From Pseudomonadota bacterium (lineage in GTDB: Bacteria; Pseudomonadota; Alphaproteobacteria; Rickettsiales; UBA3002), in assembly GCA_040384265.1 (NCBI GenBank), contig JAZKJM010000005.1:1-51165 (forward strand): a stretch of DNA of 51,165 bases, written 5' to 3'. Under the pieces are notes generated by a model. The model worked only from the letters and a program-made list of their open reading frames with translations, did not search any database and was not told the DNA's origin. Within the stretch, counting starts at the first letter, position 1. Every line of letters begins with the position of its first letter. The translations under genes and the position numbers were made by a program. Shown here piece after piece: positions 1 to 51,165 of this stretch.

Positions 1-68
1 CGTTCGACTTGCATGTGTTAAGCCTGCCGCCAGCGTTCGTTCTGAGCCAGAATCAAACTCTCATGTTT
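1..68 (-). rRNA. rrs: 16S ribosomal RNA, 5' end only
   Basis: The reverse complement contains the universal 16S 5' signature GAGTTTGATTCTGGCTCAG followed by AACGAACGCTGGCGGCAGGC, the usual alphaproteobacterial wording. The mature 5' end is placed about 8 nt before GAGTTTGAT by analogy with E. coli. The gene runs off the left edge of the window, so only about 68 nt are present and no finer taxonomy can be read from it. Confidence 0.97.
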
Positions 69-391
69 TGATTCGTGATCTTGGATGAATCCAAGATCGA
101 AATTGAATAGACTCACACAAACCATACCAATTCAAACTTGCCATAAAGGACTTACTGTTTGAGTTGATACTTATCTTGCGTTCGGTGTGACGACGAATCG
201 TCACACTAAATTACTTGCATGATTCGCAGGTATGGTTTGTGGAAAATTTCTACCACACACCCACCTGCGCTTAAACGCTCTTCACAGTATCATACATCAG
301 AATGTTTCGTGCCGCGATGTTCTAGCGGTGATCCCATTCGCCTCCTTGGAGGCCCTTCCGAAGTGCTTGTCTGCACCGCGTCGGGATGGCG
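69..391 (-). promoter_or_regulatory. 16S rRNA leader with two perfect hairpins
   Basis: This is the transcribed leader between the predicted rRNA promoter and mature 16S; it holds no credible gene. Two perfect inverted repeats are visible. Positions 77-98 form a 10-bp stem (GATCTTGGAT/ATCCAAGATC) with a 2-nt loop just before the 16S 5' end. Positions 185-206 form a 9-bp stem (GTGTGACGA/TCGTCACAC) with a 4-nt loop. Leader hairpins of this kind are usually processing or antitermination elements; which applies here is not visible. Confidence 0.6.
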
Positions 392-420
392 GGTATAGGC
401 ATCATGGCCCGACTAGTCAA
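392..420 (-). promoter_or_regulatory. Predicted rRNA operon promoter
   Basis: On the minus strand a -35 hexamer TTGACT (415-420) is followed after exactly 17 nt by TATACC (392-397), close to the sigma-70 consensus. An AT-rich stretch lies immediately upstream (about 421-450), as expected for an UP-element. The distance to the 16S 5' end (about 320 nt) fits a long rRNA leader. Confidence 0.65.
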
Positions 421-504
421 CAACTAAAAATAAAAAACTTCACTTTTTTTTGCAGTCTCCAATTTTTTGAGGAAAACTGCGGGTGAGCGGTATATAAAAA
501 ACTG

Positions 505-1326
505 CTACTGCCTGGCTTTGAAGCTGTTCAGGAAGAACAGCATGCACGCGTTATCAGCATAGGTCTTGTTATAGACGGCTGCGACGGTGGTTCCTGAGAC
601 GCAATTGGGCATCGATGCGTAGGGCTTATAGCTGCGGATGCTGCCAAGCGCGGGCATTTCATCATCCACTTTGCTGTCGATCCCCCATGCTTCGGATGGC
701 GTGATGGCTGTGCCATTGGGATAAGAGTCCGTCACCGCGCGGCCAAAAAACAGGGTGTTGTTATAGTCGCCATCAAAGTTGGTGGTGGTGGATGGCGTGG
801 TGGCATCGATGATACCATAGCTGCCGACATGGAAGCCGGCATTGGTAATGGTGCTGCTCGGGGCGTTGGCCGTTGCGCCTGTAAACAGGGAGTGTTGCGC
901 GCTGTTGGGGCCAGGGATGCCGCTGAAGCGGCCGGTGATGAGGCCCGCGGCAGAGAGTTGCTGCCAGGCGCGGAACACTTCAACGATGGTGCCGCTTTCG
1001 CTGATGAAGCCGTCGCCGTCACCATTACAGGTCAGTGCGCCGACGCTGGCGGTGGTGTTGGGGGTGGTGCAATCCGTGTTTACGCCGCCACCGCCGGCGT
1101 TGCCCCAAATGCGCTGCGCATCACGCATATCGCCGGGCAAGGCACCATATTTATCGCGAAAATTTTGGATGCCGACGGCATAGGTCATGGCATCGGTGAC
1201 GATTCCGCGTACTTCCGAGGCGCGCACCATGGAGCGGCCAGCGGTAATACCGCCAACCAGCAAGCCAAGGATGACAAGCACAATGGATAACTCAACCAGT
1301 GAAAACCCATGACGGCTGGCGCGCAT
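505..1326 (-). CDS. Prepilin-like protein with N-terminal methylation motif (type II/IV pseudopilin-like)
   Basis: The N-terminus reads MRASRHGFSLVELSIVLVIL: a short basic leader, the prepilin peptidase site G-F, Glu at +5, and a hydrophobic helix. That is the class III signal of type IV pilins and type II secretion pseudopilins. At 273 aa it is longer than a major pilin. The C-terminal part is rich in Gly/Thr/Asn and carries several cysteines (for example CTTP and TCNGDGDG), so it looks like a minor pseudopilin. An AGGGG ribosome site precedes ATG 1326. No pilus or secretion genes are adjacent; it sits alone beside the rRNA promoter. Exact subfamily is not recognisable. Confidence 0.8.
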   Translation of the reverse strand: MRASRHGFSLVELSIVLVILGLLVGGITAGRSMVRASEVRGIVTDAMTYAVGIQNFRDKYGALPGDMRDAQRIWGNAGGGGVNTDCTTPNTTASVGALTCNGDGDGFISESGTIVEVFRAWQQLSAAGLITGRFSGIPGPNSAQHSLFTGATANAPSSTITNAGFHVGSYGIIDATTPSTTTNFDGDYNNTLFFGRAVTDSYPNGTAITPSEAWGIDSKVDDEMPALGSIRSYKPYASMPNCVSGTTVAAVYNKTYADNACMLFFLNSFKARQ

Positions 1327-1405
1327 GCAATACCCCTGTGTGTTTCACAAAATCATGCGCGGTGTCGCCCATAATAGCAATACAAATCAGGTGGCTTGGG
1401 GGCGC

Positions 1406-1966
1406 TTATTTCAGCCCAAGCAGGGCGTAAAGTTCTTCCTTGGTGTTCGCTACGGTGTAGAACTGGCGGGTTTCCGGGCGGGCGAAGCCCTGGGCGATCA
1501 TATGCTCCATCAGGGTGATCATATGGTCCCAATAACCATTGTGGTTATAGATAATCACCAGCTTCTCGTGGATTTTGATCTGGCGCCAGGTGATGACTTC
1601 GAACATCTCGTCCAGCGTGCCAAAGCCGCCGGGGAGCACGACGAATACATCCGCATGGTCGTACATGATCTGCTTACGCTCGTGCATGGAATCGACCATG
1701 ATCATGTTGCTGAGCCCGCGATGCTCAACCTCAATGCGGCCCAGCGAGCGAGGGAAAACGCCGATTGCCTCGCCCTGTCCTTCAAGCACGCCGTTGGCAA
1801 CCGCGCCCATCAGGCCGCAATCCCCGCCGCCATAGACCAGCTTTTTGCCGCCGGCGGCCATGTCGACGCCCAGCTGGCGCGCCATTTCCAAATGTTCTTT
1901 TGGCACCGCATTTTGCGCGCCACAGAAGACGCAAATTGCGTCGGTTTTATAGGTGATATCCTGCAT
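1406..1966 (-). CDS. LOG family protein (nucleoside 5'-monophosphate phosphoribohydrolase type)
   Basis: The 186-aa Rossmann-like protein carries the LOG signature PGGFGTLDE at residues 112-120 and the partner motif MHERKQIM at 94-101, which form the phosphoribose site of this family. Family members hydrolyse cytokinin riboside 5'-monophosphate or other NMPs to a base and ribose 5-phosphate; the substrate here is unknown. An N-terminal CVFCGAQNA segment matches the usual first strand. The length is normal. It is divergent from radC with about 110 bp between the starts, which must hold both promoters. Confidence 0.88.
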   Translation of the reverse strand: MQDITYKTDAICVFCGAQNAVPKEHLEMARQLGVDMAAGGKKLVYGGGDCGLMGAVANGVLEGQGEAIGVFPRSLGRIEVEHRGLSNMIMVDSMHERKQIMYDHADVFVVLPGGFGTLDEMFEVITWRQIKIHEKLVIIYNHNGYWDHMITLMEHMIAQGFARPETRQFYTVANTKEELYALLGLK

Positions 1967-2079
1967 AAATTATCCGTTTTGTTATTATTGTTAATGTCTT
2001 CCTTTTCAATCGAGTGGCGGCACCATAGAGATTTTATGAATGATTGCAAGTCACGCCGAATCTGGCTAATGCCAGAGGC

Positions 2080-2760
2080 ATGACGGACTCTCCTCATTAT
2101 CTCGGCCACCGCGCGCGCCTGCGGGAGCGCTTCCTCGGGCCCAGCGGCGACGCCCTGCCCGACTATGAGCTGCTGGAACTCATTCTTTTTTCCGCCCGTC
2201 CGCGTGGCGATGTGAAGCCACTGGCCAAGCAATTATTGAAGCAATTCGGCAGCTTCGCCAATGTCATGTATGCGGATGAAACCGCCTTACGCGCCACCGA
2301 TGATGTGGGGGATGCGGTGATTGCCGCCCTCAAAACCATCCGCATCGCCACCCAGCGGATGATTAAATCAGAAATTGGCGACCAGCCAGTCATTCAATCA
2401 TGGACGGCGCTGATGGACTATTGCAAGCTTGCGATGGGGAAGAACAAAATCGAGGAATTCCGGGTGCTTTTCCTCAATAATCGCCATGCGCTAATTGCTG
2501 ACGAAGTGATGCAGCGCGGCACCATCAACCACACGCCGGTCTATCCGCGCGAGATTGTGAAACGGGCGCTGGAGCACTCGGCATCGGCCATTATCCTGCT
2601 GCACAACCACCCCAGCGGGGATGCGACGCCATCCAAGGCGGATATCGACATCACTAAGAAAATCATCGAGGCCGCGGCGACCGTGAACGTCACCGTCCAC
2701 GACCATGTGATCGTGACCGAAAACGGCCATTATTCGTTCAAGAGCTTCGGGATTATTTAG
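2080..2760 (+). CDS. radC: RadC family JAB/MPN-domain protein
   Basis: The 226-aa protein has the RadC layout: an N-terminal helix-hairpin-helix region (GHRARLRERFL, then LPDYELLELIL) and a C-terminal JAMM metalloprotease-like domain with LLHNHPSGD at residues 173-181 (ligands H175, H177, D181) preceded by a conserved Glu region. Despite the historical DNA-repair name, the biochemical role of RadC is unsettled. ATG 2080 was chosen over an upstream TTG at 2044 because the conserved region begins just after it and an AGAGG-like site precedes it. A palindromic repeat separates it from the convergent terC gene. Confidence 0.92.
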   Translation: MTDSPHYLGHRARLRERFLGPSGDALPDYELLELILFSARPRGDVKPLAKQLLKQFGSFANVMYADETALRATDDVGDAVIAALKTIRIATQRMIKSEIGDQPVIQSWTALMDYCKLAMGKNKIEEFRVLFLNNRHALIADEVMQRGTINHTPVYPREIVKRALEHSASAIILLHNHPSGDATPSKADIDITKKIIEAAATVNVTVHDHVIVTENGHYSFKSFGII

Positions 2761-2765
2761 AGCTC

Positions 2766-2854
2766 CGTCATTGCGAGCGTAAGCGAAGCAATCCAGCGCG
2801 CGCAAGCGCCAGCAAGAACTGGATTGCCGCGTCGCTTCGCTCCTCGCAATGACG
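2766..2854. repeat. Palindromic intergenic repeat (CGTCATTGCGAG type)
   Basis: The element starts CGTCATTGCGAG and ends CTCGCAATGACG. Internal arms GCGAAGCAATCCAG and CTGGATTGCCGCG give a long imperfect hairpin of about 89 nt. It lies exactly between the convergent radC and terC genes. Similar CATTGCGAG...CTCGCAATG palindromes are dispersed in many alphaproteobacterial genomes. It could serve as a bidirectional terminator, although no T-run follows. Confidence 0.75.
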
Positions 2855-2859
2855 ATCTG

Positions 2860-3834
2860 TTATTTAGCCACGTTCCTCGTCTTGTGCAGCGAGTAGAACA
2901 CACCTGCCGCCAGAATCGCCACCGTGACGGCCAGCGACACATCGGACGGCACCTTTTCCAGCCCGAACAGGCCCGGTACGATGACTTTGCCGCCGATGAA
3001 AATCAGCACCGCTGAGAGCGAGTATTTCAGGTAGGCGAAGCGATGCAGCATGGCCGCCAGCGCGAAATACAGCGCCCGCAGGCCGAGGATGGCGAACACG
3101 TTGCTGGTGTAGACGATGTATTCATCCGTCGTCACCGCGAAGATCGCAGGCACCGAATCGACCGCAAAAATCACATCGACAAATTCGACCACCAGCAGGC
3201 TGATGAACAGCGGCGTGGCGTAGCGCAGGCGCTTGCCCGTCGCCGTATCCACCTTGCGCACGAAGAAGCGGTTGCCGTGCAATTCTTCGGTCACCCGGAA
3301 CTGGCGCTTGATGAATTTCAGCATGAAGTTGTTGGCAATATCGGGCTCTTCATCGCTGTCTTTCAGCATTTTGATGCCGGTGAAGACAAGGAACGCTGCG
3401 AACACATAGAGCACCCATTCAAACTGATGCACCAGCTCGGCGCCGATGCCAATCAGCAGCGCGCGCAGCAGGATGACCCCGATAATGCCCCAGAAAAGCA
3501 CGCGGTACTGGTATTGCCGCGGGATCGCGAAATAGGAAAACACCAGCGAAATAACGAAGATATTATCCAGCGACAGGGTTTTTTCGATAATGAAGCCGGT
3601 GTAATAACTTTCCGCCGCTTGCGAGCCGAGTTCGTAATACACGAACACGCCAAACAGCAGCCCCATCGAGATGTAAAACGCGCTGAGCTTGAGGCTGCGC
3701 TTGACGCTTAGCTCCGTATCCTTGCGGTTGAGGATGCCAAGATCGAACGCCAGCAGCAGGATCACCACGGCGAGGAACGAGCCCCACATCCACAGCGGCT
3801 TGCTCATTATGCTTATATCCAGAAATTCCATCAT
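2860..3834 (-). CDS. TerC family integral membrane protein
   Basis: The 324-aa polytopic protein matches the TerC/Alx family. It has an N-terminal WMWGSFLAVVILLLAFDLG segment, the family motif EKTLSLDNIFVISLVF with conserved acidic and Asn residues in the membrane, and a later VEFVDVIFAVDSVPAIFAV repeat of the same motif. TerC proteins are linked to tellurite resistance and, in recent work on the family, to metal (Mn2+) efflux and membrane protein metalation. It lies 12 bp downstream of the patatin gene in the same direction, so co-transcription with bdhA and patatin is likely. No manganese riboswitch is visible upstream. Confidence 0.92.
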   Translation of the reverse strand: MMEFLDISIMSKPLWMWGSFLAVVILLLAFDLGILNRKDTELSVKRSLKLSAFYISMGLLFGVFVYYELGSQAAESYYTGFIIEKTLSLDNIFVISLVFSYFAIPRQYQYRVLFWGIIGVILLRALLIGIGAELVHQFEWVLYVFAAFLVFTGIKMLKDSDEEPDIANNFMLKFIKRQFRVTEELHGNRFFVRKVDTATGKRLRYATPLFISLLVVEFVDVIFAVDSVPAIFAVTTDEYIVYTSNVFAILGLRALYFALAAMLHRFAYLKYSLSAVLIFIGGKVIVPGLFGLEKVPSDVSLAVTVAILAAGVFYSLHKTRNVAK

Positions 3835-3846
3835 GGTGGTCGCCTT

Positions 3847-4923
3847 TTATGGTTGGTGTTTCTTGTGTTTGGTGAGGAAATGCTCCTCGATATCGAGCGT
3901 GCTTTCATGCCCGATAGATTTTTTATTGGTCTTCAGCCATTCATCCATCTGGTTGCGGCCGACGGTGAACAGCAGCTGGAAGAAATCCCAATGTGCGTTC
4001 ATTTTGCTGGATGCATTCATCTCGCGCAAATCCGGCGGCGGCATCACCCGGTGCATGCGCATATTGGCGTAATCATGCGAATCCAGTTTGCCCGAAGCGA
4101 TGAGTTTGCGCACGAAATTGATCGCCCGCATTTCGGCAATCAGGCTTGAATTGAAGCTGATTTCGTTGACCCGATTAATGATATCGAGCGCATTTTTGGG
4201 CGTACCGCTGCGCTTGAGCGGGTTGATTTGCACCAGCAGCACATCCTCGCAGCCGGTCTTGTATATCAGCGGCCAGATGGCCGGATTGCCGACATAGCCG
4301 CCGTCCCAATAGGGCACTCCCTCAATCTCCACCGCCTGATACATGAACGGCAGGCAGGCCGAAGCGAGCAGCACATCGATAGTGATTTCCTTGCCGCGGA
4401 ACACCCGCGCCTCGCCGGTTTCGACATTGGTCGCGGTGACAAAAAGCGGGATGCCGTTTTGCAGTGCCTTCACATCCAGCACCCGCTCCAGCACGTCGCG
4501 CAACGGGTTATAATTCAGCGGATTATATTCATACGGCGAAAACACACGCGTCATCATGTCCGCCGGGTTCAGCGCCGAAAGCCATGCAAAGCCGGGGATG
4601 GCGCTCAGCGTGTCGTCGCCCAACTGGCCGAAGGGCTGCATTAAGGTCGCCGCGGCGCTGATCTCATACCAGAACTCGTGCAGCTGGGCTTTGGCGCGGG
4701 CGCGACCGCCTTCGTGATAGCCGTCGGCCAGCACGGCGGCGTTCATCGCCCCGGCGCTGGTGCCGCTAATGCCACGGATTTCGAGGTCTTCTTCATCCAG
4801 CAAACGGTCGAGCACGCCCCAGGTGAACGCGCCATGCGCACCGCCACCCTGCAAGGCAAGGTTGATACCGCGCGTGGCGGTCGGTTTACGATGTGCGGCG
4901 GAGGTCGCCTTTTTCGCTGCCAT
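3847..4923 (-). CDS. Patatin-like phospholipase
   Basis: The 358-aa protein has all patatin landmarks: oxyanion loop LQGGGAHGAF (residues 24-33), nucleophile motif GTSAG with Ser56, and DGG with Asp208 completing the Ser-Asp dyad. The C-terminal third resembles the extension found in patatins that neighbour 3-hydroxybutyrate dehydrogenase in many proteobacteria. Its ATG overlaps the bdhA stop by one base (TAATG), so the two are translationally coupled. There is no signal peptide, implying a cytoplasmic or inner-membrane-face lipase. A role in lipid or polyhydroxybutyrate turnover is inferred from this coupling, not shown. Confidence 0.92.
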   Translation of the reverse strand: MAAKKATSAAHRKPTATRGINLALQGGGAHGAFTWGVLDRLLDEEDLEIRGISGTSAGAMNAAVLADGYHEGGRARAKAQLHEFWYEISAAATLMQPFGQLGDDTLSAIPGFAWLSALNPADMMTRVFSPYEYNPLNYNPLRDVLERVLDVKALQNGIPLFVTATNVETGEARVFRGKEITIDVLLASACLPFMYQAVEIEGVPYWDGGYVGNPAIWPLIYKTGCEDVLLVQINPLKRSGTPKNALDIINRVNEISFNSSLIAEMRAINFVRKLIASGKLDSHDYANMRMHRVMPPPDLREMNASSKMNAHWDFFQLLFTVGRNQMDEWLKTNKKSIGHESTLDIEEHFLTKHKKHQP

Positions 4924-5705
4924 TATTCAGCCGTCCACCCGCCATCGATCGAATGGGTGGTGCCGGTGATGTTGACCGCCGCATCCGAACACAGGAACAC
5001 CGCCAGCGCGCCAATTTGCTCGGGCGTGGTGAAGCGGTTGTTGGATTGCTTCTCGCCCAGCATTTCCTTGGCGATGGCCTCGGAAGTTTTGCCTTCTTTA
5101 GTGGCGCGGTCGTCGATTTGTTTTTGCACCAGCGGTGTCAGCACCCAGCCGGGGCAAATGGCGTTGGCGGTAATTTGCTTCTCGCCCGCTTCCAGCGCCA
5201 CCACTTTGGTGAGGCCGATAATGCCGTGTTTGGCGGCCACATAAGCCGATTTCATCGGCGATCCGACCAGCCCGTGGGCCGAGGCGATGTTGATAATGCG
5301 CCCGAAATTGCGCGCCTTCATGCCCGGCAGGGCCGCTTTGGTGGCGTGAAACGCCGAGCTGAGATTGATGGCGATAATCGCATCCCATTTATCTTCCGGG
5401 AAATCCTCGACCAGCGCGGTGAACTGGATGCCGGCGTTATTGACCAGCACATCGAGCGTGCCGAACGTGTCCTCAGCCTGTTTCACCATCGCGCGGATAT
5501 CGGCGGGCTTGCTCATATCCGCTGCGGAATACGCCGTTTTAACGCCAAATTTGGTCGCGGTGTCTGCCACCAGCGCGTCGATTTCCTTGGCATCGCCAAA
5601 GCCGTTGAACAGGATGTTGATCCCCTGCCCGGCCAGCGCATGCGCAATGCCCAGCCCAATGCCGCTGGTGGAGCCGGTAACAATCGCGGATTTGCCTTTT
5701 AACAT
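4923..5705 (-). CDS. bdhA: 3-hydroxybutyrate dehydrogenase
   Basis: This 260-aa short-chain dehydrogenase has the TGSTSGIG cofactor loop (residues 10-17), NNAG at 89-92, and catalytic Ser142, Tyr155 and Lys159. The overall wording (ANAICPGWVLTPLV, then SIDGGWTAE at the end) is that of D-3-hydroxybutyrate dehydrogenases, which interconvert 3-hydroxybutyrate and acetoacetate with NAD+. ATG 5705 was chosen because a strong AGAAGGAGA ribosome site precedes it and the upstream in-frame codons do not resemble the family. It heads the bdhA-patatin-terC set and is divergent from the subtilase gene. Confidence 0.95.
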   Translation of the reverse strand: MLKGKSAIVTGSTSGIGLGIAHALAGQGINILFNGFGDAKEIDALVADTATKFGVKTAYSAADMSKPADIRAMVKQAEDTFGTLDVLVNNAGIQFTALVEDFPEDKWDAIIAINLSSAFHATKAALPGMKARNFGRIINIASAHGLVGSPMKSAYVAAKHGIIGLTKVVALEAGEKQITANAICPGWVLTPLVQKQIDDRATKEGKTSEAIAKEMLGEKQSNNRFTTPEQIGALAVFLCSDAAVNITGTTHSIDGGWTAE

Positions 5706-5796
5706 CGCGTTTCTCCTTCTGTGCGCACCCGTCATACCCGCATCCGCCCGCCCATGCAAGCCACGGGGCATTACACAATGGTAAGGTGGAGGCGCA

Positions 5797-5842
5797 TTGT
5801 CTTAAAACCGTAACATGACATTGGAGGCTGGGCGGCTAGACT
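5797..5842 (+). promoter_or_regulatory. PHO-box-like site and promoter of the subtilase gene
   Basis: TTGTCTT (5797-5803), AAAA, CCGTAAC (5808-5814) form two 7-nt half-sites spaced by 4 nt, as in PhoB-binding PHO boxes. Exactly 22 nt later comes a -10-like TAGACT (5837-5842). The 20-nt core is 18/20 identical to the one in front of the 49292 gene, although the genes are unrelated. The predicted transcript would start about 10 nt before ATG 5859. Confidence 0.6.
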
Positions 5843-5858
5843 AATTAAGAATTAGTTA

Positions 5859-7607
5859 ATGAGCCTCATGCCCGAACCAATAAACAGTCGCTTAAAGAAT
5901 GCCATGAGTGCCGATTTGCGCACGCGTGAGGATGTGCTCACCTATATGGTGGAGCACGACATCCCCCACTCTACCGATTTTTATGACAAGACCCTTCCCG
6001 ATCCGGCGCTGCGCAACCAGTTTAATTATACCTATGGCCTCGATAAGCTGCCCGAACTTAATCTCAAGGAAAAGGGCGCATCCACTATTTTGGTGTTCGA
6101 ACATCAGAATATTGAAGGCTACCAGCATGGCGAGGTCAATGCGACCATCGCCCAACGGGTGGGTGAAAGCTTGCAAAAAGGCGTCGATACCATTTATGCG
6201 GCCCTCCCCATCAACTTAAGTTATCTTCCGCAGCTTGCTGAAGGCGTCAAAGACAGCGTTCGGAACTTGTTTGGTAAAATCGGCATACCCGTATTTAATA
6301 CCAGCATCGGTTGGGAAGATTCCCATTTAAGCTTCCACCAGCCGCAATTGGACAAAGAGGGCTTCCGTCGCATGACGGCTTTTTTGGTCGATTCCGCCGG
6401 CAACGATGGCATGAAAGACTATTACGGCAACGCCACCCCCGGCCAGAAGCATAATGGCGCCAGCCATTTTCCGCCGCTCGTGGTTCATGTCGGTGCTGCC
6501 GCGCAGGTGCGCGACAAGGACGGACATTGGCTTGGCCATTATAATAAAGAGGGCCGGTGGATTGGGGACTGGAACATTGAAAGCTACAGTTCCGCAAACT
6601 GCCCAACGTTCGTTGCGCCTGTTGCTTCCGCCAATAAAATTAACTGGCATGCCAATTTGCCGCAGGAAATTAGCGGCACCTCAGCCTCTGCACCCTATGC
6701 CAGCGGAATGCTCGCTACCCTGAACGCCCGTTTTGGCGCTTACCTCACCCGCGAGCAGATGCTTTATGCGGTGATTGCCACCGCGACCCCGATTGAAACC
6801 GTGGCGCAGGATAATGAAAAACCAGCCACCACCAAGCCAATCAGCTACAGCAAAACAGCAAGCGGACTTCTCTTTAACCCGGAATATGCGGGTTTTGGTC
6901 TCGTCCACCCCCACAAAGCGGATAGGCTTTTGGCGCAGATGGTTCGCTTGACGCAGGCCAACCCCAGCAGCATCACCACGCCGGTTGAGGAAATCAAGGA
7001 TCTGCTTATCCCGAACGATACAAGTCCCCCCAAAGATGCGGATGGCTTCTATAGCTACACCATCACTATGCCGCCGGGGCTTGCGCTCAAGACAACTGTT
7101 GCCATCGAATTTTCGCAAGACCATGACGCCCAAACACCGCATGGGAAAGTGACGCTAACGAGCCCTTCCAATACTACCTTCCCCATGATTATGAGTCGCC
7201 TGACTGAGTCCAAACTGGGGACGAATGGCGTTACCTATTGGCCATTTTCGAAAAAAGATGTGTTTGGCCTGAGCACCAGCCACGCATGGACGGGAGAAGA
7301 ACTCGCCGGAAGCTGGACCGTCAGAAGCACCACACCCATTCGGCATTTGCAGCTCAGCCAGCACCACTTCATGGAAAAGGACATCATCAAGGATCTGGAT
7401 GTTAAAAAACTCAGCGACATGCCGATACCTGATTTGGCGAATGCAAAAACCATCCGTGAGATGAGAGAACCAGCGGCTACGACATGGGCTGGATACGTCA
7501 CCGCACGAAGCACGCAACCCGTGGCAGACCGCACGGATTTTCTCCGCCCTGTACTTTCTGTCGAAGAGCGGCGCCAGGGCCAATCGCAATCGGGTTTCCG
7601 GGAATAA
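5859..7607 (+). CDS. Subtilase-like (S8) protein with C-terminal P-like domain
   Basis: The 582-aa protein has a peptidase S8 core. The nucleophile motif GTSASAPYASG gives Ser275, the oxyanion motif SAGNDG gives Asn182, and HGEVNATIA gives His90. The expected catalytic Asp strand reads ILVFEHQNI, so Glu81 occupies the Asp position and lies only 9 residues from His90, far closer than in subtilisin. Residues about 385-500, including TSHAWTGEELAGSWTVRS, resemble the P (proprotein convertase) domain. No signal peptide or transmembrane helix is visible, which is unusual for a subtilase. Two Met codons (5859, 5868) are possible starts and neither has a clear ribosome site. A PHO-box-like promoter precedes it. 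Confidence 0.75.
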   Translation: MSLMPEPINSRLKNAMSADLRTREDVLTYMVEHDIPHSTDFYDKTLPDPALRNQFNYTYGLDKLPELNLKEKGASTILVFEHQNIEGYQHGEVNATIAQRVGESLQKGVDTIYAALPINLSYLPQLAEGVKDSVRNLFGKIGIPVFNTSIGWEDSHLSFHQPQLDKEGFRRMTAFLVDSAGNDGMKDYYGNATPGQKHNGASHFPPLVVHVGAAAQVRDKDGHWLGHYNKEGRWIGDWNIESYSSANCPTFVAPVASANKINWHANLPQEISGTSASAPYASGMLATLNARFGAYLTREQMLYAVIATATPIETVAQDNEKPATTKPISYSKTASGLLFNPEYAGFGLVHPHKADRLLAQMVRLTQANPSSITTPVEEIKDLLIPNDTSPPKDADGFYSYTITMPPGLALKTTVAIEFSQDHDAQTPHGKVTLTSPSNTTFPMIMSRLTESKLGTNGVTYWPFSKKDVFGLSTSHAWTGEELAGSWTVRSTTPIRHLQLSQHHFMEKDIIKDLDVKKLSDMPIPDLANAKTIREMREPAATTWAGYVTARSTQPVADRTDFLRPVLSVEERRQGQSQSGFRE

Positions 7608-7633
7608 ACAGGCATAGCGTTCTTGCGCGTTAA

Positions 7634-7984
7634 TTAGGCGCGGTTACCCCGCGCATGCGCTACCACATCGGTGCGGCCTGCCGCAAAGGCGGCCTGGAAA
7701 ATGGGGACGGACTGGTGTGGGTTGCAGCTGCCGCACATGAAGACATCGATGGCGACGTAGCCGGTTTCGGGCCAGGTGTGGATGCTGATATGCGATTCCG
7801 ACAGGATGGCGACGCCGGTGACGCCTGCATTTTCGCCGAAGCTGTGCAGGGTGACATCCAGCACGGTCGCACCGCAGGTGGCGGCCGCGTGGCGCATGGT
7901 TTGCTCGATATGGGCGATGTCCTGCAGGTGGCTGCAGTCCCATAGATCGATCAGCAAATGAAGGCCGGGGGCGATATAGGTCAT
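7634..7984 (-). CDS. speD: S-adenosylmethionine decarboxylase proenzyme
   Basis: The 116-aa protein is a prokaryotic class 1B AdoMet decarboxylase. It makes decarboxylated AdoMet, the aminopropyl donor for spermidine synthesis. The self-cleavage site lies in SESHISIHTWPE: cleavage between Glu63 and Ser64 would create the pyruvoyl group, with catalytic His68 and Cys84 (VFMCGSC) in place. The length is normal for the family. It is the last gene of the minus-strand operon and its start overlaps the preceding gene by 4 bp (ATGA), so it is co-translated with the membrane-associated spermidine synthase genes upstream. Confidence 0.95.
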   Translation of the reverse strand: MTYIAPGLHLLIDLWDCSHLQDIAHIEQTMRHAAATCGATVLDVTLHSFGENAGVTGVAILSESHISIHTWPETGYVAIDVFMCGSCNPHQSVPIFQAAFAAGRTDVVAHARGNRA

Positions 7985-9090
7985 GTGGCTTGGCCTGCGT
8001 TGTAAAAGAGGATGCGTTTCCAGTCGGTGCCGGGTGTTTTAAGCCGCCAGATGAAACCGTCCAGCGCATAATGCGTCAGTTGCGGCAGCGCGAGCAGCGG
8101 CACCAGCAAGGCGAGGGTTTCCTTGCCCTCGATGGCAGGCAGGAAGCCAAAGGGGGCGAACACGCCGCGATGCTCCGTCCAGACCAGCGCATCCCACAGC
8201 CCCTCTTCCACATAGGCCAACAGCACCAGTAGCCCAATAAAAACAGGCAGCCATGCGCGGGTGAAGAACCGGCGCAGGGTGACGGCGTGGGCCAGCTGTT
8301 TTTCTGGTTGGATGCGCGACTGGTTGCGCCCATAAATCCAGATCAGCGCCATATAGGGGATGCCGTGGGCGAGCACGTTGGCGGCGGTGAAGGCAATATC
8401 GCTATCGAAGGCGACGATGCCCACCCACCATGACGCGGCCGTGCCCAGCATCAGCAGGTTTTTTGGTAGGTTGAAGCGGCGGGGTTGCTTGAGTTGCCAC
8501 AGCTCCTTGCCCACATAGGCGACGAGCAGCGCGGCATATATCCACAGCGCCACGGGTGCCAGCCACTGGGCGCGGATGGCAATGAAATCATGGGCAATGA
8601 ACCACTCGAACTGGCGCGGCAGGTGGGTGTGCCAATAGATGAGCGGGTAAAGCGTCGCCATGTAAATCGTCGCCTTATCGATGGTAGCGAACCAGCGTGG
8701 TTGCCCGCGTTCGTTGCGCCGGTAGATCATCATCAAACCATATTGCTGGCGCACGAAATGAAAGACCGCGAGATACGCGATCGTGCGCCAGAACCAAAGT
8801 GGATCGATGCTGTAGAGGATGGTGCCGATGGCCCAGCAGGCAAGCGGCACCAGCGTGTAGAGCACCCGGCGGGCGCGGAATTCCTCGGGGTCGGCGTAGG
8901 TGCGAAACAGCGTGCTGTAGACATGCGCGACATCGACACCGATGACCAGCACGCCCCACATCCAGATGGGCATGGTGTCGATGTCGCCGATCGTTTGCTG
9001 GAAACAAAGCAGCAGCGCTGTAATCACCAGTGCCGGGGCGAGGATGAAGGCCCCATCGATGCGCGGCGAATCAATCCACGGTTGGCTCAT
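7981..9090 (-). CDS. Polytopic membrane protein of the polyamine operon, unknown function
   Basis: The 369-aa protein is very hydrophobic with roughly eight to ten membrane segments (for example ALVITALLLCF, MWGVLVIGVDVAHVY, TILYSIDPLWFW and LPVFIGLLVLLAYVEEGLW). Notable polar features inside or near helices are the DVAHVYST and FHFVRQQYGL segments and an AHGIPY motif near residue 240; the histidines could bind metal or haem, but this is inference. I do not recognise a named family. It overlaps the FAD oxidase gene upstream and speD downstream by 4 bp each, so it belongs functionally with them. Confidence 0.75.
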   Translation of the reverse strand: MSQPWIDSPRIDGAFILAPALVITALLLCFQQTIGDIDTMPIWMWGVLVIGVDVAHVYSTLFRTYADPEEFRARRVLYTLVPLACWAIGTILYSIDPLWFWRTIAYLAVFHFVRQQYGLMMIYRRNERGQPRWFATIDKATIYMATLYPLIYWHTHLPRQFEWFIAHDFIAIRAQWLAPVALWIYAALLVAYVGKELWQLKQPRRFNLPKNLLMLGTAASWWVGIVAFDSDIAFTAANVLAHGIPYMALIWIYGRNQSRIQPEKQLAHAVTLRRFFTRAWLPVFIGLLVLLAYVEEGLWDALVWTEHRGVFAPFGFLPAIEGKETLALLVPLLALPQLTHYALDGFIWRLKTPGTDWKRILFYNAGQAT

Positions 9091-10703
9091 AGGGATGACC
9101 GGAAGGGATGGTTGAAGTGGCGCATCAGCGATTCAGCGGCTTTCACGCCGTGATGGTTGGCTTCCTCGAAAATCGAGATGCCGCTCATATCGGAATGGGC
9201 ATAAAAAACCGGTGGCTTGGTGGCAAGTGCAGCCGCCCGCTGTGCCCCCCAGACAAAGCCCGGCGACGGGCGGATCATGCCATGCCCCCACAGCCACACA
9301 TCCAGCTGGGCCACATGGCCGCGCAGCTCGGGGTGGATGCGCAGCAGCTCTGTAAGCACAAGGTCGCGCCACTGCTCGTAGCTGCGGGCATAGGCTTGCT
9401 CGCGCGCCTGTTTCGGTGGCAGGTGGGAAAGTGGCCAATAATAAGTCAGCACCGTGCCGGTCTGCACGCGGTTGAGGTTCTGGTGTGTGGCCACCACATA
9501 GCCCAGCAGCGGGCTATTATAGACCATATTATCCCATGAGAGCGGCGCACCCTTGCCTGCGGGCAAGCGGTTGAGGGTGATGTTGGCCACCATCCACGGG
9601 CTGTAGTGGAATGTGCTGAGGTCACGCTTGGTTGGCAGCAGTCGCTCGGCAATGAAGCGCGGCGTGGCGATGATGACTGCCTCGGCCTCCACCCGCACGG
9701 CGACATCGCGGGCGATGTCCATGTAATCCACCGTCGCGCCCTTTGGCGTTTTTTCCACATGGAAGGCAAGGCACTTGGGTTGCAGGTGGCCTGCGAGTTT
9801 TGCTTTCAGCTGGTTAACGATCCAGCCGTTGCCTTCGGGCCAGGTGACCACGCTTTGCCCATCGGTGTTGGCGGCTTTGCCGCTGCGGCCTGCGAAATAA
9901 TGGATGCCTGCCCAGGCGGAAACATCGGCGGCCACGGCGCCATAATCGTCGCGGCAGCAATAATCGACATACCAGCGCAGATGGGGCGAGTCCCAGCCGT
10001 TTTGCTGGAGGTAATCGGCCATGGTGATGCGGTCCAGCGCCCGCCATGTGGGGTCGGCGGAGCTTTTATCGAGCGGGATGGCAAACAGCTTGCGCCCATC
10101 CCTACCCCTGGCTCCGCGCAGTTGCTCCATCCGTGCGAAGAAATCGTTGTATTGCGCCCTGTCGGTATCGCTGATGCCGATTTGCGGCACGATGCCATCC
10201 TGCCAGCGCCCGTGCATGAACAGCCGCTCTTCCGGGTCGGCGCGCAGGTAGTATTCGTTGTAGATCGGCTGGCCGTTTTCTTCGCCGGTGATGATGCCAA
10301 GCTCACGAAAAAGCTCGCGCGCGCAGGTGGATTCCTCGGTCAGCAGCGGCACATAATGTGCGCCCCACGGATAGGCCGAGGTAGCATTGCTGCCACTGCT
10401 AGCATTGCCGCCGACCTCGTCTTCCAGCTCAAGGAGCAGAAAATCCGTGACGCCGGATTTTTGCAGCTTCCATGCCGCCGACAGACCCGCGATGCCGCCG
10501 CCGACGATGACTATTTTTTTGCGGATGGTTTCAGCGGGTGGGGGGAATTTGCCCTCGCGCAGCCGGTGCCCGCGTGCCGATGATGCGCCCACGATGCGAC
10601 CGGCGACAGCGCTGCCAGCCAGTGCCACCCATTGGCCCACTGCCGCTAGTGCTGCGACGCCTGCGCTACCGATGAGAAACTGCCTGCGGGTGAGCCTGCG
10701 CAT
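9087..10703 (-). CDS. Tat-exported FAD-dependent amine-oxidase-like oxidoreductase
   Basis: The 538-aa protein begins MRRLTRRQFLIGSAG, a twin-arginine signal, with a likely cleavage after AGSAVA. This places the folded flavoprotein outside the inner membrane. A dinucleotide-binding motif VGGGIAGLSAAWKLQ follows near residue 75, with LLELEDEVGGNA completing the flavin amine oxidase / phytoene desaturase type N-terminus. Family members oxidise amines or related substrates with FAD; position beside spermidine synthase and speD makes a polyamine substrate plausible but unproven. ATG 10703 was preferred to an upstream codon at 10727 because it overlaps the spermidine synthase stop (TGATG) and starts the Tat signal cleanly. 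Confidence 0.88.
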   Translation of the reverse strand: MRRLTRRQFLIGSAGVAALAAVGQWVALAGSAVAGRIVGASSARGHRLREGKFPPPAETIRKKIVIVGGGIAGLSAAWKLQKSGVTDFLLLELEDEVGGNASSGSNATSAYPWGAHYVPLLTEESTCARELFRELGIITGEENGQPIYNEYYLRADPEERLFMHGRWQDGIVPQIGISDTDRAQYNDFFARMEQLRGARGRDGRKLFAIPLDKSSADPTWRALDRITMADYLQQNGWDSPHLRWYVDYCCRDDYGAVAADVSAWAGIHYFAGRSGKAANTDGQSVVTWPEGNGWIVNQLKAKLAGHLQPKCLAFHVEKTPKGATVDYMDIARDVAVRVEAEAVIIATPRFIAERLLPTKRDLSTFHYSPWMVANITLNRLPAGKGAPLSWDNMVYNSPLLGYVVATHQNLNRVQTGTVLTYYWPLSHLPPKQAREQAYARSYEQWRDLVLTELLRIHPELRGHVAQLDVWLWGHGMIRPSPGFVWGAQRAAALATKPPVFYAHSDMSGISIFEEANHHGVKAAESLMRHFNHPFRSSL

Positions 10704-12217
10704 CAATTCACCCCATACTGGGCCCACTCATCATCGAAATAATGCACGAGCACCTGGTTATCGAGGCGGTTTATCTCGGTGCGCAGCATGGCCATATCGC
10801 TGGGGAATTGCAGCATCAGCTTTACCGATTGCTCATTCACGAACCGCAGGCCTTCGGGGTAATGCTGCGCGGGGGCAAGCGGCGCATTGCCCGCCAGCAC
10901 AAAGCCCCATTCGCCAAAGGATGGCACATAGGCATGGTAGGGCGTGGTGATGAACCCGGCGGCGGCCATGGTGTTATTTACACACCAGTAGGATTTGCGG
11001 GCGATGAAGGGCGACGTGCTTTGCACCACCGCCAGCCCATCTTCGGCGACCACCTGGCGCAGCAGTTTAAAGAAGGTGAGCGAATAGAGCTTGCCGATGG
11101 AGTAATTAGAGGGGTCCGGAAAATCCACGACCACGAAATCATACGGTTGGTGGGTTGGGTTGGCGATATATTCCCTGAGCCATAAGAACGCATCGCGATG
11201 GACGATTTCGACTTTGGGCGAGCTCAGCGCATGATCGTTGAGGTTGGCCAGCAACCCATTGCCGGAAAACAGCGCGGTCATGGCGGGATCCAGCTCGATC
11301 TGGGTAACTTTCTCGACGGAGGGGTATTTCAGCACTTCGCGCGCGGCAAGCCCGTCGCCGCCGCCGAGGATTAGCACACGTTTGGGCTGCTTCAGCGATG
11401 CCATGCCGGTGTGGATCAGCGTCTCGTGGTAGCGGTATTCGTCGCGCGAGGAGAATTGCAGGTTGTTGTTGAGGAACAGCCGCAAATCATGCGGCGCCTT
11501 GGTGATGACAATGCGTTGGTATGGTGTCGAGAGCGAGTAAATCACCGGATCGGGATACATGCTGCTTTCGGCGATATCCATCACCTTGTTGCCATAGACA
11601 AAGCCCATCAGCAGCGCAAAAAACGTGATCAGCGCCGTTGCCCGATGCAGCTGCACTTGCCGGATATGGCTGCCGAAGCGATACAGCATCCACAGCGCGA
11701 CGCCGACATTCATCATGCCGAACATGAAGCCCGAACGCACCAGCCCCAGATGCGGCACCAGCACGAGCGGAAACAGGATGGAGGCCGCCAGCGCGCCAAT
11801 ATAATCGAAGGTGAACACCTTCGAGACGAGGTCTTTGAAATCGAACTCATCTTTCAGGATGCGCAACAGTAGCGGGATTTCGACCCCCACCAGCATGCCG
11901 ATCAGCAGCACCGTGCCATAAAGCGGGATGCCGAAAGTCGTGATATACTGGAAACAAATAAACAGCAGCGCTGCGGCACTGCCGCCAATGGCCCCAATCA
12001 GGATTTCAATTTTGACAAAGGTGGTGAGCAAATTGCGTTCAATATAGCGTGACAGCCACGAGCCGATCCCCATCGCAAACAGGTAAGTGCCGATGATGGT
12101 GGAGAATTGCGTGACGGAATCGCCCAATAGGTAGCTGGCGAGCGTCCCTGCAATCAGCTCATAAATCAGGCCGCAGGTGGCAATAATGAAGACAGAAAAT
12201 AAAAGTAAAAATGCCAC
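10703..12217 (-). CDS. Membrane-anchored spermidine synthase-like aminopropyltransferase
   Basis: The 504-aa protein has two parts. Residues 1-210 form about seven transmembrane helices. Residues 230-480 form a spermidine synthase domain with TPYQRIVI, YHETLIH, the nucleotide loop LGGGDGLAAREVLKYP (284-299), the acidic IELDP strand and VVVDFPDP, which supplies the catalytic-type Asp. Known family members transfer aminopropyl groups from decarboxylated AdoMet; the polytopic N-terminal fusion marks the membrane subfamily, whose substrate is not established. Clustering with speD supports use of decarboxylated AdoMet. It starts 12 bp after the DUF350 gene and overlaps the FAD oxidase gene by one base. 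Confidence 0.9.
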   Translation of the reverse strand: MAFLLLFSVFIIATCGLIYELIAGTLASYLLGDSVTQFSTIIGTYLFAMGIGSWLSRYIERNLLTTFVKIEILIGAIGGSAAALLFICFQYITTFGIPLYGTVLLIGMLVGVEIPLLLRILKDEFDFKDLVSKVFTFDYIGALAASILFPLVLVPHLGLVRSGFMFGMMNVGVALWMLYRFGSHIRQVQLHRATALITFFALLMGFVYGNKVMDIAESSMYPDPVIYSLSTPYQRIVITKAPHDLRLFLNNNLQFSSRDEYRYHETLIHTGMASLKQPKRVLILGGGDGLAAREVLKYPSVEKVTQIELDPAMTALFSGNGLLANLNDHALSSPKVEIVHRDAFLWLREYIANPTHQPYDFVVVDFPDPSNYSIGKLYSLTFFKLLRQVVAEDGLAVVQSTSPFIARKSYWCVNNTMAAAGFITTPYHAYVPSFGEWGFVLAGNAPLAPAQHYPEGLRFVNEQSVKLMLQFPSDMAMLRTEINRLDNQVLVHYFDDEWAQYGVN

Positions 12218-12229
12218 GCGGGTGAATCC

Positions 12230-12448
12230 TTAGCCGTGAACAGCCGCGGCGATAATCAGGGAAACCCCGATCAGGAATGCGGCCACCACAATTGCCAGCG
12301 CGCTGTTTTCTTTCTCGACCACCAGCTTCCACAGCGAGTGTTTTGGCGTAATCACGTCGATAAAAACAAATGCCCCGATCAATGTCAGAATGCCGACGAC
12401 AGAAAACACCAGCGAGTTATAAAGCGCGGGAAAATGAACTATATCCAT
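12230..12448 (-). CDS. DUF350 (YjfL-like) small membrane protein
   Basis: The 72-aa protein has two hydrophobic segments: SLVFSVVGILTLIGAFVFID and a C-terminal ALAIVVAAFLIGVSLIIAAAV. They are separated by a charged TPKHSLWKLVVEKENS loop. This two-helix pattern and the ENxAxAIxxAA wording match DUF350 proteins, often encoded beside polyamine or glutathionylspermidine-type genes in other bacteria. Its molecular role is unknown. It is packed between the 46-aa membrane peptide and the spermidine synthase gene, with an AGGAGG ribosome site before ATG 12448. Confidence 0.8.
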   Translation of the reverse strand: MDIVHFPALYNSLVFSVVGILTLIGAFVFIDVITPKHSLWKLVVEKENSALAIVVAAFLIGVSLIIAAAVHG

Positions 12449-12464
12449 AAAAACCTCCTGAAAA

Positions 12465-12605
12465 TTACTTGTGATATTGCGTGCTTGATTTGTTGGCGCG
12501 CACGGCGCTGCCGAAAAGCCCTGACCACGTATAGCCTTGATGGGTTGCTACCGCAAACAGCAGCAGCACAAGGGCGCCATAACCGGTGAACAAGGGGTGC
12601 TTCAT
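12465..12605 (-). CDS. 46-aa single-helix membrane peptide, unknown
   Basis: ATG 12605 overlaps the stop of the upstream DUF4178 gene as ATGA, arguing for a real, translationally coupled gene. The product starts MKHPLFTGYGALVLLLFAV, one transmembrane helix, followed by a polar tail of about 25 residues (YTWSGLFGSAVRANKSS). I do not recognise a family. Its place inside an otherwise gapless operon supports a small subunit or stabiliser of the membrane proteins encoded around it. Confidence 0.6.
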   Translation of the reverse strand: MKHPLFTGYGALVLLLFAVATHQGYTWSGLFGSAVRANKSSTQYHK

Positions 12606-13987
12606 AGGAATACCGACCACACGATCCAAAGGATAAAAAGGGCGGCCCATCCCCATAAGGGCATCTTTTTGCCCCCAGTATCGCTGTCGCCCTCGACATC
12701 GTACCGATACGCCATGGGTGCCTGGTCGCTATTGCTCCAGCGTTTGGCCTCGAACCGCGAGTGCCGCCAGAAAGCAAAGCCAGGATAGCCCAGTAGCAGC
12801 ACCAGCGCCCACCAGAAGTTTTCCCAATCCGGCACGTCGCGCAAGATGCGCATATCGAAGCGCATTAGCCCGTTATTGTTGAATGCCTGTGCATCCGGCA
12901 CCACTTGCAGGTGGTAGGCGCCGCCCGGCACCGCATCCAGGATGCGCTCTTTTGCCTGCCCACCTTCGGACCATGCACCGTCACTGTCGTGGCCGTGGTA
13001 ATATTCAATCGGCAGGATGGTATCGCTTGATTTGTCCGTTGCATCGTTGACGAGCGAGGTTTCCAGCTCCACCCAGCTGTTATCGACCGGCGATTGCGCG
13101 TAAATCGCTACGTTGCGCGTGCCCGGCGGGATCTCGATCAGGTCGGAAATGACCACCTGCCCCTTATAGATGGGCTCGGCAACCACGCTGCGCTGGTAGA
13201 GCAGCGTCTTGGCGGCGCTGGCCGAGAGCGCCAGTTGCAGCACAACAAGCAGCCCGATCAACAGGCAGGTGAGCTTGCGCAGGCCTTTGGTTCTTTTGGC
13301 ATGCGGCGATGGCTGGTTGGGTGCGATGCCGATGGGTTGCGGGATATGTTTCAGCTTGAACGCATCTTTAATGTCATCCGCATGCATATATATGGCCTGC
13401 GACCAGACGATATCGCCTTGGCCCTCTTCCATCGACAGCATGAGCGGCGGAGAGATGGAATCGACAACGCGCGAGGTTTCGCCGACGCGGGCGCGCCAGT
13501 AGAATTCACCCATCACGTAATCCACCCGCGCGCCGCCGCGCAGATAGACTCGGTATTTGCGGTTATCGAATGTCACTGCATCCGCGACGCCTTCTCCGCG
13601 GACATGGCGGCGCAGCATGCGCACGAAGTTCCAGTGCCCATCCGCCTCGGTCAGGAAGCGGAAGCCCTGATAAGGGTTGAATAGCAGATATTCCCGCCAG
13701 TGATATTGGCCGGATTCATCGCTGCGCACGCAGTAGCCGATGGCTTCCCACTCCACATCGAAGAGTACCGCCCGCGTGCCAAGTGGAATCACCGATTTTT
13801 CAACATTGACGGCGGCTTTGGTGATGATTTTGAGGTTCTCATTGGCGATGTCGATCAGCGACCCGCAGCTGCTGCATAGTGCGCTGATTGAGATGCCGAC
13901 TGCGCGCACATCGATGCTGCCGCCGCAATTGGGGCAGGAAAATGTTTTTACGCCGCCAGCGAGTGGCTTGGTGCTACCATCCTGCAT
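12602..13987 (-). CDS. Zinc-ribbon DUF4178-type membrane protein
   Basis: The 461-aa protein opens with a zinc ribbon (CPNCGG...CSSCG), followed by a beta-rich region that resembles DUF4178 (GTRAVLFDVEWEAIGYCV, WREYLLFNPYQGFRFL). A transmembrane segment (LLIGLLVVLQLALSASAA) follows at mid-protein, then an extracytoplasmic beta domain. Two more hydrophobic segments close it (WWALVLLLGYPGFAFW and WGWAALFILWIVWSVFL). The molecular role is unknown; the ribbon and DUF4178 would face the cytoplasm. ATG 13987 was chosen over 14032 to limit overlap with the preceding gene to 14 bp. It shares its N-terminal layout with the next upstream gene. Confidence 0.75.
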   Translation of the reverse strand: MQDGSTKPLAGGVKTFSCPNCGGSIDVRAVGISISALCSSCGSLIDIANENLKIITKAAVNVEKSVIPLGTRAVLFDVEWEAIGYCVRSDESGQYHWREYLLFNPYQGFRFLTEADGHWNFVRMLRRHVRGEGVADAVTFDNRKYRVYLRGGARVDYVMGEFYWRARVGETSRVVDSISPPLMLSMEEGQGDIVWSQAIYMHADDIKDAFKLKHIPQPIGIAPNQPSPHAKRTKGLRKLTCLLIGLLVVLQLALSASAAKTLLYQRSVVAEPIYKGQVVISDLIEIPPGTRNVAIYAQSPVDNSWVELETSLVNDATDKSSDTILPIEYYHGHDSDGAWSEGGQAKERILDAVPGGAYHLQVVPDAQAFNNNGLMRFDMRILRDVPDWENFWWALVLLLGYPGFAFWRHSRFEAKRWSNSDQAPMAYRYDVEGDSDTGGKKMPLWGWAALFILWIVWSVFL

Positions 13988-14657
13988 CGGCGTGCTTCTT
14001 CTGGCTGGAGGGTTGCGGGAGTGCTTTTTCACTCCAGCCGGGCAGCGCGCGCAGATGCGCGAGGTTTAGCTGGTTGAATTCGACATATTCCCCAACATAC
14101 ATGCGCGCGGGCGTGTGGAGAATGAACTCCGCACTGGCGAATTCGCCGTCAGGCCCCGCAAGATCCACCACTTTGGAAACGCGCCCGTTGCGCGCAGCGA
14201 CGGGCAATTCGCCTTCGCTTCCGAGGCATGTCGTGTCCTTGATGTCCGCCACAACGAACACGGTTTTGTGAATGGAAAACGTGCCGCCAAGCTTGGGAAT
14301 ATGATCGAGCACGTCATCGCCTTCGACTTCAAAACTGAGGGCTAACGACCCTTGCGCCTCGGCCAGCCAGCCTTTTTTGCCTTCATCGGTGACAAAGAAC
14401 CATTCGTTCCAGTTGCCGTCCTCCCAGCCCACTTTCACGCGGCCAAGCAGGGTGAAGCCGATGTTTTTGTATTTACCCGTTGTGCCAATTTGCAGTGGGC
14501 TGATATCGTCAGGCAATTGCGCCATGGTGCCGATCAGCTCCACCGCCGTGTCATGGCGCACCAGCAGCGAGCGGCAATAGCTGCAGACGCAACTGACCGA
14601 CACGCTCGACTGGAAGTGGATCGACGCACCACAGGATGGGCAATTGAAGTCCTTCAT
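13974..14657 (-). CDS. Zinc-ribbon DUF4178-type protein
   Basis: The 227-aa soluble protein starts MKDFNCPSCGASIHF and has CSYCRSLL about 20 residues later, a rubredoxin-like zinc ribbon. It continues with a beta-rich DUF4178-like domain (GTTGKYKNIGFTLLGRV, WNEWFFVTDEGKKGWLAEAQG). It looks like a membrane-free paralogue of the neighbouring 461-aa protein. Its ATG overlaps the stop of the SPFH gene by one base (TAATG). Function is unknown; the conserved association with SPFH and polyamine genes suggests an adaptor between them. Confidence 0.75.
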   Translation of the reverse strand: MKDFNCPSCGASIHFQSSVSVSCVCSYCRSLLVRHDTAVELIGTMAQLPDDISPLQIGTTGKYKNIGFTLLGRVKVGWEDGNWNEWFFVTDEGKKGWLAEAQGSLALSFEVEGDDVLDHIPKLGGTFSIHKTVFVVADIKDTTCLGSEGELPVAARNGRVSKVVDLAGPDGEFASAEFILHTPARMYVGEYVEFNQLNLAHLRALPGWSEKALPQPSSQKKHADAGW

Positions 14658-15649
14658 TAGCGAATCTGCTGAAGGAGTTCCGCCTTTTTCGCATCGAATT
14701 CGGCTTGCGTCAGGATGCCTTTTTTCAGCAGGTCACCCAGCTTTTCCAGCGTCGCCATGGGATCCGCTGCCGTGGCGGGTGTTGCTGGTTGTGCGCCGCC
14801 CAGCGCGCCCACCATCATCTGCCCCATCGCCATGCCTGCGCCAAGGCCGGCACCGGCGCCAGCCACTCCGCCCTCGTTTGCCGCCGCGACGGGAAGGCTA
14901 TCGGCCGCCTGGAATTGGGTGTATTTTTGCAAATCGCCCACCATGCGCATCGAGGATGCTTTATCCAGATGTTGCTGTAACTCCTCCGGCAGCGAAAGGC
15001 TCTGCACGAGGAAGGTGTTCAGCGCCAACCCATATTCTGCAAATGCCGGTGCCACGGCTTCTTTCAGCCGATCCGAAAATGCCTGCTGGTTCGATGCCAT
15101 ATCCAGGAACGCCACGTTGCTTTGGCCGAGGAAGCTGCTGATTGCCGTCAGCACGGTGGCGCGCAATTGCCCTTCGAGGTCGTGGACGGTGTAATCGCCC
15201 GTGGTGCCGCTGAGTTTGGTCCAGAATGGCTCGATGTCGCGGATGGCGTAGGAATAAATCCCGTTCGCGCGCAGGCGTATCACGCCAAAATCCTTGTCGC
15301 GGATGGTGATCGGCATGGCCGTTCCCCACGTCTGGTTGGTCTGCTCGCGGGTGCTGAAGAAATACACATCCGACTTGAATGGCGATTCAAAGCCTTTATC
15401 CCAGTTGCGCAGGTAGGTGAGGATTGGCAGGGTCTGCGTCGTCAGCGTGAACAGGCCCGCATCGAACACATCCGCAACCTTGCCCTCGTTGATGAACACG
15501 GCTTTCTGCGATTCGCGCACGGTGAGCTGCGCGCCGTTCTTGATCTCCTGTCCCGCAGTCGGGAAACGGTGCGCCAGCACACCCGCGCCCTCTTCCGTCC
15601 ACTGGATGACTTCAATAAACTGCTTATAGAGAAACGATCCCAGACCCAT
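14657..15649 (-). CDS. SPFH domain protein with C-terminal SHOCT motif (YdjI/virion-core-like)
   Basis: The 330-aa protein has an SPFH/band-7-like domain of the type annotated as virion core protein-like (residues about 25-235, including SQKAVFINEGKVADVFDAG and LQSLSLPEELQQHLDKASSMRM split across the end of the domain). A Gly/Ala-rich linker follows. The last 30 residues, LEKLGDLLKKGILTQAEFD onward, form a SHOCT motif. SPFH proteins oligomerise on membranes and scaffold microdomains. It is the first gene of the nine-gene operon, with AAGGGAG six bases before ATG 15649. It probably scaffolds the membrane enzymes encoded downstream (inference). Confidence 0.85.
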   Translation of the reverse strand: MGLGSFLYKQFIEVIQWTEEGAGVLAHRFPTAGQEIKNGAQLTVRESQKAVFINEGKVADVFDAGLFTLTTQTLPILTYLRNWDKGFESPFKSDVYFFSTREQTNQTWGTAMPITIRDKDFGVIRLRANGIYSYAIRDIEPFWTKLSGTTGDYTVHDLEGQLRATVLTAISSFLGQSNVAFLDMASNQQAFSDRLKEAVAPAFAEYGLALNTFLVQSLSLPEELQQHLDKASSMRMVGDLQKYTQFQAADSLPVAAANEGGVAGAGAGLGAGMAMGQMMVGALGGAQPATPATAADPMATLEKLGDLLKKGILTQAEFDAKKAELLQQIR

Positions 15650-15770
15650 AACACACTCCCTTTTTTTGATTCCTTATAGGGGAAATCTAATGGAAAGCAT
15701 GATGAAAACAACGTATTTTTTTGATGCTGTGGGTGGGGGTGCAGCCAACTCTCCACTGAGGGAGAAGATT

Positions 15771-15845
15771 TGGTGGCTCGGGGGTGATTTGAACACCCGA
15801 CCAAGGGATTATGATTCCCCTGCTCTACCACTGAGCTACCGAGCC
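15771..15845 (-). tRNA. tRNA with CAU anticodon (elongator Met, or Ile2 if lysidine-modified)
   Basis: On the minus strand a complete 75-nt cloverleaf with encoded CCA is visible: acceptor GGCTCGG/CCGAGCC, D arm GCTC-AGTGGTA-GAGC, anticodon stem GGGGA/TCCCT with loop ATCATAA, and T arm GGGTG-TTCAAAT-CACCC. The anticodon is CAT. A paired G1-C72 and the absence of three G-C pairs at the base of the anticodon stem argue against the initiator. Elongator Met and Ile(CAU) cannot be separated by eye. It lies about 120 bp upstream of the SPFH-polyamine operon in the same direction. Confidence 0.93.
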
Positions 15846-15941
15846 GCCGAGGGTCTTGAGAGGCGCGAATCTAGCCAAAACGCGTTCGCTGTCAAGTTGA
15901 TAGAAACAGGGTGGTTAAAAAGGCGTGTGCCCGCCGCCCAA

Positions 15942-16364
15942 TCACAGCTGCAGGGATTCCAGCGCCGATTTGATATCCCAGATCACCCGGCGGGATTCCT
16001 CGGCCGTGTAGCTTTCCGCCGCTGCGCCCCATACGGGGTTGGGCCACGCGCCATCCGTTTTATAGCGCGCGATGACGTGGATATGCAGCTGGCTGACCTG
16101 GTTGCCAAGCGTGGCGATGTTGAGCTTATGCGGCGTCACCACCGCTTGCAGGATGTGCGACACCACGGCGATTTCGTCGCTCAGCTGGTGCTGCTGTTCG
16201 CGCGTGAGGTCGATCCACTCGCTGGCCCCTGCCACGCGCGGGATGAGGATGAGCCACGGAAAATGCTTGTTATCCATAAGCCGCACGGTACATAAAGGCA
16301 GGTCGGTGATGGCATGCGCATCCCGTTCCAACCGCCTGTCCAACTCGAATTGATCCGTTTTCAT
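15942..16364 (-). CDS. HIT family protein
   Basis: The 140-aa protein has the histidine-triad region VSQLHIHVIAR at about residues 90-100. The first His of the classical HxHxH is Gln here, as in a common alphaproteobacterial HIT subgroup that continues with the AWPNPVWG wording. HIT proteins are nucleotidyl hydrolases or transferases; the substrate is unknown. ATG 16364 was chosen because family similarity begins there and an AGGCGG-like site precedes it; the longer in-frame extension is basic and repetitive. The gene is divergent from the transporter, whose first usable ATG starts at the very next base. Confidence 0.85.
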   Translation of the reverse strand: MKTDQFELDRRLERDAHAITDLPLCTVRLMDNKHFPWLILIPRVAGASEWIDLTREQQHQLSDEIAVVSHILQAVVTPHKLNIATLGNQVSQLHIHVIARYKTDGAWPNPVWGAAAESYTAEESRRVIWDIKSALESLQL

Positions 16365-16910
16365 ATGCAAACCCGCCTGAAAAATGCCGCTGATAACACG
16401 CCCACCGAACGGATGACGCTGCGGTGGGTGTATGTGTATGTCGCGCTCATCCCCCTCGTCAACTGGAGCTTTGCGCATGTGCCAACGGTGGCGATGCCCG
16501 ACGGTGGCGCATGGTCGCCGATGGCGATTGTGACCGGCCTCGTGCTGGTGTTCCGCGATTTCGCCCAGCGCGAGGTGCATCATTATATTATCCTGCCGTT
16601 GATGATTGGTATTGGCATTTCTTATTTCATGGCGCCGCCCGCCATTGCCTTGGCCAGCGGCATGGCGTTTGCCGCCAGCGAGCTGATTGATTATGTGATT
16701 TTCACTGTCAGCAAGCGGCCATTCTCAAGCCGTGTGATGCTCTCGACCATGCTTTCAGCACCGGTGGATTCGGCGTTGTTTCTGATCATTGCCGATATTG
16801 CCGTGCCCGGCGTTTTCAGCACGCTGACGCTCATCACCTCCGTCGCCAGCAAGCTGTTTGGGGCGTATGTGGTCTATCTGCTGATTAAGCGGCGCGAGCG
16901 GGAGGCTTAG
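16365..16910 (+). CDS. VUT family transporter (queuosine-precursor transporter type)
   Basis: The product (181 aa from ATG 16365, 165 aa from ATG 16413) has five to six hydrophobic segments and the family marker VFRDFAQREV at the end of the second segment, plus SELIDYVIFT and SSPVDSALF-like helices typical of YhhQ/VUT_1 proteins. Members import 7-cyano-7-deazaguanine or 7-aminomethyl-7-deazaguanine for queuosine tRNA modification. Neither start has a good ribosome site. The later ATG would relieve the base-to-base abutment with the divergent HIT gene. Its 3' end overlaps convergent purB by 4 bp. Confidence 0.82.
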   Translation: MQTRLKNAADNTPTERMTLRWVYVYVALIPLVNWSFAHVPTVAMPDGGAWSPMAIVTGLVLVFRDFAQREVHHYIILPLMIGIGISYFMAPPAIALASGMAFAASELIDYVIFTVSKRPFSSRVMLSTMLSAPVDSALFLIIADIAVPGVFSTLTLITSVASKLFGAYVVYLLIKRREREA

Positions 16911-18214
16911 GCAAATACCCGCGCGAAAATCGTGTCCACATGTTTGGTGTGGTAGCTCATATCGAACAAGGCGGACAGCTCATCGACCGACAGATGGCCA
17001 CTCACGGCGCTGTCGTTCTTCAGCTCGTGCAGGAAATTCGCGCCTTCGAGCCAGACTTTCATGGCGTTGCGCTGCACCGCTTCATAGGATGCTTCGCGGC
17101 TCATGCCCTTTTGGGTGAGCGCTAGCAGCACGCGCTGCGAGAAGATCAACCCGCCGAGCTTATCGAGATTGGCTTTGATATGCTCGGGGTAAATCACCAG
17201 TTTTTCGACCAGATCGGCAAGGCGGTTCAGCGCAAAATCCAGCGTCACTGTGGCATCCGGCCCGATCATGCGCTCGACGGAGCTGTGCGAAATATCGCGC
17301 TCGTGCCAGAGGGCGACATTTTCCAGCGCCGGGGTTACGAAGCCGCGCACGATGCGGGCAAGGCCGGTGAGGTTTTCGCTCAGCACCGGGTTGCGCTTAT
17401 GCGGCATGGCGGAGGAGCCCTTCTGGCCCTTGCTGAAGAATTCCTCGGCTTCCAGCACTTCGGTGCGCTGCATGTGGCGAATTTCGGTGGCGATGTTTTC
17501 GATGGAGGAGGCAATCACCCCGAGGGTGGCAAAATACATCGCATGGCGATCACGCGGAATCACCTGGGTGGACACCGGTTCCACCGCAAGGCCGAGCTTG
17601 GCGGCGACATGGGCCTCCACCTTGGGATCGATGTTGGCAAACGTGCCGACCGCACCCGAAATGGCGCAGGTGGCGATTTCTTCCTTGGCGCGCAGCAGGC
17701 GCTCGCGGTTGCGTTTAAACTCGGCATAAAAGCGCGCGAATTTAATGCCCACCGTCACCGGCTCGGCGTGGATGCCGTGGCTGCGGCCCATGGCGGCGAT
17801 GTCCTTGGTTTCATAGGCCCGGGTTTTGAGCGCGGCGAGCACGCGGTCGAGGCCTGTTAGCAACAGATCGGACGCTTTCACCAGCTGCACGGCAAAGGCC
17901 GTATCCAGCACATCCGAGCTGGTCATGCCTTGGTGGAGGAAGCGGGCTTCCTCGCCCACTTGCTCGGTGACATAGGTGAGGAAGGCGATCACGTCATGCT
18001 TGGTGGTGCGTTCGATTTCGTCGATCCGCGCGACGGCGGCGTCGTCATAACCCTTGGGTGCGCGCGCCCAGATGGCTTTTGCGGCATCCTTGGGGATCAC
18101 GCCCAGCTCGGCCATCGCATCCGCGGCGTGGGCCTCGATCTCGAACCAAATCTGAAAACGCGTGGCAGGCTGCCAGATGGCGACCATCTCAGGGCGTGAA
18201 TAACGTGGGATCAT
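16907..18214 (-). CDS. purB: Adenylosuccinate lyase
   Basis: The 435-aa enzyme begins MIPRYSRPEMVAIW and has the fumarase/aspartase superfamily signature SSAMPHKRNP, along with GMTSSDVLDT and SSVERMIGPDAT. It catalyses two fumarate-releasing steps in purine synthesis (SAICAR to AICAR, and adenylosuccinate to AMP) and acts as a tetramer. Length is normal. AAGGAG lies seven bases before ATG 18214. It overlaps the convergent transporter gene by 4 bp at the 3' end and stands alone in its direction. Confidence 0.96.
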   Translation of the reverse strand: MIPRYSRPEMVAIWQPATRFQIWFEIEAHAADAMAELGVIPKDAAKAIWARAPKGYDDAAVARIDEIERTTKHDVIAFLTYVTEQVGEEARFLHQGMTSSDVLDTAFAVQLVKASDLLLTGLDRVLAALKTRAYETKDIAAMGRSHGIHAEPVTVGIKFARFYAEFKRNRERLLRAKEEIATCAISGAVGTFANIDPKVEAHVAAKLGLAVEPVSTQVIPRDRHAMYFATLGVIASSIENIATEIRHMQRTEVLEAEEFFSKGQKGSSAMPHKRNPVLSENLTGLARIVRGFVTPALENVALWHERDISHSSVERMIGPDATVTLDFALNRLADLVEKLVIYPEHIKANLDKLGGLIFSQRVLLALTQKGMSREASYEAVQRNAMKVWLEGANFLHELKNDSAVSGHLSVDELSALFDMSYHTKHVDTIFARVFA

Positions 18215-18297
18215 GGTATCTCCTTATGCCGAGGGCTCGGCCTCACCGATAAAATCGGGCGCATACTAGCGAAGGATTCCGGCGCGCCAACTAAAAA

Positions 18298-19170
18298 CTA
18301 GTGAACATGCACCGCGCCGATGGTGCTGCTTGCCACCTTAAATGTCGGTGCTGCCGGCTTCGATTGGGTGCTGGTGGCAAGTTTTGGCAACGTATCCGGG
18401 TTGACCAGCCCCGCAAATTTGCTGGAATCCGCCGGGTCGCCGGAAGCCATCATCGCCCCTTTTGTCAGCGCCACCCCAGCGATTTTCGGCTGAATCGCCT
18501 GATCGCCGCGCCGTTGCTCGTAGTGCAGATGGATGCCACCATCCGATAGGCCGCTTCTGCCCATGACACCGATTTTTTGGCCCTGCGCCACCTCTGCACC
18601 AAGTGCTGGCATATTTGTGGCGCTCATATGGCCATAGAGCGTAGAAATTCCATTAGCATGGCCAATAATGACAGCATTGCCGTATCCCGATTTTTGGCCC
18701 GAGAAGAGTGTAATGCCCCCGGCGGAGGCAAGGATATCAGGCGTGGAATCGCCACCGCGCGCACCAACATCAACACCGGCATGGTTCGTACTTGCGCCTT
18801 CGATTCCCGTATCACGATGCCCGAAACCGGATGTGATCTGTGATTTACCCAGCACCGGGCTTTTAAATACCACAGCCTCACCTTTATGGGCTTCCTGATA
18901 GGCTTTCCATTTCGGAATGACATTCGCCTGAACGATGCTTTGCCCCATGCGCAGCGTTTCAACGGGCGTATCGGGTTTTTCGCCGGGCGTTTCGTTTGGG
19001 GCTTCTTTGCCGGTGAGGAAGGATTCAAAAAAGAATTTCAGGAATCCCATGATCATCCCGAGAATTCCCTGATCCGCGGATTGGGCGGATTGCGTCAGCT
19101 CGCGTTGCTGGGCTTCGCGTGCCTTGATCTGTTCGGGCGTCTCTTTGGGAGCTGTATCGGTTCCTGCCAT
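18298..19170 (-). CDS. M23 (LytM-type) metallopeptidase domain protein
   Basis: The 290-aa protein has a C-terminal LytM fold with every metal and catalytic residue present: H130 and D134 (HAGVD), H181 (GHMS), and H214/H216 (HLH). Such enzymes cut peptidoglycan peptides. The N-terminal 110 residues are charged with one amphipathic or hydrophobic stretch ([18 protein letters not shown] at 35-52). No standard signal peptide is visible, so how it would reach the wall is unclear. ATG 19170 was chosen over GTG 19176. The predicted transcript begins at or within a base or two of this ATG. A strong PHO-box promoter precedes it. Confidence 0.82.
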
Positions 19171-19176
19171 ACTCAC

Positions 19177-19210
19177 ACTATAACCCGGCTTGATGACAGT
19201 TTGATGACAA
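19177..19210 (-). promoter_or_regulatory. PHO-box promoter of the M23 peptidase gene
   Basis: On the minus strand TTGTCAT (19210-19204), CAAA, CTGTCAT (19199-19193) is a near-perfect PHO box. Ten nt later comes TATAGT (19182-19177) as -10. This box, spacing and -10 have the same layout as the classical E. coli phoA promoter. The -10 ends six nt before ATG 19170, so the mRNA is predicted to be leaderless. Confidence 0.8.
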
Positions 19211-19287
19211 CCCGACCACTAATCACCCCTTGCCTAAATGGGATTTCGTTTTATGAAGGGCTGATGCAATTATTAGGGAGAGCCCGC

Positions 19288-20700
19288 ATGTCCGCCGCCA
19301 AGAACATTGATACCACCTCGCGCATGGAAACCGATTCCTTTGGCGAAATCGCCGTTCCGGCGGATAAATACTGGGGCGCGCAGACCTCGCGCTCGCTGAT
19401 GAATTTCAAGATCGGCGGCGAGACGATGCCCAAGCCCCTCATCCGCGCGCTGGGTGTGCTGAAGCGGGCAGCGGCAGCGGTGAACATGGAAATCGCCGGG
19501 CTCGATAAAGCTGTCGGCAAAGCGATGGTGGATGCGGCGACGGAAGTAATGGATGGCAAGCTGGATGAGCATTTTCCGCTGGTTGTTTGGCAGACGGGCT
19601 CGGGCACGCAGACCAATATGAACGCGAACGAAGTCATCAGCAACCGGGCGATTGAAATGCTCGGCGGGGTGATGGGCAGCAAAAAGCCCGTGCACCCCAA
19701 CGACCATGTGAACATGGGCCAATCGAGCAACGATTCCTTCCCGACGGCGATGCATATTGCGGCGGTGGAGCAGATTCACCACGCGCTGATCCCGGCGCTC
19801 ACGCACCTGCATGGCGCGCTGGCGGCAAAGACGAAAGAGTTCGAAAAGATCGTCAAAATCGGCCGCACCCATTTGCAGGATGCGACGCCCCTCACCCTTG
19901 GTCAGGAATTTTCCGGCTACACCACGCAGATTGAATATGCGATTGCACGGGTAAAAAACACGCTGCCGCGCCTGTATCAACTGGCGCAAGGTGGCACGGC
20001 GGTGGGCACGGGGCTGAACGCCAAAATTGGTTTTGACACCAAGTTCGCAGCGGAAGTGGCCGCGATAACCAAACTGCCGTTTATCACCGCACCGAACAAA
20101 TTCGAGGCCCTCGCCGCGCATGACGCGATGGTCGAAGTTTCCGGCGCGCTGAACACCATTGCGGCCAGCCTGATGAAAATTGCCAACGACATCCGCCTGC
20201 TGGGTTCCGGCCCACGCTGCGGGTTTGGTGAGCTTTCGCTACCGGAAAACGAGCCCGGCTCCTCCATCATGCCCGGCAAAGTGAACCCCACCCAATCCGA
20301 AGCGATGACCATGGTGGCGGCGCAAGTGATGGGCAACCATGTGGCCGTCACCATCGGCGGCAGCAACGGGCATTTCGAGTTGAACGTGTTCAAGCCGGTG
20401 ATTATTTATAACGTGCTGCAATCCATCCGCCTGATTGCGGATGCGTGTAACAGCTTCACGGATAATTGCGTGGTCGGCATCGAGGCGAACACGGATCGCA
20501 TCACCCAATTGCTCAACGAGTCGCTGATGCTGGTGACGTCGCTGAACCCGCATATCGGTTACGATAATGCCGCGAAAGCCGCCAAGAAAGCGCATAAGGA
20601 GGGCACCACCCTCAAAGCTGCGGCGATGGCGCTGGGGCTGCTATCTGCCGAGCAGTTCGATCAATGGGTGCGCCCGGAAGATATGATCGCGCCGAAGTAG
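19288..20700 (+). CDS. fumC: Fumarate hydratase class II
   Basis: The 470-aa enzyme interconverts fumarate and malate in the TCA cycle as a homotetramer. It carries the class II hallmarks [24 protein letters not shown] and [16 protein letters not shown]. The TQ after NP separates fumarase from aspartase. ATG 19288 was chosen because GGGAG lies eight bases upstream and the usual N-terminus ([19 protein letters not shown]) follows; the upstream in-frame extension does not resemble the family. It is divergent from the M23 gene with about 117 bp between the starts. Confidence 0.97.
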
Positions 20701-20718
20701 TATTACTGGCTTCGCAAG

Positions 20719-20737
20719 ATCGCACATGCTGTGCGAT
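20719..20737. other. Short perfect hairpin after fumC
   Basis: ATCGCACA-TGC-TGTGCGAT forms a perfect 8-bp stem with a 3-nt loop 18 bp after the fumC stop. No T-run follows, so it is at best a weak or factor-dependent 3' end. The rest of 20738-20801 shows nothing recognisable. Confidence 0.35.
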
Positions 20738-20801
20738 TGCTGCGCGCCGCGTTGCGGGCTCATTCATGGCTGATGTGGTCTGCTGACCGCATTCGCTGGG
20801 G

Positions 20802-21431
20802 CTAATAACTCCGATACGGCGCTTTGCCTTTGAGGACGACCTGAATGGTGCCGATGAGTGCGCCATCGGCGCCGGGCTGCATGTGGATGGTCACATCGTC
20901 ACGCGCTTTGGCGGGGAGTTTTTTGTAGCCGACATCTGCATCATTGCGCGCATCGTTGGCGAAATAAAATGCGGATGAATAGACGGGCAAGCCATTCGCT
21001 TTCACGCGGATATTGACGTATGGCGCGCTTTTGGCGTCAGCGGGCGCCGGAAATGCAGTGATGAAGGAGAAGCTGCCATCAATATCGGTATAGCTGCGAC
21101 CTGCTCCGGCAAATACTGGGTTGGGCGTTGCCAAATCATCCGATTCCGCAAGCAGCCAGCGGCCAAACGGGCTGACCTGCCATAATTCTATAATGGCCTC
21201 GGACACCACGGCGCATTCGCTATCGAGCACCCGCCCCCTCAGGATCAGCTGCTGCCCATCGGCGGGAATCGCTTTGCCAGTGGGCAAAATCAGGTTATTG
21301 CTGGTGACGATGGATTTTGCGCCGGGGTAATTACGGCTGGGCACGCTTGCGCTCGGCGCGCATTGCGGCGCGGCCTGCGCCGCTGTGGCAACGCCCATTA
21401 CCAGCATGATTGCATAGATTCGAAGAGCCAT
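20802..21431 (-). CDS. Exported intradiol-dioxygenase-fold protein lacking metal ligands
   Basis: The 209-aa protein starts with a signal peptide (MALRIYAIMLVMGVATAAQA, cleavage after residue 20). The remainder follows the protocatechuate 3,4-dioxygenase fold: LRGRVLDSECAVVSEAIIEL, then WQVSPFGRW, then YTDIDGSFSF. In active enzymes the next strand carries a His-Ile-His iron-ligand motif; here the corresponding segment is YVNIRV (N140, R142), and the usual Tyr after the FG turn is Trp92. It is therefore probably non-catalytic or uses other chemistry. ATG 21431 follows AAGGTG at good spacing. No catabolic genes are nearby. Confidence 0.75.
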   Translation of the reverse strand: MALRIYAIMLVMGVATAAQAAPQCAPSASVPSRNYPGAKSIVTSNNLILPTGKAIPADGQQLILRGRVLDSECAVVSEAIIELWQVSPFGRWLLAESDDLATPNPVFAGAGRSYTDIDGSFSFITAFPAPADAKSAPYVNIRVKANGLPVYSSAFYFANDARNDADVGYKKLPAKARDDVTIHMQPGADGALIGTIQVVLKGKAPYRSY

Positions 21432-21491
21432 TGCGCGCACCTTTTTTCTTGTGATGCATGAGTAGTAGCACAGGCGTTTGGGAGTTCAACC

Positions 21492-23444
21492 CTAGTGGCG
21501 TGTCGGGCTCGCCGGGTGGATGCGGGCCGGGTTGTAATCGCCACCCGAGACTATCTGTGCCCAGCGTTTATCGTGCATATCCGGGTCGTTCGCGGCATCC
21601 TGCCGGGCAAGTTCATCCGCCTTGGCGAGCAGTGCGGGATCATGGCGCACGAGGCTGCTGGCCTGCACGGTGGTGGCTGGCGGCACGGCTTTGAGCTTCG
21701 CCGGCGGTGCTTTCGCCTCCACCGGATCACCCGCTTCGCGACCGGTAATCTCATGCTCGATATGGGTGCCGAGCTTCCACATCTGCTTGAGGGATTTTCC
21801 GGCACCCTGAATATTGAACGAGGCGACATTATCAATCAGCCCGTTGATCGCGGTGTCCATTTTGCCTTGCGGATCATCCACCCGCAGGCCGGTTTCCATT
21901 TTCGCCCACATATACGGCGTGTAAGAGGTCGAGGCATCGACCCATTGGCGCATGAATTTATTGCGGTCGGCCTTATCCTTAAAGATTTTTGGCCCAATGT
22001 TTTTACTGGCCAGGTGGTCGCTAAAATTCTCGGCATGCGTGCCCAGCTTATACGATTTTTCGCCAAACCAGTTGAGGGTTTTGCTGAAGCGTGTCTCGAA
22101 TTTATCGAAGCTGGTTTCGTTCGGGTAATGCTCGTAACGCGCCGCATCGTGGAAGCCGTGGATCGGGTTGCCATCGTCATGGCCGAGGCTCGACGTGCCA
22201 TCCGCATGCATGGTCACGGTGCCTGAGCGCCACTTGCTTTGCGGCACGCGGATCAGCCAGAACGGCACCACCGCCGGGTTCATGTAGAGGTTGGCTTTGA
22301 TGAAGCTCTTCGTCACATAGCGTAGCGAGGTGCCCACCCCATCGACCGCCGCCGTGAGCGGATTGAAATGATCCGGCACGTGTGGCGTGATGCTGAAACC
22401 GCTGTCTTTCCATTTGGTAAAACCATTCGCCACCGCATCGTAGCCCTCGCGGTACATCAGCGTATACCAGTTATAGCCAACGAAGCGGGCATGCAGATCC
22501 AGCGCGCCTGCCAGTTGATAATCGCCAATGACTTTGCCTGCGGTATCGACCTTATACGCACCGCCATTCCAGTTCTTGTCGAAGGCAATTTTGTGGCCTT
22601 CGAAGCGCTTGTTGAACACATTGCTCAGGAACTGGCGCTGGAATTTCATCTGGAAGGCGTACGGAATCGCGGCGGCCCAGTCTTCGCCCTGATTTTTCGA
22701 GAAAACCTGCCAGGAGGTTTTCGCGGTGGAGCGGGCCCATTTATGCCAATCAATGTGCTTATGCTCGCCCTTGGTAGCGGCCTCGCCGTTATCGTTTACC
22801 AGCCATGGTTTTTTGATGTTGGGGTCGAATGCCTGAATGATATTACGGGTCGAGGCATCGCCGACGGAGGCCATTGCGAAATCAAACGTGAAGTTGACGA
22901 CTTCCGCGCCATAGCTGCGGCCGCGCTTGGGCTCGTTTGCGAACTGCCGGGTGCCACGAAAACGCAGCGCTTCTTCAGCTAAATGCGTGGCTTCCGCAGT
23001 GGAATGGCCAGCCATTTTGCCAATGCCTGTGGTCGCGCGGAGGATGTTTTTACCCAGAAGGGTATCGATGCCCTTCGCGATGGCCTGAAGCGGTTTTGAT
23101 TTGTCCCATGTTTCGGGGCTGTATCCCTTCAACTGACGGTCGGCAATGCGCCCGCCCCAGGTGAAGAAGGCGGCGCCGACGATGCCGCGCGAAACCAGAC
23201 GGATCGCGGCGCGGCCCGACATGCTGTCGCTCCAGGCCGGGGCATCGGTGGTGCCGGCGTTGCCGAACAGGTAATTCTGGTAGGAGCCGTTTTTCTTGCG
23301 CTGGGCGGCATCGGCTGTGGGTGTTGCGGTTTCCGGCTCGCCCTCGCCACGTGCGCCCACGCGCAGCGCCGCCAAGCGCACGCGCTCTTGCTCCTCGCTG
23401 TCGTTCAGCGGGCCGATCTGGCGTTCTGACGGGTCATTCGTCAA
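21492..23444 (-). CDS. 650-aa protein of unknown function, paired with the divergent duplicated protein
   Basis: No named family is recognised. The N-terminal 60 residues are charged and low in complexity. Residues 78-97 form a hydrophobic segment ending in WGGR (AAFFTWGGRIADRQL), which recurs in both halves of the divergent neighbour. A second apolar stretch (LYMNPAVVPFWLI) lies near residue 380. The rest is aromatic and basic (many Trp, Tyr, Lys, His), and the C-terminus is proline/alanine-rich. There is no signal peptide. The start is TTG 23444 with GAGG upstream; a four-codon reading frame overlaps it. A PHO-box-like promoter precedes it. Confidence 0.7.
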   Translation of the reverse strand: MTNDPSERQIGPLNDSEEQERVRLAALRVGARGEGEPETATPTADAAQRKKNGSYQNYLFGNAGTTDAPAWSDSMSGRAAIRLVSRGIVGAAFFTWGGRIADRQLKGYSPETWDKSKPLQAIAKGIDTLLGKNILRATTGIGKMAGHSTAEATHLAEEALRFRGTRQFANEPKRGRSYGAEVVNFTFDFAMASVGDASTRNIIQAFDPNIKKPWLVNDNGEAATKGEHKHIDWHKWARSTAKTSWQVFSKNQGEDWAAAIPYAFQMKFQRQFLSNVFNKRFEGHKIAFDKNWNGGAYKVDTAGKVIGDYQLAGALDLHARFVGYNWYTLMYREGYDAVANGFTKWKDSGFSITPHVPDHFNPLTAAVDGVGTSLRYVTKSFIKANLYMNPAVVPFWLIRVPQSKWRSGTVTMHADGTSSLGHDDGNPIHGFHDAARYEHYPNETSFDKFETRFSKTLNWFGEKSYKLGTHAENFSDHLASKNIGPKIFKDKADRNKFMRQWVDASTSYTPYMWAKMETGLRVDDPQGKMDTAINGLIDNVASFNIQGAGKSLKQMWKLGTHIEHEITGREAGDPVEAKAPPAKLKAVPPATTVQASSLVRHDPALLAKADELARQDAANDPDMHDKRWAQIVSGGDYNPARIHPASPTRH

Positions 23445-23472
23445 TGCAACCTCATGGTTTTTCTCACCTTAC

Positions 23473-23518
23473 AAAATAGCACAGCGCAGGCGCGTGGTAT
23501 GTGAAGCTTTTGTGACAG
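23473..23518 (-). promoter_or_regulatory. PHO-box-like site and promoter of the 650-aa gene
   Basis: On the minus strand CTGTCAC (23518-23512), AAAA, GCTTCAC (23507-23501) are two half-sites with 4-nt spacing. Exactly 22 nt further lies TATTTT (23478-23473) as a -10. The same 22-nt spacing occurs before the subtilase and 49292 genes. The remainder of the 23445-23668 intergenic region shows only a weak candidate promoter (TATGCT near 23636) for the divergent gene. Confidence 0.55.
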
Positions 23519-23668
23519 TTCAGCTGCCGCAGCGCAGCATTTTGCGGGGTTATTCAACCAATTGTTGCAGTTGTGTGAAGATTGCGCTGGTTTCACCCAA
23601 TTTCCTCGTGGGAAGCCGCACGTCTTGGTATGCTACGCGCGAAGTATACCCAACACGAAAACCAAAAA

Positions 23669-26263
23669 ATGGCCACAGGAACACCATCCAATTTTCTTGC
23701 CTCCCGGTCGCTGAAAAGCGCCGAGTGGATGGCTGAGAACGCCTACATCGCGCCGGGCTTCCACCGGCTGTTGACAGCGGGTGGGCTGACGCTTGGCCTG
23801 TGGGGCGGGCGACGGTTGATGGATATCATCACCGCGCGTGACGCCATCACGGGACAGGAAATTCCGCAATACCAGGCACCCGAAATCGTGCGGCCCATCC
23901 ACGGCATCATGCGCTACAACCCCTATTCCGATGCGGCGACGGACCGTTGGAAATTTGTGGTGGACCGCATGGCGCCGGTCACGCTGGGCGCCGTCGCGGC
24001 GTATTGGGGCAGCAAAAGCTTCTTCCACGGAAAAATTCCCGGCAAGGAAGCATTCTTTCCATCCGGCGAAAAAGCGCTGGAGGCGCTTAAGGCCGGAAAA
24101 GTCTCGACAGAGGCGACCGATACGGCGATCAACCTTGCTCAATCGGAAGCGATTCGTAAGCTGGCGGCGGGCACACTGATTGAAGGCAGCGGCGGCGGCG
24201 CGCATCTGTTTGGCGCGTTTATGCCGCTCAATAACAGCCTCATCGCGCTTAATTTCCAGATCGGTGCGGACAAAAAAATAGCGATCCCGTTCATGAGCGG
24301 CCTCAATAAATGGCTGGGCAACCATGGCAGCTCATCGCGCGGGTTTTTCGCCGCCGCCCGCCATACCGCGAAATGGATGGAAAGCAACATTGCCCAGTTC
24401 GACAGCCCCCAGCATTGGGCGAGCATGGAGCAACTGCTGCCCAAAGCGCGCGATTGCCTGCAAAAGTTCCCTGACCGCACCGCGGCGGATGAAGAAAAGA
24501 TGGCACGTGCCCTGCGTGAACTGATCGACGATGCCTACCGGCAGCGCAGCAGCTTCCTGCACGCCAACCCCAAAGCCGACATGAACGCGCTGCGCAGCCA
24601 TATTTTCGATTTCGTCAGCGGCAAAACCCATCCGGGAAATATTGGCCTGTTCGGCACCGCGCTCGATAAATTTGTTCACAAGCAGGGCTTCAAACTCAGC
24701 GAATCGCGCATTGCCAGCGGCCGCTTCCCGTTTTTCAGCCGCATGATTGGCTCGCTGCCGAATGAAGAAAAATTCGTACGCAGCTACGGCGAATATATCA
24801 AAAAGGAATTCGAGCCGGGCCTGAATGTCGATCAATGGGTGAAAGACCAGCTGCACCGCGACCCGTGGAAAGTCGCTGCGGCCTATGGTACGGGCGCCGC
24901 TTTCATTGGCGCGACGCTGGCGGGTGCGGCCGTTGCGGCATCACACACCGACCGACAATCCGACAACCACCATGCACATATCGTCGAGAAAAAGCCCGCT
25001 CAAGCAATGGTCCACACCGCGGAATACCATAAATACGCCCCCTCGCCGCCCGACCCGAATGCCCCCGCCCACAGCGGCAACCTGGTCGATTGGGTGAATG
25101 GCAAGCCGCTTGATGTGGCCCACTGGTTAAGCCGTGTCGTTATTACTCCGCCGTCGATGCACCGCTTTATGAATGCGGCCTATCTTTCAGCGTTCCTGTA
25201 TGGCGGCATGCGGTTTTCCAACATTCTGACCGGGCGCAAGCTTGCCAAGCTGACTGCCGGCACACTGGCGGAATCGGAAGTCGCGCTGAAGGATGTGTGG
25301 GCACCGCTGCGGCCGCTGCATGGGCTGCTTGCCTATACGCCCGGCAGTGCTGTCATCGCCGACCGTTGGCGGCAGGCCGCGCATTTCATTATGCCGGTCG
25401 CGGTGGGTATGTTCGGCACCTACGCGGGGAGCGCCATGTATTTCCGCGACCGCGCCAAAGCACTCGGCACGCCCGAAACGCTGGAGGATTACGCCGACCG
25501 GATTTCCATGGAGCAATCCAAATTCTACGCAGGCGCGACGGCGGTCACGTCTATCTTTAATACCGGCTCGGGCATCCATCTGCTGCCGGTGTTCAACTAT
25601 TCGGCTAACTTACATAACCGCTATTTGCTCGGCAGCGGGCAACAGGTGGCGCTGCCGGGCTTGGGTAAATGGTGGTCGGGCAATGCGGGCACGACGCCGT
25701 GGGGCGTGAAGCGCACACTGCAATTCATGGAGAATTACCTCACCTATAACCCCGCCGCCCGCCCGCGTGAGCTGCCGGCGCTGGTACATTCCCTGATTGG
25801 CAAGCTTTACCCCAACTTAAACGAGACGGAACTTCTCGATAAAAAACAGCAATTCATCGATCGCATTCTGGATGTGCGCGACAGCTACCTTGCGGAAGGG
25901 GTTATCCCCATCTCCAAACGCGCCGCGTTATCTACGGCGATGAAGAAAATGCTCGCAGGCCAGGGCTTTGAAGTGATGCTGCGCGATGTTGGGCTGGATC
26001 CCGCTAATGCCAATCTGGCTGCCAATGGCGCATCAGGAACCATCGCCAATTTCTTCGGCCGCGGCAAGGCGGTGAAGCAGCTCTCGGAAGAATACCGCCA
26101 TAAATTTACCGAACGTTTGGCCAAAGATCCGCTGGAGCCAAAAGGCTACCTGAAAGCACTGCTGGATGCCACCCCTGCCCCGGCGAATGATAACCCGAAA
26201 GAGCCCGCCAGCTTCGCCGCGCGCGTCACCGCTGAGCCAAAGCGCCCGCAACTGCTGAGTTAG
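23669..26263 (+). CDS. 864-aa protein with a tandem internal duplication, unknown function
   Basis: No family is recognised. The protein consists of two related halves, about residues 31-300 and 498-745. Matching landmarks are WGGR (45-48) with YGGMR (511-515), RPIHG (75-79) with RPLHG (548-552), DRW (92-94) with DRW (565-567), GSGGGAHL (173-180) with GSGIHLLP (633-640), and a Trp/Gly-rich block ending KWMESN (235-240) or QFMENY (685-690). Each half begins with apolar helices. A strong hydrophobic stretch at 403-424 (AAFIGATLAGAAVAA) and a His/Pro-rich linker join them. There is no signal peptide and no clear ribosome site. It is divergent from the 650-aa gene. Confidence 0.75.
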   Translation: MATGTPSNFLASRSLKSAEWMAENAYIAPGFHRLLTAGGLTLGLWGGRRLMDIITARDAITGQEIPQYQAPEIVRPIHGIMRYNPYSDAATDRWKFVVDRMAPVTLGAVAAYWGSKSFFHGKIPGKEAFFPSGEKALEALKAGKVSTEATDTAINLAQSEAIRKLAAGTLIEGSGGGAHLFGAFMPLNNSLIALNFQIGADKKIAIPFMSGLNKWLGNHGSSSRGFFAAARHTAKWMESNIAQFDSPQHWASMEQLLPKARDCLQKFPDRTAADEEKMARALRELIDDAYRQRSSFLHANPKADMNALRSHIFDFVSGKTHPGNIGLFGTALDKFVHKQGFKLSESRIASGRFPFFSRMIGSLPNEEKFVRSYGEYIKKEFEPGLNVDQWVKDQLHRDPWKVAAAYGTGAAFIGATLAGAAVAASHTDRQSDNHHAHIVEKKPAQAMVHTAEYHKYAPSPPDPNAPAHSGNLVDWVNGKPLDVAHWLSRVVITPPSMHRFMNAAYLSAFLYGGMRFSNILTGRKLAKLTAGTLAESEVALKDVWAPLRPLHGLLAYTPGSAVIADRWRQAAHFIMPVAVGMFGTYAGSAMYFRDRAKALGTPETLEDYADRISMEQSKFYAGATAVTSIFNTGSGIHLLPVFNYSANLHNRYLLGSGQQVALPGLGKWWSGNAGTTPWGVKRTLQFMENYLTYNPAARPRELPALVHSLIGKLYPNLNETELLDKKQQFIDRILDVRDSYLAEGVIPISKRAALSTAMKKMLAGQGFEVMLRDVGLDPANANLAANGASGTIANFFGRGKAVKQLSEEYRHKFTERLAKDPLEPKGYLKALLDATPAPANDNPKEPASFAARVTAEPKRPQLLS

Positions 26264-26266
26264 CGC

Positions 26267-26295
26267 TTGCATTTTGTGCGATAATTCACTACTAA
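26267..26295 (+). promoter_or_regulatory. Predicted rpsB promoter
   Basis: TTGCAT (26267-26272) and TACTAA (26290-26295) are separated by exactly 17 nt. The -35 lies four bases after the preceding stop codon. This would give a leader of about 140 nt before rpsB. Confidence 0.45.
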
Positions 26296-26301
26296 GCCGC
26301 A

Positions 26302-26444
26302 CCCGCACGGAATTGGTTCGTGGGGGATACACACGTGAATGTCAGGGCTGCTCGGGGTGTTCCCAGTTTCCCGCCGGTGCTTGAACCCACAAGGTTTGGG
26401 CCATCGTTCACGGAGGATTAACCGGACTTAAGGAGTTGACTATC
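26302..26444 (+). promoter_or_regulatory. Structured 5' leader of rpsB
   Basis: This gene-free stretch contains possible long-range pairing of CGTGAA (about 26334) with TTCACG (about 26407), and a local CCCA/TGGG hairpin around 26390-26400, just before AAGGAG and the rpsB ATG. Ribosomal protein S2 represses its own mRNA in other bacteria, so a regulatory leader is plausible. I cannot match it to a defined motif. Confidence 0.35.
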
Positions 26445-27452
26445 ATGGCATTACCAGCCTTTTCCATGCGCGAACTGATCGACGCTGGCGTACATTTCGG
26501 CCACAAAACCAAACGTTGGAACCCACGCATGGCGCCGTTTATCTACGGCACCCGCAACGACATCCACATCATCGACTTACAACAAACCGTGCCGATGCTG
26601 CACCGCGCCCTGAGCGCCGTGCGCGCCACGGTTGCTAAAAACGGTCGTATCCTGTTCGTCGGCACCAAGCGCCAGGCGTCGGAATCGATCCAGGAATCGG
26701 CAAAACGTTGCGGCCAATATTATGTCGATCAACGCTGGCTCGGCGGCATGCTGACCAACTGGTCGACCATCCAGAACTCGATCCGCCAGCTGCGTAAATA
26801 CGAAGAGCTGCTTGGCGATCCGCATTCGGGCCTGAGCAAGAAAGAGATCCTCACCACCCAGCGTAACCGCGACAAACTCGAGCGTTCGCTCGGCGGGATC
26901 CGCGATATGGGCGGCAAACCGGATCTGCTGTTCATCATCGACACCAACCGCGAAGAGCTGGCTGTTAAAGAAGCGCAAAAACTCGGGATTCCGATTGTTG
27001 CGATCATCGACACCAACTGCTCGACCGATGGCATCGATTTCCCCATCCCAGGCAATGACGATGCAACCCGCGCGATCAAACTTTACTGCAAACTGATTTC
27101 CGATGCGGCCCTTTCCGGCCTCAAGGAAAACCTCAGCGTGCAGGAATCTGATTTCGGCGCCGCCGAGGAACCTTCCGAAATGGAAGCGACCGAAGGCAGC
27201 ACCCCGCGTCAGGATCGTGAAAAGGTAGCACGTGATTCGCGCAAACCAGCTGGCGGCAAAGGTGGCAAGCCTGCCCCGAAAGCTGCTCCAAGCTCCTCCA
27301 CGAAGAAAGAAGCCTTCGCTGAAGAAGCCAAAAAAGCTGCTAAGAAAAAAGCGGTAGAAGTACCGTTCGAAGCCCCGGCTGCCGCTGTTGAAGCCGCTCC
27401 GGCGGAAGCGACCGACGATAAGCCAAAGAAATCGGCTAAAAAATCGGCGTAA
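26445..27452 (+). CDS. rpsB: Small ribosomal subunit protein uS2, with long C-terminal tail
   Basis: The 335-aa protein matches S2 from [20 protein letters not shown] through about residue 230 ([30 protein letters not shown] and GNDDATRAI are family markers). The last 90 or so residues are a Lys/Ala/Glu/Pro-rich low-complexity tail, longer than the E. coli protein; similar tails occur in several alphaproteobacteria. ATG 26445 follows AAGGAG. It heads the rpsB-tsf-pyrH-frr order, although a palindromic repeat and, further on, a lipoprotein and a GNAT gene intervene. Confidence 0.97.
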
Positions 27453-27473
27453 CACTATCGTTTGTCACCCCGT

Positions 27474-27536
27474 CGTATGACGTGGTTCATCTGCCTTTCG
27501 TGAAGTGAGATGGACCCCGGCATGCGCCGGGGTGAC
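27474..27536. repeat. Palindromic repeat between rpsB and tsf (GTCACCCCG type)
   Basis: The element begins GTCACCCCG and ends CGGGGTGAC. It contains a perfect inner hairpin CCCCGGC-ATGC-GCCGGGG at 27515-27532. Its wording (tggaccccggc...gccggggtgac) resembles dispersed intergenic repeats of alphaproteobacteria and differs from the repeat at 2766. No T-run follows, but the hairpin could attenuate read-through from rpsB into tsf. Confidence 0.7.
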
Positions 27537-27560
27537 AGCATCAATCATTAGGAGATAAAA

Positions 27561-28748
27561 ATGTCCGCACAATTGGTAAAAGAACTTCGCGAGCGCTCGG
27601 GCGCCGGCATGATGGATTGCAAAAAAGCCCTCGATGCTAACGGCATGAACATTGAAGCCGCCATCGACTGGCTGCGCCAAAAAGGCTTGTCGCAAGCCGC
27701 TAAAAAATCTGGCCGCGTGGCTGCAGAAGGCCTTGTCGCCGTCGCCAGCAATGGCAGCAGCGCAGCGGTTGTTGAGCTGAACTCGGAAACCGATTTCGTT
27801 GCCCGTAACGAGCAGTTCCAGGCTCTCGTCCATGAAGTTGCGCAGGAAGCATTGGCTTCGGGCACCGACATCGAGGCGCTGAAAGCTCAGAAAATGTCTG
27901 CCACCAACAAAACCGTCACGGAAGCGATCACGGAAGCCGTTGCCACCATTGGTGAAAACATGAACCTGCGCCGCGTTGCCACGCTGAGTGCAAACGCAGG
28001 CATCGTCGCCACCTATATCCATGGTGCGGTGAAGCCGGGCATGGGCAAAATCGGCGTGCTGGTTGCGCTGGAATCGACCGGCGACAAAGCGAAACTGGAA
28101 GCCCTTGGCAAACAAATCGCCATGCATATCGCCGCCAGCAGCCCAAGCTACATGCAGTTCAGCGACATCCCGGCGGCCGATAAGGCGCGTGAGGAAGATG
28201 TTGCGAAAAGCAAAGCCGAGAAGCTGTGGAGCGAGTTTGTGGAATTTGAAGCCGGCATGGTGAAATATGCCGACAAGCTGGCCAAAGAGCGTAACTTCTC
28301 CGAGAAGCAGTTCGAGCCAAAACTGAAAGAACTCAAGCAGACCATCCCGAACGTGGACACGCTGCTTGCCGATTTCGACCGCCAGAGTGTGAGCGAAGAC
28401 CGCAAAGAGAAGCAAGACGCCGAGAAGACCAAAAAGCTCCTCGCCATCTTCTTCGAAGAAGCGGCCTTCATCCTCAAGAAAATCCGTTCGTATGGTGATG
28501 AAGCCGCCATCCGCGCGAAACTGGCGCAGCTGTATTTCGACGAAACCATCCGCGATGCCGTGCTGCATGAGCAAGTATTTGTGATCGATGGCAAAACCAA
28601 GATCGTCGATGTCATTAAAAATGCTGAAAAAGAAGTTGGCGCACCTGTCAATTTCCCAGCCTATGTGCGCTTCGCCCTTGGTGAAGGCATCGAGAAAGTC
28701 GAAGACGATTTCGCAGCCGAAGTGGCGAAAGTTTCCGGCGTAGCCTAG
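27561..28748 (+). CDS. tsf: Elongation factor Ts with a ~100-residue insertion
   Basis: EF-Ts recycles EF-Tu by displacing GDP. The N-terminal UBA-like region (VKELRERSGAGMMDCKKAL), the TDFVAR motif (78-82) and the AMHIAAS core (187-193) are normal. The C-terminal LHEQVFVIDGKTKIVDVI is also normal. Between them, about residues 221-320, lies a charged helical insertion with predicted coiled-coil character (rich in Lys/Glu, including KLWSEFVEFEAG and DRKEKQDAEKTKK). It makes the protein 395 aa against roughly 280-310 in most bacteria. The frame is continuous across it, so it is an insertion and not a frameshift. AGGAG precedes ATG 27561. Confidence 0.95.
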   Translation: MSAQLVKELRERSGAGMMDCKKALDANGMNIEAAIDWLRQKGLSQAAKKSGRVAAEGLVAVASNGSSAAVVELNSETDFVARNEQFQALVHEVAQEALASGTDIEALKAQKMSATNKTVTEAITEAVATIGENMNLRRVATLSANAGIVATYIHGAVKPGMGKIGVLVALESTGDKAKLEALGKQIAMHIAASSPSYMQFSDIPAADKAREEDVAKSKAEKLWSEFVEFEAGMVKYADKLAKERNFSEKQFEPKLKELKQTIPNVDTLLADFDRQSVSEDRKEKQDAEKTKKLLAIFFEEAAFILKKIRSYGDEAAIRAKLAQLYFDETIRDAVLHEQVFVIDGKTKIVDVIKNAEKEVGAPVNFPAYVRFALGEGIEKVEDDFAAEVAKVSGVA

Positions 28749-28839
28749 TCTATTGTTTGGCTACGCATTGATCTACTGATCAATGCTGCGCGCAGCGCCG
28801 CTGGCTCATGGCTGGCTCGCCCCGCTCGCAAACAGCATC

Positions 28840-28874
28840 AACGGCCAGCAAGCAATTGCTGGCCGTTTTCTTTT
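28840..28874 (+). terminator. Rho-independent terminator after tsf
   Basis: AACGGCCAGCAA and TTGCTGGCCGTT form a perfect 12-bp stem with a 4-nt loop (GCAA), followed by TTCTTTT. It ends transcription of rpsB-tsf about 90 bp after the tsf stop and just before the lipoprotein gene. Confidence 0.9.
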
Positions 28875-28891
28875 GCGCTATGGTGGAGGGC

Positions 28892-29263
28892 ATGAAAAAA
28901 CTCCTCGCCCTCACCGCTTTGCTGCTAACCACCGGCTGCGCCACCATCACGGCGGATTCCGACCAGCTGATTACCATCACCACCGACCCGGCGGGTGCGA
29001 GCTGTATCATCAGCAATAGCGCACAAAGCTATACGCTTGAGCAAACGCCCGGCAGCGTGACGGTGGAACGCGCCTATGAGCCGCTCGATGTGCTCTGCAC
29101 CAACGCTGCAGGCCAGGCCGGGCGCACCAGCCTCACCGCCAAAACCCGTGGCCGGGCCTATGGCAACATCCTGCTGCTGGGCATTCCGGCACTGGTGGAT
29201 GCGAGCACCGGCGATGGTTATGTCTACGAGCCGTCGGAGCTTGCAATAACGCTTGCGCAGTAA
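28892..29263 (+). CDS. Small predicted lipoprotein
   Basis: The 123-aa product starts MKKLLALTALLLTTGCATI, a lipoprotein signal with lipobox LTTGC, so Cys20 would be lipidated. The mature part has a PEGA-like beta motif (ITTDPAGASCIISN...TPGSVTVERAYEPLDVLC) and a hydrophobic glycine-rich stretch (GNILLLGIPALVDASTGDGY) near the C-terminus, seen in many small Gram-negative lipoproteins. The ribosome site GGTGGAGGG supports ATG 28892. Function is unknown. Confidence 0.78.
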   Translation: MKKLLALTALLLTTGCATITADSDQLITITTDPAGASCIISNSAQSYTLEQTPGSVTVERAYEPLDVLCTNAAGQAGRTSLTAKTRGRAYGNILLLGIPALVDASTGDGYVYEPSELAITLAQ

Positions 29264-29268
29264 GGCTA

Positions 29269-29913
29269 TTAGCGCCCAACTCCAACGGCATCACGATTGA
29301 TGCGCTGTTCAGGATTTATTTGCTGGACCACCGGATATTCAAGCATGACTAATTCTTTTTCTGGACGCATATCGTTTACCATATCGGGCCTTCGCTCAAA
29401 TCCAGCCGTCTCTAATATCCTCAAGGAAATCGTATTTTCGGGCTCTGCCCCAGCTACTATCTGGCGCACCCCGAACTCATGGCCATGGGCTGTAAAGCCC
29501 TCGACAACCTGTTGCACCATTTTTGTTGCTAATCCTTGGTTGCGGCAAGAAGGAAGCACATAGTACCCGATTGTCGCTTTTTTTAATTTTTCATACAAAC
29601 AGACCTGCGTCTCGCCGAGCAGCTCCGCGCTTCCTTTGCGGCGTATCTGGAATTGGGCAACAGTAACATCCGCGCTATTGCTTTTAGTGTAATACCAATC
29701 ATTTAAGTGTTTCGCTATCCAAGCCGGATCCTCAAAGGAGGTTTCCTCAGGTTTCCAACCCAAGCCGCGCACCCAATCATGGTCGCTATCTAGCATCATC
29801 GCCTTAAATGGTGCGGGCTCCAAACGGTGGAGTGGAACAAATTCTAAATCACCCTGGGCTGAGAGCATGTCGGCGATCTGTTCCATTTTATGGTTATAGG
29901 CCTCTAGTTCCAC
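29269..29913 (-). CDS. GNAT family N-acetyltransferase
   Basis: The 214-aa protein has a GNAT acetyl-CoA motif (IGYYVLPSCRNQGLATKMVQ is the A-motif region, with the Q/R-x-x-G-x-A core as RNQGLA), followed by the N-x-x-S-x-x-x-L helix as ENTISLRILETAGF. The substrate cannot be read; the layout resembles ribosomal-protein or small-molecule acetyltransferases. A GTG at 29913 with AAGGAG five bases upstream is the best start; the longer frame would run antisense into pyrH. The gene is visibly AT-richer than its neighbours and points against the surrounding operon, suggesting insertion. Confidence 0.8.
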   Translation of the reverse strand: MELEAYNHKMEQIADMLSAQGDLEFVPLHRLEPAPFKAMMLDSDHDWVRGLGWKPEETSFEDPAWIAKHLNDWYYTKSNSADVTVAQFQIRRKGSAELLGETQVCLYEKLKKATIGYYVLPSCRNQGLATKMVQQVVEGFTAHGHEFGVRQIVAGAEPENTISLRILETAGFERRPDMVNDMRPEKELVMLEYPVVQQINPEQRINRDAVGVGR

Positions 29914-30058
29914 AGGCACTCCTTTTATAAGCCTGATTTTACACCAATAAGACAGGGCCAAGCATGACAGTTTCGTGAATATTGAACCGTTTTTTCCTAA
30001 TTTTTCCTTGTAATTCCGTGGAATCGCAGTAGTTCTAGGCGCAATCAGGAGATACTGC

Positions 30059-30805
30059 ATGACCGCCACCCTCGCCCAGCCTCGCACCGCTCCGAAATAC
30101 CAGCGCGTGCTCATCAAAGTTTCCGGCGAAGCCCTGATGGGCGATAAGGGATATGGGCAGGATCTCGCCACCATCCAGCGCATCGCCACCGACATTAAAC
30201 AAGTGGCCGATATGGGCGTGCAGGTCTGCGTGGTGGTGGGCGGTGGGAATATCTTCCGCGGCATTTCCGGCGCGGCGCAAGGCATGGAACGCTCCAGCGC
30301 CGATTACATGGGCATGCTCGCCACCATCCTCAACGCGCTGGCCATCCAGAACATCCTCGACCAGACCGGCATCGAAACACGGGTGCTTTCGGCGATCGAG
30401 ATGGATCAGGTTTGTGAACCCTACATCCGCCGCCGGGCGATCCGCCATCTGGAGCGCGGCCGCGTGGTGATTTTCGCCGGCGGCATTGGCAGCCCCTATT
30501 TCACCACCGACACCACCGCGGCCCTGCGCGCCTCCGAAATGGGCTGCGACGCGCTGCTGAAGGGCACGCAGGTGGATGGCGTTTACACCGCCGACCCGAA
30601 AAAAGACAAAACCGCGACCCGCTTCGACACGCTCACCTACCACGATGTGCTGAGCAAGGATTTGAAAGTGATGGACGCCGCCGCCATTTCCCTCGCCCGC
30701 GAAAACCAGATCCCAATCCTCGTGTTCTCGATCCACGACACCGGCGCGTTCGCCCGCGTCATCTGCGGCGAAGGCAACTGCACCACGATTATGGACCCCA
30801 AATAA
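30059..30805 (+). CDS. pyrH: UMP kinase
   Basis: The 248-aa amino-acid-kinase-fold enzyme phosphorylates UMP to UDP. It carries the UMP kinase wording: [10 protein letters not shown] near residue 20, [25 protein letters not shown], and the late [13 protein letters not shown] with MDAAA. Length is normal and AGGAGA precedes ATG 30059. It is 11 bp upstream of frr, the near-universal pairing, and both sit between translation and envelope genes as in most proteobacteria. Confidence 0.97.
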
Positions 30806-30816
30806 CGGAGACTCTT

Positions 30817-31362
30817 ATGCTGAACGACCTCACCAAACGTATGGATGGCGCGATTACGACATTGTCCAAGGAATTCGGCTCGCTGCGCACGGGCCGGGCC
30901 AGCACCAACCTGCTCGACACCGTGCAGGTGGAAGCCTATGGCAGCATGCTACCGATGAACCAGGTTGGCAACGTCACCGCGCCGGAAGCGCGCATGCTGA
31001 TGGTTTCGGTGTGGGATAAGACGATGGTGAAAGCGGTCGAAAAAGCGATCCGCGAATCCGATATGGGCCTGAACCCGGCGGTGGATGGCCAGACCATCCG
31101 CGTGCCGATTCCGGCGCCTTCCGAAGAACGCCGCAAGGAAATGGTGAAGATCGCCCATAAATATTCAGAAGGCGCGAAAGTCTCGGTCCGCAACGTCCGC
31201 CGCGATGGGATGGATGAGCTGAAGAAACAGGAAAAAGAGAAAAAGATTTCCGAAGACGAAATGCACACCCAGTCGGACAAAATCCAGAAACTGACCGATG
31301 ATTTCGTCAAGAAAATCGACGAGCTGATGGTCGCTAAAGAAAAAGACATTCTGGCTGTCTAG
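30817..31362 (+). CDS. frr: Ribosome recycling factor
   Basis: The 181-aa protein shows the RRF signatures LRTGRAST near residue 30, the PLNQ-like [17 protein letters not shown], and the C-terminal long-helix segment [20 protein letters not shown]. With EF-G it splits post-termination ribosomes. The length matches the family. Its stop codon overlaps the GTG start of uppS, so the two are coupled; pyrH lies 11 bp upstream. Confidence 0.97.
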
Positions 31363-32111
31363 TGACCAGCGCCGCACAGGCAGTTCCCGCATCCGACGCG
31401 CCCCGTTTGCCGCAGCATATCGCCATCATCATGGATGGCAATGGGCGCTGGGCTCGTGAGCGCGGCGTTGCCCGGTTGCGTGGCCACAGCCAGGGCGGTG
31501 AGGCCCTGCGCAGCTTGCTCGATAGCTGCCGCGCGCGGCCCTATATCCGCCACCTAACGCTCTATGCGTTTTCGATCGAGAACTGGAACCGCTCCGCCGA
31601 TGAGGTGAGCGATTTGATGAACCTGCTGCGCCATTACGTGAAGCGCGAGGCGCCGATTCTGCACGAAAATAACATCCGCATGCGCTTCATCGGGCAGATG
31701 GAAACGCTCGATCCGGATATTCAGCGCGACCTTGAAGCAGTGCGGCTGCTCACCGAAAATAACAGCGGCCTCACGGTCTCGATGGCGATTTCCTACGGCG
31801 CGCGGCAGGAAATCGGCGCCGCCATGCGCGCGATTGCGGCGAAGGTGGAGGCCGGTGTCGTGCGCGCCAGCGAGATTACCGAGGCGACCATCGCCAATCA
31901 TTTACACACGCACCACACGCCCGACCCGGATCTGCTGATCCGCACCGGCGGTGAGGAGCGGTTGAGCAATTTCCTGCTCTGGCAATCGGCCTATACGGAG
32001 CTGTATTTCACCGACACGCTTTGGCCCGATTTCAAGCCCGAAGACCTCGATAAAGCAGTTCAAAGCTATAGCCAGCGGGAGCGCCGCTTCGGCAAGCGGA
32101 ACGAAAGCTGA
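31362..32111 (+). CDS. uppS: Undecaprenyl diphosphate synthase
   Basis: The 249-aa cis-prenyltransferase makes the lipid carrier for peptidoglycan and other wall polymers. It carries the diagnostic IIMDGNGRWA near residue 25, GHSQGGEALR, YAFSIENWNR, and the C-terminal RTGGEERLSNFLLWQSAYTE (catalytic Arg and acidic residues). The start is GTG 31362, sharing a base with the frr stop. Its own stop overlaps the cdsA ATG, giving a tight frr-uppS-cdsA unit. Confidence 0.97.
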   Translation: MTSAAQAVPASDAPRLPQHIAIIMDGNGRWARERGVARLRGHSQGGEALRSLLDSCRARPYIRHLTLYAFSIENWNRSADEVSDLMNLLRHYVKREAPILHENNIRMRFIGQMETLDPDIQRDLEAVRLLTENNSGLTVSMAISYGARQEIGAAMRAIAAKVEAGVVRASEITEATIANHLHTHHTPDPDLLIRTGGEERLSNFLLWQSAYTELYFTDTLWPDFKPEDLDKAVQSYSQRERRFGKRNES

Positions 32112-32740
32112 TGGCATCGAGCGAACTCAAAACCCGCGTCATGAGTGCCGTTATTCTCGGCATAGCGGTGTTATTCATCACCTGGTGGAGCGCCGAAAGT
32201 TTCGCGCTGATGTGTGCGCTTGGTGGAGTGGTGGTGATGCGCGAATGGCGCGCGCTCACTCGCATGCGCCCATGGTATTTCGCACCGTTGGGCATAGTTT
32301 ATATCGGCGCGGCTTTTGCAGCGCTTGTGTATGTGCGTTATGAAAATATCGCCATTCTCTGGTCGCTGTTTGCGATTGTTTGGTCGGGCGACGTGGCGGC
32401 TTACTTTGTTGGGCAAAAATTCGGCACCCATAAAATCGCACCACGCATCAGCCCCGGCAAAAGCTGGGAGGGGTTGGCGGGTGCAATCGTGGTTAGCGCT
32501 GCGGTGGCAGCCGTGCTGGGCCGCGTTGCGCCAGTGCCGCATGCGATTTTGGGCGGGTTGTTCGCTATTATGGGCCTTGCCGGGGATATGTTTGAATCCT
32601 CCCTCAAGCGCCGTGCGGGGGTGAAGGATAGCGGCAGCCTCATTCCCGGCCATGGCGGCTTGTTCGACCGGGTGGATGCGCTGCTGCCCTGCGCCATTTT
32701 TGCCGCCGCGGCGCTATACATTCGCCTTCATGTTCAGTAA
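32111..32740 (+). CDS. cdsA: Phosphatidate cytidylyltransferase (short form)
   Basis: The 209-aa membrane enzyme converts phosphatidic acid and CTP to CDP-diacylglycerol, precursor of all phospholipids. The C-terminal signature KRRAGVKDSGSLIPGHGG, followed by LFDRVDAL, is complete, and SPGKSWEG and WSGDVAAYFVGQ precede it. It is about 60 residues shorter than E. coli CdsA because it lacks N-terminal helices; short forms are common in alphaproteobacteria. It is translationally coupled to uppS and its 3' end overlaps the likely dxr start. Confidence 0.94.
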   Translation: MASSELKTRVMSAVILGIAVLFITWWSAESFALMCALGGVVVMREWRALTRMRPWYFAPLGIVYIGAAFAALVYVRYENIAILWSLFAIVWSGDVAAYFVGQKFGTHKIAPRISPGKSWEGLAGAIVVSAAVAAVLGRVAPVPHAILGGLFAIMGLAGDMFESSLKRRAGVKDSGSLIPGHGGLFDRVDALLPCAIFAAAALYIRLHVQ

Positions 32741-33932
32741 TCCTGACGCCATGCAGCAGCCCCACCCCATCACAGCTCCCCAGCGTGTCAGCATTCTCGG
32801 CGCGACCGGCTCGATTGGCGAGAGCACCTTGCGCGTCATCGCCCAGCATCCGCAGCGCTTCACCATCGCGGCGCTGACTGCGCAGGAGAATGCAGACAAG
32901 CTGATCGCCCTCGCCCGCCAATTCAGGCCATCGCTGGTGGCGATTGGCAATGCCGCCCATGCGGCGGCGGTGACCAGCGCGCTTGCGCCGCTTAACATTC
33001 GCGTGGTCGCAGGCGCGGCAGGCATCGAGGAAGCGGCAGCCGAAGCGGCGGATATTACCGTGGCGGCGATTGTCGGCGCGGCCGGGCTGGTGCCCGTGAT
33101 GCGCGCCATTGCGCAGGGCAAGCGCGTTGCTATCGCCAATAAAGAAGCGCTGGTCTGTGCCGGTCAGCTGGTGATGGCGGCCTGCAAAACCTACGGCACC
33201 GCGCTGCTGCCGATTGATTCTGAACATAACGCCATTTTCCAGGTGCTGAGCGCACCTCAGCGCACGGCGGTCGAGAAAATCACCCTCACCGCTTCCGGTG
33301 GCCCACTGCTGCGCCGCCCGCTTGCGACGATGGATGCCGTCACCCCCGCCGAAGCCGTGAAGCACCCGCGCTGGAGCATGGGCGCGAAAATTTCCGTCGA
33401 TTCGGCGACGATGATGAATAAGGGGCTGGAGCTGATCGAGGCGCATTACCTGTTCGACATGCCCGCTGAACAGATCGACGTGCTGATCCACCCGGAATCT
33501 ATCATCCACTCGCTGGTGCATTATGCGGATGGCTCGGTGCTCGCGCAATTGGGCATGCCAGATATGGCGATCCCCATCGCCTACGCGCTGAGCTGGCCGG
33601 AGCGCATTGCGGTCGCCACGCCCCGCCTCGACCTTGCCGCCACCGGCGCGCTGCATTTCGAGCCGGTGGAGGAAGCCCGCTTCCCGGCCCTTGCCCTCGC
33701 CCGCGCCGCCCTCGCGCAAGGCCCGGCGCAGATGATCGCGCTGAATGCTGCCAATGAAATCGCGGTTGCGCAGTTTTTGGCCGGAAAGATTCCCTTCACC
33801 GCCATTGCGCGAATCGCCGCGCGCGTTGTAGAACAGATGGAGGGCGCGCCGATCAGCACTATCACGGATGTGATGGAAGCCGATGCTGTCGCCCGTAACC
33901 GCGCTAAAGGAGCGTCCGATGCAATGGTTTGA
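32730..33932 (+). CDS. dxr: 1-deoxy-D-xylulose 5-phosphate reductoisomerase
   Basis: The 400-aa enzyme performs the committed NADPH-dependent step of the MEP isoprenoid pathway, feeding UppS upstream. Key regions are the Rossmann loop ILGATGSIGESTL, ALVCAGQLVM, the substrate/metal region DSEHNAIFQ, WSMGAKISVDSATMMNKGLE and HPESIIHSLV. ATG 32730 overlaps the cdsA end by 11 bp; ATG 32751 is an alternative 7 codons later, and neither has a clear ribosome site. The 3' end overlaps rseP by 14 bp. Confidence 0.95.
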   Translation: MFSNPDAMQQPHPITAPQRVSILGATGSIGESTLRVIAQHPQRFTIAALTAQENADKLIALARQFRPSLVAIGNAAHAAAVTSALAPLNIRVVAGAAGIEEAAAEAADITVAAIVGAAGLVPVMRAIAQGKRVAIANKEALVCAGQLVMAACKTYGTALLPIDSEHNAIFQVLSAPQRTAVEKITLTASGGPLLRRPLATMDAVTPAEAVKHPRWSMGAKISVDSATMMNKGLELIEAHYLFDMPAEQIDVLIHPESIIHSLVHYADGSVLAQLGMPDMAIPIAYALSWPERIAVATPRLDLAATGALHFEPVEEARFPALALARAALAQGPAQMIALNAANEIAVAQFLAGKIPFTAIARIAARVVEQMEGAPISTITDVMEADAVARNRAKGASDAMV

Positions 33933-35046
33933 AACGGCTTTTCACTACGCATGGTCGTTCGCGCTGATTATCAGCATCATCGTTTTTATTCATGAGTATG
34001 GCCATTTTCTTGCCGCGCGCCTGTGTGGCGTCACGGTGGAAACCTTCTCCATCGGCTTTGGCCGCGAGATCATCGGCCGTACGGACCGGCGCGGTACCCG
34101 CTGGAAAATCGCCCTCTTTCCGCTGGGTGGTTATGTAAAAATGCTTGGTGATTCAAGCGCCGCCAGCACGCCCGATAGTGAAGCGCTCGGCGCCATGAGC
34201 GCGGAACAACGCAAGCGTAGCCTGCACCATCAGCCGCTATGGGCCAAGGCATTCATTGTTGCTGCCGGGCCGCTGGCGAACTTCCTGCTGACTATTGCGG
34301 TGTTTACCTATTTCATTTTCACCGTCGGCATCGCCTCGACCGAGCCGGTGGTGGGTGAAATTATGCCCAAGACACCCGCCGCCAGTGCCGGCCTCAAGCC
34401 CGGCGACCGCATCCTGAAAGTCGACGGCAAGGTGATGCACAGCTTTGCCGATATTCCCGATGCGCTGCTGACCAATCTCTACACGCCCATCCATCTCAGC
34501 GTGCTGCGCGGCGAAACGATGCTCGACCTCACCATTACCCCAATTGAGTTTGAGGAAAAAGACCTCACCGGCAATCTCAGCAAGCGGCCGCTGATTGGCA
34601 TTCGCAGCAAACAAATCACGCGGGTGGATGTGAATTTCGTTACCGCGCTTTGGCTTGCCACTGAGAAAACCTATGACCTGTGCGCCACCAACCTGCATGC
34701 GCTGGGGCAGATGATCACGGGCGACCGCAGCGTGCGCGGCCTCACCGGCACGCTCGGCATCGCCAAGCTTTCGGGGGATGTGACGCAGCAGGGCGAAACC
34801 ACCCGCGCCACCGTGCTGACATTGATGTGGTTTATCGCCATTCTTTCCGCAGGCATTGGGCTGGTGAATCTCTTCCCACTGCCGATGCTGGATGGCGGGC
34901 ATTTGTTTTTCTATGGCATCGAGGCCCTGCGTGGCCGCCCGGTTTCGGAGAAAATTCAGGAATACAGCTACCGCGCTGGCTTCGCCGTCATCATGATGCT
35001 GATGGCGTTTACGCTGTTTAATGATGCACGAAAAATCTTCTTCTAG
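33919..35046 (+). CDS. rseP: RIP site-2 metalloprotease
   Basis: The 375-aa polytopic protease has the zinc motif HEYGH near residue 24 in the first helix, a GYVKMLGD loop, one recognisable PDZ domain (KTPAASAGLKPGDRILKVDG), and the C-terminal NLFPLPMLDGGH that supplies the third metal ligand (Asp). RseP-type enzymes cleave membrane anti-sigma factors and leftover signal peptides. ATG 33919 follows AAAGGAG. It overlaps dxr by 14 bp and precedes bamA, the usual order. Confidence 0.95.
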   Translation: MQWFETAFHYAWSFALIISIIVFIHEYGHFLAARLCGVTVETFSIGFGREIIGRTDRRGTRWKIALFPLGGYVKMLGDSSAASTPDSEALGAMSAEQRKRSLHHQPLWAKAFIVAAGPLANFLLTIAVFTYFIFTVGIASTEPVVGEIMPKTPAASAGLKPGDRILKVDGKVMHSFADIPDALLTNLYTPIHLSVLRGETMLDLTITPIEFEEKDLTGNLSKRPLIGIRSKQITRVDVNFVTALWLATEKTYDLCATNLHALGQMITGDRSVRGLTGTLGIAKLSGDVTQQGETTRATVLTLMWFIAILSAGIGLVNLFPLPMLDGGHLFFYGIEALRGRPVSEKIQEYSYRAGFAVIMMLMAFTLFNDARKIFF

Positions 35047-35064
35047 CGTCTGCGCGCAGAAAAA

Positions 35065-35083
35065 TTACTATATACTGTAGTAA
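35065..35083. promoter_or_regulatory. Inverted repeat with -10-like core upstream of bamA
   Basis: TTACTA (35065-35070) and TAGTAA (35078-35083) are perfect arms around a 7-nt centre. The centre holds the -10-like TATACT (35071-35076). No convincing -35 is seen. This could be a promoter with an overlapping operator about 50 bp before the bamA start. Confidence 0.35.
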
Positions 35084-35133
35084 CCGCGTAAATTCACTTG
35101 CTTGGCCGGGCGCTTTGCCGCTAGTGGAGAGTC

Positions 35134-37404
35134 ATGCATTATTCTACGCGATTCTTTTCATTACTTGCAGTCGGGTTGGCGCTCAGCATCGCCCCGCACG
35201 CGCATGCAGATGAGCTGGTCAAAGAAATCCGCATCGAAGGCAACCAACGGCTCGAACCTGCCGCGGTGCTCACCTATCTGGGCATCCGCACCGGCCAGAG
35301 CGTTACGGCCTACGACCTCGATCTCAGTGTCAAAAAGCTTTATGAAACCGGCTTCTTCTCGGATGTCGGCGTCAATACGGAAAATGGCGTGCTGACGGTT
35401 CATGTGGTCGAAAACGCCAGCATCAACCAGGTGATTTTTGAAGGCAATAGCAAGATCAGCAAGGATGATCTCGAAAAAGAGATCACCCTGAAATCGCGCT
35501 CCGTCTATACGCGGACCAAGGTGCAGAGCGACCTGAAGCGCCTGCTCGATGTGTATCGTCGCAACGGCCGCTACTCGGCAGAAATCACACCGCAGATTAT
35601 CCAGTTGGAGCAAAACCGCGTCAACCTGATCTATAATATTACGGAAGGGCCGAAAGCCTTTATCGAAAAAATTTCCTTCATCGGCAATGAGACCTATCCC
35701 TCGACCACGCTGGAAAAAATTATCAGCTCGTCGCGTGAGCGCTGGTATCAATTCCTCAGCGACAGCGACAAATACGACGCCGATCGCCTGCAATACGATC
35801 AGGAATTGCTGCGTAAATATTACCTCGAAAACGGATACGCCGATTTCAAAGTGAAATCCGCCATCGCCGAACTATCGCCGCAGCGCGATGCGTTTTACCT
35901 GACCTTCACGCTGGAAGAAGGCGAACAATACACGCTGGGTAATGTGGATGTGGTGACCAAGCTCGCCAAGAGCCGCACGCCGGATCTCGCCCCTTCCATC
36001 AGCACCCAGAGCGGCGATCTCTATAATGCGACCGAGGTCGAAGATAGCATCAACAAAATGACCGATGTGCTGGGCGATAACGGCTTTGCGTTTGTCGAAA
36101 TCAACCCTGAGGTGAAGCGCCGACCGGGTAACGAAAAAATCATCGACCTGACCTACAATATCACCGAAGGGCCGAAGGTCTATGTCGAGCGCATCAATAT
36201 TTTCGGCAACATGCGCACGCTGGATAATGTGATCCGCCGCGAGTTCAAACTGTCCGAGGGCGACGCCTATTCTTCCAGCAAGCTCAAGCGCACCGAGCAA
36301 CGCCTGAACAACCTTGGCTATTTCGAGAAGGTCAACATCGCCCGCACCCCCGGCACCGCTGGCGATAAAACCCAGCTCGATGTGGAAGTGACTGAAAAAT
36401 CCACCGGCGAAATTACCTTCGGCGCCGGGTTCTCGACCTCAGACGGGCCGATCGCTGACTTTGGCATCAAGGAAAAGAACTTCCTCGGCGGCGGTCAGGA
36501 ACTGCGCGCCCGCGCTCAGGTTGGCGGCAACCGCCAGCAATATGACATCGGCTTCACCGAGCCCTATTTCCTCGGCCGCGAGCTGGAGGCTGGTTTCGAC
36601 ATTTATAAAACCGTGCAGAACTATCAGGATAATTCATCCTTCGACCGCGAGGCGCTCGGCAGTGTCTTCAAGCTCGGCTACAGCCTGAGTGAGCATATGA
36701 AGCACCAGCTGCGCTACACGATTGAAGAAAGCAAGATCAGCAACGTCGATGTCAACGCCTCGACCTACATCAAGCAGCAGGAAGGCACCTCCCTCGTTTC
36801 CATGGTTGGCCAATCCTTCATCGGCGATTACCGTGACAATAAATTCAATCCCACGACTGGCTATTACTGGCGCATCAACCAGGATGTGGCGGGCCTCGGC
36901 GGCGACGATAAATTCATGCGCCATGAAGTGCAGGGTGAGTATTACATCCCAATCGCCAAAAAATGGACGTTTGTCACCAACGGTTCCGCCGGAAATATTT
37001 TTGGCATCGGTGAAAATGTACGTATCAACCAGCGCTTCTTCCTTGGTGGCCAGCAGATACGCGGCTTCGCCAACGCCGGTCTTGGCCCACGCGACATCAA
37101 CACCCGCGACGCCCTTGGTGGCAACAGCTACTATACCGCCAGTGGCGAGGTCCGCTTCCCGCTTGGCCTGCCGGATGACCTCGGCGTCAGCGGCGCGGCC
37201 TTTGTCGATGCCGGCAGCTTGTGGGACATTGATGCCACGGGCCCGGGCATTGCTTCTGCCAACACCATGCGCGCTGCGGGCGGGGTGGGTGTGGCGTGGT
37301 CATCGCCATTTGGCCCCATCCGCATCGATTTCGCCCTGCCGTTCATGAAGCAGGATTACGACGACACAGAAGTCGTCCGCTTCAACTTCGGCACGCGCTT
37401 CTAA
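35134..37404 (+). CDS. bamA: Outer membrane protein assembly factor BamA
   Basis: The 756-aa protein has a signal peptide (cleavage near AHA-DEL), then five POTRA-type repeats (for example VKEIRIEGNQRLEPAAVLTY and VERINIFGNMRTLDNVIRRE), then a 16-strand Omp85 barrel with the QIRGF lid motif near residue 640 and a C-terminal aromatic residue (NFGTRF). BamA inserts beta-barrel proteins into the outer membrane. GTGGAGA precedes ATG 35134. Gene order rseP-bamA-skp-lpxD is canonical. Length is slightly under the E. coli protein. Confidence 0.97.
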   Translation: MHYSTRFFSLLAVGLALSIAPHAHADELVKEIRIEGNQRLEPAAVLTYLGIRTGQSVTAYDLDLSVKKLYETGFFSDVGVNTENGVLTVHVVENASINQVIFEGNSKISKDDLEKEITLKSRSVYTRTKVQSDLKRLLDVYRRNGRYSAEITPQIIQLEQNRVNLIYNITEGPKAFIEKISFIGNETYPSTTLEKIISSSRERWYQFLSDSDKYDADRLQYDQELLRKYYLENGYADFKVKSAIAELSPQRDAFYLTFTLEEGEQYTLGNVDVVTKLAKSRTPDLAPSISTQSGDLYNATEVEDSINKMTDVLGDNGFAFVEINPEVKRRPGNEKIIDLTYNITEGPKVYVERINIFGNMRTLDNVIRREFKLSEGDAYSSSKLKRTEQRLNNLGYFEKVNIARTPGTAGDKTQLDVEVTEKSTGEITFGAGFSTSDGPIADFGIKEKNFLGGGQELRARAQVGGNRQQYDIGFTEPYFLGRELEAGFDIYKTVQNYQDNSSFDREALGSVFKLGYSLSEHMKHQLRYTIEESKISNVDVNASTYIKQQEGTSLVSMVGQSFIGDYRDNKFNPTTGYYWRINQDVAGLGGDDKFMRHEVQGEYYIPIAKKWTFVTNGSAGNIFGIGENVRINQRFFLGGQQIRGFANAGLGPRDINTRDALGGNSYYTASGEVRFPLGLPDDLGVSGAAFVDAGSLWDIDATGPGIASANTMRAAGGVGVAWSSPFGPIRIDFALPFMKQDYDDTEVVRFNFGTRF

Positions 37405-37490
37405 CCTACTGTAACTGCCACTGGACAGGGCGTTGGAAATAGTGCAGATTGCCGTCGATTTTTGTCTCACCCTTTAAAAGGTTCCTTCCC

Positions 37491-38015
37491 ATGAAAAAAT
37501 TCCTGCTCGTCGCCCTCGCCTCGTTGGCCCTCGTTGCCAGCCCGGCCCTTGCTGAAACCACCACCGGCGTGGTGAACATCGCCAAAATCATGCGCGATTC
37601 CAAAGCCGCGACCTCGGTGCGCAACCAGCTGCAAGCAAAGCAAAAAGCCTTCCAGTCGGATCTGGACGCCAAAGAAAAATCCCTCCTCGCTGAGGATCAG
37701 GCATTGGTAAAACAAAAAGACATGCCCGATAAAGATGCATTCCAGAAAAAAGTCACCGAGTTCCGCCAGAAAGCCGCCACCGAGCAGCAAGCGGTCAAAG
37801 TGAAAAAAGACCAGCTGGATAAAGCCTTCGGCACCGCGCTGGAAGAAATCCAGAAAAACGTCGTCGATGTGGTGAAGCAAGTCGCTACCGAGAAAAAACT
37901 GACGCTGGTGCTCTCCTCCGCACAAGTGCTGTATACGGATAACTCGCTCGACCTGACGGACGAAGTGCTCAAGCGCTTGGATTCGAAGCTGCCGAACGTC
38001 GCTGTCAAATTCTAG
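37491..38015 (+). CDS. skp: OmpH/Skp-type periplasmic chaperone
   Basis: The 174-aa protein starts with a clear signal peptide (MKKFLLVALASLALVASPALA). The mature part opens with GVVNIAKIMRDSKAATSV, the OmpH-family first strand and helix, followed by a long charged coiled-coil (KQKAFQSDLDAKEKSLLAE and on) and a returning helix ending in a beta segment (TLVLSSAQVLYTDNSLDLT). Skp trimers hold unfolded outer membrane proteins for BamA. AAGG precedes ATG 37491. The position between bamA and lpxD is canonical. Confidence 0.92.
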   Translation: MKKFLLVALASLALVASPALAETTTGVVNIAKIMRDSKAATSVRNQLQAKQKAFQSDLDAKEKSLLAEDQALVKQKDMPDKDAFQKKVTEFRQKAATEQQAVKVKKDQLDKAFGTALEEIQKNVVDVVKQVATEKKLTLVLSSAQVLYTDNSLDLTDEVLKRLDSKLPNVAVKF

Positions 38016-38035
38016 CCTGACGCGATTTCACGTTC

Positions 38036-39067
38036 ATGGTTGACCGCCGCTTTTTCATCAATCACGGCCCGTTTGCTGTCGGCGACATCGCCGCAGCAAC
38101 GGGCACCGTGTTGCAGCCTGGGGCGGATGCCACCCGGTTGATGAAAGACGTCGCGCCGCTTGACCGCGCGGGTGAACAGGACATCAGCTTTTTCGATAAT
38201 TCCAAATACGCCGACCAGTTCGCCAACTCTGGCGCGGGCGCCTGTTTCGTGCGCGCCAAATACGCCGAGCTCGCACCCAAATCGATGATCGTGCTGCTGA
38301 GCGAAGACCCCTACCGCTGCTACGCGCTGGCCGCTCAGAAATTCTATCCCCACGCCCGTCCCGCCCCCGGCATCGCGCCCGGCGCCGTGATCGACCCTAC
38401 CGCCACCCTCGGCCACGACGTGGCCATCGCCAGCGGTGCGGTGATTGGCGCGGATGTGGTGCTGGGCGACCGCTGCTCCATCGGCCCCAATGCCGTGATT
38501 GCCGATGGCGTGCAGATCGGCGACGACAGCAGCATCGGCGCACTCAGCAGCATCACCCACAGCATTATCGGCAAGCGCGCGATCATCCATCGCGGCGTGC
38601 ATATCGGGCAGGATGGCTTCGGCTTCGCCCTCGGCCGCGACGGGCATGTGAAAGTGCCCCAGCTCGGCCGCGTCATCATCGGGGATGATGTTGAAATTGG
38701 TTCTGGCACCACCATCGACCGCGGCACCGGCCCGGACACGCTGATTGGCGACGGCACCAAGATCGATAACCTTGTGCAGCTGGGCCATAATGTGCAGCTG
38801 GGCAAACGCGTGATTATCGTCGCCCAGTGCGGCATTTCCGGCTCCACCCGCATTGGCGACGGCACCATCATCGGCGGTCAGGTGGGCATTGCCGGGCATC
38901 TCAAAATCGGTGCGGGCGTCAAGGTTGCAGCGCAATCGGGCGTCATGCACGACCTTCCTTCCGGCGGCTCATACGGCGGCAGCCCAGCCATTCCCTCGCT
39001 CGAATGGCACCGCCAGACCATCGCCGTTTCACGACTCAACAAACCAAAACGAGGCTCGAATGAGTGA
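38036..39067 (+). CDS. lpxD: UDP-3-O-acylglucosamine N-acyltransferase
   Basis: The 343-aa enzyme adds the N-linked acyl chain in lipid A synthesis. It has an N-terminal uridine-binding domain ([19 protein letters not shown]), then a left-handed beta-helix of hexapeptide repeats (for example [19 protein letters not shown]). [15 protein letters not shown] and [11 protein letters not shown] contain the catalytic-type histidines, and [18 protein letters not shown] is typical of the C-terminus. Its 3' end overlaps fabZ by 8 bp. Confidence 0.96.
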
Positions 39068-39539
39068 ACCCTTCGTCATCAATCCCGAACTCAAAAGCTT
39101 CGATGTCATGGGCATCCAGAAGCTCATCCCGCATCGTTATCCGTTTCTGATGATCGACCGTTGCGTCAATATCGTCGATGGGAAATCGATCGTCGGCATC
39201 AAAAACGTGACCTGCAATGAGCCGTATTTTCAGGGCCATTTTCCCAACCATCCGGTGATGCCCGGCGTCCTCATTGTTGAGGCGATGGCGCAATCGGCCG
39301 CCGTGCTCGTCATGAACACGCTCGGCCAGACCGCGCATGGCAAAGTGGTGTATTTCATGTCTGTCGAAGGCTCGAAATTCCGCAAGCCCGTCGTACCGGG
39401 CGATGTGCTCTACATCCACTGCGAAGCACAGAAAAGCCGTGGCAATGTCTGGAAATTCTCCGGCGTCGCCAAGGTCGATGGCAACAAGGTCGCCGAAGCC
39501 GTCTACAGCGCGATGATCATGGATGAAAAGGGCGCGTAA
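39060..39539 (+). CDS. fabZ: 3-hydroxyacyl-[acyl-carrier-protein] dehydratase FabZ
   Basis: The 159-aa hot-dog-fold enzyme dehydrates 3-hydroxyacyl-ACP in fatty acid elongation, competing with LpxA/LpxD for the same hydroxyacyl pool. The [12 protein letters not shown] motif and catalytic [20 protein letters not shown] (His and Glu) are intact. ATG 39060 lies inside the lpxD end and its stop overlaps lpxA (TAATG), so lpxD-fabZ-lpxA are translationally coupled. Confidence 0.97.
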
Positions 39540-40345
39540 TGAGTTCCACCATCCATCCCACCGCGGTGATTGCTGAGGGCGCAAAGCTCGGCGCGAATGT
39601 TTATGTCGGCCCGTATTGCGTCGTCGGCGCGAACGTCACCCTGGGTGACGGCGTGCGCCTGCTCAGCCATGTCGTGATCGATGGCGACACCAGCATCGGC
39701 GCAGGCACGGAGATTTTTCCGTTTGCCTCCATTGGTCACCGCCCGCAGGATAAGAAATTCAACGGCGAGAATTCGCGCCTTGTCATCGGCGCACGCAACG
39801 TCATCCGCGAGCATGTCACTATGAATCCGGGCACCGAAGGCGGCGGGCTCATCACCACCGTCGGCGATGATTGTTTGTTCATGGCCGCCACCCATGTGGC
39901 GCATGATTGCATCATCGGCAACGGCGTGATTCTTGCCAACAACGCCACCCTCGCCGGCCATGTCAGCGTTGGCGATGGCGCGATCATCGGCGGGTTGGCT
40001 GCAGTGCACCAGTTCGTGCGCATCGGCGCGTATGCGTTCGTCGGCGGCATGGCCGCGGTCGAAAAAGACGTCATCCCCTACGGCATGGTGGTTGGCGAGC
40101 GGGCCAACCTTGCGGGCCTCAACCTTGTCGGCCTCAAGCGCCGCAACATCGAGCGCGAGCATATCCACGCGCTGCGCCATCTCTATAAGCAGCTGTTCGA
40201 AGCCAGCGGCGGCACCCTCAGCGAGCGCGCCGCCACGCTGAACACGGCGGATGCGAAAGCGGAAGTCAAAGCCCTGCTCGACTTCGTGCTGACCGATTCC
40301 TCGCGCTCTTTTTGCACGCCGAAAATCGACCGTGAGGCTGCGTGA
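39539..40345 (+). CDS. lpxA: UDP-N-acetylglucosamine O-acyltransferase
   Basis: The 268-aa enzyme starts lipid A synthesis by 3-O-acylation of UDP-GlcNAc. It is a hexapeptide beta-helix (IHPTAVIAEGAKLGANVYVG at the start) with the ATHVAHDCIIGN segment carrying the catalytic His, and VVGERANLAGLNLVGLKRR before the C-terminal helical domain. Length matches the family. It is coupled to fabZ and overlaps lpxI by 4 bp. Confidence 0.96.
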   Translation: MSSTIHPTAVIAEGAKLGANVYVGPYCVVGANVTLGDGVRLLSHVVIDGDTSIGAGTEIFPFASIGHRPQDKKFNGENSRLVIGARNVIREHVTMNPGTEGGGLITTVGDDCLFMAATHVAHDCIIGNGVILANNATLAGHVSVGDGAIIGGLAAVHQFVRIGAYAFVGGMAAVEKDVIPYGMVVGERANLAGLNLVGLKRRNIEREHIHALRHLYKQLFEASGGTLSERAATLNTADAKAEVKALLDFVLTDSSRSFCTPKIDREAA

Positions 40346-41199
40346 GCGCGGCCGCACTTGCTGTGCCCACCTTGCCAACCCTTGGCATCATTGCCGGTGG
40401 CGGCGAGCTGCCCCGCACGCTGATCCGCGCCTGCCAGGAGCTGAACCGTCCCTATTACGTGCTGGCCCTGCAAGATAGCGCGGATGAGCTGACGATTGCG
40501 CTGGCGGGCGAGCAGCACAGCGTCATCCGCATGGGTGCGATCGGCAAAGCGCTCGAGATCCTGCGCGCCAACCATGTCACCGAGCTGGTGCTCGCAGGCC
40601 GCGTCACCCGGCCCAAAGTCTCCACCCTACGCCCGGATTTAAAAGGTGCGAAGCTGCTGACCCGCCTTGGCAGCCAGTTCCTGAGCGGCGATAACGAGCT
40701 GCTTTCGGGCGTGATCGAATTTTTCGAGGAAGAAGGCTTCCACGTCACCGGTGCGGAGGCCATCGTCAAAGACCTCCTCGCGCCGGAAGGCATGATCGGC
40801 TCCATCTATCCCGATAAGCGCGCCCAGTCGGATATCGAAATCGGCGCGCGCGTCGCCCGCGCCATCGGCGCGCTGGATATTGGCCAGGCGGTCATCATCC
40901 AGAACGGGCTGACGCTGGGTGTGGAAGCCGTCGAGGGCACGGATGGGCTCATCACCCGCTGCGCGCCGCTCAAGCTGGAAGACAAAGGCGGCGTGCTGGT
41001 GAAGGTTAAAAAACCGCAGCAGGAAAAACGCGTGGACCTGCCAACCATCGGCCGCTCCACCATCGAGCGGATTGCCGAATGCGGCTTTGCCGGTATTGCG
41101 GTTGAGGCAGGCGGCTCGCTCATCCTCGGCCGTCGCGAAGTTGCGCGGCTGGCGGATGCGCTGGGCGTTTTTGTCATCGGCTTTTCGATTCTGGAATAG
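40342..41199 (+). CDS. lpxI: UDP-2,3-diacylglucosamine pyrophosphatase LpxI
   Basis: The 285-aa protein is LpxI (formerly DUF1009), which replaces LpxH in most alphaproteobacteria and cleaves UDP-2,3-diacylglucosamine to lipid X. Markers include LGIIAGGGELPRTLI at the N-terminus, ELVLAGRVTRPKVSTLRPD, SGDNELLSGVIEFFEEEGF and AVIIQNGLTLGVEAVEGTDG. The start is GTG 40342, overlapping the lpxA stop (GTGA). The lpxB gene follows after one base, so the three act as one unit. Confidence 0.94.
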   Translation: MSAAALAVPTLPTLGIIAGGGELPRTLIRACQELNRPYYVLALQDSADELTIALAGEQHSVIRMGAIGKALEILRANHVTELVLAGRVTRPKVSTLRPDLKGAKLLTRLGSQFLSGDNELLSGVIEFFEEEGFHVTGAEAIVKDLLAPEGMIGSIYPDKRAQSDIEIGARVARAIGALDIGQAVIIQNGLTLGVEAVEGTDGLITRCAPLKLEDKGGVLVKVKKPQQEKRVDLPTIGRSTIERIAECGFAGIAVEAGGSLILGRREVARLADALGVFVIGFSILE

Positions 41200-41200
41200 C

Positions 41201-42361
41201 ATGACCCGCCCACTCACGATCACGATGATTGCCGGTGAAACCTCCGGCGACCAGCTCGGCGGCTGGCTGATGGCCGCCATCCGCGCCAAGCGGCCGGATG
41301 TGCAGTTCAACGGCCTCGGCGGCCCGATGATGGAAGCGCAGGGCTTAAGCAGCCTGTTTCCCATCCGCGAGATTGCGCTTATCGGCATCGCTGAAGTGCT
41401 ACCGCACGTGTTCACCATCAAGCGCCGCATCCGCGATATGGTTGCGTTTATCGAAGCGCAGCAGCCGGATGTCGTCATCAGCATCGACTCGCCGGGCTTT
41501 GTGCTGCGCGTCATGAAACAGCTGCACGCGCGCGGCAAGGTACGCCCGAAACTGGTGCATTATGTCGCGCCAACCGTTTGGGCCTACCGGCCGGAGCGTG
41601 CTAAAATCGTCGCCGAGCGGTTCGATCATTTGCTGTGCCTGCTGCCATTTGAGCCGCCCTATTTCACGGCGGAAAAACTGCCCGCCACCTTCATCGGTCA
41701 CGAAATCGCCTGGTGGTGGAAAACGCGCGGCGATGGCGCCGCCTTCCGCGCCCGCCACGGCATTGCGCCCACCACGCCGCTACTCGCCGTTTTCCCCGGC
41801 AGCCGCAACGGCGAAATCAACAAGCTTTGGCCGGATTTCAAAGCCGGGCTGGAGCGGCTGAAGGCGCGCATTCCGGATCTCGAAATTGTCATTCAGGTGC
41901 AGCCCGGTCTTATCGAGCGCCTGCGCGCGGAAACGGCTGGCTGGGCAGTCAAAGCGCTGATCATACCCAACACGGATGAGAAAAAAGACCTGTTCGCCGC
42001 CGCCACCGCCGCACTCGCCAAATCCGGCACTATCGGGCTTGAATGCGCGCTGGCGGGCCTGCCCAGCATCATCGCCTATCGGGGTAGCGCCATCACCGCC
42101 TATATGGTGCGGCGGATGATTAAAATCAAATACGCCAACCTCGCCAATTTGCTCGCTGATCGCCTCATTATCCCCGAGCTGATTCAGGAAGACTGCACGC
42201 CGGAGAAAATTGAAGCAAACCTGCTGCCGCTACTCACTGATGAGCAGGCCCGCGCAGCGCAGCGCGCCAACCTCGCCCACATCGCCGATTTACTCGGCGT
42301 GAACGATGCCCTCTCGCCAAGCGAAAAGGGTGCGGATGTGGTGCTTGGGATGTTAAACTGA
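41201..42361 (+). CDS. lpxB: Lipid-A-disaccharide synthase
   Basis: The 386-aa GT-B glycosyltransferase joins lipid X to UDP-diacylglucosamine. Markers are MIAGETSGDQLGGWLM at the start, ISIDSPGFVLRVMK, HYVAPTVWAYRPERA and LAVFPGSRNGEI. Its ATG lies one base after the lpxI stop. The end overlaps the convergent recG gene by 9 bp. It closes the lipid A block in this window; lpxC, lpxK and later genes are elsewhere. Confidence 0.96.
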   Translation: MTRPLTITMIAGETSGDQLGGWLMAAIRAKRPDVQFNGLGGPMMEAQGLSSLFPIREIALIGIAEVLPHVFTIKRRIRDMVAFIEAQQPDVVISIDSPGFVLRVMKQLHARGKVRPKLVHYVAPTVWAYRPERAKIVAERFDHLLCLLPFEPPYFTAEKLPATFIGHEIAWWWKTRGDGAAFRARHGIAPTTPLLAVFPGSRNGEINKLWPDFKAGLERLKARIPDLEIVIQVQPGLIERLRAETAGWAVKALIIPNTDEKKDLFAAATAALAKSGTIGLECALAGLPSIIAYRGSAITAYMVRRMIKIKYANLANLLADRLIIPELIQEDCTPEKIEANLLPLLTDEQARAAQRANLAHIADLLGVNDALSPSEKGADVVLGMLN

Positions 42362-44497
42362 TTTCAACTGCACCATCGCCGCGTCGTATTCAAACAGCAT
42401 AAGCAGCATGCGCAGGGCCTGACCGCGCGTGTCGAGCAGGTCGGGGTCGCGCGTTAGCACCAGCTTGGCGTCATCATGCGCGATGCGCAATAGGGGCAGA
42501 TGGTGCTCCAAATCCGCCATCACGAAATCGGGCATGCCGGTTTGGCGCAGGCCGAGCATATCGCCCGCGCCGCGCAGGCGGAGGTCTTCCTCGGCAATCA
42601 CGAAACCATCGTTCGTTTCGCGCAAAATATTCAGCCGTGCTTTCGAGGTTTCCGAAAGCGTATCATGATACATCAGCACGCAGCGTGAGGGTTTATCGCT
42701 GCGGCCCACGCGGCCGCGCAGCTGGTGCAACTGGGCAAGGCCGAAGCGCTCGGCATGCTCGATCACCATCACCGTTGCTTCCGGCACGTTGACGCCGACC
42801 TCTACCACCGTTGTCGCAATCAGCAGCTGCACCGCGCCATGGGCGAAGGCTTGCATCACCGTTTCGCGCTCGGCCAGTTTCATGCGGCCATGCACCAGCC
42901 CCACTTTGCCGGGAAAACGCGCGCTCAGCTCGGTGAAGCGCTCCTGCGCCGCCGCCAGATCCAGCGCGGAGGCCGCCTTCTCCGCTTCCGTCGGCGCGTC
43001 GATCAGCGGGCAGACCCAATAGGCTTTTTCGCCTTTGCTGAGCACACGCGCGAGCCCCTGAATCACCTCATCTGCACGCGCGAAGGGCACGGCGATGGTC
43101 TCGATTTCCTTGCGCCCCGGCGGCCGTTCGGTGAGGCTGGATATTTCCATGTCGCCATAGAGGGTCATGCCGAGGCTGCGCGGGATGGGGGTGGCCGTCA
43201 TCTGCAGCAAATGCGGCGCATTGCCTTTGCTCGCCAGCCGCATGCGCTGGCCGACACCGAAGCGGTGCTGCTCATCGATCACCATCAGCGCGAGGGCGCG
43301 AAACTCCACCGCGTCCTGAAACAGCGCGTGGGTGCCGACCACCATATCCACATCCCCCGCCGCGATGGCGGCGCGCACGGTGGCTTGCTCTGCTTTGCGC
43401 ATTTTTCCCGAGAGCAGCGCAAGGCGGATGCCTGCGGTGAGCGCCAGGGGCCCAAGTGTTTCCATATGCTGGCGCGCCAGCAGGTCGGTCGGCGCCATCA
43501 GGCAGGCCTGAAATCCGTTCGCCACTGCTTGCGCCATCGCCGCGAAGGCGAGGATGGTTTTGCCGCTGCCCACATCGCCCTGCAGCAGCCGCACCATGCG
43601 ATGGCCGGATTGCATATCCTGGGCAATATCCGCCAGCACCGCGTTCTGCCCGTTGGTCAGGGTGAAGGGCAACGCCGTGCGCCACGCGGCTTCCATCGCG
43701 TCGTCATGGGCGATGATGGAGGATGGCTGCCGCTGCACCATCCGCCGCGCGAGGGCGAGCGCGAGCTGGTTGGCGAGCAATTCATCATACGCCAGACGGC
43801 GGCGCGCGGCACCCAGCGGCGCAACATCCATGTCCTCCACCGGGTGGTGCAGCTGGTTGACGCTTTGGGTAAACGGCGCGAAGCCCTGCTCGGCCATGAA
43901 AGCCGCGTCCTGCCATTCCGGCAACGGCTGCAGGCGGGTGAGCGCCTGATCCATCGCCCGATACAGCATGCGCTGCGACAGCCCGGCGCTAAGTGGATAA
44001 ATGGGGGCAAGCGTCAGCACCTGCGCCGCTTTGGCGATGGGGGCCATAATATCCGGATGGGCGATGGTGGGCTGGCCGTCATACCACTCCACCGTGCCGC
44101 AAATAATCTGCTTGGTGCCAACCGGAATTTGGCGGCCGACATAATTATCCTTCACATGGAAAAAACTCAGCAGCAGGATGCCCGTGCTATCGCGCGTGAC
44201 AACACGATAAGGCACGCGGGAGCGCGCAGGTGGCGGCGCGATATGCTCGACGATTTCAACCTCGACGCTGGCATATTCCCCGGCTTTGAGGTTGGCCACC
44301 GGCGTCATCACCCGCCGGTCGAGCACGCTTGTGGGAAGGTGAAACACCAGATCGCGCACGATGGGGTCACGCTGTTGGCTTTCCTCAGTGGCGCGGGTTG
44401 GCCGCAGCAGCTTCGCGAGCGACGCGGTGGCCGCCGGGCCGATGAATTTCAGCGCCGTGACCGGTGTAAACCATGGATATAGCGCGGATGGGCGCAT
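42353..44497 (-). CDS. recG: ATP-dependent DNA helicase RecG
   Basis: The 714-aa superfamily 2 helicase remodels stalled forks and recombination intermediates. It shows an N-terminal wedge/OB domain (about residues 60-160), Walker A GDVGSGKT, the DEQH box in VIDEQHRFGVGQ, TATPIPRSL, and the C-terminal RGRVGRSDKPS and GFVIAEEDLRLRGAGDMLG motifs. ATG 44497 is preferred over upstream TTG codons at 44521-44524. It lies 4 bp after the PAS/GGDEF gene, so the two are probably co-transcribed. Confidence 0.96.
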   Translation of the reverse strand: MRPSALYPWFTPVTALKFIGPAATASLAKLLRPTRATEESQQRDPIVRDLVFHLPTSVLDRRVMTPVANLKAGEYASVEVEIVEHIAPPPARSRVPYRVVTRDSTGILLLSFFHVKDNYVGRQIPVGTKQIICGTVEWYDGQPTIAHPDIMAPIAKAAQVLTLAPIYPLSAGLSQRMLYRAMDQALTRLQPLPEWQDAAFMAEQGFAPFTQSVNQLHHPVEDMDVAPLGAARRRLAYDELLANQLALALARRMVQRQPSSIIAHDDAMEAAWRTALPFTLTNGQNAVLADIAQDMQSGHRMVRLLQGDVGSGKTILAFAAMAQAVANGFQACLMAPTDLLARQHMETLGPLALTAGIRLALLSGKMRKAEQATVRAAIAAGDVDMVVGTHALFQDAVEFRALALMVIDEQHRFGVGQRMRLASKGNAPHLLQMTATPIPRSLGMTLYGDMEISSLTERPPGRKEIETIAVPFARADEVIQGLARVLSKGEKAYWVCPLIDAPTEAEKAASALDLAAAQERFTELSARFPGKVGLVHGRMKLAERETVMQAFAHGAVQLLIATTVVEVGVNVPEATVMVIEHAERFGLAQLHQLRGRVGRSDKPSRCVLMYHDTLSETSKARLNILRETNDGFVIAEEDLRLRGAGDMLGLRQTGMPDFVMADLEHHLPLLRIAHDDAKLVLTRDPDLLDTRGQALRMLLMLFEYDAAMVQLKSV

Positions 44498-44501
44498 GGC
44501 A

Positions 44502-45443
44502 TCAGGCGTTGCCGAGCTCAACAAGCGTGTTGCGCTCGTTCGGGTCCAGCTCCTGCATCACTTTCTCACAGCGCTCGAACACTTCCTCCGCCCCTTTGGC
44601 GCTCAGCATATCGAAGCCGATGCAGGTGGTAATGGTGAAGTTCGGTTTGCCACCGAAATCGATGCGGTAATTGCTGACCTTCCAGCGCAGCCGGTTGAGC
44701 ACCACGCGGCTGGATTCGCGGCTGATATCGAACAGCACCACGCCGAGCGTATGATCCGACAATGCGAAAATAAGGTCCTCCGCGCGGAAGGTGCTGCGGC
44801 AGCAATGATAGGCATGCATCAGCAATTGCGCGCAGGCATCCTTGCCATATTTGGCGAGGCTTTTCTGGTGGCGATCCAACCGCACCAGCGCGAACACCAC
44901 ATTCATATTGGTTTCCGCAAGATAGGTTTCCAGCAGTGGCAGGAATTCCTTCGCGGTTTTATGGTTCGGCAAGCCCGTCGCTTCGTCGATTTCCTTGCGG
45001 CCATCGAGGTTGAGGCTGATGAATTCGCGCAGTTTGCGCGCCGCGGTTTGCTCGTGATCGTTCGGGAACACAAGCTGGAAGCAGGCATTCATGCCGCTGG
45101 CCATCATCCGCGTCAGCGTACAGTTAACGGCGACTTCCTCACCGCTGCGTTGGCGCAGCCGCACATCGCGCTGGCGTTGGAAGATATCGCCGAAATCGGG
45201 TGCATCGGCGGTGAATTCAAGGTCTTCCGTCAGCGCCAACGCGGTTTTCTGGCTCAGAATCGTTTCAAGCTTGCGGCCAATGACTTCGCCGGGCTCATAG
45301 CCTAAAAGCTGCTCCACAGAGCGGTTCATACTGCTGATAATCAGCGATTTTTCCTGATTATCCTGCACTACCACCAGCATCCCCTCGCCTTTGCGCGCCG
45401 TGCCGAGTTGGGATGGGGCCTGCTCGATTACTTCTGCCTTCAT
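44502..45443 (-). CDS. PAS domain protein with degenerate GGDEF domain
   Basis: The 313-aa protein has an N-terminal PAS domain (about residues 22-125, with SLIISSMNRSVEQLLGYEPG and GRKLETIL). A linker leads to a GGDEF-like domain introduced by DEATGLPNHKTA (153-164). At the active-site turn the sequence is ALSDHTLGVVLFD, so GGDEF is replaced by SDHTL (229-233) and diguanylate cyclase activity is unlikely. It may be a sensor that binds GTP or a partner. ATG 45443 follows GGAG. A sigma-70-like promoter lies about 35 bp upstream, and recG follows after 4 bp. Confidence 0.82.
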   Translation of the reverse strand: MKAEVIEQAPSQLGTARKGEGMLVVVQDNQEKSLIISSMNRSVEQLLGYEPGEVIGRKLETILSQKTALALTEDLEFTADAPDFGDIFQRQRDVRLRQRSGEEVAVNCTLTRMMASGMNACFQLVFPNDHEQTAARKLREFISLNLDGRKEIDEATGLPNHKTAKEFLPLLETYLAETNMNVVFALVRLDRHQKSLAKYGKDACAQLLMHAYHCCRSTFRAEDLIFALSDHTLGVVLFDISRESSRVVLNRLRWKVSNYRIDFGGKPNFTITTCIGFDMLSAKGAEEVFERCEKVMQELDPNERNTLVELGNA

Positions 45444-45464
45444 GATGCGCTCCGCGCTTGCGAA

Positions 45465-45507
45465 TTGACTCAATCCCACTATGTTGCCAGCCACACAAAT
45501 GAGTCAA
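45465..45507. promoter_or_regulatory. Divergent promoter region with TTGACTCA inverted repeat
   Basis: TTGACTCA (45465-45472) and TGAGTCAA (45500-45507) are perfect inverted arms 27 nt apart, between the PAS/GGDEF gene and sdhE. Each arm supplies a -35-like TTGACT facing its own gene. For the minus strand, CATAGT (45483-45478) lies 18 nt downstream and makes a good -10. The plus-strand -10 is unclear. Confidence 0.5.
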
Positions 45508-45511
45508 GAAC

Positions 45512-45796
45512 ATGCATGCCCAATCCGATTTAAACCGCCCATTACCCCGCGAGCTGTGGCTGAAGCGCCTAACCTATCGCAGCTGGCATCGCGGCTGTAA
45601 GGAAACCGACCTGGTGCTGGGCACCTATTGCGCCACCCATGTGGAGCAGCTGGACACCGCGCAAATGGCGCTTTTCGAGGCGTTTCTGGATGAGGACGAT
45701 GCCGATATCTGGAGCTGGCTGACCGAAAAAACACCCTGCCCCAACCCGGCTTACACCGCGCTGCTGGCCGACCTGCGCGCGTTGAAAATCGCGTAA
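45512..45796 (+). CDS. sdhE: FAD assembly factor SdhE
   Basis: The 94-aa protein is the succinate dehydrogenase assembly factor (SdhE/SDHAF2, DUF339), which helps attach FAD covalently to the SdhA flavoprotein. The diagnostic RGCKETDLVLG occupies about residues 27-37, with LTYRSWHRG before it and DIWSWLTEKTPCP near residue 65. It is 5 bp upstream of mfd, the usual alphaproteobacterial pairing. No clear ribosome site precedes ATG 45512. Confidence 0.93.
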   Translation: MHAQSDLNRPLPRELWLKRLTYRSWHRGCKETDLVLGTYCATHVEQLDTAQMALFEAFLDEDDADIWSWLTEKTPCPNPAYTALLADLRALKIA

Positions 45797-45801
45797 ACCC
45801 C

Positions 45802-48800
45802 ATGGCGCTTCCCACCAGTGCGATCAGCCGCCTTCGTGCCGGCACCACCGTGCCGTTCGCGCAAGCGCCCACCCCTGCGCACGCCTATATTCTCTGCCAT
45901 TTAGTGCGCCAGACCGGCAAGCCCGTTGTCCATCTGCTGCCGCAGGACAAGGATATGGCCAGTGTCGAAGCGCTCTGCCGCTTCCTTGCGCCCGAAATTC
46001 CCGTGCTCACCCTGCCCGCATGGGACACCCTTCCCTATGACCGCGTGAGCCCGAGCGCCGCCGTCACTGCCGCGCGGCTGGTGGCGCTGAGCCAACTGGC
46101 CACTACCCACACACAACCCTATATTCTGCTCACCACCGTCAACGCCGCCACACAAAAATTGTCGCCACGGGCACTGTTTGCGCAAGCGCGCTTTGCCATC
46201 GCCAAAGGCACCACACTGGCGCGCGATGCGCTGTTCACCTTCCTCACCAATAACGGCTACCAGCGCGTGGGCAAGGTGATGGAAGCCGGGGAATATGCCG
46301 TGCGCGGCTCGCTGATCGACCTATTTCCCAGCGGCCACGAGGAAGCGATCCGCATCGATATGTTCGGCGACGAGGTCGAATCCCTGCGCCGCTTCGACCC
46401 GCTCAGCCAAATCAGCGATGCGCCGGTCGAGGCGCTGGAACTGCGCCCGGTCAGCGAAGTGCTGCTGCAGCCCGACACCATTTCGCGTTTTCGTCAGCGC
46501 TATCTGGAATTGTTCGGCGCGGTGACGCGCGATGACCCGCTGTATGAATCCATCAGCGCCAGCCGTACCTATGCGGGCATGGAGCATTGGCTGCCGCTGT
46601 TTTACGACACGCTCGACACGCTCGCCGATTATACGCAAGGCGCGATTTTCAGCATGGATCACCGCGTCGATCCGCTCATCACCGAGCGCGACGAAGCCGT
46701 CGCCGATTATTACGACGCCCGAAAAACCATGCAGCGCAAGGACAGCGCCAATTATAATCCCGTGCCGCCGGAGCAGCTTTTTCTGCCGCATGACCGCTTC
46801 TACCGCATCTGGCGCGACCATCCGTGCGTCGCCCTCACGCCATTTGCGGCGGCGGATGCCGAGCCACTTTCCTTGCGGCCAAGCCCCCAGCTGTTCAACC
46901 GCCGCCACGAAGAAGGCCAGCACGCGCGCGATGTGATCCTCGATTACCTGAGCGCCGCCACCATCCCCGTGATCCTTGCCGCCAATTCCGCCGGGAGCGC
47001 GGACCGCATCGGCAAAATGCTGGGCGCAGCCAAGCACCAGCTGGTGGTGCTGCCCATCGAGCAAGGCTTCATCAGCCCGGAATTTATTCTGCTCACCGAG
47101 CAGGATATGTTCGGTGAGCGCATTATCCGCACGCAGAAGAAAAAGCGCAAATCCGAGGCGTTCCTTGCCGAAGCCGCGAGCTTTATCGAAGGCGAGCTGA
47201 TCGTCCACCGCGAGCACGGTATCGGCAGATTTGAAGGCCTCGTCACGGTCGAGATCGGCGACACAAAACATGACTGCCTGAAGCTGATTTACGACGGCGG
47301 CGACAAATTGTTCCTGCCGGTCGAAAACATCGATCTCGTCAGCCGCTACGGCACCGCCGAGGGCGAGGTCAGCCTCGATAAGCTGGGCGGCGTCGCCTGG
47401 CAGAAGCGCAAATCCGCCCTCAAAAAACGCCTTAAAATGGCGGCCGAGGCCCTCATCAGTGTCGCTGCCGCGCGCGCCGCGACGCCTGCGCCGGTGGTCG
47501 TCGCCGATACCGGGCTATACGACGAATTCATCGACCGCTTCCCCTACACCGAAACCGAGGATCAGCTGCAAGCCATCGACGATGTGCGCACCGACCTTGG
47601 CGCCGGCCACGCGATGGATCGCCTCGTCTGCGGCGATGTCGGGTTCGGCAAAACCGAAGTTGCCCTGCGCGCCGCGTTCATCGCCGCCAGCACGGGCATG
47701 CAGGTCGCCATCATCGCGCCAACAACCTTGCTCGCTCGCCAGCATTACCATACGTTTACCAAGCGCTTCGACGGCCTGCCGTTCACCATCCGCATGCTTT
47801 CGCGCCTGACCAGCACCAAGGACGCTGTCGACACCAAAGCGCTGCTGCCCGAAGGTAAGGTCGATATTGTGATTGGCACCCATGCGCTGCTGGCAAGCGG
47901 TGTGCAGTTCAAAAATCTCGGCCTTCTGGTGGTGGATGAAGAACAGCATTTCGGCGTCGCCCAGAAGGAAAAACTCAAGGCCCTCAAATCCAGCATCCAT
48001 GTGTTGACGCTCTCGGCCACGCCCATCCCGCGCACGCTGCAGCTCTCGCTTTCGGGCGTGCGCGAGCTGTCGCTCATCACCACTCCGCCGGTGGATCGTC
48101 TCGCCGTGCGCACCTATGTGATGCCCTATGACCCGGTGGTGCTGCGCGAAGCGATCCTGCGCGAATATAACCGTGGCGGTAAAATTTTCGTCGTCACCCC
48201 GCGCGTGAAATATATGGCGGAGCTACGCCAGAAGTTTGAAGAGCTGGTGCCGGAAGTGAAAATCGTCGCCGCTCATGGCCAGATGGGCGCTGTCGCGCTC
48301 GATAAGACCATGAACGAGTTTTATGACGGGAAATACGACCTGCTGCTCTCGACCTCGATTATCGAATCGGGCATCGACATCCCGACCGCCAACACCATGA
48401 TTATCGACCGCGCAGATATGTTCGGCCTCAGCCAGCTTTACCAGCTGCGCGGGCGCGTGGGCCGCAGCAAAACGCGCGCCTATGCCTACCTCACCCTGCC
48501 GCATGGGAAAAAGCTCAACCGCGAGGCCGAGCGGCGGCTGGAGGTGATGCAGCAGCTGGATGCGCTGGGCGCCGGGTTCCAACTGGCCAGCCACGATATG
48601 GACATCCGCGGCTTCGGCAATTTGCTGGGCGAGGAGCAATCCGGCCACGTAAAAGAGGTCGGTATCGAGCTTTACCAAGCCATGCTGGAGGAGGCGATTG
48701 CGGACATGAAACGCAAAACCTCCACCCACGGCGCGGTTGAATCCGCCGATTGGAGCCCGCAAATCAACCTCGGCATGTCGGTGCTCATTCCGGAATCCTA

Positions 48801-49218
48801 TGTCGAGGATCTGCCGTTGCGCCTCAGCCTCTACCGCCGCGCGGCGGGCCTTGCCAGCGCCGCCGAGCTTGAAAGCTTCGCCGCCGAGCTGGTCGATCGC
48901 TTCGGCACCAGCCCCATCGAGGTCGAGCATTTCATCGCCACCCTCCACATCAAGCTGCTGTGCAAACGTGCCGGCATCGTGCGGTTGGATGCCGGGCCCA
49001 AAGGCATGGTGCTGGCCTTCCGCGACAATAAATTCGCCCACCCGGCCGCCCTGCTCGACCATATCGCCCGCAACGTCGGCCGCATCAAGCTGCGCGCCGA
49101 CCAGACCCTGTTTGTGGGCGTGGACACCGGCGCGGATGCCCAACGCCTTAAAATTGCCGCGACCATTGCGGAGGAGATCACCGCATTGCTGCCTACCACA
49201 GCAGAAAAAGCGGCGTAA
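45802..49218 (+). CDS. mfd: Transcription-repair coupling factor Mfd
   Basis: The 1138-aa motor frees stalled RNA polymerase and recruits UvrA. The N-terminal UvrB-like module ends near residue 350. An RNA-polymerase-interaction domain follows (VHREHGIGRFEGL, with LFLPVENIDLVSRYG). The RecG-like translocase has Walker A GDVGFGKTEVALRAAF, DEEQHFGV, SATPIPRTL and RGRVGRSKTRAYAYL. A C-terminal TRCF domain follows (about 985-1080, including INLGMSVLIPESYV). All key motifs are intact. It is co-transcribed with sdhE. Confidence 0.97.
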   Translation: MALPTSAISRLRAGTTVPFAQAPTPAHAYILCHLVRQTGKPVVHLLPQDKDMASVEALCRFLAPEIPVLTLPAWDTLPYDRVSPSAAVTAARLVALSQLATTHTQPYILLTTVNAATQKLSPRALFAQARFAIAKGTTLARDALFTFLTNNGYQRVGKVMEAGEYAVRGSLIDLFPSGHEEAIRIDMFGDEVESLRRFDPLSQISDAPVEALELRPVSEVLLQPDTISRFRQRYLELFGAVTRDDPLYESISASRTYAGMEHWLPLFYDTLDTLADYTQGAIFSMDHRVDPLITERDEAVADYYDARKTMQRKDSANYNPVPPEQLFLPHDRFYRIWRDHPCVALTPFAAADAEPLSLRPSPQLFNRRHEEGQHARDVILDYLSAATIPVILAANSAGSADRIGKMLGAAKHQLVVLPIEQGFISPEFILLTEQDMFGERIIRTQKKKRKSEAFLAEAASFIEGELIVHREHGIGRFEGLVTVEIGDTKHDCLKLIYDGGDKLFLPVENIDLVSRYGTAEGEVSLDKLGGVAWQKRKSALKKRLKMAAEALISVAAARAATPAPVVVADTGLYDEFIDRFPYTETEDQLQAIDDVRTDLGAGHAMDRLVCGDVGFGKTEVALRAAFIAASTGMQVAIIAPTTLLARQHYHTFTKRFDGLPFTIRMLSRLTSTKDAVDTKALLPEGKVDIVIGTHALLASGVQFKNLGLLVVDEEQHFGVAQKEKLKALKSSIHVLTLSATPIPRTLQLSLSGVRELSLITTPPVDRLAVRTYVMPYDPVVLREAILREYNRGGKIFVVTPRVKYMAELRQKFEELVPEVKIVAAHGQMGAVALDKTMNEFYDGKYDLLLSTSIIESGIDIPTANTMIIDRADMFGLSQLYQLRGRVGRSKTRAYAYLTLPHGKKLNREAERRLEVMQQLDALGAGFQLASHDMDIRGFGNLLGEEQSGHVKEVGIELYQAMLEEAIADMKRKTSTHGAVESADWSPQINLGMSVLIPESYVEDLPLRLSLYRRAAGLASAAELESFAAELVDRFGTSPIEVEHFIATLHIKLLCKRAGIVRLDAGPKGMVLAFRDNKFAHPAALLDHIARNVGRIKLRADQTLFVGVDTGADAQRLKIAATIAEEITALLPTTAEKAA

Positions 49219-49238
49219 TCCACTGTTTTACTAAAAAA

Positions 49239-49284
49239 TTGTCATCAAACCGTAACACACATCGGCCTCCGGTCGGCTTACCAT
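49239..49284 (+). promoter_or_regulatory. PHO-box-like site and promoter of the 49292 gene
   Basis: TTGTCAT (49239-49245), CAAA, CCGTAAC (49250-49256) are two half-sites with 4-nt spacing. Exactly 22 nt later is the -10-like TACCAT (49279-49284). ATG 49292 follows after seven bases, so the transcript is predicted to be leaderless. The box is 18/20 identical to the one at 5796-5815. Confidence 0.62.
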
Positions 49285-49291
49285 AGTCGCC

Positions 49292-49864
49292 ATGGAGAAA
49301 AACGTGACGCATGACATCAACGCCCTGCCCCCCACTACACTCGCTGACGCCCGGGCCGCTGGCTGGCAGGTTGCACAGCTTAATTTGAGTGGAAGCAATC
49401 CCGAAGAAGGCTACCGCCAAGCCGGACTGCCAAAAAACAAGCGCGTTTTAGTGGTTATTGGCTATCAGGGCTGTAGCACCCATGATTTTCTGAAACTCGA
49501 AAACGAAGCCCGCACACAGGGCGCGGATCTGGTTGTCATTAACGGCAACACCACTGAAGCCGGTTCAGAGAAGCAAAACTACACCCCCCAGATCAATGTC
49601 CGCATCACTACACCCGAAGGCAAACCAACGCATCGACCATTAAACGGTCTCATCGTCACGCCGAAGAATGCTGACGGCACATTGATGTCACCCGCCCAAA
49701 TCAGCGAACTCGGAAACAAGCTCGGCATGCCCATCGCACGGGGTACGAACAGTAGCGACCCTGTGAGCAGCACTGGTGCAAAACTTTTTGAAAACGGCAA
49801 GCCGCTAGAATATTATAGAAAAGTGGGAATGCCGGAACGCGCAGGGGCATTCGCCCTTGGCTGA
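49292..49864 (+). CDS. 190-aa protein of unknown function, first gene of a PHO-box-led pair
   Basis: No family is recognised. The middle looks alpha/beta: strands RVLVVIGYQGCS (51-62, with a Cys61 in a nucleotide-loop-like turn), ADLVVINGN (78-86) and LNGLIVTP (118-125), separated by helices. The C-terminus is Gly/Ser/Asn-rich and polar. There is no signal peptide or membrane helix. The predicted promoter places ATG 49292 at the transcript start. The last 8 bases overlap the next gene, so the two products probably act together. Confidence 0.65.
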   Translation: MEKNVTHDINALPPTTLADARAAGWQVAQLNLSGSNPEEGYRQAGLPKNKRVLVVIGYQGCSTHDFLKLENEARTQGADLVVINGNTTEAGSEKQNYTPQINVRITTPEGKPTHRPLNGLIVTPKNADGTLMSPAQISELGNKLGMPIARGTNSSDPVSSTGAKLFENGKPLEYYRKVGMPERAGAFALG

Positions 49865-50582
49865 AGACCTCTCGCATAAGCACACTGGTCACCGAACCGG
49901 CTTGTGGCCACTTGCTGCCCTTGGGGCAACCGGGGCACTCATCGCTGCACCTTATTTACTGCCAATGGTCGGCATCGGCACCACCGGAACAGCAAGCGAA
50001 GTCATCGATCTTTTTCACGCCCATGACAGCACCAGCCCCGGCTTTGGGCTGGCAGGCCTTGTCAGCCGCGGCCTTGGCGCCATTCCCGGCGTGGGCGGCA
50101 CGCTTGCCGCTGGTGGTTGGGGCGCCATTGCCGCCACCAGCCTCATCGGCATCGGCGGTGTGTTGCTTGCCAACTGGATGGAGAAGCACGAAGACCCCAC
50201 GAAATTCCACTGGAGCAAAGTCATCCGCTACGGCTCGCTGGCGACGAGCATGCTGATCTCCCTGCCCGCGATCCTCACTGGCGTCAGCATTGGCATCACC
50301 TTTCTTTCCAGCTTATTTATCAGCCAGGCATCCACCTTCAATGCCCTCACTGCGGGGCTGAACAGCACCATCGGCAGCGCCAACATGGCCATCGGGGCAA
50401 GCAGCGGCGGCAGTGTGCTGGCAACCTTGCTGCCGCACCTGCTGAGCTGCGGGGCGGGCATCCTGCCCGTGTCGCTCGCCTATTTCATGAACCGCCAGCC
50501 GCCATCCACCCGGATCGAGGCATCCAGCGTTGTCGCGCAAAGCCCGCAGAAGCCCTTGCATCACGCGGCGCAGGCGCTATAA
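49857..50582 (+). CDS. 241-aa polytopic membrane protein of unknown function
   Basis: The start is TTG 49857, overlapping the previous stop by 8 bp; no in-frame Met occurs for about 35 codons and AGGGG lies upstream. The protein has four to five hydrophobic segments, rich in Gly and Ala: WPLAALGATGALIAAPYLLP, AAGGWGAIAATSLIGIGGVLL, MLISLPAILTGVSIGITFL, and GSVLATLLPHLLSCGAGILP. A charged loop NWMEKHEDPTKFHWSKVIRY separates helix pairs. No family is recognised. It is coupled to the 190-aa gene and sits 9 bp before parE. Confidence 0.68.
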   Translation: MAEDLSHKHTGHRTGLWPLAALGATGALIAAPYLLPMVGIGTTGTASEVIDLFHAHDSTSPGFGLAGLVSRGLGAIPGVGGTLAAGGWGAIAATSLIGIGGVLLANWMEKHEDPTKFHWSKVIRYGSLATSMLISLPAILTGVSIGITFLSSLFISQASTFNALTAGLNSTIGSANMAIGASSGGSVLATLLPHLLSCGAGILPVSLAYFMNRQPPSTRIEASSVVAQSPQKPLHHAAQAL

Positions 50583-50591
50583 CCACTCTCC

Positions 50592-51165
50592 ATGTCTGAC
50601 CTCTTTAAATCCGCTACCAAGCCAAAGCCTGTGGCTTCGACCTATTCCGCCGAGCATATTGAAGTGCTGGAGGGGCTTGAGCCCGTGCGCCGCCGCCCCG
50701 GCATGTATATCGGCGGGAACGACGAAAATGCGATGCACCACCTCATCAACGAGGTGTTCGATAACGCGATGGATGAAGCGGTCGCGGGCCATGCAAGCTT
50801 CATCGAAGTGGATTTGCAGCCCGATAACAAAGTCACCATCCGCGATAACGGGCGCGGCATTCCGGTGGATGCGCACCCGAAATTTCCGAAGAAATCCGCG
50901 CTCGAAGTGATCCTGACCACGCTGCATGCGGGCGGTAAGTTCGATGATAAAGTCTACCACACCGCCGGTGGTTTGCATGGCGTGGGTATCTCGGTCGTCA
51001 ACGCATTGTCGGACCATCTCGAAGTGGAAGTCGCGCGCGAGCAGCAGCTTTACATCCAGCATTATTCCCGCGGCCTGCCGCTCGCCAAAATCCGCAATGC
51101 GGGCGCGATCAAGAACCGCCGCGGCACCAGCGTCATGTTTCACCCGGACGCGGAAATCTTCGGCA
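50592..51165 (+). CDS. parE: DNA topoisomerase IV subunit B, N-terminal part
   Basis: The first 191 codons are present and the gene runs off the right edge. The GHKL ATPase motifs are clear: EVFDNAMDEAVAGHA (N box with catalytic-type Glu and Mg-binding Asn), IRDNGRGIPVD, and AGGLHGVGISVVNALS. The opening YSAEHIEVLEGLEPVRRRPG followed by MYIGG matches alphaproteobacterial ParE better than GyrB, but GyrB cannot be fully excluded from this fragment. ATG 50592 starts 9 bp after the preceding membrane-protein gene. Confidence 0.9.
   Translation, partial: MSDLFKSATKPKPVASTYSAEHIEVLEGLEPVRRRPGMYIGGNDENAMHHLINEVFDNAMDEAVAGHASFIEVDLQPDNKVTIRDNGRGIPVDAHPKFPKKSALEVILTTLHAGGKFDDKVYHTAGGLHGVGISVVNALSDHLEVEVAREQQLYIQHYSRGLPLAKIRNAGAIKNRRGTSVMFHPDAEIFG

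What the first reader, a model, noticed from the sequence alone, without database searches (positions are those of the whole stretch)
5797..5842. Three unrelated genes share a PHO-box-like site at a fixed 22-nt distance from the -10
Upstream of the subtilase (5797-5842), the 650-aa protein (23473-23518, minus) and the 190-aa protein (49239-49284) lies a 7+4+7 nt repeat of TGTCA type. Each is followed after exactly 22 nt by a -10-like hexamer (TAGACT, TATTTT, TACCAT). Two of the boxes are 18/20 identical over 20 nt although the genes are unrelated. The 22-nt gap could hold one extra degenerate 11-nt half-site unit. Together with the M23 promoter, this points to one regulon of PhoB type made of poorly understood proteins.
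Basis: partly seen in the sequence, partly recalled or inferred. Interest (0 to 1): 0.75.

Follow-up and report, generated by a model that had tools for sequence, protein, structure and literature searches.

The report
PhoB-box promoters of T4SS-linked orphan genes
The short repeat seen in front of three unrelated genes is one of about a hundred similar switches in this small uncultured bacterium's genome; they look like binding sites of the phosphate regulator PhoB, yet they sit in front of a needle-like secretion machine and many unknown proteins instead of the phosphate-uptake genes.

Summary
The 18-nt direct repeat occurs 79 times exactly in the 2.0 Mb genome, against 1 for the reversed control. 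In 106 boxes a TANNNT -10 lies 20-22 nt downstream (65) or 9 nt downstream (16), about one helical turn apart, without a -35; 78 of 106 have one or the other. The geometry recurs in relatives. Box excess goes with a PhoB ortholog across 23 other families of the order, and PhoB's DNA-binding domain matches E. coli PhoB best among solved structures. But no box of 14 bits or more reads into the pst genes in 15 of 15 genomes. Instead boxes head the virB2-virD4 type IV secretion operon here and in 11 of 15 relatives with that operon's VirB4, and many orphan proteins: 6 of 57 scanned have a Pfam domain, against 14 of 17 controls; 1 of 63 looks Sec-exported. Best reading: a PhoB-family regulon rewired from phosphate uptake to a T4SS and its probable substrates. 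The promoter family is near certain, PhoB as its regulator likely, targets as T4SS substrates inferred and untested.

The parts
5798..5815 (+). PHO-box-like direct repeat TGTCTTAAAACCGTAACA
   Evidence: PWM 17.7 bits
5837..5842 (+). -10-like hexamer TAGACT, 21 nt after the box
5859..7607 (+). target: 582-aa subtilase (Peptidase_S8) without obvious signal peptide
19192..19209 (-). box TGTCATCAAACTGTCATC of the M23 promoter (gap-9 class)
   Evidence: 24.0 bits
19177..19182 (-). -10 TATAGT, 9 nt after the box
18298..19176 (-). target: 292-aa Peptidase_M23 protein (start possibly the ATG at 19170)
   Evidence: PF01551, 1.5e-21
23500..23517 (-). box TGTCACAAAAGCTTCACA (this 18-mer appears 5 times in the listing)
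   Evidence: 26.7 bits
23563..23580 (-). second, weaker box CTTCACACAACTGCAACA upstream of the same gene
   Evidence: 18.6 bits, not in the training set
23473..23478 (-). -10-like hexamer TATTTT, 21 nt after the box
21492..23444 (-). target: 650-aa protein, no Pfam family
29963..29980 (-). further box ATTCACGAAACTGTCATG, gap 21 to TAAAAT
   Evidence: 19.7 bits, not in the training set
29269..29886 (-). possible target: 205-aa ORF, GNAT-like by eye (not scanned)
49240..49257 (+). box TGTCATCAAACCGTAACA between mfd and the 190-aa gene
   Evidence: 29.3 bits
49279..49284 (+). -10-like hexamer TACCAT, 21 nt after the box
49292..49864 (+). target: 190-aa protein, no Pfam family

Best explanation
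The three sites belong to a genome-wide set of about 100 boxes, 78 of 106 with a -10 at a fixed distance. An OmpR/PhoB-family response regulator, most likely the PhoB ortholog at G000:C3:356164-356913, binds as a dimer to two 11-nt-spaced half-sites. It activates an extended -10 promoter that has no -35 element, either from the E. coli-like position (gap 9) or, more often, one helical turn further upstream (gap 20-22, just upstream of the -35 position). The regulon is not the phosphate-uptake regulon: pst, phoR and phoB lack boxes. It comprises the virB2-B4-B6-B8-B9-B10-B11-virD4 operon of the genome's only VirB10-bearing T4SS and dozens of orphan proteins without signal peptides, a few of them peptidoglycan- or protein-cleaving enzymes. 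The most economical reading is that machine and substrates are switched on together, as with Bartonella BatR and Legionella PmrA/CpxR. Shown: boxes, spacing, gene content, conservation of the T4SS promoter, covariation with PhoB. Inferred: PhoB binding, activation, the signal, translocation of targets.
For: 79 exact boxes versus 1 control; 14 of 14 genomes of the family carry 18-87 versus 0-2 controls. TANNNT at gaps 9/20/21/22: 16/19/40/7 against a mean of 1.47 per other gap. An ORF of 100 aa or more starts 15-150 nt downstream in 94 of 106 (47 with a Shine-Dalgarno-like motif), against 57 (15) with the box flipped. Box excess in 23 other families: 3 to 56 in the 12 with a PhoB match of 280 bits or more, -8 to 4 in the 11 without. 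PhoB passes TIGR02154 (332 bits, cut-off 296); its DNA-binding domain hits E. coli PhoB 1gxp at 104 bits, next other protein 74. The rival ChvI-like regulator is missing from most box-rich relatives. T4SS operon headed by a box array; box of 17 bits or more upstream of the operon-type virB4 in 11 of 15 fetched relatives. Targets: 6 of 57 with a Pfam family versus 14 of 17 controls (p 4e-8); signal-peptide-like 1 of 63 versus 9 of 34. 16 of 43 box targets of a congener are homologous to own box targets, 15 of them at 23-60% identity.
Against: No box at pst, phoR, pstS or phoB, unexpected for a PhoB regulon. G011 has 47 boxes but no PhoB ortholog found (genome 80% complete); it does have the ChvI-like regulator. 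G020, G021 and G031 have PhoB but only 4-6 boxes. G019, counted as lacking PhoB (215 bits, 46% identity), has that match right beside pstB, so it may be a diverged PhoB without boxes; moving it leaves p 2.5e-4. The 280-bit line was drawn after seeing the data, and families are not independent. The virB3-virB4-virB6 cluster at C5 has no box. G029 and G033 are box-rich but lack a clear virB4 box. Only 6 of 15 boxes in G010 have an exact TANNNT at the four gaps. No experiment shows that any target is secreted; the C-terminal charge (+0.76 versus -0.21) was not tested for significance. Some target ORFs may be wrong.
Confidence: 0.55

Rival explanations
1. The boxes are bound by another OmpR-family regulator of alphaproteobacteria (CenR or ChvI/BvrR/BatR type); PhoB covaries only because both are lost in reduced genomes.
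For: CenR's reported core TGA-N8-TGA has the same 11-nt period and reads TCA-N8-TCA on the other strand (PMC9275681, passages and part of section 11). Bartonella BatR controls the virB2 promoter (that BatR is a ChvI ortholog is recalled). pst lacks boxes. Nine Trans_reg_C proteins are present. G011 has boxes and the ChvI-like protein but no detected PhoB.
Against: 28 of 31 CenR sites lie upstream of -35 elements and co-directional, and 29 of 31 units are listed under cell envelope, transport and extracytoplasmic proteins; here the orientation is TCA, no -35 is seen and targets lack signal peptides. The ChvI-like protein (label from memory of its recognition helix) has a close ortholog (57-78% identity) only in G011, G021 and G017. 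I could not identify a CenR ortholog; the distributions of the other seven regulators were not tested.
Confidence: 0.25
2. A genuine phosphate-starvation regulon with unusual members: the orphans serve phosphorus stress or membrane remodelling, and the T4SS is one passenger.
For: PhoB and a PhoR-like kinase present, kinase next to pstC and pstB; ppk1 and ppx lie just downstream of virD4.
Against: No box at pst, pstS or phoR; no known phosphorus gene among the 57 scanned targets.
Confidence: 0.15
3. A strong general promoter element or a spread repeat, without a specific regulator.
For: Some 18-mers recur, one of them five times.
Against: Flanks differ and similarity stops at box and -10; targets are a biased gene class; the virB promoter keeps the box in relatives whose VirB4 is 35-65% identical.
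Confidence: 0.05

Closest known systems
E. coli PhoB / PHO box (pstS-type promoters; promoter details recalled, structures 1gxp and 3t72 listed)
   Same: 11-nt direct repeats of TGTCA type, no -35; gap 9 equals the pstS geometry (recalled); PhoB DNA-binding domain conserved
   Different: Most boxes sit one helical turn further upstream; pst and pho genes lack boxes; targets are a T4SS operon and orphans
Bartonella BatR/BatS control of virB2-11 and virD4 (PMC9336547, passages)
   Same: Two-component control of the virB2 promoter in an alphaproteobacterium
   Different: Different regulator type; here one operon includes virD4 and dozens of further genes carry the box
Legionella PmrA and CpxR regulons (PMC6989116, passages)
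   Same: A winged-helix response regulator controls about 30-40 effector genes; CpxR also several icm/dot genes
   Different: Icm/Dot type IVB system there; VirB type here, different box, about 100 sites
CenKR of Rhodobacter sphaeroides (PMC9275681, passages and part 1 of section 11)
   Same: Core with the same 11-nt period
   Different: Opposite orientation, promoters with -35, mostly envelope and exported targets

Membership tests
PhoB regulon (PHO box) | Two TGTCA-type half-sites 11 nt apart with A/T-rich spacer | tested here: met
   Information profile of 106 boxes; they were selected with such patterns, but 79 versus 1 control shows excess
PhoB regulon (PHO box) | -10 at a fixed distance, no -35 | tested here: met
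   Two classes, gap 9 and 20-22
PhoB regulon (PHO box) | PhoB ortholog encoded | tested here: met
   TIGR02154 332 bits over cut-off 296
PhoB regulon (PHO box) | Boxes at pst/pho genes | tested here: not met
   Own genome: best -7.0 (phoR), -6.0 (pstS transcript), 2.9 bits (phoB). Before pst genes in 15 of 15 genomes nothing of 14 bits or more that reads into them; only 3.1 and 4.0 kb available in G012 and G034; matrix trained on the own genome
PhoB regulon (PHO box) | Binding by PhoB and induction by low phosphate | not testable with these tools
   Needs bench work
CenR regulon | Co-directional TGA-N8-TGA upstream of -35, envelope targets | tested here: not met
   Orientation, promoter type and targets differ
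T4SS effector regulon (PmrA/BatR-like) | Box at the secretion operon | tested here: met
   virB2 operon of own genome and 11 of 15 fetched relatives with operon-type VirB4
T4SS effector regulon (PmrA/BatR-like) | Targets translocated by the T4SS | not testable with these tools
   Only indirect signs: no signal peptide, few known domains
Rickettsiales rvh T4SS | Duplicated VirB4, several VirB6, split gene clusters (partly recalled; duplication named in PMC9352585) | tested here: met
   VirB3-VirB4-VirB6 cluster at C5 plus virB2-virD4 operon at C3, one VirB10; no tool names the order

The most novel reading that the evidence does not exclude
In a lineage that looks like basal Rickettsiales, the phosphate regulator PhoB has left the phosphate genes and become master switch of the T4SS and about 100 fast-evolving substrates. 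The box-plus-spacing signature would then be a sequence-only detector of the unknown effectors of these bacteria, including peptidoglycan hydrolases suited to killing other bacteria.
Probability: 0.4. Interest if true: 0.88.

Novelty: new variant of a known kind. Interest (0 to 1): 0.72.

Why it matters
Schön et al. 2022 (PMC9352585, passages seen) found the rvh T4SS in deep-branching Rickettsiales but, besides a few RARP homologues, none of the verified effectors, and suggested peptidoglycan-binding 'bacteria killing' substrates. If the present lineage is of that kind, a promoter signature that picks out the T4SS operon together with dozens of orphan, signal-peptide-less proteins (among them an M23, a transglycosylase and a peptidoglycan-binding protein) turns that open question into a list of testable candidates. 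It would also be a clear case of a nutrient regulator rewired to a secretion system. Library searches that joined these terms (28 papers, 12 listed; 131 papers, 12 listed) showed no title or abstract start on a PHO-box T4SS regulon in Rickettsiales. Of these I saw the listings; from all searches I opened six papers, for passages or one section only. Most subscription journals are not in that library.

Tried and rejected
A third degenerate half-site in the gap: no conservation. A classical phosphate regulon: no boxes at pst. CenR: orientation and promoter type differ. ChvI-like regulator L038: absent from most box-rich relatives. Paralogous spread of one gene: all-against-all BLAST of 103 targets gave four pairs, one of them a spurious ORF pair from the duplicated virB2 stretch. 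Tracking the box with the 190-aa protein: downstream of mfd the box persists in three of four close relatives (L055 by eye) but the proteins there show no significant similarity to it. A box contrast at virB4 between genomes with and without PhoB: none of 7 fetched loci from genomes without PhoB has one, but these hold the other VirB4 type, and in PhoB-bearing genomes only 2 of 7 loci of that type have a box of 17 bits or more, so I do not use it. Naming the order: no tool names it; among the nearest MAGs by Mfd (76-79% identity) are Alphaproteobacteria bacterium 6_bin.22, Pseudomonadota bacterium KLAP13 and Rickettsiales bacterium CE-Jul18-75. No structure prediction was run.

Full report
Observation. 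In the window alone a loose consensus is barely above chance (4 hits, 1.6 expected, 10 of 100 shuffles reach 4), so the genome had to decide.

Genome. The window is C5:1-51165 of a 2,004,024-base assembly in 9 contigs, 95.5% complete. A first pattern modelled on two boxes, with up to 3 mismatches, gave 62 matches against 59 for its control: no excess. Patterns that allow the half-sites to vary do show it: TGTCAYNNAANNKTMAYA with up to two mismatches 161 against 42, 35 of them exact; YKTMAYNNAANYKTMAYA exact 79 against 1. I fetched DNA around the listed sites and analysed 106 boxes after dropping three copies in a duplication; merging tandem registers leaves about 102.

Promoter anatomy. The profile shows two half-sites 11 nt apart with conserved AA in the spacer (partly imposed by the patterns). 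TANNNT hexamers, which no pattern asked for, peak at gaps 20 (19), 21 (40), 22 (7) and 9 (16), against a mean of 1.47 at other gaps; 78 of 106 boxes have at least one, three have both classes. Four control sets of shifted gaps gave 3-8; a fifth contained gap 20 itself and gave 22. A G two bases before the hexamer indicates an extended -10; no -35 is visible, and no third half-site (positions 22-27 at most 0.14 bits). The two classes lie about one helical turn apart. Gap 9 equals the E. coli pstS arrangement (recalled). An ORF of at least 100 aa starts 15-150 nt downstream in 94 of 106 boxes, in 57 of 106 when the box is flipped; with a Shine-Dalgarno-like motif 47 and 15.

Relatives. In 14 genomes of the family (own included) the exact pattern occurs 18-87 times against 0-2 controls; in 23 other families of the order, one genome each, counts range from 1 to 56 and controls from 0 to 13. 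Spacing recurs in the congener G001 (30 of 43 sites in the stretches fetched, of 87 in that genome; gap 9: 5, 20: 5, 21: 19, 22: 2; mean of other gaps 0.72), and in smaller samples of G010 (6 of 15), G018 (3 of 10, all gap 9), G029 (3 of 7) and G033 (3 of 6).

Regulator. Nine Trans_reg_C proteins are encoded. The one at C3:356164-356913 passes the NCBIfam PhoB equivalog cut-off (332 over 296 bits); its DNA-binding domain hits E. coli PhoB (1gxp) at 104 bits, next other protein 74, with RTVDVH.RRLRKAL shared in the recognition helix region. A match of 287-555 bits is found in 13 of 14 genomes of the family and 12 of 23 other families. In those 23 families box excess over control is 3, 4, 6, 12, 13, 18, 18, 22, 32, 33, 34, 56 with such a match and -8 to 4 without (Mann-Whitney p 4.6e-5). 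Cautions: the 280-bit line was drawn after seeing the scores, three low scores were estimated, and families are not independent. G019, in the 'without' group at 215 bits, has this match right beside pstB and may be a diverged PhoB; moving it gives p 2.5e-4. Exceptions: G011 (47 boxes, no PhoB found, 80% complete); G020, G021 and G031 (PhoB, 4-6 boxes). A ChvI-like regulator (label recalled) has close orthologs in only three relatives, one of which is G011, so it cannot be the family-wide regulator. The other seven were not tested this way.

Not the phosphate-uptake genes. A PhoR-like kinase (NCBIfam PhoR/PnpS models, below cut-off), pstC and pstB lie together at C4, a pstS-like gene at C5:52.6-53.6 kb (below cut-off). 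The best matrix score upstream of phoR is -7.0, of the pstS transcript -6.0, of phoB 2.9, while members have a median of 25 and random 250-nt stretches a 95% point of -3.6. In 15 genomes, with 3.1-7.9 kb upstream of pstB available, the only box of 14 bits or more on the pst strand is one in G001 that stands before a separate orphan gene; next come 13.0 bits 6.4 kb away in G017 and 8.5 bits in G023.

The secretion operon. An array of half-sites (G000:C3:337271-337299) heads virB2 (PF04956), followed by virB4, virB6, virB8, virB9, virB10, virB11 and virD4. VirB10 was found once in the genome, so this operon supplies the core and coupling protein of the only complete T4SS. A second cluster, virB3-virB4-virB6 copies at C5, has no box. 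Among 15 fetched relatives with a VirB4 of the operon type (35% identity or more; a partial 36% match in G020 was not fetched), 11 have a box of 17 bits or more upstream on the same strand, one a weak one (G012, 12.3), one has no upstream DNA (G008), two none (G029, G033). Eleven of these promoters printed side by side (own and ten relatives) show TGTnA-type half-sites and mostly a CTGTGnTA-like extended -10 kept while VirB4 is 37-65% identical to the own copy. Loci of the other VirB4 type mostly lack boxes, with or without PhoB (2 of 7 and 0 of 7 at 17 bits).

The other targets. Of 102 distinct downstream ORFs I scanned 57 against Pfam, 51 from boxes with a -10 of the two classes and 6 without (3, 51). 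Six reach the gathering score: subtilase, RTX repeats, peptidoglycan-binding, VirB2, SLT transglycosylase, M23. Of 17 non-target window ORFs 14 do (one of the misses is a doubtful ORF; the controls are longer on average); Fisher p 4e-8. By a simple hydrophobicity rule 1 of 63 targets has a signal-peptide-like N-terminus, about 3 of 39 in G001, and 9 of 34 hand-picked window controls; C-terminal net charge is +0.76, +1.05 and -0.21 (no significance test). Sixteen of 43 box targets of G001 are homologous to own box targets, fifteen at 23-60% identity, one at 96% (one own partner is a doubtful ORF), while PhoB is 89% identical: the regulon is kept while its proteins change fast. Twenty-seven of the 43 found no homolog among own box targets.

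Interpretation. What is shown is a large, conserved, activator-type promoter family that includes a T4SS operon. The step to PhoB rests on box type, domain similarity and covariation; the step to 'T4SS substrates' rests on co-regulation, missing signal peptides and enzyme types, by analogy with BatR and PmrA/CpxR. The absence of boxes at pst is the main result against a plain PhoB regulon and the main reason to find it interesting. The signal is unknown.

Novelty. Control of a T4SS and effectors by a response regulator of this family is a known kind; a PHO-box version without the phosphate-uptake genes, with a second spacing class, in a lineage with rvh-like T4SS gene organisation, did not appear in the listings of the library searches made.

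Noticed in passing
G000:C3:336804-338495 (L143): virB2 with its box array is present twice, 1176 nt apart, with a copy of the first 49 VirB4 residues (96%) between them; recent tandem duplication or assembly effect.
   Followed up: partly
G000:C3:322202-325911 (L143): ppk1 and ppx lie directly downstream of virD4.
   Followed up: no
L045, L055, L057 (downstream of mfd): The box after mfd persists although the downstream protein has no significant similarity to the window's 190-aa protein.
   Followed up: partly
L105 about 1640-1745 (G000:C3, end of the cca ORF): A repeat encoding CHPGLVPGS...AGSRHKAGMT with a short run of N lies at the end of the tRNA nucleotidyltransferase-like ORF.
   Followed up: no
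box targets such as C1:372139, C2:121883, C2:131074: Several small targets contain glycine-rich hydrophobic hairpins, reminiscent by eye of membrane-inserting effectors.
   Followed up: no
window 19170-19182 and others: Some targets have their start codon only a few bases after the -10, suggesting leaderless or very short leaders.
   Followed up: no
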